From Candidatus Micrarchaeota archaeon (lineage in GTDB: Archaea; Micrarchaeota; Micrarchaeia; Micrarchaeales; Micrarchaeaceae): a stretch of 34,249 bases of DNA. The stretch lies in assembly GCA_028866575.1 (NCBI GenBank), contig JAGWHU010000010.1, forward strand, positions 1 through 34,249, in the 5' to 3' direction. Positions 1-34,249 of the stretch are shown piece after piece. Numbering within the stretch: the first letter of the stretch is position 1; every line of letters starts with the position of its first letter. The position numbers and the translations under genes were made by a program. Below the pieces are notes generated by a model that made no database searches, had not been told where the DNA came from, and was given only the letters and a program-made list of their open reading frames with translations.

Positions 1-183
1 CTAATCAGGGAAAATCCCACGAAGCCCCCGAAAAATTACAACGTGAATTTTGCCGAAGGCAGCCTGGATGTGGATTCCTATGCGTACTGGACGATAATAC
101 TGGCTTCGATATCCAAGCATAAAAACGCAAAAATACGCATAAGAAAAGAGGCTGCGGAATTCTCCAGGATTTCCGGGTTCTGA
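1..183 (+). CDS. 3' end of an unrecognised gene (5' truncated by window edge)
   Basis: Frame 1 is open from the first base to a TGA at 181-183 and gives the last 60 residues of a protein. The piece includes an aromatic/hydrophobic stretch (YAYWTIILASISKH) and a basic end (KIRIRKEAAEFSRISGF). I recognise no domain. Codon choice resembles the following genes, which supports this frame over the two overlapping minus-strand frames. A TATA-like element for the next gene follows about 25 bases after the stop, so this is probably the last gene of its transcription unit. Confidence 0.55.
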   Translation, partial: LIRENPTKPPKNYNVNFAEGSLDVDSYAYWTIILASISKHKNAKIRIRKEAAEFSRISGF

Positions 184-205
184 GCAAAAGCGCGACAGGA
201 AAATG

Positions 206-216
206 TTATTATATCT
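206..216 (+). promoter_or_regulatory. TATA box for the HTH gene
   Basis: AT-rich element (TTATTATATCT) centred near 211, about 33 bases before the ATG at 244. Archaeal transcription starts about 25 bases downstream of the TATA centre, so the leader would be very short. Confidence 0.4.
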
Positions 217-243
217 GGAAAAAGAGAGTATATTTGTGATAAG

Positions 244-693
244 ATGGCATACGCCCATAAAGGGAAAAGAGCAACAACAGAGGATAAATTGCTCAGGACA
301 GAGCTTGGATCCAGCCTAGAAAGTGCCAGGGTCATAGCAAGCATCACCAGGGAAAGCCTTGCAAATAGCGCAGGCATAAACCAGGAAACTGTCAGAAGGG
401 TGGAAGTTGGCGAGGCCATGCCAAAGGACAAGACATTTTTTGCAATGCTTAACGTACTAAAGGAAAAAATACCGAAGGAAAAATACAACAGGTTAATCGA
501 GATGTTCTCCACAAAGGGCGTAAGCGCAGGCACAAGGGCAGAGGTGGATTTTCCCACCGTCATGCAGTCCAAGCCAATGTGCGACCTGCTGAACTTGCTG
601 GAGTCGCATTTTGAGCCGGACGAAATAGACAGGATAGCGCATGCATGGACAAGGGACATGGCAAGGCATGGGCTTCTAAGGAAAGACGAGTGA
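244..693 (+). CDS. XRE-like helix-turn-helix DNA-binding protein
   Basis: This 149-residue protein carries a lambda-repressor/Cro-type HTH at about residues 23-60. The pattern is SLESARVIASITRESLANSA, then a turn with INQETVRRVE and a GEAMP wing, as expected for the XRE family. The remaining ~90 residues (KEKIPKEKYNRLIEMF onward) look helical and end in a charged tail; I recognise no second domain. It is probably a sequence-specific transcription regulator, but the target cannot be read from the sequence. It lies 39 bases upstream of an orphan gene on the same strand. A TATA-like element sits close to the ATG, consistent with a short or absent leader. Confidence 0.7.
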   Translation: MAYAHKGKRATTEDKLLRTELGSSLESARVIASITRESLANSAGINQETVRRVEVGEAMPKDKTFFAMLNVLKEKIPKEKYNRLIEMFSTKGVSAGTRAEVDFPTVMQSKPMCDLLNLLESHFEPDEIDRIAHAWTRDMARHGLLRKDE

Positions 694-702
694 TACGAAA
701 GC

Positions 703-711
703 CTTAATAAT
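703..711 (+). promoter_or_regulatory. TATA-like box before the 733 gene
   Basis: CTTAATAAT is centred 26 bases before the ATG at 733, the spacing expected for a leaderless archaeal transcript. Confidence 0.35.
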
Positions 712-732
712 GTGCCGTGAATTGTTTTCATA

Positions 733-1296
733 ATGCCAATAACCGTCCAGAAACACGCGGAATCCGGGAACAAGTTATTGCTAAGGACAAACGGAAGCGC
801 GGCTGCGGATCCGTTCTTTGCGCTAAGGGAGACAAGGGGCCCGCTACTCATATACAAAGACGAGTTCAGGCACGAGCTTTTTAATTATCTGGAGGTGGGA
901 AGGCACAACACCGATTCCTACGATAGTATAAGCCAAGGGAAACTTAACGAAATAGCGGACTCCCTTACCCTGGAGTACCTGACAACCTCGCCAATAGTCA
1001 TGAGCAAGATACTGAAAATGTACTCCAAAGGGGGCGAGGACAAGGAAACCGCAAAGGGGTACATGGGATGGATCTACAAGTACTCACCGAACGGCAAGGC
1101 GAATGCAATAGGGCTTTTCATAGCAGTCAGAAATTCAAGCGAGGAGGACGTAGTTTCAATGGATGGGTACACGGCGTCAAACATCTACAGGAAAGGGCTC
1201 ATGCAGATGGGCGTGGCCGAATCCTGTGCAAGGAAGCTAACCAATACGGTAATTGAGGGAAGGATAAGGTCCGATAACAAAATAGCCCCACCATAA
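733..1296 (+). CDS. Hypothetical protein, 187 aa
   Basis: I do not recognise this soluble protein. It has no signal peptide or membrane segment. The middle part (residues ~60-120) looks helical, and the end (GYTASNIYRKGLMQMGVAES) resembles a small helical module. Codon use matches its neighbours, and the ATG is placed as for a leaderless transcript 26 bases after an AT-rich element. The gene follows the HTH gene on the same strand with a 39-base gap. A functional link is possible but not shown. The plus-strand frame inside it at 1068-1256 and the long minus-strand frame at 78-857 are shadows. Confidence 0.6.
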   Translation: MPITVQKHAESGNKLLLRTNGSAAADPFFALRETRGPLLIYKDEFRHELFNYLEVGRHNTDSYDSISQGKLNEIADSLTLEYLTTSPIVMSKILKMYSKGGEDKETAKGYMGWIYKYSPNGKANAIGLFIAVRNSSEEDVVSMDGYTASNIYRKGLMQMGVAESCARKLTNTVIEGRIRSDNKIAPP

Positions 1297-1339
1297 ATGT
1301 AGGGCATGGCCAATAAAGTAATGGCAACAATAAGAAAGA

Positions 1340-1348
1340 TATTTAAAT
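1340..1348 (+). promoter_or_regulatory. TATA box in the 1297-1472 intergenic region
   Basis: TATTTAAAT is a strong archaeal-type TATA. It is ~125 bases from the next ATG, so it implies a leader of about 100 bases. Weaker AT-rich elements at 1378-1387 and 1394-1402 would give shorter leaders. No tRNA or other structured RNA is evident in this 176-base gap. Confidence 0.4.
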
Positions 1349-1472
1349 TCTATAATACATTATCCTTATCTAAAGCCTATATAATTCGGAAGTTGATATA
1401 ATCTGAAGGGCAGAATCTTGATGGATATACGCACAAAGAGTCAAAAGTCTAATCTCTAGTCTTAGTGTTTTT

Positions 1473-2912
1473 ATGCAGGAGAATTACGATATTATCGTTG
1501 CAGGAGCGGGGCTTTCGGGTTCCCTAGCAGCGGCCATGGCCGCAAAGAATGGCGCGAAAGTCATACTTTTGGACAGGAACAAGGAGGAAGTAGTGGGCAA
1601 AAAGACCAACTGGGGATGGACCTGCGGGGATGCCGTTGCCGACTCCCACCTGAAATACATAAAATCGAAGGTGGATCTCGGCTTCTCGGAACCGGAATTG
1701 GACCTGAAAGTCGATGGGGTAGTGGCATTTTCGCCTGACTTCAAGAGCAGGTACCTCTTTGACGGTGAGGGATACACGCTTGACAGGCCGGCATTCGAGC
1801 GCAAGCTGCTCAAGCATGCGCTGAAAGAGGGCTCAGAATACGAATCGGAGTTTGAAGTGGAAGGGCCCATAATGGAAAACAATTTCATGGTAGGGATTTT
1901 CGGAAAGGACAAAAACAAGGAGCACAAGGAGATAAGGGCAAAGGTGGTCATAGACGCATTGGGGATCGCGACTACCCTCAGGAGGAAAATTCCGGAGAAC
2001 CCTTATGTTGACAGGGAAGTGGACATAAACGACGTCGAATCCACCGGCAGGTTCATATACGAATTCGAGCTGGATCACGAGGACCTCAATTTTTACGATG
2101 AAAAGAATGCGATAATACACCTTAACCAGCACGTGGCCCCAGGAGGGTACGGCTGGGTGTTCCCGAAGAGCAAAAACAAGGTTAACATAGGCCTTGGCGT
2201 GCAAAGGAAGAGCCTCGAGCTCAGGAACCAGAAGCTTGGCAGGAACGATAATCTGCACATGCTCATAGACGAATACGTAAAGACCAACCCCGTCCTGAAG
2301 AACCTCAAGCTTTACAATGCCGACAACAACGGCAAGGGGTACTGGTCGGTTGCAGTGAGGAGGCAATTGCCCAGCCTTGTATTCAACGGCTACATGGGGG
2401 CTGGAGACAGCATGGCGATGCCGAACCCCATAAGCGCGGGAGGCATAGGCCCGGCGCTCGTTGCAGGAATACTTGCAGGGGAGGATGCTGCGCTTGCCGT
2501 GCAGAATGGCGACACCAGCATAAACGGCCTGTGGAAGTACAACACAGACTTCAACGAGGAATACGGGAAGAAAACGGCCGGGCTTGAGGTATTCAGGGTA
2601 TATCTGCAGTCGCTAAACAACGACCTGCTCAACTATGGCATGAAGATGTTCGTCTCGGCAAAGGACGCAACGGACCTTGGATACGGGCTGATACCAGAGC
2701 TCAGCATAGCCAACAAATTCAAGATGATACTGAAGGGCGCTGAAAACATAAATGCGTTCTCCAACCTGCTTTACGTGGTAAAGAAGATGAAGGCACTCAA
2801 CGAGCTATATGGTAGATATCCGAAGTCCACCGAAGGGTTCCCGGAGTGGCGCAGGGCTGTCGATGCGGAAATGGAGGAGGCAAAGTCGCGCTTCAAGCCC
2901 AATCCTATTTGA
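1473..2912 (+). CDS. Geranylgeranyl reductase family flavoprotein (digeranylgeranylglycerophospholipid reductase-like)
   Basis: This FAD-dependent reductase of 479 residues probably saturates the geranylgeranyl chains of archaeal membrane lipids. It opens with a Rossmann dinucleotide-binding motif ([19 protein letters not shown], residues ~5-23) followed by the acidic end of beta-2 (LLDRNKE). The family hallmarks are present: [18 protein letters not shown] in the middle, and the second FAD motif [20 protein letters not shown]. It is somewhat longer than the ~400 residues usual for this family because of a C-terminal helical extension. The start at ATG 1473 lies eight codons before the Rossmann glycines. 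rpoK follows 11 bases downstream and is probably co-transcribed. A related but distinct flavoprotein is encoded at 26475-27587. Confidence 0.85.
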
Positions 2913-2923
2913 AGACTGATTAC

Positions 2924-3106
2924 ATGGAAGACTATACGAGATTCGAGAAGGCTAGGATAATCGGCGCCCGAGCGCTGCAGCTTGCATACGGTGCACCACC
3001 GCTGATGAAGGTGCCCGCAAACATGATAAATCCGCTAGACCTTGCCGAGCTTGAGTTCGAGAAGGGGGTAATACCTATTACCATACTGAAGGAGGAGAAG
3101 GGCTAG
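2924..3106 (+). CDS. rpoK: DNA-directed RNA polymerase subunit K (Rpb6/omega homologue)
   Basis: This 60-residue protein is an assembly and stability subunit of archaeal RNA polymerase. The conserved core is nearly the whole protein: [19 protein letters not shown], then PP and [17 protein letters not shown], which matches the Rpb6/RpoK/omega signature. The ATG at 2924 is chosen because it directly precedes the family core and has TGAT four bases upstream; a longer in-frame reading from 2846 runs into the end of the reductase gene. The start is 11 bases after the reductase stop. Its stop codon overlaps the stop of the opposite-strand phosphoesterase by 4 bp (3103-3106). Confidence 0.9.
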
Positions 3107-3840
3107 CCCCTTGCTTTTACCCTCTGCCCGGATATGTTGTACACTTCGGCGCTCCTTGCGCTGAATATGCCGCTGCTCAGCAAAGGGTTCAGCCGCTTTG
3201 GGCTGTCCCCTATCGCGGTGCCTGTTATAAGCTCGTTGAAAGCAGGCATCGATACCAGCCTTATTTTGCCGTTGAACCTTTCGTAGGCCGACCTGGCGCT
3301 CCTTGCATTGAGCCTGTAAATGGCCCACGCCTTTTGCTCGTATATCGCGCCGTTTTTGTCCTTCATGCGCACCGCTAGGTGGTCGTGCGCGCTTATTATG
3401 TAGCTAAGCATCATCATCTCCTCCCCCGGTTTCCTGTTGCCATGTACGAATCCGAAGTCTCCTACGACGAGCTCCTTGACTACATCATGTCCTATTATGC
3501 TTTCAAGGTGCGCGTCATGGTTCCCGGCAACTATATTGAGATCGAATCCCTCCATCTGCCTGAAAAAGCCCTTCAAAAGCTTTATCTCAGCGCCCTCGGG
3601 GTAAAGTATGCTATCCTTGACATCGCCAAGTATTACAAGCTTATCTATGGAGAAATCCCCCATTATGCGCCTTATGCGCTCCGCCATCCTGTCCGTAGCA
3701 TTGAAAAGGTGTATGCCCCTTTTCGATAGCTTCAGTTCCATCCCTATGTGCAAGTCAGCCACCACGAGGTGCCTGTCCCTTCCAGATCCTGCTATTAGTG
3801 CCGGCTCCCCGTAAACGAACTTCAGGCTTGCATGGGCCAA
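3103..3840 (-). CDS. Calcineurin-like metallophosphoesterase (archaeal SbcD-related family)
   Basis: This 245-residue protein has the dimetal phosphoesterase motifs in order: DLHIG (residues 29-33), GDVKDS (~72), GNHDAH (~106), a GFVHGN segment and AHDH near residue 155. This matches the small archaeal family related to the Mre11/SbcD nuclease fold, whose exact substrate is not settled. No nuclease capping domain or Rad50 partner is adjacent. The start is a TTG at 3840, supported by GTGAT three bases upstream on the minus strand and by the family-like N-terminus ([10 protein letters not shown]). It is tail to tail with rpoK and head to head with the site-2 protease gene. Confidence 0.8.
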
Positions 3841-3870
3841 AACATCACACTAATAATAATAAGGCTAGAG

Positions 3871-3879
3871 ATATTTAAT
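3871..3879 (+). promoter_or_regulatory. TATA box for the site-2 protease gene
   Basis: ATATTTAAT centred near 3875 puts transcription start close to 3901, one base from the ATG at 3902, so the mRNA should be leaderless. The 52-base divergent spacer also holds AT-rich repeats (AATAATAATAA) that may serve the minus-strand phosphoesterase. Confidence 0.5.
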
Positions 3880-3901
3880 ATTCTAGTAATGCGTGGTGCT
3901 G

Positions 3902-4993
3902 ATGGTAGATTTCTCCCCGAAAATAGGCAGGATAGACGGGATAGACGTAGAGCTTCACTGGACGTTCCTTATACTGCTCATATTCATACTTTTCCTGAGC
4001 CTCTACCTTTTCGCCATATGGGTGCTCCTGTTCGCGTGCGTGCTGCTACATGAGCTAGTCCATTCGATCACCTCAAAGAGGAACGGAATAAGGGTGAAGA
4101 AGATAGTGCTGTACCCATTCGGCGGCGGGTCCATAATAGACTTCGATAAGGTGAGCCCAGAAATCGAGTTCAGGATATCCATCGTGGGTCCGCTGGCAAG
4201 CCTCCTGCTTGCAGTGGCGTTCGGCATAGCCGACCTATACGCACCGGCAAACATAGTCGGCAGCACGCTGCAGACGCTGTTCCTGCTTAATGTGTTCCTA
4301 GGGGTATTCAACCTGCTTCCATGGCTTCCGCTTGACGGGGGCAGGGCCTTGAGGAGCTACCTGCAGAAAAGCAGGAGCTTCCTTGATGCAACGAGGCTTG
4401 CGGTAAAATCGAGCAATGCGGTAACCATAATATTCATAATGGGGACTGTGGCGTATGCCGCGCTGGCGCACGGCTATTCCGCAGTTTACAGGGAATTCAT
4501 AATCGTCTGGGATGTTGCCATAGCCTTCTTCATATACAGCGGCGCGCAGGCGGAGATGCAGTCGGCTCTGATAAAGGAGAACATAAAGGGCCTGCGGGCC
4601 AGGGACGCAGCAACAAGCAACTACCTTGTCGTAAGGGGCACGTTGAGCATGGATAAGCTCTACAAAAAACTCATGCACAGCGAAACGCACATAGTGCTCT
4701 TCAGAAAGGGAAGCCAAGTAAAAATACTATCAAGCGCCTCCCTCCAGAAACTCCTGAAAAGCCCAAAACCAGGGGCCATTATTGCGGATTTCGGTACTCC
4801 GATACCTTCCATACCGTATAGCATGGGACTTTACGATGCAATAGGCCGCATGCGATCCGACGAAAGCAACGTTGCGGCGCTCCTCAAGGGCGACACGATA
4901 AAGGGCATACTGCTGATGCAGCACATAGAGGCAATCATAGCGCTGCACATATCAAGGAAGAAGAAAACGGCCGGAAACAGTGCAAACAAATAA
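3902..4993 (+). CDS. Site-2 protease (M50) family membrane metalloprotease with CBS-like C-terminal region
   Basis: This 363-residue intramembrane zinc protease has several hydrophobic segments. The metal-binding motif HELVH is at residues 50-54 in a membrane helix, and the third ligand motif is LPLDGGRALRS (Asp near residue 145). After the last membrane segment (~residue 200), a soluble tail of ~150 residues (LRARDAATSNYLVVRGTLSM..., ending in an II-GILLM segment) resembles a pair of CBS domains, an arrangement known in archaeal S2P homologues where the tail binds nucleotides and gates activity. GTG 3893 is an alternative start; ATG 3902 fits a leaderless transcript. It probably cleaves membrane-bound regulators or remnant signal peptides; the substrate is unknown. 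Confidence 0.85.
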   Translation: MVDFSPKIGRIDGIDVELHWTFLILLIFILFLSLYLFAIWVLLFACVLLHELVHSITSKRNGIRVKKIVLYPFGGGSIIDFDKVSPEIEFRISIVGPLASLLLAVAFGIADLYAPANIVGSTLQTLFLLNVFLGVFNLLPWLPLDGGRALRSYLQKSRSFLDATRLAVKSSNAVTIIFIMGTVAYAALAHGYSAVYREFIIVWDVAIAFFIYSGAQAEMQSALIKENIKGLRARDAATSNYLVVRGTLSMDKLYKKLMHSETHIVLFRKGSQVKILSSASLQKLLKSPKPGAIIADFGTPIPSIPYSMGLYDAIGRMRSDESNVAALLKGDTIKGILLMQHIEAIIALHISRKKKTAGNSANK

Positions 4994-5005
4994 AAAGAAG
5001 TACAA

Positions 5006-5018
5006 TAATAATTTATAG
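5006..5018 (+). promoter_or_regulatory. TATA box for smc
   Basis: AATAATTTATAG in the 41-base gap between the protease gene and smc, centred ~23 bases before the ATG at 5035. This implies a leaderless smc transcript. Confidence 0.45.
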
Positions 5019-5034
5019 ACGACCTGGTGTACAG

Positions 5035-8000
5035 ATGCCGCACCTAGATAGCATAACGATCCACAACTTCAAGTCTTTTAAGCACGCGAACATCAAGTTC
5101 AGCAAGGGGTTTAACTGCATCGTAGGCGCAAACGGATCCGGAAAATCCAACATATGCGACTCCCTGATATTCGCTCTTGGCGAGAGCTCCCTGAAGAGGA
5201 TGAGGGTGCCGAATACGGCCCAATTGATAAACAGCTTCGCGAAGCCGAACAAGGAGGACGGGTTGAGGAAAGCCTACGTAAAGATAAACTTCAGCGGGGA
5301 GCAGCCGCTTGAGATAGCGAGGATAATAAAGTCCAACAGCAAGATAGGCTACAGGCTCAACGGCAAAAGGGCGACGAGGCAGGAGGTGATAGACGCGCTC
5401 AGAGGCTACAGGGGCGACATCAACGAGACAAACACGATAACGCAGGGGGAGATATCCTACATGGTGAACCTGAACCCAAAGGACAGGAGGGAGCTCATAG
5501 ACGTCGCGGCAGGAATAAAGGAGTTCAACGACAAGAAAGACACCGCGATGAAGGAGCTGGAGAAGGTGCAGGCAAAAATAAACGAGACAAACATAGCGCT
5601 TAACGAAAGGAAGGGCTTCCTTGACCAGCTGGAAAAGGAGAAGGAGGATGCCGAAAAATACATAGGGCTCACGGAGACGGTGAAGAGAATAACCTACACC
5701 GTGCTGAAAAACAGCGAGAGGCAGGTGCTCTCCGACTTTGAGGGCATATCAAAAACCCTGAAGGATCTTGAGCAGAGGAAGAAGGCTGCATCTTCAGGAA
5801 TTGCAGAGCTAGACATGATGCTGGAAAAGCTTTCAAAGGACAGGGAGTCTTTCCTGAAGAACCTCAACGAAAGATCCGCGGAATCAAGCACCACAGGGAA
5901 AGTCCTAGAGGGCATAAACAAGCAAACGGCGATAAAGGAAACGGAAATAAAGTCCGTAAAGGAAAAGATGTCGGAGCTGGAGGAGCAATCAACGCAATTG
6001 AAGGCAAACCTGAAAAAGATACTGTCGGAGAAGAAGGCGGCAACGGACGAGGCCGATTCTGTAAGGAAGCAGCTCGAAGAAAAGGCAAAAACCCTGAGCT
6101 CAAAGGAGAATGCGGAGCTTGAGGGCGCAGCTGGATCGCAGATAGAGAAGATAGGCGGCAACCAGAGAAGGATAGAGGACCTGTATTTGCAACTGGACAA
6201 CATGTCGAAGAAGTACCTGCAGTACAAGTTCGAGATTGAAAGCGCAGAGAAATCGCTCAAGGCAACAGAATCAGCCATAAGCCCAAAAAGCGCAGAGTAC
6301 GAGGGAATAATGTCTGAGATAAAGAAACAAAAAGGAATTATATCAAATTCGGAAAAGAGGCTTGCGGATCTCGGCAGGGAAATAGGATCGATAAAATCGA
6401 AGATACTGGAGCACCAGGGCACCGTAGACAAGATATATGTCGAAAGCGTCAACCTGAGGGAGCAGGCAAGGCTTATGGGAGGGGGATCAGACAAGGTCAA
6501 TGATTTCCTGAAGAAGAGCATAGAAAAAGGGTTTTACGGGAGGGCATACGAGCTGTGCAGATACGGGGACAAATACGCTGTTGCGGTGAATGCAGCAGCA
6601 GCAAGCAGGCTAGGCTATCTCGTTGTGGATTCCGCAGAAGTCGCGGACAAGGCGATAAAGCTCCTGAAAGACAGGCAGCTGGGACGCGCAACCTTCATAC
6701 CGCTCAAGGACGTAAGCCTGAAGCACGGGGACGGGGGCAAAGGGCTCGACAGGCTGATAGACCATGTTGAATACGAAGAAAAATTCGAGAACGCCTTCAA
6801 GTACATATTTGCAAACACGTATGTGGCAAGGAGCATAGGCGATGCAAAATCTATAGGCTTCGGCAAGGGCCGTTTCGTGACCCTTGAGGGCGAGCTTGTC
6901 GAGCAATCCGGGATAATAACTGGTGGATCCACGAAGCACTTCCAGTCGCCTGCCATGCTCGAATCAAAAATAAAGTCACTGGAGGACCAGAGGTTTGCCC
7001 TATCCGGGGTCATGGCTGAATTGGGCTCAGAGATGGACGAGAAGGCCAAGGAGGCAGGAAGGCTGCAGGCGGAGGTCCTGGGCTGCAATGTTGAGCTGAA
7101 GCATCTCGAAACTGCCGCATCGGCGCTGATGTCTGAGCTGGAGGATTCAAGGCGCAGGTCGTCCGAGCTCTCATCAAGGGTTTCGGAGCTGAATGGCGAG
7201 TACTCGGAATCTGATTCAAGGCGCAACTCACTGCTGAAGGAGTTGAACGGCCTCAAGGCAGAAAACGAGAAAATATACTCGCTTAACGTCTCGCTGAAGC
7301 ATGGGAATGCAAAGGCGGACAAGGCCGCGCTCGAGAACCTGAAGGGGTTGCGCTCCGAGGTTGAAAGCCTAAGGATAAGCATTGCAACGCTGGAGAAGGA
7401 GCAGGAACTGAAGAGCGCAAGGGCATCGGAGCTGGAAACGCAGATAAAGTCCAACGGCACCACGGGCAACGAGGCTAGGAAAAGGCTTGCAATACTGGAC
7501 CAGGAACTCCAGGACCTAAACGCTCAAATGAAGGAAATAAGGCTGAAGATAGGAAAGTCAGACGCCAATACCCAGGAGCTGTACAAGAAGGTGCAGGACC
7601 TCGATTCCAAGATATCAAAGCTGGCGAACGACAGGGGGAAGGGCCAGCTGGAGATAGAAAGGGCGAACAACGGTCTCATAGAGCAGGAAACAAGGAAGGT
7701 GCAGCTGCAGACGAGGATAAGCGACATAAAGGCCGAGCTGATGTCATACAACGGCATCGATGTGGTTGAGGGCGCAACCATGGAAGAGCTCGAGGCCAAG
7801 AGGACCATAGCGAAGAACGACATAGAGAGGCTGGGCGCGGTGAACCTGAAGGCGCCGGAGGTATATGCCGCGAAAAAGAAGGACGTCGAGGAGGTAAACT
7901 CGAAGATGCAGGTCCTTTGCAACGAGAAGGACTCGGTAATAGCAATGGTAAACGAGATAGAGTCGAGGAAGCTGAGCATATTCACGGAAACCCTTAACGA

Positions 8001-8442
8001 CGTAAACGAGAACTTCAAGAAGCTGTACGGATACGTGTTCGAGGGATCTGCAATGCTCCAGCTTGACAACCAAAAGGACCCGTTCAATTCAGGGCTTTCG
8101 ATAAACATAAAGTCCCCAAAGCACAAGAACGTGACTGTGGAGGTGCTATCGGGAGGGGAGAAATCCCTTGTAATCATAATGCTGATATTCGCGATACAGG
8201 CGCACGACCCGATGTCCCTGTACGTGTTTGACGAGATAGATGCAGCGCTGGACAAGGAGAACTCGAAGAAGCTTTCAAGGCTCATGAAGGAGGTGAGCAA
8301 GAAGTCCCAGCTGATAGTCATAAGCCACAACGATTCCCTGATAACCGCATCGGACACGGCAATAGGTGTTGTCCACAGGAACGGGGAATCCCGCGCCGTT
8401 GGACTCCAGATTACCCCGACGCAAAGTGTTGAAATCAAATAG
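5035..8442 (+). CDS. smc: Chromosome segregation protein SMC
   Basis: A complete 1135-residue SMC ATPase that compacts and segregates DNA as a dimer. The N-terminal head has IHNFKSFKHANI and Walker A GANGSGKS (31-38). Long charged coiled coils run from ~165 to ~480 and ~640 to ~970. The hinge lies at about 498-630 (GFYGRAYELC... to EQSGIITGGS). The C-terminal head has the ABC signature LSGGEKS (1038-1044), Walker B YVFDEID (~1063-1069), the D-loop AALD and the switch His in VISHND. The length is close to the family norm of about 1150-1200. Neither kleisin (ScpA) nor ScpB is adjacent. The stop overlaps the first base of the signal peptidase start, which suggests translational coupling. Confidence 0.95.
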   Translation: MPHLDSITIHNFKSFKHANIKFSKGFNCIVGANGSGKSNICDSLIFALGESSLKRMRVPNTAQLINSFAKPNKEDGLRKAYVKINFSGEQPLEIARIIKSNSKIGYRLNGKRATRQEVIDALRGYRGDINETNTITQGEISYMVNLNPKDRRELIDVAAGIKEFNDKKDTAMKELEKVQAKINETNIALNERKGFLDQLEKEKEDAEKYIGLTETVKRITYTVLKNSERQVLSDFEGISKTLKDLEQRKKAASSGIAELDMMLEKLSKDRESFLKNLNERSAESSTTGKVLEGINKQTAIKETEIKSVKEKMSELEEQSTQLKANLKKILSEKKAATDEADSVRKQLEEKAKTLSSKENAELEGAAGSQIEKIGGNQRRIEDLYLQLDNMSKKYLQYKFEIESAEKSLKATESAISPKSAEYEGIMSEIKKQKGIISNSEKRLADLGREIGSIKSKILEHQGTVDKIYVESVNLREQARLMGGGSDKVNDFLKKSIEKGFYGRAYELCRYGDKYAVAVNAAAASRLGYLVVDSAEVADKAIKLLKDRQLGRATFIPLKDVSLKHGDGGKGLDRLIDHVEYEEKFENAFKYIFANTYVARSIGDAKSIGFGKGRFVTLEGELVEQSGIITGGSTKHFQSPAMLESKIKSLEDQRFALSGVMAELGSEMDEKAKEAGRLQAEVLGCNVELKHLETAASALMSELEDSRRRSSELSSRVSELNGEYSESDSRRNSLLKELNGLKAENEKIYSLNVSLKHGNAKADKAALENLKGLRSEVESLRISIATLEKEQELKSARASELETQIKSNGTTGNEARKRLAILDQELQDLNAQMKEIRLKIGKSDANTQELYKKVQDLDSKISKLANDRGKGQLEIERANNGLIEQETRKVQLQTRISDIKAELMSYNGIDVVEGATMEELEAKRTIAKNDIERLGAVNLKAPEVYAAKKKDVEEVNSKMQVLCNEKDSVIAMVNEIESRKLSIFTETLNDVNENFKKLYGYVFEGSAMLQLDNQKDPFNSGLSINIKSPKHKNVTVEVLSGGEKSLVIIMLIFAIQAHDPMSLYVFDEIDAALDKENSKKLSRLMKEVSKKSQLIVISHNDSLITASDTAIGVVHRNGESRAVGLQITPTQSVEIK

Positions 8443-9446
8443 TGTTATACGTGCAGCAGAAAAAACCCGGATCGAAGAAGATTGAAATAAACACCCTTCC
8501 GCTATACATACTCCTTGCGGTGCTGTTCGTGCTCTTCATAGTGTTCCAGGGCAGGGGAACGCTCTCAGCGCTCTTTGGCATAGCCCTTTTCATGACGATT
8601 GTAGTGCTGATAGTCATAGAGTTCAGCGTCGGGCTCCGCGAGGACGGCCTTGCGAAGAACATCATAGAGATAATGGCCGCCGTTTTGATAGTGGTGGTGT
8701 TCTGGTTCTCGTTGAGGGCGCTACTGCACACTAGCTACCCTCTTGACGTGGTGCCGAGCTGCAGCATGCTTCCGCACCTGAAGAGGGGCGACCTCATAGT
8801 GCTGCGCGGCGTGCAGTCGCCCCAGCAGATAAAGGCTCCTGTGATAAACGTAAGCGCATCCGCATACAAAAACATGGACAGCGCGATATCCAGCGAATTC
8901 CTTTCGTGCGTTGCATACAGCATAAGCGGCAACAGGGTATATGTGTCGCAGATCGTAAAGCCCGGCTACAGCATAGGCCTCTACAGCCCTCGCAACGGCG
9001 GCGAGATAGTTCCGTATTCATCGCAGAGCGGATTCCTCGTGCAGTACACGTGCGGGGCAAAGGAGATAATGTACGGAAACGGGACTACCGCATACGAGGC
9101 ATACACAACCGCAGTAACGATCAACGGCACAACCATATACACGGATGCTAACAATTCTATAGTCGTATATGCAACGATACCGCAGGATTACTTCTACAAG
9201 CTTGGCGACAGCTACATAGTGCACAGGGCATATGCGATCATAAACGCTAGCGGGAAGTACTACGTGCTTACGAAGGGCGACAACAATCCTGGGCTTGACA
9301 TGCAGTACGGCAATTATCCGGTAAACATGACGTACGTTCAGGGCAGCGTAGTGTACTCCATACCATATCTTGGCTATCTCAAGCTTGCGTTAAGCAACAG
9401 CTTCACTGAGCCTGCGGGATGCAACTCCACTGTGATAAACAGCTAA
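8442..9446 (+). CDS. Signal peptidase I-like (S26) membrane protease with extra N-terminal helices and a long insertion
   Basis: This 334-residue protein has three hydrophobic segments (about 19-36, 41-60 and 74-95) followed by an extracytoplasmic catalytic region. The Ser box is VVPSCSMLPHLKRGDLIVL with the likely nucleophile Ser108. The archaeal-type His box is IVHRAYAI (His261), and the Asp box is KGDNNPGLD (Asp280). Archaeal S26 enzymes use a Ser-His-Asp arrangement and are usually 150-230 residues, so the ~150 residues between Ser and His are an unusual insertion. The role would be removing signal peptides from secreted proteins, several of which are encoded nearby. GTG 8442 overlaps the smc stop by one base. 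The 3' end shares a 4-bp stop overlap with the minus-strand LamG gene. Confidence 0.75.
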   Translation: MLYVQQKKPGSKKIEINTLPLYILLAVLFVLFIVFQGRGTLSALFGIALFMTIVVLIVIEFSVGLREDGLAKNIIEIMAAVLIVVVFWFSLRALLHTSYPLDVVPSCSMLPHLKRGDLIVLRGVQSPQQIKAPVINVSASAYKNMDSAISSEFLSCVAYSISGNRVYVSQIVKPGYSIGLYSPRNGGEIVPYSSQSGFLVQYTCGAKEIMYGNGTTAYEAYTTAVTINGTTIYTDANNSIVVYATIPQDYFYKLGDSYIVHRAYAIINASGKYYVLTKGDNNPGLDMQYGNYPVNMTYVQGSVVYSIPYLGYLKLALSNSFTEPAGCNSTVINS

Positions 9447-10300
9447 TGGGAGTACGCCTTGGTCCATGCAGATGAGAATACCACCGTATTGGAAGCGCCG
9501 TTGTTGCCGTTTCCGCTGTAGTCCACCATGTCGCTGTTCAGCGGCCACCACCCGACAAGGTGCTGCAGGTCTATCGGCGGCGCACCTATGCCCTTTATGT
9601 ACTCATGGAGTATCTGGTTCGAGTTGAGCGATGAGTTGTATATCTGCACGTTCGATATGCCCCCTGCAAACCAGTTGCCCTGGCCGGCCCCTATCGTCAG
9701 GTTGTTGCCATTAGTCACTATGTTGCCAGACTGCGGGACCGTTCCCGCAAGATACCCGTCCACGTATATGCTCATCGCGTAGCCGTTATATGTAGCGGCC
9801 ACGTAGTGCCAGCTGTTCTTCCCGTTATAGTTCTCGCTGAGCGATACCCAAGACCCTCCTATGTAGAGGTCCATCGCTATATTGGACCAGCCGCTGGTCG
9901 TAGCTGGGAAAACATATCCTGTGTTGGTTGTTGCCGTGGCCTTTGAGACCGCATCCTGGTCTGTTCCGGACCCGTTCGCGTATATCCATGCGGTTACAGT
10001 GAGCTGGTTGGACAAATCAAGATACCCGGAATCCGGTACTGAAACCTTGCTGCTCCCACCGTTGAAGAAAGCTACGGATTTGGGTATCTCCGAGCTGCAG
10101 ACCCCCTGTAGGTCTATGAGCTGTATGGTGCCTGCGCCATACGGCCTGTAAACCTGGCATGCACCGGGCTCTGCCCTTGATATGGAATTGCCGGAATTGA
10201 ATGCCCCTATGGCATACAGCGCGGCGATCGCAACGCCTATTATGATGAATGCCCATGCGTAGTTTACGAGATATTCAATGGAGCCTTGAGAGTTTGGCAT
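9443..10300 (-). CDS. Surface protein: class III (pilin-type) signal peptide plus LamG/concanavalin-like domain
   Basis: In this 285-residue protein the N-terminus MPNSQGSIEYLVNYAWAF, followed by a hydrophobic helix, fits the archaeal class III signal motif (Q-x-S-x-E at residues 5-9), which is processed by a prepilin-peptidase-like enzyme and leads to assembly in pilus-like structures. The rest is a LamG/concanavalin A-like beta-sandwich: WIYANGSG, then NSWHYVAATYNGYAMSIYVD, GGISNVQIYN and VGWWPLN. Such domains bind carbohydrate or protein ligands. It is therefore probably a surface adhesin or pilus-tip lectin. It is transcribed toward the signal peptidase gene and overlaps it by 4 bp. A TATA box lies at 10349-10357 on the minus strand. 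Confidence 0.8.
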   Translation of the reverse strand: MPNSQGSIEYLVNYAWAFIIIGVAIAALYAIGAFNSGNSISRAEPGACQVYRPYGAGTIQLIDLQGVCSSEIPKSVAFFNGGSSKVSVPDSGYLDLSNQLTVTAWIYANGSGTDQDAVSKATATTNTGYVFPATTSGWSNIAMDLYIGGSWVSLSENYNGKNSWHYVAATYNGYAMSIYVDGYLAGTVPQSGNIVTNGNNLTIGAGQGNWFAGGISNVQIYNSSLNSNQILHEYIKGIGAPPIDLQHLVGWWPLNSDMVDYSGNGNNGASNTVVFSSAWTKAYSH

Positions 10301-10348
10301 TAGAAAACCTGCCTGACGTGAAGTCCGGTATTAAAGTAAAAGTAAACG

Positions 10349-10357
10349 ATTATATAT
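10349..10357 (-). promoter_or_regulatory. TATA box for the LamG surface protein
   Basis: Read on the minus strand the element is GATATATAA. Transcription would start near 10328, giving a leader of about 28 bases before the ATG at 10300. Confidence 0.45.
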
Positions 10358-10384
10358 CTTTCTAAGACAATAATAGATAGTCTG

Positions 10385-10392
10385 TTTATAAT
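10385..10392 (+). promoter_or_regulatory. TATA box for the L30e-S12-S7-EF-2 operon
   Basis: TTTATAAT is centred ~32 bases before ATG 10421 and ~24 before the in-frame GTG 10412. It is the only clear promoter for the translation operon that follows. Confidence 0.5.
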
Positions 10393-10420
10393 ACACAGCA
10401 ACTGCATCGGTGTGAAGCTC

Positions 10421-10720
10421 ATGGCAGATTTATCCAACGATATAAGACTAGCTGTCGACAGCGGCAAGGCCGAATTCGGGATAAACAGGTCGTCGGAGGC
10501 GATACTGTCAAACAGGGCAAAGATGGTCATAGTCACATCCAAGAACAGCGGGGACAGGCTCAACGACATACTGCACATAGCCAAGATATCCGAAGTCAAG
10601 GTGCAGGTTTTCGAGGGAACCCCCGTTGAGCTCGGTGTCGTCTGCGGCAAGCCATTTTCCGTCTCGGTGCTGTCGATAATAGATGCAGGAAACTCAAAGA
10701 TACTGAATGAAAACTACTAA
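10421..10720 (+). CDS. rpl30e: Ribosomal protein L30e (eL30)
   Basis: This 99-residue L7Ae/L30e-fold RNA-binding protein of the large subunit matches the family from its first residues: MADLSNDIRLAVDSGKAEFG, then KMVIVTSKNSGD, a VFEGTPVELGVVCGKPF segment and the VLSIIDAG end. L30e is distinguished from L7Ae by its length and by the GT-P-VELG-CGKP segment. ATG 10421 matches the family start and has GGTG upstream. GTG 10412 would add three residues and would fit a leaderless start. It heads the run L30e-S12-S7-EF-2, which in many archaea follows the RNA polymerase genes and includes nusA. Neither is present here. Confidence 0.9.
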   Translation: MADLSNDIRLAVDSGKAEFGINRSSEAILSNRAKMVIVTSKNSGDRLNDILHIAKISEVKVQVFEGTPVELGVVCGKPFSVSVLSIIDAGNSKILNENY

Positions 10721-10729
10721 CGTGATTTA

Positions 10730-11158
10730 TTGCCAAATGGTGAATTCGCAGCAAGGAAGCTCGTAAGGATGAGGAAGCATCAGAGGCTTCTGAAGAAATG
10801 GCAGAAGAGGAAGATGTTCAAGCTAAAGCAGAAGTACGATGCGATGGGCGAGGTTCCCAGGGCCAAGGCGCTGGTGCTGCAGAAGTTCGCCGTAGGGCAG
10901 AAGCAGCCGCACTCCGGCCAGATAAAATGCGTCAAGGTGCAGATAATAAAGAACGGGAAGGTCGTGGGCGCCTTCGTGCCGGGAGACGGATCCGTTGGGT
11001 TCATCGACGAGCACGATGAGGTCACCATAGAAGGCCTTGGAGGATCGCAGAGGGGCCAGATGGGATGCATCCCGGGAATGAAATACAAAGTGGTTGAAGT
11101 CAACGGTGCAAACATACAGCTGGTCAGGGCCGGCAAGAAAGAGAAGCCGAAGAGATGA
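10730..11158 (+). CDS. rps12: Ribosomal protein S12 (uS12)
   Basis: This 142-residue small-subunit decoding-centre protein starts MPNGEFAARKLVRMRKHQR, as archaeal uS12 does. It contains the conserved region around the decoding loop (QKQPHSGQIKCVKVQIIKNGK), followed by VPGDGSVGFIDEHDEV and the basic tail. The length is normal. The start is a TTG at 10730, supported by GTGAT four bases upstream (10722-10726) and by the family N-terminus; no in-frame ATG is available. It follows L30e by 9 bases, with no nusA between, and its last codons overlap the S7 start by 4 bp. Confidence 0.93.
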   Translation: MPNGEFAARKLVRMRKHQRLLKKWQKRKMFKLKQKYDAMGEVPRAKALVLQKFAVGQKQPHSGQIKCVKVQIIKNGKVVGAFVPGDGSVGFIDEHDEVTIEGLGGSQRGQMGCIPGMKYKVVEVNGANIQLVRAGKKEKPKR

Positions 11159-11910
11159 CGATGATGGCAGAGCCAAACGAAAACATTCCAGCTCAGCAGG
11201 ACGAGCCGAAGGAGGAGCAGAAGCCGAAGCCAAAGAGGGCAAGGCCTTCAAGGCAGCCGAGGCAGCAGGGCGAGGCGAATGCCAACGAAGCAACGCCACA
11301 CGCTGCAAAGCGCGTTCTTCTCTTCGACAAGTATGAATACAATGTCGAGGTGCAGGACCTCAGCCTTAAGAACTACATAAACCTGAAGCCGCTTGCTTAT
11401 CCATCAACATACAGGAGGGGGAGCGGGAAGAGCTTTTCCAAGGTCAACGTCAACATAGTTGAAAGGCTCAGCAATTCAATGATGAGGGGCGGCACAGGCG
11501 GCAAGGTCAGCGGCCACATAATAAGGACGAAAGGGAGGCTGCAGGGCAAGAAGATAAAGTCAATAAGGATCATAGAGAAAGCTTTCGAGACAGTCGCAAA
11601 GCAGACCGGGAAAAACCCGCTCCAGGTGCTGGTCATGGCACTGGAGAACAGCGCGCCAATAGAGGACACGACAAGGGTTGTGTACGGCGGCATAAAATCG
11701 AACGTAGCGGTTGACATAAGCGCGAGCAGGAGGCTGGACATAGCACTGAGGAACATAGCGATGTCAGCAATAATAAGCGCTTTCGGGAGCAGGAGGAGCA
11801 TTTCAGACGCACTAGCCAACGAGCTGGTATTAGCTGCAAACATGGACGTCAACAGTTACGCCGTGAAGAGGAAGAACGAGATAGAGCGAATGGCAAGGAG
11901 CGCCAAATAA
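11155..11910 (+). CDS. rps7: Ribosomal protein S7 (uS7) with a long low-complexity N-terminus
   Basis: The 251 residues include a normal archaeal uS7 core from about residue 57 (KRVLLFDKYEYNVEVQDL) to the end: YPSTYRRGSGKSF, VNIVERLSNSMMRGG, NPLQVLVMALENSAP and VDISASRRLDIALRNIA. The first ~55 residues are rich in Glu, Gln, Pro and Lys/Arg (EEQKPKPKRARPSRQPRQQ) and are probably disordered. This tail resembles the C-terminal tail of L7Ae at 14988-15052. The ATG at 11155 overlaps the S12 stop (ATGA), which suggests translational coupling; 11161 and 11164 are alternative ATGs. S7 nucleates assembly of the 30S head. Confidence 0.92.
   Translation: MTMMAEPNENIPAQQDEPKEEQKPKPKRARPSRQPRQQGEANANEATPHAAKRVLLFDKYEYNVEVQDLSLKNYINLKPLAYPSTYRRGSGKSFSKVNVNIVERLSNSMMRGGTGGKVSGHIIRTKGRLQGKKIKSIRIIEKAFETVAKQTGKNPLQVLVMALENSAPIEDTTRVVYGGIKSNVAVDISASRRLDIALRNIAMSAIISAFGSRRSISDALANELVLAANMDVNSYAVKRKNEIERMARSAK
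11213..11231 (+). repeat. 19-bp identical repeat, copy 1 (in rps7)
   Basis: AGGAGCAGAAGCCGAAGCC lies in the tail-coding part of rps7 and is repeated exactly at 14988-15006 in the L7Ae tail, in the same codon frame (encoding E-Q-K-P-K-P). Confidence 0.7.
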
Positions 11911-11920
11911 GCTGATTCAG

Positions 11921-14119
11921 ATGGTAAGGAAGGAGTACATAGTAGAGGAAATTACGAAGATAATGGGCAATACGGACCAGATACGTAACATAGCGATAAT
12001 AGCGCACGTCCACCACGGCAAGACAACGCTTACGGATTCGCTCCTGGTAAAGGCAGGGCTCATATCCAAGACTGTTTCTGGGGATGTCCTCTACACCAAT
12101 TACGAGGCCATAGAGAAGGACAGGAGGATGACCATAAAGTCTGCAAACATATCCCTCGGCTTCGAATACAAGGGCAAGGACTACATAATAAACCTGATAG
12201 ATACGCCGGGGCACGTGGACTTCGGCGGGCACGTCACGAGGTCGATGAGGGCTGTTGACGGGGTTGTCCTGGTAGTCGATCCTGTGGAAGGGGTAATGCC
12301 GCAAACCGAAACGGTCCTCAGGCAGGCGCTCAAGGAAAAGGCAAAGCCGGTGCTGTTCGTGAACAAGACAGACCGGCTTCTCACCGAATTGAGGCTTACG
12401 CCGGAGCAAACCATGGAAAGGCTCATGGAGCTCATAAGGAACATAAACAAGCTCATAGACCAGTACTGCCCGGAGGAATTCATAGGCAAATGGAATGTGG
12501 GCGTGGAGGACGGGAGCATATGCTTTGGCAGCGCATACGACCGGTGGGCCGTATCCAAGTACATCATGGACAAGTACAAGATAAACTTCAAGCAGGTATT
12601 CGAATACAGCTCGCAGGGCCCGGAAGGAATAAAGAAGCTGCAGGAGCTTGCGCCGATAGACGACGCGATACTCGCGATGATAATAGACCATCTGCCTCCG
12701 CCCGACGTGGCGCAGAAGTACAGAATCCCGCAGATATGGCACGGCGACATAAGCAGCGCAGCAGGCCAGTCGATGACCGGCGTTGACAAATCCGCAAAGA
12801 CGAACATCGTTGTATTCAACATAATATACGACCAGCATAGCGGCGAGATAGCCGTAGGGCGAATATTCTCGGGATTGGTGAAAAAGGGAACCGAGTTCCA
12901 CATATCAGGAAAGGCAAACACGCAAAAGGTGCAGCAGGTCGGCATATACATGGGCCAGGACAGGGTAATAGTGGACGCGCTTCCTGCAGGAAACATAGCC
13001 GCGCTCATAGGATTGAAAGACATATCTGTGGGCGATACGCTTAGCGAGGACGAGATAGAGCCTTTTGAGCAGATAACGCACTATTCAAAGCCCGTGGTGA
13101 CAAAGGCGGTCGAGGCAAAGGACTCGAGGGATACCACAAAGCTAATAGAGGCGCTGCGTGTGCTTTCAAAGCAGGACCCTACCATAAAAGTTGAGATCAA
13201 CCAGGAAACAGGTGAGCATCTAATAAGCGGAATGGGGGAGCTTCACCTGGAAATAATAGAGACAAAACTCAAGGACGAATTCATGGTGCCGATAACAACG
13301 AGCGAACCGATAGTTGTATACCACGAGACTCTGGAAGCCGGTGCAGGTCCGATAGAGTCAAAGGCCCCGAACAGGCACTCGAAATTCTACATAGAGGTCT
13401 CGCCGCTGCCGGAATCGGTCAAGAAGGCCCTGGACGAAGGGAGCATAAGGGACGGGGCCCCGAAGGGACAGACTGCGGTGCAGGCGATGATAGATGCAGG
13501 GCTGGACAGGCCCACGGCAAAAGGGGTAGTGTACGTGTCCAACAACTGCATGCTCGTAGACGCGAGCCACGGGGTGCAGTACCTAAACGAGGTAATGGAA
13601 CTATTGATAGACGGGTTCGTGGAAGCAACAAAGGACGGCCCGCTGGCCAGGGAAAAGTGCTCAGGCATAATGGTAAAGATAATGGATGCGACGATACACG
13701 AGGATCCGGTGCACAGGGGGCCGGCACAGATAATACCTGCAATGAGGCGCGGAATGTATGCGGCAATGCTCATAGCCGGCGTGTCGCTTGTTGAGCCGAA
13801 GCAGATATTTACTATCAACGTCCCGCAGGAATACATGTCAGACGTGATAACGCTATTGCAGAGCAGGAGGGGGCAGGTACAGAACATAACCCAGGACAGG
13901 GAGCAGATGTCGATAACGGCAAAGATGCCCGTATCAGAGGTAATCAAGGGGTTCTCCAACGGATTGAGGAGCTCCACGCAGGGCAGGGCCATTTGGTACT
14001 ATGAATTTGCAGGGTACGAGAAGCTCCCCGGAGAGCTGCAGAACAAGGTAGTCAGGGAGATAAGGAAGAGAAAGGGCATTCCCGAAGAGCCGCCCAAGCC
14101 TGAGCAGTTCCTGGAATGA
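11921..14119 (+). CDS. fusA: Translation elongation factor 2 (aEF-2)
   Basis: This 732-residue ribosomal translocase GTPase is complete. The G motifs are G1 AHVHHGKTT (28-36), switch I RRMTIKSA, G3 DTPGHVDFGG, G4 NKTDRL and G5 FGSA. Domains II-V follow. The domain IV tip keeps the His that is modified to diphthamide in archaea (His598, in DPVHRGPAQ). Two usually invariant positions differ: the P-loop Asp of A-H-[IV]-D-H-G-K is His31, and the switch I RGITI is RRMTI. The start at ATG 11921 is supported by TGAT six bases upstream and the typical N-terminus. It lies 10 bases after rps7 in the same operon. Confidence 0.95.
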   Translation: MVRKEYIVEEITKIMGNTDQIRNIAIIAHVHHGKTTLTDSLLVKAGLISKTVSGDVLYTNYEAIEKDRRMTIKSANISLGFEYKGKDYIINLIDTPGHVDFGGHVTRSMRAVDGVVLVVDPVEGVMPQTETVLRQALKEKAKPVLFVNKTDRLLTELRLTPEQTMERLMELIRNINKLIDQYCPEEFIGKWNVGVEDGSICFGSAYDRWAVSKYIMDKYKINFKQVFEYSSQGPEGIKKLQELAPIDDAILAMIIDHLPPPDVAQKYRIPQIWHGDISSAAGQSMTGVDKSAKTNIVVFNIIYDQHSGEIAVGRIFSGLVKKGTEFHISGKANTQKVQQVGIYMGQDRVIVDALPAGNIAALIGLKDISVGDTLSEDEIEPFEQITHYSKPVVTKAVEAKDSRDTTKLIEALRVLSKQDPTIKVEINQETGEHLISGMGELHLEIIETKLKDEFMVPITTSEPIVVYHETLEAGAGPIESKAPNRHSKFYIEVSPLPESVKKALDEGSIRDGAPKGQTAVQAMIDAGLDRPTAKGVVYVSNNCMLVDASHGVQYLNEVMELLIDGFVEATKDGPLAREKCSGIMVKIMDATIHEDPVHRGPAQIIPAMRRGMYAAMLIAGVSLVEPKQIFTINVPQEYMSDVITLLQSRRGQVQNITQDREQMSITAKMPVSEVIKGFSNGLRSSTQGRAIWYYEFAGYEKLPGELQNKVVREIRKRKGIPEEPPKPEQFLE

Positions 14120-14125
14120 ATCCGG

Positions 14126-14461
14126 ATGGCGATTACCATGGCAAAGACCCTGCATTTTTACGGCTCGCTGCCTGAACTTATTTTAAGTGGCACTAAGACG
14201 TCCACGTGGAGGGTAAACGACGAAAAGGATATTGCTCCGGGGGACGGGCTTTCCCTTTGCAGGAACGACGGCACAGAATTCGCGAAAGCCGAGGTAACGT
14301 CCGTAAAGGAAACAACGTTCAAAGAGCTTACGGATGAGGATAAGGAAGGCCACGAGGAATTCGGTTCCGAAGAGGAGATGTATAAGACGTATTCGGAATA
14401 CTACAAATTTGAGGTAGTGCCAGAAACAAAACTGAAGATAATAAGATTTAGACTGGCCTGA
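14126..14461 (+). CDS. ASCH domain protein
   Basis: This 111-residue protein consists of one ASCH (ASC-1 homology) domain, a PUA-like barrel. It has the typical opening SGTKTSTWRVNDEKDIAPGD (residues ~19-38), where the conserved Lys-Thr-x-T-x-R and G-D positions line the presumed ligand cleft, and the TSVKETTFKELTDEDKEG segment. ASCH proteins are linked to RNA binding, and some family members are nucleoside amidohydrolases. Its place 6 bases after EF-2 fits a translation or RNA role (inference). ATG 14138 is an alternative start that would drop four residues. Confidence 0.8.
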   Translation: MAITMAKTLHFYGSLPELILSGTKTSTWRVNDEKDIAPGDGLSLCRNDGTEFAKAEVTSVKETTFKELTDEDKEGHEEFGSEEEMYKTYSEYYKFEVVPETKLKIIRFRLA

Positions 14462-14479
14462 CAATGCAGAATGCTAAGG

Positions 14480-14487
14480 TTTAAATA
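14480..14487 (+). promoter_or_regulatory. TATA box for the L7Ae-S28e-L24e operon
   Basis: TTTAAATA, preceded by the purine-rich AAGG as a BRE candidate, predicts a transcription start near 14509 and a leader of about 65 bases. That is much longer than those of other operons in this window. Confidence 0.5.
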
Positions 14488-14539
14488 ATCTAAAGATTAA
14501 TGGTATTACAATACTTTCTGTGTATTCTTTTTCCTGAAA

Positions 14540-14575
14540 AGTAATACTGGATGAAGTAAACCTGACGGTGTTATT
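14540..14575 (+). promoter_or_regulatory. Leader hairpin with box C/D-like core abutting the L7Ae start codon
   Basis: Bases 14540-14549 (AGUAAUACUG) can pair with 14566-14575 (CGGUGUUAUU) over 10 bp with three G-U wobbles. Inside are GAUG (14550-14553) and CUGA (14562-14565), which can form tandem G-A pairs, a U-U and a G-C as in box C/D RNAs, closed by an 8-base loop. The hairpin ends at the base before ATG 14576 and covers the GGTG ribosome-binding site (14567-14570). L7Ae is the protein that binds kink-turn and C/D motifs, so feedback control is plausible. The classical three-base bulge is absent in this pairing. Confidence 0.5.
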
Positions 14576-15052
14576 ATGGCAAAGTCCTATGTAAAGTTTG
14601 AGGTATCCAACGAAGTCGTGTCGAAGACATACGAGGCATTGCAGCTTGCGAAGCAGTCCGGAACCATAAGGAAGGGCTCCAACGAAGTTACGAAAAGCGT
14701 GGAGAGGGGCCTTGCATCGTTCGTTGTCATAGCCGGGGATGTCGAGCCGGAGGAAGTGGTAGTCCACATACCTTCGATATGCGAGCAGAAAAAGATACCG
14801 TATTCGTACGTGCCGAGCAAGGCGGACCTTGGCAAGTCGATAGGGCTCAACGTCCCGTGCACGGCAATAGCCGTGGAGAATGCGGGCAGCGCGGCAGCTG
14901 CAATAAAGGAAATAACGGGGAAGGTGTCCGGCATGGCTCCGCAGGAGAAGGGCCCAGCAGAGCAAAAACAGGAACAGAAACCAGAGAAGGAGCAGAAGCC
15001 GAAGCCGCAGAAGAAGCAGCAGGCCGAAGCACCACCGCAGCCCCCACAATGA
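14576..15052 (+). CDS. rpl7ae: Ribosomal protein L7Ae with a Gln/Pro/Lys/Glu-rich C-terminal tail
   Basis: This 158-residue kink-turn-binding protein is part of the large ribosomal subunit and, in archaea, of box C/D and H/ACA RNPs and often RNase P. The core is typical: TYEALQLAKQSGTIRKGSNE (RNA contact GSNEVTKSVERG), FVVIAGDVEPEEVVVHIP, the long helix and the PSKADLGKSIG loop, ending near residue 120. The last ~37 residues (EQKQEQKPEKEQKPKPQKK...) are low complexity and not part of the family core. The start is ATG 14576, directly after a 36-base hairpin that hides GGTG. S28e and L24e follow, a common archaeal order. Confidence 0.93.
   Translation: MAKSYVKFEVSNEVVSKTYEALQLAKQSGTIRKGSNEVTKSVERGLASFVVIAGDVEPEEVVVHIPSICEQKKIPYSYVPSKADLGKSIGLNVPCTAIAVENAGSAAAAIKEITGKVSGMAPQEKGPAEQKQEQKPEKEQKPKPQKKQQAEAPPQPPQ
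14988..15006 (+). repeat. 19-bp identical repeat, copy 2 (in rpl7ae)
   Basis: Exact match of 11213-11231, in the same codon frame, within the low-complexity tail of L7Ae. Confidence 0.7.
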
Positions 15053-15075
15053 TGCAGTAAACATGCGTGATACTT

Positions 15076-15312
15076 ATGGAAAATAGCGAATCAAGACCAC
15101 AATTCTCCGGCTTCCTGGCCGAGATAGTTGATGTCAACAGGAAGGCGAAGACTGGAATATCCGGGGAGATATATTCCGTATCATGCAAGATACTGGAGGG
15201 AAACGACAGGGGAAGGATAATAAGGAGGAACATCCTAGGTCCTATAAAGATAGGCGACGTCATAAGGCTGCCTGATACGAGCAGGGAAGCCAAGGAGATA
15301 AGGGTAAAGTGA
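15076..15312 (+). CDS. rps28e: Ribosomal protein S28e (eS28)
   Basis: This 78-residue small-subunit OB-fold protein has the core FLAEIVDVNRKAKTGISGEI, then CKILEGNDRGRIIRRNILGP, IGDVIRLPDTSREAKEIR, which matches the S28e family throughout, including the RG(R)II-RN-xGP block. ATG 15076 is preferred because GTGAT (15067-15071) lies four bases before it as a ribosome-binding site. The in-frame GTG at 15067 would add three residues but would consume that site. It is 23 bases after L7Ae and 9 bases before L24e. Confidence 0.92.
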   Translation: MENSESRPQFSGFLAEIVDVNRKAKTGISGEIYSVSCKILEGNDRGRIIRRNILGPIKIGDVIRLPDTSREAKEIRVK

Positions 15313-15321
15313 AGTGATGGA

Positions 15322-15477
15322 ATGAAGTGCACGTACTGCTCCCGCGAAATACCCAAAGGCACAGGAACCATGTATGTCCACAAGACCGGCACGCTGAACT
15401 ACTTCTGCTCGAACAGGTGCTTCAAGAATTCCAAGATGAAAAGGAAGATGAACAAGAAGGAGCTGAGAAACAAATAA
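15322..15477 (+). CDS. rpl24e: Ribosomal protein L24e (eL24)
   Basis: This 51-residue zinc-ribbon protein of the large subunit starts MKCTYCSREIPKGTG and continues with MYVHKTGTLNYFCSNRCFKN and a lysine-rich tail (KMKRKMNKKELRNK). The four zinc ligands are Cys3, Cys6, Cys29 and Cys33, as in the family. GTGAT (15314-15318) lies four bases before the ATG. It closes the L7Ae-S28e-L24e operon. In many archaea ndk and infB follow; here a TATA box and an unrelated gene come next. Confidence 0.92.
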   Translation: MKCTYCSREIPKGTGTMYVHKTGTLNYFCSNRCFKNSKMKRKMNKKELRNK

Positions 15478-15479
15478 TT

Positions 15480-15487
15480 ATTTAAAT
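15480..15487 (+). promoter_or_regulatory. TATA box after L24e
   Basis: ATTTAAAT overlaps the end of the L24e region and predicts a transcript starting near 15509. That is 20 bases before the ACG codon at 15529 discussed for the next gene. Confidence 0.45.
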
Positions 15488-15528
15488 CTATTTTTTCATT
15501 ATCTATCAAGAAGTTGATAGGTAGTTAA

Positions 15529-16032
15529 ACGGAAACAACCCAGAACCCGGAAAGCGGAGAGCTCAAAGTAAAGAGCAAAGGCTTTTACCACATCCTCAGG
15601 ACTGATGGGAATGGGACCAGGTTTTTGGCGATAAACAACAAGAACGGAACAGCCGTGATGGATTCGCTGCTTCTCCAACTCGCCAGGGACGAAACTGTTT
15701 CAAGGGTCATGCTTGACTTCTGCGGCTCTGAAAGGGAGCTTGTCAGGCACGTACACAAAGATGGCACCGGCGAAATGAAGCTCGGCGGGCTAAAGGAATC
15801 CACCACCGACATACCAAACGAGGTTGAGATGAGCAGGATATCCGTTGCGATGGAAAGCGTATCCGCAACTCCCGGATCAGTGATTACCGGCGCGCTTGTA
15901 TACAAGGGGAACATGAAAATAGACAACAGCGATTTCTACAGGGAGCTGGCGGAAGAGATAGCATCAGCGCAAGAGGCGAAAAGGCTACGCGAGCTTGAAA
16001 GGCTGAGTGGCGCGTCCTCAAAGCACGATTAA
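15529..16032 (+). CDS. Hypothetical protein with no canonical start codon at its apparent 5' end
   Basis: The first usable NTG codon is TTG 15625 (135 residues), but the same frame stays open with coding-like codons back to 15529, just after a TAA at 15526-15528. Reading from ACG 15529 gives 167 residues beginning (M)ETTQNPESGELKVKSKG, a natural-looking N-terminus. The protein is probably soluble and alpha/beta: FYHILRTDGNGTRFLAINN, then GTAVMDSLLLQLARDETV, VMLDFCGSERELVRH and a charged helical end. I do not recognise the family. An ACG start, a true TTG start, or a sequence error (ATG to ACG) are all possible. It overlaps the next minus-strand gene by 4 bp tail to tail. Confidence 0.6.
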   Translation, partial: TETTQNPESGELKVKSKGFYHILRTDGNGTRFLAINNKNGTAVMDSLLLQLARDETVSRVMLDFCGSERELVRHVHKDGTGEMKLGGLKESTTDIPNEVEMSRISVAMESVSATPGSVITGALVYKGNMKIDNSDFYRELAEEIASAQEAKRLRELERLSGASSKHD

Positions 16033-16241
16033 ACCAATTCCTCCACTTCTATGCCCTTTTCGTCAGGGCCCCCGAAAGCCCCGCTTATCACGTTCTCGAT
16101 GCCGAACTTCATAAGCTCAGCCTGTTTCTTCGAGAAGAAGACCTTCCTTCCAGCTTTGTCCCTTATTATGTATGCGCCCCCATCGTCAACAGTGACTATG
16201 ATGTACTCATCCCCCTTGCTTATCTTGTAGCTTTTTGCCAT
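16029..16241 (-). CDS. Small hypothetical protein, 70 aa
   Basis: This small protein begins MAKSYKISKGDEYIIVTVDD and continues GGAYIIRDKAGRKVFFSKKQ, a likely small beta-rich domain with a helix (AELMKFGIENVIS) and an acidic end. I do not recognise a family. ATG 16241 is chosen over the in-frame start at 16262, which only adds MRRRALH. It lies 27 bases downstream of the next gene on the minus strand and is probably co-transcribed with it. Its stop shares TTAA with the stop of the plus-strand gene ending at 16032. Confidence 0.6.
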   Translation of the reverse strand: MAKSYKISKGDEYIIVTVDDGGAYIIRDKAGRKVFFSKKQAELMKFGIENVISGAFGGPDEKGIEVEELV

Positions 16242-16268
16242 GTGAAGCGCCCTGCGCCGCATCCGATT

Positions 16269-16631
16269 TCAGGCCTCGCACTTTATGCTTTCGTTCTGCT
16301 CCATCCTCTCGGCGATTGCCCCGTCCTCGTCATACAGGTAAGTTGTAACGCTTACGGGATAAGAATCAGGGAAATTGTTCGGCCTCGTATACAGCTTTAT
16401 CTGCTTCTCCAGCCTGCTTCCAGGCTTGAGTATCCCCACCCTCGTCCTGCCTATGCTCAATTCCTTGTCATGCGCAAGCGACAGCGGGGAATTTGCAACG
16501 ATGTCGCACTCGCACCAATAGATCTTCGAATTCTCGTCCGCGCTCACCGAAAGGTACATGACCGCTTCATTTCTGTTGTTCGCTTTTAGGCTCTTTGGCT
16601 CAAATCGGGTCTCTACTTTTACAATTGGCAT
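16269..16631 (-). CDS. Hypothetical beta-sandwich-like protein, 120 aa
   Basis: The sequence (MPIVKVETRFEPKSLKANNR, AVMYLSVSADENSKIYWCEC, GILKPGSRLEKQIKLYTRPN, YPVSVTTYLYDEDGAI) alternates like an immunoglobulin- or arrestin-like beta sandwich. It has three Cys and no signal peptide or membrane helix. I do not recognise the family. ATG 16631 is supported by GTGAT four bases upstream on the minus strand; GTG 16640 is in frame but overlaps that site. A TATA box at 16661-16670 serves it. It heads a two-gene unit with the 70-residue protein. Confidence 0.6.
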   Translation of the reverse strand: MPIVKVETRFEPKSLKANNRNEAVMYLSVSADENSKIYWCECDIVANSPLSLAHDKELSIGRTRVGILKPGSRLEKQIKLYTRPNNFPDSYPVSVTTYLYDEDGAIAERMEQNESIKCEA

Positions 16632-16660
16632 ATCTATCACACAACCTTAGAATCAATAAA

Positions 16661-16670
16661 ATCATTAAAT
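16661..16670 (-). promoter_or_regulatory. TATA box, minus strand, for the 16631 gene
   Basis: ATTTAATGAT on the minus strand, predicting a transcription start near 16640. Confidence 0.4.
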
Positions 16671-16678
16671 AACAAGAT

Positions 16679-16687
16679 ATTTATAAT
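16679..16687 (+). promoter_or_regulatory. TATA box, plus strand, for the winged-helix/surface protein pair
   Basis: ATTTATAAT predicts a start near 16709. GGTG at 16713-16716 then precedes the TTG start at 16718. Confidence 0.45.
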
Positions 16688-16717
16688 CTAGAGAAAGCAA
16701 TTATTACTGGCGGTGCC

Positions 16718-17176
16718 TTGGAGCTCAACGAATCAAGCCTTATAATAAACGAACTCACCCTGCGGGACCTGAGGATAACAAAGGAGGTTACAGAGACCAG
16801 GAGGTCCATAGTGCGCTGGCTGGCCCTTGCAATCGGGATCATAAGCCCCGGTGAGTCGCGCCTGACTGCCGTATCGGTGCTAGATGCGCTGCTCTACTTC
16901 CAGTTCTCCAAGAGGAAGGACCCTACAGTGGGGGAAATGTCAGAATACATAGCCAAGTCATGGGGTGCAGTAAACGAGAAAACCCTAAGGTACCATCTCC
17001 TTCAATTAAAAAAAGCGAATGTATTAAATAACTCCAAGGGAAAGTATTTCCTTGTGGCCCCAGACATGGGGGACAGGTACGACCCTGACCTATGGATAGG
17101 CAACTATCTCGATTCTCAGGTAAATCCGATAAAGGGCAAGCTGAAGATAGCGATAAGGGAGCTCAGGAGCAGGTAA
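16718..17176 (+). CDS. Winged-helix DNA-binding-like protein, 152 aa
   Basis: The central part (about residues 58-118) resembles a winged helix: DPTVGEMSEYIAKSW, then NEKTLRYHLLQLKKANVL as the recognition region, and SKGKYFLVAPD as a wing. The first 55 residues form helices with a Leu/Ile-rich face (WLALAIGIISPG). The start is a TTG at 16718 with GGTG just upstream. Six bases separate it from the surface protein gene, so the two form one transcription unit, and it might regulate that gene (inference). No ligand or metal site is visible. Not assigned to a named family. Confidence 0.65.
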   Translation: MELNESSLIINELTLRDLRITKEVTETRRSIVRWLALAIGIISPGESRLTAVSVLDALLYFQFSKRKDPTVGEMSEYIAKSWGAVNEKTLRYHLLQLKKANVLNNSKGKYFLVAPDMGDRYDPDLWIGNYLDSQVNPIKGKLKIAIRELRSR

Positions 17177-17182
17177 TCAATC

Positions 17183-18889
17183 ATGCCGGAACTAAGGGAA
17201 ATGGCCATATACGGGATATTGGCCCTTGCAGTTGTCGTGGTGGTAATCTATCTGGTTTCGGGAACCCAGATATTCGGCAGCAGGAGCTATAGCGTAAACG
17301 TCAGCCTTTCCCAGAGCGGCGCAAGCCCGACATACCCGTACCAGACTTCATATTATACGATAAACGTCACAAATACCGGGCACAGCCAGGTAAACGGCCT
17401 GCTTGTTGGGTTCTACCTTAACGGGCAGCCGCAGAACACTACAACAGTATCGCTGCCCGCCGGGAAGAGCATAGAAATACAAAGGAACTATACGTATCCC
17501 AGCTCCGGCAGCTACGAATTCGAGGCGATTGCGGATCCGGGGCGCCTGCTCAACATAGCCGATAGGCAATCCGCGCAAAGCACTATGAGCATCAACATAA
17601 CCAATGCAGAGCTGCCGAACGTGTACACCTCCATACCCAACGGCAACATAACATCCACGCAGAGCTTCACGCTCAACGAGAACGGCGACATAGAGAGTGC
17701 TGCAATAGCGCAGAGGTACAACATAAGCATAATGAACAGGCTATTCGGGCCAGCAGAGCCCGTAGCATTGAAAATATTCGAGAACGTGTACCCGTTCACG
17801 GCAAAGGTATACGGCGCATACGCAAAATACAGCGACAACAGCATAGCATACACCGCGTGGATACAGGGCACGCTTAATCCTCAGGTTGTTGACGTTGTCA
17901 TATCTAGCTTCGGATATAAGGTCCACGCCCTTAACGGCAGCGCCGAATCAATGGCGTACTCAGAGATAGACAACAAAACCAGCATATGCACGTTCTACAG
18001 CAACGGATGGACAAAGATAATAAGCTACTACAACAACAGCGCCCCTATGAACTGCATGGGCATAGCGGGAAAGATATACGTGCCAAGCGAGAGCGTAGTG
18101 CTCACGAACCTGGTAAAGAACAATACAAAGCTCGCGCATTACCAGTCAGGGTTCTTCTACACCAACAGCTCGGTCATAGGATCATCGCTTTCCTATTCGG
18201 GATCCAACGTCACAGCTACTAACCTTTTCGAGAACAACTACGGCGTGTTCGTCTCGAGCATAAAGAAGCTCAGCGCTGGGATAAACGTTTCCTCATTCAC
18301 CAACTCAACGTGCTACGGCCTGATATTCAACATGAGCAACGTAAGCATATGCTCTTACATAATCCCGACAAGGACCGGAAACGTCACCCTGCCATACGGG
18401 CTCGTCAACTCCAGCTACATAACGTCCAACTACATAATAAACATGTATTCCCTGGTCAACAACACGCAGCTCGTTGCGGCGCACGACAACGCCGCGAACC
18501 TGATGAGCAGGCTGAACGTGAGCAGCAGGTCAATGATATGGAACACGATATTCAAGGACACCTGCGCATTCGATAACCAGTCCATAGGGTGTACGTTCGT
18601 GAAATTCATAAGCAAGAACAATACCGCTTACTTCAACATAACCAACAAGCTGCCTGCGAATCTGAGGATAAACAAGCTGAACTGCGAAATAGCCCCGGGA
18701 TTTGCCAACCTGACTGTAAACCAGACCATCGGGCCGAACCAGTCCCGGGAATTCGTACAAATGTGCAACATGATAGCGATACCGGCTGCTGCGGCGCAGA
18801 GGAGCTTCATACTGCTATTGAACTATACCTACGGCAATTCCACAGTAATCGCGCACGGCGCGCTCAACATAACCACTCAAACTGGCTGA
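17183..18889 (+). CDS. Membrane-anchored, heavily sequon-bearing surface protein
   Basis: In this 568-residue protein a membrane helix (about residues 8-27, IYGILALAVVVVVIYLVSG) anchors a large extracellular part. Residues ~35-135 resemble a CARDB/Ig-like beta domain (YYTINVTNTGHSQVNGLLV, VSLPAGKSIEIQRNYTYPSS). The rest is Ser/Thr/Asn-rich with about thirty N-x-S/T sequons and several Cys, typical of N-glycosylated archaeal surface proteins. No enzyme motif is seen. It is probably a cell-envelope component. It is co-transcribed with the winged-helix gene, and its 3' end overlaps the minus-strand 93-residue gene by 13 bp. Confidence 0.75.
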   Translation: MPELREMAIYGILALAVVVVVIYLVSGTQIFGSRSYSVNVSLSQSGASPTYPYQTSYYTINVTNTGHSQVNGLLVGFYLNGQPQNTTTVSLPAGKSIEIQRNYTYPSSGSYEFEAIADPGRLLNIADRQSAQSTMSINITNAELPNVYTSIPNGNITSTQSFTLNENGDIESAAIAQRYNISIMNRLFGPAEPVALKIFENVYPFTAKVYGAYAKYSDNSIAYTAWIQGTLNPQVVDVVISSFGYKVHALNGSAESMAYSEIDNKTSICTFYSNGWTKIISYYNNSAPMNCMGIAGKIYVPSESVVLTNLVKNNTKLAHYQSGFFYTNSSVIGSSLSYSGSNVTATNLFENNYGVFVSSIKKLSAGINVSSFTNSTCYGLIFNMSNVSICSYIIPTRTGNVTLPYGLVNSSYITSNYIINMYSLVNNTQLVAAHDNAANLMSRLNVSSRSMIWNTIFKDTCAFDNQSIGCTFVKFISKNNTAYFNITNKLPANLRINKLNCEIAPGFANLTVNQTIGPNQSREFVQMCNMIAIPAAAAQRSFILLLNYTYGNSTVIAHGALNITTQTG

Positions 18890-19158
18890 ATCTGTATATT
18901 GAGGAAGTCCTTGGCACCCTTGCCCTCAGGGAAAGCGCGCCCGTTTTCTGATTCGACGGGAAGTGACGTTTCCATCGCGACCCTCTGTAGCTCGCTCATG
19001 TCGAGCACCCTGTCCACGAAAAGCTCCACGTAGTAGTCGCTTTTCCCTATCGGTATCTTCTTTATCCTGAACACGAGGTACTGCAGCATCCCGGACCTCC
19101 TGACCCTCAGCCTTATGCTGCCGCTCCTTATTATCCCCATGGCCTTTTCGTCTACCAT
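18877..19158 (-). CDS. Hypothetical protein, 93 aa
   Basis: This small basic protein begins MVDEKAMGIIRSGSIRLRVR and continues RSGMLQYLVFRIKKIPIGKS, DYYVELFVDRVLDMSELQR, with a short acidic/Gly tail. The first half looks like a beta-rich RNA- or protein-binding module, but I do not recognise a family. Regular codon use and an AT-rich element about 50 bases upstream on the minus strand support a real gene. The second minus-strand frame at the same place (18926-19171) is a shadow. It is tail to tail with the surface protein gene, with 13 bp of overlap, and head to head with nuoH. Confidence 0.55.
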   Translation of the reverse strand: MVDEKAMGIIRSGSIRLRVRRSGMLQYLVFRIKKIPIGKSDYYVELFVDRVLDMSELQRVAMETSLPVESENGRAFPEGKGAKDFLNIQIQPV

Positions 19159-19290
19159 ATTGCATTACCAAAGCACAATAGAATGCGTGAGTGTATGTGA
19201 GCCGAACTTAATAAGTTTTATGATTGCGCGTTTGTACGGAATTTCATCAGGATATTATGCAAGCGTGCGCTCCCTATAGTTGCAGTGCCC

Positions 19291-19306
19291 TATTATTGCA
19301 ATAATA
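19291..19306. promoter_or_regulatory. 16-bp perfect palindrome upstream of the nuo TATA box
   Basis: TATTATTGCAATAATA is its own reverse complement and ends where the TATA element (19305-19314) begins, i.e. about 30-45 bases before the nuoH ATG. The position, overlapping where BRE/TFB binds, suits an operator for a dimeric repressor or activator. Confidence 0.45.
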
Positions 19307-19314
19307 ATATAAAA
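19305..19314 (+). promoter_or_regulatory. TATA box for the nuo operon
   Basis: TAATATAAAA is centred ~26 bases before ATG 19336, giving a leaderless nuoH mRNA. Confidence 0.55.
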
Positions 19315-19335
19315 CTGCGGTGCCAACTAGATTGG

Positions 19336-20379
19336 ATGATACAGATAACATCCCCTGCCATAGCATCGTATTTCACGCTAGTTTACAACGCCCTCTCGGG
19401 GTACGTCGGGCCGCCATTGCTGTGGCCGATAGCGTTCCTGGCGTCGTTCGTGATCTTCGTTATAATACTGTCGCTTCTTTTCAGCATTTTCTCCTACGTC
19501 TTCGGATGGATAGAGAGGAAGGTGATAGCAAGGGCACAATCAAGGCACGGTCCTACATACGTCGGGCCTTTCGGCTTCCTGCAGAACCTTGCAGATCTGA
19601 TAAAGCTGGTATCCAAGGAAGAAATAGTGTCCGACAGCGCCGACAGGCCTCTTTACCAGATGGTGCTTCCATCCGTCGTGGCGCTGTTCGTGCTCATACT
19701 GGTGTTCCTTCCTTTCACCAACGCGTTTGTGGGGATAGGCACCACGATAAGCCTGCTTGCTGTGTTCGTGCTTTTGTCCCTCTCCCCGATACTGCTGTTC
19801 CTTGCAGGATGGACAAGCGGAAACAAGTTCGGCTCCATAAGCGCTCAAAGATCCATAATAATACTGGTGAGCTACGAAATACCGATGTTCCTGGTAGTGG
19901 CAGCGGTTGCCATGCTGTCGAACAGCTTCAGCCTCAGCTCCATAGTAAACGCCCAGAACCCGCTGTGGTACGTTCTGCTTATGCCGATAGGCTTCGTTGT
20001 GTTCTTCATAGTAATGCTTGCGGAGCTTGAGCGCCCCCCGTTCGATCTGAGGGAAGCTGACAGCGAGCTAATAGCTGGATGGCTCACAGATGCGAGCGCG
20101 CCGTACTACGCGCTTGCGCTGTTCCTCGACTACATAAGGATGTTCGTCGGGGCGCTGCTAATCACGCTGCTCTTCTTCGGCGGATGGCTTGGCCCTGCAA
20201 TAATACCACAGTTCGTGTGGCTCATGGCAAAGGTCGTCCTGCTCACGCTCTTCATAATAGTGGTAAGGGCCACTACCGTACGCATGCGCATAGACAAGGT
20301 ACTCAGGCTCGGCTGGGAATACCTGACCCCTCTTGCGATGCTGAACCTTTTAATCACCTTTATAATATTTGTCAGGTAA
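19336..20379 (+). CDS. nuoH: Complex I membrane subunit NuoH (Nqo8/FpoH-like)
   Basis: This 347-residue protein has about eight hydrophobic segments. NuoH forms the heel of complex I, where quinone chemistry couples to proton movement. Family blocks present: ERKVIARAQSRHGPTYVGP, FGFLQNLADLIKLVSKEE, and the loop AELERPPFDLREADSELIAG. In the block that reads G-Y-x-x-EYSG in most homologues, this protein has GWLTDASAPYY (Asp252), and Asp265 in FLDYIR replaces the usual Glu. ATG 19336 is chosen over the upstream in-frame 19285 because of the TATA spacing and hydropathy. It starts the nuoHIJKLMN operon; nuoA, B, C and D are not upstream. Confidence 0.92.
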   Translation: MIQITSPAIASYFTLVYNALSGYVGPPLLWPIAFLASFVIFVIILSLLFSIFSYVFGWIERKVIARAQSRHGPTYVGPFGFLQNLADLIKLVSKEEIVSDSADRPLYQMVLPSVVALFVLILVFLPFTNAFVGIGTTISLLAVFVLLSLSPILLFLAGWTSGNKFGSISAQRSIIILVSYEIPMFLVVAAVAMLSNSFSLSSIVNAQNPLWYVLLMPIGFVVFFIVMLAELERPPFDLREADSELIAGWLTDASAPYYALALFLDYIRMFVGALLITLLFFGGWLGPAIIPQFVWLMAKVVLLTLFIIVVRATTVRMRIDKVLRLGWEYLTPLAMLNLLITFIIFVR

Positions 20380-20382
20380 AGT

Positions 20383-20760
20383 ATGCTGATGGTAAAAATG
20401 GCCGTAAATCCAATAGTAAGGGTTGCAAAGCAGGTGCTTGCGAAGCCATCAACGCTCGAGTTCCCGGAGCAGAAGGAGATAGACGTGGACAATTACAGGG
20501 GCATACACAAGCTTGACATGAAGACCTGCATAAGCTGCTCCGCATGCGCGAGGATATGCCCCAACCAGACGATAACGATGGTGGAGACTGAGACGGACAA
20601 GGGCACCAAGGTGATGCCTGAAATAAACCTTGAAAGGTGCCTGTTCTGCGCGCTTTGCGAGGAGGTATGCCCCACCGACTGCCTTACCCTCGGAAAGGAT
20701 TATGATTTCGAGAGATATGACAGGAGGGACTTCATAAAAAGGCCCGAAGAGCTCGAATAG
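20383..20760 (+). CDS. nuoI: Complex I ferredoxin-type subunit NuoI
   Basis: This 125-residue protein has two complete [4Fe-4S] motifs: CISCSACARICP (with the partner Cys of the second cluster) and CLFCALCEEVCP, separated by ~30 residues, as in NuoI/Nqo9. These clusters pass electrons to the N2 centre in NuoB. It is short compared with bacterial NuoI (~160-180), having only a brief N-terminal amphipathic stretch (NPIVRVAKQVLAKPSTL). The start is ATG 20383, three bases after the nuoH stop. It is the only peripheral-arm subunit encoded in this cluster. Confidence 0.92.
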   Translation: MLMVKMAVNPIVRVAKQVLAKPSTLEFPEQKEIDVDNYRGIHKLDMKTCISCSACARICPNQTITMVETETDKGTKVMPEINLERCLFCALCEEVCPTDCLTLGKDYDFERYDRRDFIKRPEELE

Positions 20761-20768
20761 CTGGTATC

Positions 20769-21245
20769 ATGGCGTATGTGGCTATCTTTGTAATCATTGC
20801 ACTGCTTGAAATCATATCTGCAATACTTGTGTTCGTTTTCAAAAACATATTGCACATAGTGCTCGCCCTGTCCTCCCTTTTCATATTCAACTCGGCGATG
20901 TTTTTCGTGCTCGGGCAGCCGCTGCTGGCGCTGCTGCAGGTTTTCATAATGGTCGGGGGCATATCAACGTACATATTCATAGGGGTTGCGGCAGGAAGCT
21001 ATTCGAAGTTCAGGGGCACGAACTACGCCGTGCTGGCTATCGTGTACGTCGCGATATTCGCGTTGTTCTCCGTCAAGGTAATGCAGTCCGGCATCTACGC
21101 AAACGCTCAAAACACCCTCACAAGCGTTGAGGTATCGCAGTCGCTGCTTCAGAATTCCGGGCTGCTGTACTTTCTCGCGATAATGCTCTTCGGCACTGGA
21201 TTCGGATCCATATTGCTAATGAAGAAACTAGGTAGGAAAAAATGA
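20769..21245 (+). CDS. nuoJ: Complex I membrane subunit NuoJ
   Basis: This 158-residue, five-helix membrane protein contains the NuoJ hallmark LALLQVFIMVGGISTYIFIG, comparable to the family motif around the helix-3 pi-bulge (L-x-x-x-Q-x-x-x-Y-x-G-A-x-x). Tyr and Gly are shifted in context here. The rest is a typical start (MAYVAIFVIIALLEIISAIL) and a C-terminal helix with a basic end (MKKLGRKK). It begins 8 bases after nuoI and overlaps nuoK by 4 bp (ATGA), so translation is coupled. Confidence 0.85.
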   Translation: MAYVAIFVIIALLEIISAILVFVFKNILHIVLALSSLFIFNSAMFFVLGQPLLALLQVFIMVGGISTYIFIGVAAGSYSKFRGTNYAVLAIVYVAIFALFSVKVMQSGIYANAQNTLTSVEVSQSLLQNSGLLYFLAIMLFGTGFGSILLMKKLGRKK

Positions 21246-21541
21246 TGTTCATATATTTCCTAATAGTAAGCATATCGGTATTCGCTGTAGGCATAGCAGG
21301 GGTGATGGCAAGCAAGAACTTCCTGATAATGCTGCTTTCTGTTGAGATAGCGATAACCGCAAGCACCCTGCTCGCGCTCTCCGTTTTCTACTACGTCTCG
21401 GAGAACAGCATAGTGATATTCCTGCTTGTCATATGGTCCATAGCATCCGTTGAGGTCATGGCACTTGTGGCGTTCAACAGGTTCATGATAAAGGAGGAGA
21501 TAAGCCTTGACGTGGCGAAGCTTTCGGAGCTGAAGGAATGA
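21242..21541 (+). CDS. nuoK: Complex I membrane subunit NuoK
   Basis: This 99-residue, three-helix antiporter-like subunit (MrpC homologue) keeps both membrane Glu residues needed for proton transfer in the family: one in LIMLLSVEIAITASTL and one in IASVEVMALVAFNRF. ATG 21242 overlaps the nuoJ stop by 4 bp; ATG 21245 is an alternative that drops one residue. NuoL follows 4 bases after the stop. Confidence 0.92.
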   Translation: MMFIYFLIVSISVFAVGIAGVMASKNFLIMLLSVEIAITASTLLALSVFYYVSENSIVIFLLVIWSIASVEVMALVAFNRFMIKEEISLDVAKLSELKE

Positions 21542-21545
21542 TCAG

Positions 21546-23318
21546 ATGCTTGAAATATACGTCATAGCGCCCCTTGCCGTTTCGGCAGTTGTAGCGCTTC
21601 TCGCTAGAAACAGGAAAAGCATGGGGGTGAGGTACCTCGCGCTTGCGGCAAGCATGCTGTCGCTCCTCATGATAATCGCATCCTATCCTGCTAACGCAGG
21701 GCAGCTGCATAGCATCACCTGGTTCGGCTTTTCCGGCTACTCCTTTGCCATTACAATATCAACCATGCCGCTTAACATGCTGTTGCTCTTCATAGTGGGG
21801 ATAATGACGCCCCTCATACTGCTGTACTCAATAGGGTTCATGGACGTTCCCAGCGAGCAGTCGCGGTACTACGCTGAAATATGCATATTCGCGGCAGCCA
21901 TGATGATATTCTCCATTGCGGGGGATTTCATAACGATGATGATAGGCTGGGAGCTGCTGGGAATCTCGAGCTACCTTCTCATAGGGTTCTGGTACCACCA
22001 TGAAGGCGCACCGCAAGCTGCAAGAAAGGCGGCAACCACAGTGCTCATAGGGGACGTCATGATGCTTGCAGCGATGCTAATCATATGGAATGCATATCAC
22101 ACATTCGTGTTCTCGCAGCTTATCAATTCTCAGGTAACCTCGATGCCGATGGAGATTTCCCTGGTTCTCGTAATGCTGGCGGTATTCACCAAATCCGCTC
22201 AATTCCCGTTCCATGAATGGCTTCCCGACGCGATGAAAGGCCCAACTCCTGTGTCGGCATTCCTGCACTCGTCCACGATGGTGAAGGCCGGCGTTTTCCT
22301 CGTTGCAGTGCTGCTGCCGCTCTTTTCAAGATATCACATGCTGCCCATGCTGCTTGTTTTCGGATTGGTAACCGCGATATTGGGGGTCTCAAATGCGCTT
22401 GCGGAAAACAACCTGAAGCGCGTACTCGCGTATTCCACAATCGAGGACCTCGGGCTCATGTTTGTCGCCTTGGGAACAGGATCGCTTCCTGCAGCGATGA
22501 TGCTTTTCGCGGTCCAGACGTTCTACAAGGCGCTGCTGTTCATGAGCGCGGGCTCCATAATGAAGGCAAACGGCTACGAGGAGGAGCTTGACAGGCTGTA
22601 TGTCCGGAGATCATACCTGCAGTTGCTCATACCTACGGTTATAGGAGTTGTTTCGCTTGCGGGAATATATCCATTGAGCGGGTTCTTCGGCAAGTCCGCG
22701 GTATACGCGGCAACCGGTAACTTATGGGTATATGCCATATTGCTTATGCTGGAAACCGGGAGCAGCATATACATATTCAGGTGGCTGCTGATACCTATGC
22801 GCAAAAAGCCTGAGAAGGTAAAGTCAAAGGCTGATGCCAATTACGTTACACTGCCGAAATCCATGCTGCTGCCCATATACATGCTTGCCGCGCTCGCGGC
22901 AGCCGCAGGGATCGTGATATATCATTACATGCCTGCATACCTCGGCCAGCAGGGCATACCTGCAGGCGCATTGGACATTGCAGTATCCGGCCTTATATCC
23001 ACAATAGGGTTTATAGCGGCATTTTACCTGTTCTACAAGAGGCCCATTTCAAGGGCAAGGCAGGATCTCATTCACAAGCTGCTTTACAACAACGCAGCAG
23101 CAAACCGTGCCTATTCGCATATTGCGGCGATTCCAATAATGCTTTCAAGGGCCGTTGAATCCCTAGATTATTCGCTGTACAACTCCGTAAAGGGCGCAGG
23201 CCGCAGCGTCAACGAATCCGGGAACCTGCTGAAAAGGCTGGAGACCGGCAACATCAATACGTACATAGCTGTGTTCGTCCTGGGGATGCTGGTGATGCTT
23301 GCCATATTCATACTGTGA
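21546..23318 (+). CDS. nuoL: Complex I antiporter-like subunit NuoL
   Basis: This 590-residue proton-pumping subunit of the distal membrane arm keeps the key residues of the family: Glu in MIGWELLGISSYLLIGFWY and Lys in PTPVSAFLHSSTMVKAGVF, together with LPDAMKG and the NNLKRVLAYSTIEDLGLM helix. The C-terminal ~130 residues contain an amphipathic stretch (ANRAYSHIAAIPIMLSRAV, YNSVKGAGRSV) and a last membrane helix, corresponding to the long lateral helix HL of NuoL. TGATC before ATG 21546 serves as the ribosome-binding site. Confidence 0.93.
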   Translation: MLEIYVIAPLAVSAVVALLARNRKSMGVRYLALAASMLSLLMIIASYPANAGQLHSITWFGFSGYSFAITISTMPLNMLLLFIVGIMTPLILLYSIGFMDVPSEQSRYYAEICIFAAAMMIFSIAGDFITMMIGWELLGISSYLLIGFWYHHEGAPQAARKAATTVLIGDVMMLAAMLIIWNAYHTFVFSQLINSQVTSMPMEISLVLVMLAVFTKSAQFPFHEWLPDAMKGPTPVSAFLHSSTMVKAGVFLVAVLLPLFSRYHMLPMLLVFGLVTAILGVSNALAENNLKRVLAYSTIEDLGLMFVALGTGSLPAAMMLFAVQTFYKALLFMSAGSIMKANGYEEELDRLYVRRSYLQLLIPTVIGVVSLAGIYPLSGFFGKSAVYAATGNLWVYAILLMLETGSSIYIFRWLLIPMRKKPEKVKSKADANYVTLPKSMLLPIYMLAALAAAAGIVIYHYMPAYLGQQGIPAGALDIAVSGLISTIGFIAAFYLFYKRPISRARQDLIHKLLYNNAAANRAYSHIAAIPIMLSRAVESLDYSLYNSVKGAGRSVNESGNLLKRLETGNINTYIAVFVLGMLVMLAIFIL

Positions 23319-23322
23319 TCAA

Positions 23323-24735
23323 ATGATCCCTGTCGTACCTATAATGATATTCATACCCTCAATAGCGATTTTGGCATTGCTGCTCTCCGATGACAGGCAT
23401 TCCAGCAGGATAATAGTGCTATCAACGCTGCTTAACTTACTAATAACAATCTTGATACTCGCATCATCTCTTGCTTCAGGCAGCGTAAACCTGTCGGAGC
23501 AGTACCCGTACATAGGCTCATTGGGCGTCTCTTTCGGCTTCAGGATAAACGCGATATCGCTGGCGCTGCTCATAATGTCCTCAGTGGTGCTTCTTGCAGC
23601 ATCGCTCTCCGGAAACCCCGAAAAAGAGCAAAACAGGGCATCATCCATGCTCATAGCACTGTTCCAGATTGCCTCCATAGGGCTTTTTTCGTCAGCGAAC
23701 CTGTTCATGTTCTTCATATTCTGGGACATAGGAGTAATAGCGATGTTCTTCATGATAAACCTTCTCGGATCGGCAAACAGGAAGGCAGCATCGATGAACT
23801 TCATCATATACGAGATTTTCGCAAGCTCGCTGCTGCTCCTGGGCATACTCCTGATATATTTCTACATGCCTGTCCACTCGCTTGACATCTCCTACATAAT
23901 GAGCAATGCAGCTAGCATGCCCCAAAACGTTCAGGTGATTATATTCGCCCTGCTTTTCGTTGCGTTCATGATAAACATGCCGCTCTTCCCTATGCATTTC
24001 TGGCTTCCCGACGCGCACACCGAGGCTTCCACCCAGGGCTCCATGCTGCTTTCCGGGATACTCACGAAGTTCGGCGGGTTCGGAATGCTGCTGCTGTTCT
24101 TGATGATGCCCATAGCGGCGAAGTACTCATTATACGTTGCCGCGCTTGCAACCGTATCGGTATTCTACTCCGTCCTCCTACTGATGTTCCAGACAGACAT
24201 AAAGCGCATAATAGCGTATTCCACGATAGTCGAGATGGGCATAATAATGGTGGGGATAAGCGCCCTCAACCCGCTAGGCACCTACGGGGCAACATACATG
24301 ATGCTTTCGCATGGGCTGGTGATAGCCCTTATGTTCCTTGTAATAGGAACGCTCAAGCATTCATTCGGGGAGAGGAGCATCTCCGCGCTGAAGGGCACGG
24401 TGACCGATGCTGCATCTACGACATATGCTTTCCTGGCGGGTACCTTGGCCATGATAGGGTTCCCGCTCACGGCTGGCTTCATAGCTGACATACTGCTGTT
24501 CCTGGGCTCGCTGCAGGCATTTGGAATATTCGGGATAGTGCCGCTGTTCGCTGTTATACTCATGGGCGGGTTCCTCTATTTCGTGCTTGGGAAGAGCATG
24601 CTTTCAACAAGGGAAAGCTCGAGGGCCGTCGAATTCGTTGCTACGAGGCAGAAAATAGGATATGCAATGCTCCTGTTCTTCATATTCCTGTACGGGATAG
24701 TGCCGTTCGCGCTGCTCGGCCTGGTAAAATTGTAG
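23323..24735 (+). CDS. nuoM: Complex I antiporter-like subunit NuoM
   Basis: This 470-residue, ~14-helix proton-pumping subunit contains LPDAHTEASTQGSMLLSGIL followed by the channel Lys (TKFGG), and FQTDIKRIIAYSTIVEMG, as in NuoM. The helix-5 position that is Glu in most family members (F-W-E) is Asp here: FFIFWDIGVIAMFF, Asp135. ATG 23323 is preferred over TTG 23299 because the latter lies inside nuoL and GTGATC stands three bases before 23323. The gene begins 4 bases after the nuoL stop. Confidence 0.92.
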   Translation: MIPVVPIMIFIPSIAILALLLSDDRHSSRIIVLSTLLNLLITILILASSLASGSVNLSEQYPYIGSLGVSFGFRINAISLALLIMSSVVLLAASLSGNPEKEQNRASSMLIALFQIASIGLFSSANLFMFFIFWDIGVIAMFFMINLLGSANRKAASMNFIIYEIFASSLLLLGILLIYFYMPVHSLDISYIMSNAASMPQNVQVIIFALLFVAFMINMPLFPMHFWLPDAHTEASTQGSMLLSGILTKFGGFGMLLLFLMMPIAAKYSLYVAALATVSVFYSVLLLMFQTDIKRIIAYSTIVEMGIIMVGISALNPLGTYGATYMMLSHGLVIALMFLVIGTLKHSFGERSISALKGTVTDAASTTYAFLAGTLAMIGFPLTAGFIADILLFLGSLQAFGIFGIVPLFAVILMGGFLYFVLGKSMLSTRESSRAVEFVATRQKIGYAMLLFFIFLYGIVPFALLGLVKL

Positions 24736-24745
24736 ATGATTGAAG

Positions 24746-26143
24746 ATGGACACACCACAATACCTGATATTTGCGATGTTTTTCTGCATCGGCGGGCTCA
24801 TAACTGTGGGCATAGCTGCCATACTCTCAAAAAAGCGAGTTGCGGCTTTCATGGCCAGCTCAGCGCTTCTTTCTGCCGTGGTTGTTTCAGCCGCATACCT
24901 TCTGGCAGCCAATTACGACGCGACGCTCTTCAATCTCGTGCACGTATATGTGCTGTCGTCGCTATTCATCATGATATTCTCGATATCAATCATGCTTGTG
25001 AACATGCTTGCTTATTCGAATTCAAGGGATTACCATGAGGTTTCCTTCCTTCTCGGCATTTCGTTCGCGGGGATGTTCATGGTTGCGACTGCGGTATCTA
25101 TACTCGCGATACTCATAGGGCTCGAGCTTCTTGCGATAGCAACTGCATTCATGATACTGCTTGAAGGCAGGCACAGGATTGAAGCTGCGGTTAAATTCTT
25201 CATACTGGGTTCGGTGTCAGTCGCTGTACTCGCGTTTGCGCTAGCGCTCCTCCTGCCGTACGATCCTGCGCTTGCACTCTCCGCAGCTCCGGCAAAAAGC
25301 ATCGTTGGAACGGGGATGATAATACTATCGATAGTCATGTTTGCAGCGGCATTCGGATTCGATGCCGCACTGTTCCCGTTCAACCTCTGGGTTCCGGACG
25401 TGTACGAAGGCTCGCCAGGATATGTAACATCCATGCTTGCCGGGATAAACAAGAAGGTTGCGTTCCTTGCCCTGATAGAGGTTTTCTTCCTTGTGTTCCT
25501 CGCATATAGGTCGACTTTCTCCACGATATTCACAGTGCTTGCGATTCTGACGATGTTCTTCGGCAACCTTGTGGCGCTGGCCCAGAAAAGCGTAAAAAGG
25601 CTTCTGGCATATTCCTCCATATCACAGGCTGGTTACATACTGGTCGGACTTGCAACGGTGACGCAGTACGGCCTGGAGGCAAGCATCTTCTACATAATAG
25701 CCCACGCCTTCATGATAATAGGGGCATTCGCGATAGTGATGTGGCTGGAATCCAACAACATAAAGACAATAGACGACTACACCGCCCTAGACTCCAGGAA
25801 CAGGTTCGCGGCAATTGCGCTTACAATCTTCATGCTCTCCATGGCCGGCATACCTCCCTTGATAGGGTTTGCAGGAAAGTTCCTCCTGTTCTCAAGCGCC
25901 ATAAGCGGCAACCTTGCGATCCTTGCCGCAATAGGGATAATAAACAGCTTCATATCGATCTACTACTATGCAAGGGTGATGAACGCCATGTATTCCAGGA
26001 AGGCGGAGAAGGCACTAGGGATGGAATTGTACGTTGCGGCAGTTGTTGTCATAGCCCTGGGCATAGTGATAGCGTTCGGGGCGTACCCGCAGCCGCTCAT
26101 CGCAATCGCCTCAAGGGCCGCCTCATCGCTCATCGGCATATAA
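24746..26143 (+). CDS. nuoN: Complex I antiporter-like subunit NuoN
   Basis: This 465-residue membrane subunit carries the channel Glu in ILIGLELLAIATAFMILLEG, the Lys block FPFNLWVPDVYEGSPGYVTS / MLAGINKKVAFLALIEV, and KRLLAYSSISQAGYILVG, all typical of NuoN. ATG 24746 has TGAT five bases upstream; TTG 24740 is in frame. The plus-strand frame starting at 24736 overlaps the nuoM end but is a shadow. NuoN closes the complex I run, and a small SemiSWEET-like gene follows after 35 bases. Confidence 0.92.
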   Translation: MDTPQYLIFAMFFCIGGLITVGIAAILSKKRVAAFMASSALLSAVVVSAAYLLAANYDATLFNLVHVYVLSSLFIMIFSISIMLVNMLAYSNSRDYHEVSFLLGISFAGMFMVATAVSILAILIGLELLAIATAFMILLEGRHRIEAAVKFFILGSVSVAVLAFALALLLPYDPALALSAAPAKSIVGTGMIILSIVMFAAAFGFDAALFPFNLWVPDVYEGSPGYVTSMLAGINKKVAFLALIEVFFLVFLAYRSTFSTIFTVLAILTMFFGNLVALAQKSVKRLLAYSSISQAGYILVGLATVTQYGLEASIFYIIAHAFMIIGAFAIVMWLESNNIKTIDDYTALDSRNRFAAIALTIFMLSMAGIPPLIGFAGKFLLFSSAISGNLAILAAIGIINSFISIYYYARVMNAMYSRKAEKALGMELYVAAVVVIALGIVIAFGAYPQPLIAIASRAASSLIGI

Positions 26144-26178
26144 TAATGGACAATGTCAAGTATAGGTGATGGTTTTCA

Positions 26179-26433
26179 ATGACAGGATTATTTGTCATAG
26201 GGATCATAGCAAGCATACTGGTGACTGTGGCTTACATACCCGAGGCGGTGAAGGCTATAAGGACGAGGGAGACAAGGGACCTGTCATCCTACTGGCTCAT
26301 AATAGCTAACGTCGGGTCGGCATTCTACCTGGTCTATGGCTTCATGCTGCACTCCATACCAATAATAATATCCAGCGCCGCAAGCGTACTGCTGATATCG
26401 ATACTTATAGTATGCAAAATAGAATTTCACTGA
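26179..26433 (+). CDS. SemiSWEET/PQ-loop family small membrane transporter
   Basis: This 84-residue protein forms a single three-helix bundle: helix 1 (FVIGIIASILVTVAYIPEAV) carries the PQ-loop-like YIPE motif followed by KAIRTRETRDLSSYWL, then helices 2 and 3. Half-size SWEET proteins of this kind dimerise to make a sugar or small-solute transporter. Pro is kept in the hinge, but the usual PQ is PE. The start at 26179 has a strong GGTGATGG upstream. It lies 35 bases after nuoN and is probably on the same mRNA. A role together with complex I is not implied by the family. Confidence 0.85.
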   Translation: MTGLFVIGIIASILVTVAYIPEAVKAIRTRETRDLSSYWLIIANVGSAFYLVYGFMLHSIPIIISSAASVLLISILIVCKIEFH

Positions 26434-26474
26434 GCTGCAAAACCCGTGCGTTTGCCGCGATGGGATTAGCAGCG

Positions 26475-27587
26475 CTATTTGGACAGCCCCCTAAGGAAGA
26501 ACCTCTTCAGCATGAGGCTCGGCCTGTCCATGTCGCCGTACTTGCTGAAGAATTCCTCGGCGCCCATTATCTTGAGGAACTTGAAGAAAGCCTCGAAGTT
26601 CGTGACCCTGAGGTTGGAATAGTAGTTGTGAAGGAATTTGTGCATCCTCAAATCAAGACCGTACCTCTTCCTCCACTCCTTGTCGTAAACGCTTAGCTTC
26701 GTGCCGGTCCTTATGTTGCTGTCTATGGTCTTTGCAAGTATCTTCGCGCTGGAGCACCCGAATATGATGCCCCCTCCTGTTGTTGCCTTCACCTGCCCTG
26801 CGGCGTCCCCTACAAGCACGACGTTGCCCTTTACCGTGGAGGACCTGCTTGTCAACGGTATTATGCTTGCGTATCCGTTGATCTTATCGGATCCCTCCAG
26901 CGAACTCCCGAGCATTCCGCTCTTCACGAACCTGGAGAATGCCGAGACGCTGTTTATCTTTGCCCTGTCGCTTATGCCTATGCCTATCTCGATCTTGTCC
27001 TTTGAATAAGGGCATGTCCAGCCGAAGAACCTGTATGCTATCTCGTTGGAGAAGAAGAGGCCCACCATGTTGCTGTCGTCTATCGTAGGGTTTGCATACT
27101 CGGCCTTGTACGTCAGTATGTATTCCTTTATTTCGGGGAATTTGAACGCAGATGCGACAGTTGATACCGCTCCGTCTGCCCCAACTATTATGTTTTTATC
27201 GTCGTCTGCAAGCTCATGAAGCTCGTTTCTCGTGAACTTCCTGCCAAGGTGCACCTTTGCCCCGGCCTTTTCGGCAGATTTCCTGCATATCTCCGCAAGC
27301 TCGCCCCTGTCCACGACGTAAGCCATTGTCCTGCCTGCATTTATCCTAAGTTGCTCCCTCCCTGCGTGGAGCGTGGCCCCGCTAAGCGTGTTGATTACAG
27401 CATGCTGCGGGTTGATCCCTATCCTTTCGAGGCCGTTCACGGAGAATATTCCCGAAGCCTTGGAGGAGCTGTCAGCAACCGAATTCTTCGAATCATACAC
27501 GTGGGTTCCTATTCCGTATAACGCGAGCTCCTTTGCCAGGGTGAGCCCTACAACCCCTGCGCCTATTATAGTTACTTCCCTGTCCAT
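26475..27587 (-). CDS. Geranylgeranyl reductase-family FAD-dependent oxidoreductase
   Basis: This 370-residue flavoprotein has an N-terminal Rossmann motif (VTIIGAGVVGLTLAKELALYG), the middle NIIVGADGAVSTVA motif of the PHBH/GGR superfamily, and the second FAD motif GNVVLVGDAAGQVKATTGGG, followed by a family-like C-terminus (YDKEWRKRYGLDLRMHKFLH). It probably reduces isoprenoid double bonds in lipids or quinones. It is a paralogue of the protein at 1473-2912, but shorter and closer to the classic GGR layout. ATG 27587 fits a leaderless transcript from the TATA element near 27616. It is divergent from the TBP gene. Confidence 0.8.
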   Translation of the reverse strand: MDREVTIIGAGVVGLTLAKELALYGIGTHVYDSKNSVADSSSKASGIFSVNGLERIGINPQHAVINTLSGATLHAGREQLRINAGRTMAYVVDRGELAEICRKSAEKAGAKVHLGRKFTRNELHELADDDKNIIVGADGAVSTVASAFKFPEIKEYILTYKAEYANPTIDDSNMVGLFFSNEIAYRFFGWTCPYSKDKIEIGIGISDRAKINSVSAFSRFVKSGMLGSSLEGSDKINGYASIIPLTSRSSTVKGNVVLVGDAAGQVKATTGGGIIFGCSSAKILAKTIDSNIRTGTKLSVYDKEWRKRYGLDLRMHKFLHNYYSNLRVTNFEAFFKFLKIMGAEEFFSKYGDMDRPSLMLKRFFLRGLSK

Positions 27588-27612
27588 GACAACAGCTAGG
27601 TTATTTGATTAG

Positions 27613-27620
27613 TATATAAA
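27613..27620. promoter_or_regulatory. TATA element between the divergent TBP and flavoprotein genes
   Basis: TATATAAA lies 23 bases from TBP ATG 27639 on one side and 29 bases from flavoprotein ATG 27587 on the other, so one element could serve leaderless transcripts in both directions. A second element, ATATAAAT at 27628-27635, would suit the alternative TBP start at ATG 27654. Confidence 0.5.
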
Positions 27621-27638
27621 GCTTTCCATATAAATATT

Positions 27639-27995
27639 ATGTGTATCACGGTGATGGTAACGGCTGCTAAAAACGCAAAAACGCATAAGGTTACAGGGCC
27701 AATAAAATCGCCTCCAATCAAAATACAAAACATAGTCGTAAGTGCCGATTTACACGCAACTATAGATCTGTACGCGCTCTCAAAGGAGGTGAAGGCCGTT
27801 GACTACGAGCCTGAGCAGTTTCCCGGGGCCATATTCAGGATACAGGAGCCGAAGGCAGTGATAATACTGTTCAAGAACGGAAAGATGATATGCACAGGGA
27901 CGAGCACAGAGGCAAACATAAAAAAGGTGCTTGAATATGCATCCAAGGTAATCTCCAAGTACGTCATATCCCTAAATTCTGATAAAAAGGAATAA
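27639..27995 (+). CDS. tbp: TATA-binding protein with a single TBP repeat
   Basis: This 118-residue protein has a conserved TBP repeat at about residues 27-108: IKIQNIVVSADLHATIDL, then DYEPEQFPGAIFRIQEPKA and ILFKNGKMICTGTS, then a helix. Both DNA-kinking Phe positions of the stirrup are present (Phe61, Phe78). Normal archaeal TBPs have two such repeats in ~180-200 residues. Here the second is missing: the TAA at 27993 is followed by an unrelated gene and no frame nearby encodes another repeat. A working protein would have to be a homodimer or pair with a half encoded elsewhere. ATG 27654 is an alternative start. I am sure of the family; general TBP function is inference. Confidence 0.88.
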   Translation: MCITVMVTAAKNAKTHKVTGPIKSPPIKIQNIVVSADLHATIDLYALSKEVKAVDYEPEQFPGAIFRIQEPKAVIILFKNGKMICTGTSTEANIKKVLEYASKVISKYVISLNSDKKE

Positions 27996-28025
27996 TCATT
28001 TTTGCGCTACAGGACGGGTGATATA

Positions 28026-28544
28026 ATGGTTACTGTAGTAAGGGACAAATCCTACGATTTAAAAAAGAAGGCGCTCGCATGCGATGACGCCGCTTTAGTC
28101 GCAAGGCTGGAGGCTGCAAGCAAGGCGAGGGAAAAGATAACCATATCGCTATTGACCTTGCGCGGCAAAGAGAAATCGATAGACGGGACGCTCCTTGGCG
28201 TAAACGCAAAGACTAACACGGTGAGGATAAGGAACAGCGAGGATTTTGATCTGGATCTGAGGTTCACAGGCATGGGCAAGGACATAGTAAGGATAACAAC
28301 TCTGGAGGGCAATGTGCTCTACGAGAACATCTCAAAACCCGTGGGGCTGAAACACATGCTGAGAAGCGGAGACACCCAGAACGACAAAACGCCTGAAAGA
28401 AAGGCGCGTGTTGAGGGCAGAAGTGAAAAGGAATCCTGCAACAATATTCAAGCCGATTCGGGTCGCACGATGTCATGGAATGCCTTCAGGGAGGAGGAGC
28501 TTGAAAACCACGGCGAAGAAAGGAAGACCGTCCATTTTCTATGA
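28026..28544 (+). CDS. Hypothetical protein downstream of TBP, 172 aa
   Basis: The first ~110 residues hold a helix (DDAALVARLEAASKAREK) and a beta-rich part (ITISLLTLRGKEKSIDGTLL, NAKTNTVRIRNSEDFDLDLR, IVRITTLEGNVLYEN) that could be an SH3/Sm-like small barrel; I cannot name the family. The last ~55 residues are charged and low in hydrophobics, probably disordered. ATG 28026 is chosen because GGTGAT lies about four bases upstream; an in-frame start at 28002 would precede that site. It follows TBP by 30 bases and is probably co-transcribed with it. The 3' end overlaps the minus-strand glycosyltransferase by 6 bp. Confidence 0.6.
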   Translation: MVTVVRDKSYDLKKKALACDDAALVARLEAASKAREKITISLLTLRGKEKSIDGTLLGVNAKTNTVRIRNSEDFDLDLRFTGMGKDIVRITTLEGNVLYENISKPVGLKHMLRSGDTQNDKTPERKARVEGRSEKESCNNIQADSGRTMSWNAFREEELENHGEERKTVHFL

Positions 28545-29678
28545 AACGGCTTTCTTGGTCTTGCGCAATTCCTTGTCGAATTCCTTGAAAAATCCCCTCC
28601 AGGAATAGTTCTTCACGACCCTTATCCTGCCGTTTTTGCCGAGCCCTTCAGCCAGCGAGGGGTTTTCAGCCAAGCGGACCATGGCGTTGCCCATGTCCTC
28701 AATGGAATTTACAAGGATGCCTGTTTTCCCGTCCTCTATCGTTTCTTTTATCCCGCCCTCGTTTACACCTATGACGGGCTTGGAGCTTGCCATTCCTTCG
28801 AGCGGGACAAGCCCGTAGTCCTCGTTTAGCGGGGGATACAAGACCGCAGTGCAGTCCGAATACAGCCCGTTGAGGCGCTTGTCGTCAGTTCCTGTTATGA
28901 TCTCCACATCTCCGACAGCGCTGCCAAGCGCCTTTATGTTCCTGTAGTAGCTCTCGTAGAACCTGTCGTTTGAGACCGGGCCTACTATTACCAGCCTGTA
29001 GCCCTTCATCCGCCTTTTGAAGAGGCTGAACGCCCTTATCGCGAAGTCCTGCCTCTTGTTCGGCGATATCCTCGAAGGGTAGAGGAAGTATTTCCCATCG
29101 CCCCCCTTCTTGTAGTTCTGGTAATCCACGCCTCCACCGAGCACCCTGGAGTCCTTCCTTCCGTAGTATTTTACCAGCCTCGACCTGGTGTTCTCACTGT
29201 TGGCGGTTATGAACTCTATTTTCTTCACCACCTTCTGGTCAAGCAACCTGACAAACCTCGCGCCGACAATGTGGACCGGCTTCTGGTGCCATTTTTTAAG
29301 CGACAGCCTGTACTTGTAGAGGTCGTAGATGTCCCTCAGCGGCGTGTGGCAGTACCATAATACGCGCTCGTTGTTATTCCTTATCCAATGGCTCGGCGCC
29401 ATGTGCGCATTTATCACGTCGTAATCATCCTTCACCCTGAAATTGTAGAAGGACATGCCGTAGCTGAGGCCCTGCAAAGCCCTTCCATATGGGAGAATGT
29501 GTGATAGGCCTTTCCTGCCTATAACCTCCACATCGAGATCCCTGAACCCCCCGTAAGTCCTTTCCGGATCGTATTCAGCTGTGTATATCTTCGCCTTGTA
29601 ATGCTCGGCTATCTTAAGGACAACCCTCTCGGCCCCGCCCATAAGCGTGAGGTTGGACTGGGCAATTATGAGCTTCAA
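28539..29678 (-). CDS. Glycosyltransferase family 4 (GT-B fold)
   Basis: This 379-residue protein begins MKLIIAQSNLTLMGGAERVV with the Gly-rich loop of the N-terminal Rossmann domain. The C-terminal domain has YPSRISPNKRQDFAIRAFSL, the sugar-nucleotide-binding EDYGLVPLEGMAS (E-x7-E) and KPVIGVNEGGIKETI. It should transfer a hexose from a nucleotide or lipid donor to a glycan, perhaps for the N-glycosylated surface proteins encoded nearby (inference). It has no membrane segment. GGTG lies six bases before ATG 29678, and a TATA box is at 29713-29722. It is divergent from SRP54. Confidence 0.88.
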   Translation of the reverse strand: MKLIIAQSNLTLMGGAERVVLKIAEHYKAKIYTAEYDPERTYGGFRDLDVEVIGRKGLSHILPYGRALQGLSYGMSFYNFRVKDDYDVINAHMAPSHWIRNNNERVLWYCHTPLRDIYDLYKYRLSLKKWHQKPVHIVGARFVRLLDQKVVKKIEFITANSENTRSRLVKYYGRKDSRVLGGGVDYQNYKKGGDGKYFLYPSRISPNKRQDFAIRAFSLFKRRMKGYRLVIVGPVSNDRFYESYYRNIKALGSAVGDVEIITGTDDKRLNGLYSDCTAVLYPPLNEDYGLVPLEGMASSKPVIGVNEGGIKETIEDGKTGILVNSIEDMGNAMVRLAENPSLAEGLGKNGRIRVVKNYSWRGFFKEFDKELRKTKKAVS

Positions 29679-29693
29679 TTCAGCACCTGCAAA

Positions 29694-29703
29694 CCATATA
29701 TAA
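29694..29703 (+). promoter_or_regulatory. TATA box for SRP54
   Basis: CATATATAAA-type element centred ~25 bases before ATG 29724, implying a leaderless mRNA. It lies between the glycosyltransferase start and that gene's own TATA box, so the two divergent promoters overlap. Confidence 0.5.
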
Positions 29704-29712
29704 ATGAGCCCA

Positions 29713-29722
29713 CAATATTATA
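29713..29722 (-). promoter_or_regulatory. TATA box for the glycosyltransferase gene
   Basis: TTTATAATAT on the minus strand predicts a start near 29692 and a ~14-base leader that contains GGTG before ATG 29678. It sits immediately against the SRP54 start codon. Confidence 0.45.
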
Positions 29723-29723
29723 A

Positions 29724-31031
29724 ATGATATCAATGGTGGATTTAGGGGAGGGCCTGAGAAAGGCCATAGCAAGGCTTACAAGGGCAACGATCATAGGCGC
29801 AAATACGATCAGGGAATTCAACAAGGAGCTGCAGAAAACCCTGCTGAGCGCGGACGTTGAGGTAAAACTGGTCCTACAGTTCACCAAGGAGATAGAGGAA
29901 AAGGCCCTGAAAAGCAAGCCTCCGGCAGGGCTTTCGCCCAAGGACTATATTACTAATATTGTGTACGAGGAGCTGGTAAAGCTTGTAGGGCAGTCCTACT
30001 CCCCGAGATTGGAGAAGCACAGGATACTACTCATGGGGCTTTACGGGTCCGGGAAGACTACAACCGCAGCAAAGCTGGCGAAGTACTACCAGGACAGGGG
30101 CCTGAGTTCGGCACTGATATGCTGCGACGTGACCAGGCCCGCGGCATACAGGCAGCTGGAAACGCTCGCGAAGCAGGCAAACATCGCGTTTTTCGGCATG
30201 GAAACAGAAAAGGACGCCGGGAAAATAGCAAAGCTGGGCATGGAGAAATTCAAGGACAAGCACGTGGTGATATGCGACACAAGCGGGAGGAACGCGCTTG
30301 ACGAGAACCTCATAAGGGAGCTGAAGGACATAGACGGCATCTTCAGCCCCGACGAGAAGGTGCTGGTGGTTAGCGCAGACGTCGGCCAGATAGCGGGCAA
30401 GCAGGCAAGGGAATTCGACAAGACCGTGAAGATATCAGGGGTAATACTCACGAAGATGGACGGCTCGGGAAAAGGCGGCGGAGCGTTGAGCGCGGCTAGC
30501 GCCGCAAGCGCAAGGGTCATGTTCATAGGTACCGGCGAAAAGCTCGCAAACATAGAGCCGTTTGATTCTAACAAGTTCATAGGCGGGCTATTGGGCATAC
30601 CTGATATAAAGTCCCTTGTGGAGCACGTGCAGAATGCGGTCAAGGAGGCCAACCTGAAACCCGAGGAGATGGAAGCCGAAGAGCTCAACTTCGATACCTT
30701 CTACTCACAGCTCAAGGCGATGGGCAGCATGGGCCCGCTCAAGAACATATTCGGGATGATGGGCGCCCCCGACGTGCCCAAGGAGATGGTCGAGCAGGGG
30801 GAGGAGAAACTCAAAAAATACAAGGTCATAATATCTTCCATGACAATCGAGGAAAGGAAAAACGAGAAGCTGCTGCACGACAAAAACAGGATAGGCAGGA
30901 TAGCAAGGGGCAGCGGCACTTCCGAAAAAGAGATCCACAGCCTGATATCCGAATTCAACAAGATGAAGAAAATATTCGATAACATGAAGAACGACAGGAA
31001 TTTCAGGAAAAAGTTCATGAAGTTTGCTTGA
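29724..31031 (+). CDS. srp54: Signal recognition particle GTPase SRP54 (Ffh)
   Basis: A complete 435-residue SRP subunit that binds signal peptides on ribosomes and docks at FtsY. It has the N domain (GEGLRKAIARLTRATIIG), the G domain with GLYGSGKTTTAAKLA, DVTRPAAYRQL, DTSGR (usually DTAGR) and TKMDGSGKGGGAL, and a Met-rich M domain with the 7S-RNA-binding motif RIARGSGTSEKEI near the end. The length is normal. ATG 29724 fits leaderless initiation; ATG 29733 (MVDLGEGLR) is the closer match to the usual family start. A hairpin 38 bases after the stop may end transcription. Confidence 0.95.
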   Translation: MISMVDLGEGLRKAIARLTRATIIGANTIREFNKELQKTLLSADVEVKLVLQFTKEIEEKALKSKPPAGLSPKDYITNIVYEELVKLVGQSYSPRLEKHRILLMGLYGSGKTTTAAKLAKYYQDRGLSSALICCDVTRPAAYRQLETLAKQANIAFFGMETEKDAGKIAKLGMEKFKDKHVVICDTSGRNALDENLIRELKDIDGIFSPDEKVLVVSADVGQIAGKQAREFDKTVKISGVILTKMDGSGKGGGALSAASAASARVMFIGTGEKLANIEPFDSNKFIGGLLGIPDIKSLVEHVQNAVKEANLKPEEMEAEELNFDTFYSQLKAMGSMGPLKNIFGMMGAPDVPKEMVEQGEEKLKKYKVIISSMTIEERKNEKLLHDKNRIGRIARGSGTSEKEIHSLISEFNKMKKIFDNMKNDRNFRKKFMKFA

Positions 31032-31068
31032 TGACGAGGAAAAATAGAAAAATCAGAAACAGAAAAGC

Positions 31069-31088
31069 GGAACGGCAACTGCCGTTCC
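31069..31088 (+). terminator. Hairpin after SRP54
   Basis: GGAACGGCA and TGCCGTTCC form perfect 9-base arms separated by two bases (an 8-bp stem with a 4-base loop in practice). Pyrimidine- and T-rich tracts follow to 31150. It is a plausible terminator for SRP54; a protein-binding palindrome is the alternative. Confidence 0.45.
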
Positions 31089-31105
31089 AAACTGGCCTTC
31101 TCTGT

Positions 31106-31162
31106 TTACCTCTTTCTTTTCTTTGTACTCTTTTTTGCCTTAGATTTTTTTGCTTTTGCCAT
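31106..31162 (-). CDS. Possible 18-residue lysine/arginine-rich mini-protein
   Basis: Minus-strand ATG at 31162 to TAA at 31106 encodes MAKAKKSKAKKSTKKRKR, with 11 of 18 residues Lys or Arg. A palindromic TATA element 50 bases upstream predicts a ~29-base leader with GTGA near the ATG. The preceding minus-strand gene appears to end at its own hairpin before this promoter, so the element is otherwise unexplained. Very short basic proteins of this kind (compare L41e, about 25 residues) exist in ribosomes, but the sequence is not recognisably L41e. It could equally be a chance frame in a T-rich terminator region. Confidence 0.3.
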   Translation of the reverse strand: MAKAKKSKAKKSTKKRKR

Positions 31163-31211
31163 TTCAATTCACTGTTTGCTTTTTTAAGCAATTAATCAAC
31201 ACACTAACAAT

Positions 31212-31223
31212 ATATTTAAATAT
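31212..31223. promoter_or_regulatory. Palindromic TATA element
   Basis: ATATTTAAATAT is a perfect 12-bp palindrome in an intergenic AT-rich region. On the minus strand it is correctly placed for the 18-codon mini-ORF; no plus-strand gene starts downstream. Confidence 0.4.
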
Positions 31224-31328
31224 GATTAACAAATTTGTATTGTGTTGTATAATTATATTTACATTCATAAACTAAAGTATATGCAGGTATATAAAAATAA
31301 GGCAAAAACAACTGCAAATTAAATTATT

Positions 31329-31348
31329 GCGGTGCTTTGGCGCACCGC
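31329..31348 (-). terminator. GC-rich hairpin ending the 31357-31815 gene
   Basis: GCGGTGC and GCACCGC form a 7-bp stem with a 6-base loop, 8 bases beyond the gene's stop codon. On the minus strand it is followed by an A/T-rich run (AATAATTTAATTT), a plausible terminator layout. Confidence 0.5.
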
Positions 31349-31356
31349 TTGAAGAT

Positions 31357-31815
31357 TCAGGCGCGATTCTGCGGTTGCTGGCTCTCCTGTTTTGGGGAAG
31401 AAACCTGCGTCAACGAAGCCCCGCCCCTCTTGCTCTGCTTTTCAATCCTTGCATTTGCAAACTGCAATGCAGGGTCTTCGTCACCTTCGCTGTCCATCCA
31501 TGCCTTTATGTACGTTGCGATGTTCTTGAATGGCTTTGAAAACCTGTCAGTCAGCATGTATGTGTTGCTTTCGTGCTTGAGTATGCCTATCTCAACGCCA
31601 TAGTCAAGATACCTCTTTGCAGTTGCTATGGGGATGTGTTTAGGCACGTTCTTGAGTCTGAGCTCCTTTGACTTCTTCACTGCATGTATCAAAGTCGCAA
31701 ACCTATAGGCCTCGGTCTCGTTCTCGAAGAATATCTTTGCGACATCCTTCACCTTCACCGCCTTCAACTTTTCCTTCAGCGGTGCGTCCTCATACTCCCA
31801 ATATTTTATTCCCAT
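31357..31815 (-). CDS. Winged-helix-like hypothetical protein, 152 aa
   Basis: The region at about residues 35-98 fits a winged helix: TEAYRFATLIHAVKKSKELR, then HIPIATAKRYLDYGVEIGIL as helix-turn-helix, and KHESNTYMLTDRF as the wing. The N-terminus (MGIKYWEYEDAPLKEKL) is charged, and the last ~40 residues are Gln/Ser/Lys-rich and probably disordered. I do not recognise a named family, so it may be a transcription regulator or a protein-binding adaptor. It starts 34 bases after the end of the DRG GTPase gene on the same strand and is probably co-transcribed; a hairpin just beyond its stop looks like a terminator. Confidence 0.65.
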   Translation of the reverse strand: MGIKYWEYEDAPLKEKLKAVKVKDVAKIFFENETEAYRFATLIHAVKKSKELRLKNVPKHIPIATAKRYLDYGVEIGILKHESNTYMLTDRFSKPFKNIATYIKAWMDSEGDEDPALQFANARIEKQSKRGGASLTQVSSPKQESQQPQNRA

Positions 31816-31849
31816 GGTAGTCGTCCTGCATGGTATGCAATATAATATG

Positions 31850-32953
31850 TTACCTATGTTTAATAAATGTTATTGTATCTCCGTTTTTCAAGAGGTGCTC
31901 CGAGCCCACCCTCTGGTTCCTGAATTTCGCGCTAGGTCCTGTTATGTATGCGCACTTGAGGCTGTCAAGTATCTCCGTGTGCACCTTGGCAGCTGCATCC
32001 CCAACCGTTGATGGATACTTCAGTATGAGCGGCTTGGCCGTTTTGTCCTCCTTGGGCCTAAGGTATACCGTAATTATCCCGAGATTGGAGTATATCGCGT
32101 CTTTTAGCGCGTCTATGTTGGTTTTCTCGGTTGCGCTTACAGGCACCACCTGTATCCCATACTTGCTGGATATCTCCTTAGATAGAATCTCGTAGTCCTC
32201 CCTGGTATCTATCTTGTTAAGCGCAACTATCGCCCTCATATAATGGTACTTCCCAGATGCGAGGCCTATGAGATCGTCTATGCTTATGCTTTCGTCTATC
32301 CTCACCCTTGCGTTCGCAATCCCGAACCCCGATATGACTGTCTTGACTTCGCTTTCGCTTAGGCCGGACCTGTTGGTCTCCAATACAACCCCTATGTTAT
32401 TCGGCGATTCCCTTATGTACACCCTGGGCCTCTGCCTGTTTATCATTATGTTCAGGGACTTCAATTCCCCGAGCAATATCCTGAGATGGTCCAGCTTGTC
32501 TATGTCAACAACAAATACTATCAGGTCTGCGACTTTCATTGCGGCGATTACGGATCTCCCGCCTCCGGACCCCAGGTGCGCATTCTCTATGATTCCTGGC
32601 ATGTCAAATATCTGTATGTGCGCGCCATTGTAAATCATTATCCCAGGAACTACCGTGGTTGTAGTGAATTCATATCCTGCTGTCTTTGACCTGGTATTGG
32701 TGAGCGAATTAATGAGCGAGGATTTCCCGGTGCTAGGAAATCCCATCAATGCAACGGTGGAATCGCCGGTCTTCTTGACAAAGAAACCCTTGCCCTTCAT
32801 GCCCTTTCCGGACTCTATTATGTCCTTCTTTACCTGTGATATCTTCTTTCTCAATATCCCAAGGTGCTTGTTGGTCGCTTTGTTGTATTTCGTCTTGGAG
32901 TATTCCTTCGTAAGCTCGTCAAGCCTGTTCTCCAGCGAGGATTTGTCTGCCAT
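31850..32953 (-). CDS. drg: DRG/OBG-family GTPase with TGS domain
   Basis: The 367 residues from MADKSSLENR resemble archaeal/eukaryotic DRG proteins throughout. A basic N-terminal helical part (KYNKATNKHLGILRKKI) leads to G1 GFPSTGKSSLINSL, then YEFTTTTVVPGI, G3 DMPGIIENAHLG, G4 NKID and G5 VSATEKTNIDAL. A C-terminal TGS domain (ITVYLRPKEDKTAKPLILK to EHLLKNGDTITFIKHR) ends the protein. DRG proteins associate with ribosomes and help stalled translation. In-frame ATGs at 32962 and 32977 would add 3 or 8 residues; 32953 is chosen by family length before NKAT. Confidence 0.9.
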   Translation of the reverse strand: MADKSSLENRLDELTKEYSKTKYNKATNKHLGILRKKISQVKKDIIESGKGMKGKGFFVKKTGDSTVALMGFPSTGKSSLINSLTNTRSKTAGYEFTTTTVVPGIMIYNGAHIQIFDMPGIIENAHLGSGGGRSVIAAMKVADLIVFVVDIDKLDHLRILLGELKSLNIMINRQRPRVYIRESPNNIGVVLETNRSGLSESEVKTVISGFGIANARVRIDESISIDDLIGLASGKYHYMRAIVALNKIDTREDYEILSKEISSKYGIQVVPVSATEKTNIDALKDAIYSNLGIITVYLRPKEDKTAKPLILKYPSTVGDAAAKVHTEILDSLKCAYITGPSAKFRNQRVGSEHLLKNGDTITFIKHR

Positions 32954-33018
32954 TTGTATCATTTTGGTGATTGACATAAAGATTTGTAAATCACAGTATT
33001 TGATTTTTACACTCAACT

Positions 33019-33026
33019 TTAAATAT
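33019..33026. promoter_or_regulatory. TATA element between the divergent DRG and surface-protein genes
   Basis: TTTAAATA is the clearest TATA in the 133-base divergent spacer. It could serve the minus-strand DRG gene (predicted start near 32996) and possibly the plus-strand gene. A second AT-rich element (CATATATTA, 33061-33069) would give the plus-strand gene a near-leaderless start. Confidence 0.4.
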
Positions 33027-33086
33027 TGTAGTATCCAATATGAAGAGACGCAACCAGTGACATATATTACAGAAGGTTAAGGAGAA

Positions 33087-34249
33087 ATGTTACGGAGGGT
33101 AAGAAAAACCTTTAAAACCCAAGTACCCAAAAACAGAAACCCAATACCTGAATACGATAAAGCATTGTTTGTATTCATCGCCGCAGTAGTTGTGTCCGCT
33201 TTTGTCATAGCTGCATTTCCAACGCATTCGTACAAGTCCGAATATGTTGGGAAGAAGACACAGTATACCAAGTTTATATCTGCAAATTACATAACTGAGA
33301 ACGGATCGGTTGCACACCAACACGGGCATTACGACTTATTGCTGGTAAGTAATGCGCACGCAACGGGGCGCGGCAACACGGCAAGCGTTTCAAGCACCGG
33401 AGGAAACATATCTGGCAAGCAGTCATATACCTTGCTGCAGCCTGCATCGTTCATGCCCAGCGAGCCTTATACAACAATAGGCAGCTGCGGGTCCCCGTGT
33501 ATTGGCGACAGCGGAGAAACGGTTGCAATAAACATACTGCCGATAGGCGGATCGTACCCGCAAAACTGCGAGCTCTACAACATAACAGGATCCTCACAGC
33601 AGGGCGGCAATGTGACTGTATTCAACTCATCAACTCCAAATACGATTTGGTTCCGGCTGAATTCTGCCACGGGCTCAAACACCTTCTGGTACCAGGCAAT
33701 ATGCACCGACTCGCAGGCGTTCACCACGCACGGCGAGAATATTTCTGTCACGGTGAACAGGTTTCTTGGAACGCCAAGCCTGAATCTGTCAAACGCAACC
33801 ATAGACCAGAGGCAGTCCACTCTTTTCACCGCAACAGCTTATGGCGGTTCTTATCCGTATACATTCAATTACTACATACTAAACAAGGATACCGGAATCC
33901 CAATAGCCCATGAGACATACGCGAACCTTTCACAGAGCAGCAATTCATTCCTTTGGACGCCGCCAGCTTCCTATGCCGGAAACCAGCTGGCGGCATTCGT
34001 AATAGTCACCGACGGGGCCCATACGACAGAATGGTCCCAGATGCAGACGATAAACTATAACATGGTGCCATACGGCACCATAGGCAGCTGCGGTACTCCC
34101 TGCACAATCACAAGCGGCAGCACAATATCTATAAACCTGCTCCCGATAGGCGGATCGTATCCGCAAAACTGCGAGCTATACAACGTGACAGGATCGAGGC
34201 AGCAGGGCTCCAACGTCCTTGTCTATGATTCCGCAACGCCCAACAGCGT
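33087..34249 (+). CDS. N-terminal part of a large repeat-bearing surface protein (3' truncated)
   Basis: The frame is open from ATG 33087 to the window end (at least 387 residues, no stop). The cytoplasmic N-terminus is basic (MLRRVRKTFKTQVPKNRNP), followed by a membrane anchor (ALFVFIAAVVVSAFVIAAF) and a long extracellular Ser/Thr/Asn-rich region. A block beginning TIGSCGSPC and containing LPIGGSYPQNCELYNITGSS recurs 201 residues later as TIGSCGTPC...LPIGGSYPQNCELYNVTGSR, with an Ig-like segment between (LFTATAYGGSYPYTFNYYIL). N-x-S/T sequons are frequent. AAGGAG lies two bases before the ATG. It is probably an adhesin or S-layer-like protein; I do not recognise a named family. Confidence 0.8.
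   Translation, partial: MLRRVRKTFKTQVPKNRNPIPEYDKALFVFIAAVVVSAFVIAAFPTHSYKSEYVGKKTQYTKFISANYITENGSVAHQHGHYDLLLVSNAHATGRGNTASVSSTGGNISGKQSYTLLQPASFMPSEPYTTIGSCGSPCIGDSGETVAINILPIGGSYPQNCELYNITGSSQQGGNVTVFNSSTPNTIWFRLNSATGSNTFWYQAICTDSQAFTTHGENISVTVNRFLGTPSLNLSNATIDQRQSTLFTATAYGGSYPYTFNYYILNKDTGIPIAHETYANLSQSSNSFLWTPPASYAGNQLAAFVIVTDGAHTTEWSQMQTINYNMVPYGTIGSCGTPCTITSGSTISINLLPIGGSYPQNCELYNVTGSRQQGSNVLVYDSATPNS
33540..33592 (+). repeat. Surface-protein repeat block, copy 1
   Basis: DNA encoding PIGGSYPQNCELYNITGS. It matches 34143-34195 with only a few base differences, 603 bases (201 codons) apart. The flanking TIGSCG segments are also repeated. Confidence 0.75.
34143..34195 (+). repeat. Surface-protein repeat block, copy 2
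   Basis: Second copy of the block at 33540-33592, in frame. The protein probably continues with more copies beyond the window. Confidence 0.75.

Follow-up and report, generated by a model that had tools for sequence, protein, structure and literature searches.

Single-lobe TATA-binding proteins as the apparent sole TBPs of a micrarchaeon and many of its relatives

Known TBPs and single-lobe TBP domains

The TATA-binding protein (TBP), universal in promoter recognition, is, as far as we know, held to be two-lobed in all archaea and eukaryotes. That it arose from a dimer of one-lobe proteins is a textbook inference of which we know no living example. The archaeal two-lobe TBPs of Sulfolobus acidocaldarius (1mp9), Pyrococcus woesei (1pcz/1ais) and M. 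jannaschii (2z8u) belong to the same Pfam family as the half-TBPs described here and share with them the lobe fold, the DNA-contact residues and the TFB-contact residues. A canonical TBP, however, has two unlike lobes per chain with the TFB-contacting Glu pair mostly on the C lobe, whereas the half-TBPs have one lobe per chain and carry the Glu pair on nearly every lobe.

Closer in architecture are the monopartite archaeal TBP-domain proteins, in which, as in the half-TBPs, the whole protein is one TBP domain. Those described by Brindefalk et al. in 2013 reportedly consist of a single TBP domain in some archaea and are not known to be the only TBP there. The half-TBPs differ from such proteins in three respects: i) whole genomes have no TBP besides them; ii) they include the paralogues A and B; and iii) they have re-fused relatives. 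A single TBP-like lobe is also present in the N domain of RNase HIII and in some DNA glycosylases, but there it is part of an enzyme, whereas the half-TBP is free-standing and has the TFB-docking residues; the sequence match between half-TBP A and RNase HIII was weak (E 0.3). The poxviral TBP-like factors VETF-l and VITF-3l are basal initiation factors that likewise deviate from the standard two-lobe form (PMC12917281), but these are extended or tripartite viral proteins (PMC12917281), while the half-TBP is cellular, minimal and one-lobed.

The methods of a later study record single-lobe TBP versions in archaea and describe this as agreeing with Brindefalk et al. 2013 (PMC7221094). In the open-access full-text literature, no prior report was found of halves as a lineage's only TBP, of an A/B split or of a re-fusion. 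Single-lobe archaeal TBPs are therefore already known, and what seems to be new is the putative role as sole TBP, the A/B split and the re-fusion.

Half-TBP A: gene, product and locus

The gene for half-TBP A is located at 27639..27995 on the forward strand of the window (the whole stretch of 34,249 nucleotides that was analysed, equal to contig C10 of a micrarchaeal genome of 1,127,809 bp in 53 contigs, 97.5% complete). It encodes a single-lobe TATA-binding protein of 118 aa, an assignment based on translation, PF00352, an AlphaFold2 model and 80 homologues. PF00352 matched the protein once, from position 2 to position 85 of its 85-position profile (E 2.2e-25; score 88.7 bits, cut-off 22.9), which defines a TBP-lobe domain at residues 27-108 (27717..27962, + strand). 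The stirrup YEPEQFPG (27804..27827, + strand) holds the Glu pair E57 and E59 and, in QFPG, the first intercalating phenylalanine, F61; the second, F78 (27870..27872, + strand), lies within LFKNGK and is invariant in all lobe sets examined. F61, F78 and the minor-groove residues N31 and V33 are all four invariant. Thus the claim of an earlier, sequence-only reading that this protein has one repeat with both intercalating phenylalanines agrees with the single PF00352 match and the presence of F61 and F78.

Half-TBP A lacks the two lobes per polypeptide of a TBP: its single lobe is followed by a genuine stop codon (27993-27995), and there is no other lobe within or beside the gene. No second TBP repeat was detected nearby, either by PF00352 in a genome-wide search at E<=10 or downstream in any frame, and the following ORF (start at 28002 or 28026) had no Pfam match, so that the earlier statements that no second repeat is close and that the next gene is unrelated were both upheld. 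Pfam revealed no further domain in the 118 aa, hence no nuclease or glycosylase fusion. The ORF at 28026-28541, 3' of half-TBP A, had no tblastn match (E<=1e-5) in the corresponding loci of the 80 relatives, where the flanking genes are kept. Elsewhere in the window, two flavoproteins of the geranylgeranyl-reductase/FAD_binding_3 type were noted (1473-2912, recognised by eye, and 26475-27587, by Pfam match), and the gene at 9443-10300 on the reverse strand appears by eye to encode a protein with a short, hydrophobic, pilin-like stretch at its N terminus and, after it, what resembles a LamG-type domain.

When the half-TBP A sequence was compared with the PDB, its relatives were canonical TBPs, each of which was matched twice, once per lobe. 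The AlphaFold2 model (39 homologues as input) had a mean pLDDT of 77, and its top 44 matches in the PDB were all TBP chains; superposition on single TBP lobes of several entries gave a TMq of 0.68 and an rmsd of 0.9-1.1 A over 84-85 columns. The product of the gene is thus predicted by this model to fold as one TBP lobe.

Upstream of the gene, a TATA-box-like element, TATATAAA, was read from the sequence at 27613..27620 (+ strand), ~22-26 bp before the start codon of half-TBP A, and is a putative promoter element of the gene itself. Motif searches found a TTTATATA-like motif enriched upstream of genes in the same genome and an AA-G-TTTAAATA-like, BRE-TATA-like motif in the relative G002, which has one half only, each above shuffled controls. 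Positional logos built from start codons showed no fixed-spacing promoter signal besides a GGTG-like ribosome-binding site. TATA/BRE elements of this kind are usual in archaea and do not decide whether TBP is symmetric.

Eighty named Micrarchaeota contigs from independent assemblies carry a homologue of half-TBP A, with 68-91% identity over the best segment; nearly all are labelled Candidatus Micrarchaeota, and some Micrarchaeaceae, Mancarchaeum or Micrarchaeum A_DKE. The alignment of homologues proposed in the sequence-only reading yielded a single lobe in all 80. A geranylgeranyl-reductase-like gene lies upstream in 54 of the 80 and a glycosyltransferase gene downstream in 67, with SRP54 further downstream wherever the homologous locus extends that far. 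That reading had also named a frameshift or an assembly break as what would turn the gene into an artefact, i.e., a normal TBP halved by sequencing or assembly. We rejected this explanation, which is hardly conceivable given that separate assemblies show the same half gene beside the same neighbours, that single-contig relatives carry it, and that the ORFs of half-TBP A and of its paralogue B (below) are both in mid-contig, without a second lobe downstream in any frame.

TBP and TFB content of Micrarchaeota genomes

The genome that contains the window had exactly two PF00352 matches at E<=10: half-TBP A on C10 and half-TBP B on the 113-kb contig C4, where the lobe (C4:85976-86218) lies in mid-contig in a separate ORF of 111 aa with one lobe. 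The genome-wide search for another TBP, or another half, that had been proposed from the sequence thus returned one further half and, at E<=10 in this 97.5%-complete assembly, no two-lobe TBP; because such a TBP is absent from the matches, A and B are taken as the TBP pair of the genome. The two halves are 52% identical over 85 columns. TFB is encoded once in this genome, and the gene holds its two cyclin repeats within one open frame.

Among 46 genomes of its own family (f1), each at least 85% complete, exactly two half-TBP matches were found in 40, far apart and each in its own ORF; among these 40 is G055, a single 989,838-bp contig and presumably the closed chromosome of Ca. Micrarchaeum A_DKE (NZ_CP060530.1). 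Of the 45 f1 genomes that gave a match, 44 had no two-lobe TBP. In the remaining one, G067, a Micrarchaeaceae MAG with two halves, a canonical two-lobe TBP with Sulfolobus-like lobes is encoded at G067:C43:2733-3251 (L003); this TBP probably derives from a different, contaminating archaeon.

Twelve genomes of the sister family f2, including G002 (97% complete; in 3 contigs) and G019 (one contig of 771,545 bp), yielded a single match even with the cut-off at E<=10; other f2 genomes had two halves, the second being A-type. With 13 genomes of other families, one-half genomes total 25; one half is the content of families f8, f9, f10, f13, f15, f17, f19, f22 and f25 and of part of f11. On the other hand, two lobes within one ORF (~190-260 aa) were found in f3, f4, f5, f6, f7, f12, f16, f18, f20, f23 and f26. 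Another f11 genome, G053, has three half-TBPs, all on one contig, two of which (G053:C1:448260 and 893905) are ~446 kb apart and identical over the aligned lobe, suggesting recent duplication or conversion. Extra, strongly diverged single TBP domains without the FPG stirrup (E ~1e-10) were seen at G140:C12:19300-19539 (L325) and G075:C3:8789-9031 (L200); their proteins may be accessory ones of the monopartite type.

Nearly all Micrarchaeota genomes examined encode a TFB with both cyclin repeats, usually as the only TFB, which implies that a TBP is needed. Two f2 genomes of genus g33, G033 and G049 (both at least 90% complete), have a half-TBP and no TFB match at E<=1e-3, which suggests that their TFB is missing or strongly diverged. 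In a separate observation, the TFIIB profile matched the first TFB cyclin repeat from position 11 in f1 and f2 (e.g., G000:C1:173396-173632) and from positions 2-4 in other families; the start of this repeat thus seems to have changed in the order having A and B halves.

Could the halves be accessory monopartite TBP-domain proteins, the true TBP having been missed through an assembly gap or extreme divergence? The earlier single-lobe archaeal TBP proteins were not called sole TBP (PMC7221094), and the genome studied here is split into 53 contigs. However, closed and single-contig relatives have the same content, the halves hold all functional TBP residues, and no further match appeared at E<=10; a canonical TBP hidden elsewhere was rejected on the last ground, and this explanation as a whole we consider very improbable.

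Docking residues, fused TBPs and the order of events

The stirrup glutamates C.L3.2 and C.L3.4 of the C lobe contact TFB/TFIIB (PMC7221094). E57 and E59 of half-TBP A correspond to human E284/E286; across all Micrarchaeota lobes E57 is invariant and E59 is 98-100% conserved. The Glu pair was present in 99/101 A halves, 65/65 B halves, 39/39 other halves and both lobes of 27/27 fused Micrarchaeota TBPs, while the EPE motif occurred in one of seven canonical N lobes. Moreover, the DNA-contact Asn, Val and Phe are retained in essentially all halves.

In the fused Micrarchaeota TBPs the N and C lobes are 51-82% identical, as compared with 42-55% in four canonical archaeal TBPs. In a lobe tree, built on alignments of only 88 columns, a branch supported at 99/98 set every one of the 74 Micrarchaeota lobes (from halves and from both ends of fused TBPs) apart from the 14 canonical lobes, and constraints that grouped fused-N with canonical-N lobes (p-AU 0.024) or fused-C with canonical-C lobes (p-AU 0.011) were rejected. 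Fission of a canonical TBP into an N-half gene and a C-half gene was also considered and found unsupported, as A and B fall together on the Micrarchaeota side of this tree, away from the canonical N and C lobes with which such halves would be expected to group. The lobe tree, the shared Glu pair and the high lobe identity together make the fused TBP resemble two joined halves; on this sequence evidence, the fused Micrarchaeota TBPs look like two half copies joined, unlike canonical TBP. Being in effect covalent dimers of halves, they provide a gene-fusion argument for pairing. Gene conversion between the lobes could be an alternative cause of their likeness.

The order of events was read from trees of other proteins. 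In an EF-2 tree with three PDB outgroups as root, genomes with fused TBPs were nested among those with halves (98), and EF-2 alone did not reject the halves as one clade (p-AU 0.245). In an EF-2+SRP54 tree (1165 columns, 30 genomes), rooted with three distant outgroup rows, each joining EF-2 and SRP54 of different species, the fused clade (100/98) was nested and derived, its sister (99/99) being a one-half genome of f21, and a single clade of all halves was rejected (p-AU 0.019). We also weighed the reverse order, in which the ancestor of Micrarchaeota had a normal two-lobe TBP, its lobes were homogenised by gene conversion and the halves arose by later loss of a lobe. Such a course would fit the EF-2 result, which permits one origin of the half form, and the f23 TBPs, whose fused N and C lobes are each other's nearest, as conversion would give; the combined tree, by rejecting the halves as one clade and by nesting the fused clade among them beside a one-half sister, argues against it, and we regard it as rather unlikely. 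The best reading of the trees is that the half form is the older state within the sampled phylum and the two-lobe form is derived. Since A-type halves occur in f2, the A/B split predates the f1/f2 split, and the f2 genomes with one half have probably lost A.

The sequence-only reading had left the choice between a secondary loss and an ancestral form. The trees answer this in part: within Micrarchaeota the half is basal and the two-lobe form derived. The source of the first half fits several origins: the N lobes and the C lobes of canonical TBPs and the Micrarchaeota lobes can each be one clade in the lobe tree, a plain trifurcation is compatible with it, and so, equally, is derivation of the first half from the canonical N lobe, from the C lobe or from a pre-duplication stage. 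That the Micrarchaeota half-TBP descends directly from the one-lobe, pre-duplication TBP, the fused TBPs being an independent second invention, is a long shot; if true, transcription in the cells with half-TBPs would still be run on the ancestral symmetric dimer.

Proposed working form and its meaning

A TBP saddle takes two lobes; where each chain has just one and the genome holds no further TBP, the chains would have to pair. We propose, with considerable confidence, that Micrarchaeota with halves use an obligately dimeric TBP, which would be a homodimer in one-half species and probably an A:B heterodimer in the micrarchaeon studied here, and that a later re-fusion took place in one branch. 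In this organism the two half genes, A and B, would jointly replace the normal two-lobe TBP, and their lobes would pair edge to edge into a saddle able to bind the TATA box and bend it. Judging from the co-occurrence of the genes, the most likely working form is A:B, with A:A and B:B also possible; in one-half relatives the saddle would have to be a homodimer. The earlier suggestion of a homodimer or a heterodimer accords with both kinds of genome, the second half here fitting a heterodimer and the 25 one-half relatives a homodimer, the pairing itself being deduced.

A possible, if doubtful, division of labour is that two homodimers operate side by side, B:B as the general TBP and A:A as a specialised TBP for some promoters, comparable to the multiple TBPs of haloarchaea. 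B:B apparently suffices in the one-half f2 species, which retain the B-type only, and half-TBP A has a longer branch and its own fixed residues, H39, V34, I76 and S48. A and B, however, are kept together in 40 of the 46 f1 genomes despite their small size, share identical TFB and DNA contacts, and usually face one TFB. The A-specific residues lie, according to the model, in or near the first strand, the first helix and the fourth strand, where they would suit a partner-specific contact.

On the A:B dimer that we prefer, one two-cyclin TFB would dock on a stirrup, and either end could accept it. Because every half carries docking glutamates of the C-lobe type, it would mainly be TFB, through its reading of the BRE, that sets promoter direction; in A:B species the differences between A and B perhaps also contribute. 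As for evolution, the proposed steps are that i) an older one-lobe TBP was duplicated into A and B before the f1/f2 split; ii) A was lost in part of f2; and iii) in another part of the phylum, head-to-tail linkage of two lobes gave a new two-lobe TBP.

Micrarchaeota, a phylum of very small archaea, would thus offer a series of apparently sole one-lobe TBPs, comprising single-half species (symmetric if a saddle forms), species with diverged A and B, and species with fused, near-identical lobes. Such a series makes testable how TBP became two-lobed, and whether the asymmetry of TBP is needed for orienting the pre-initiation complex. The re-fusion in one branch of the phylum appears to replay the step that is thought to have made TBP.
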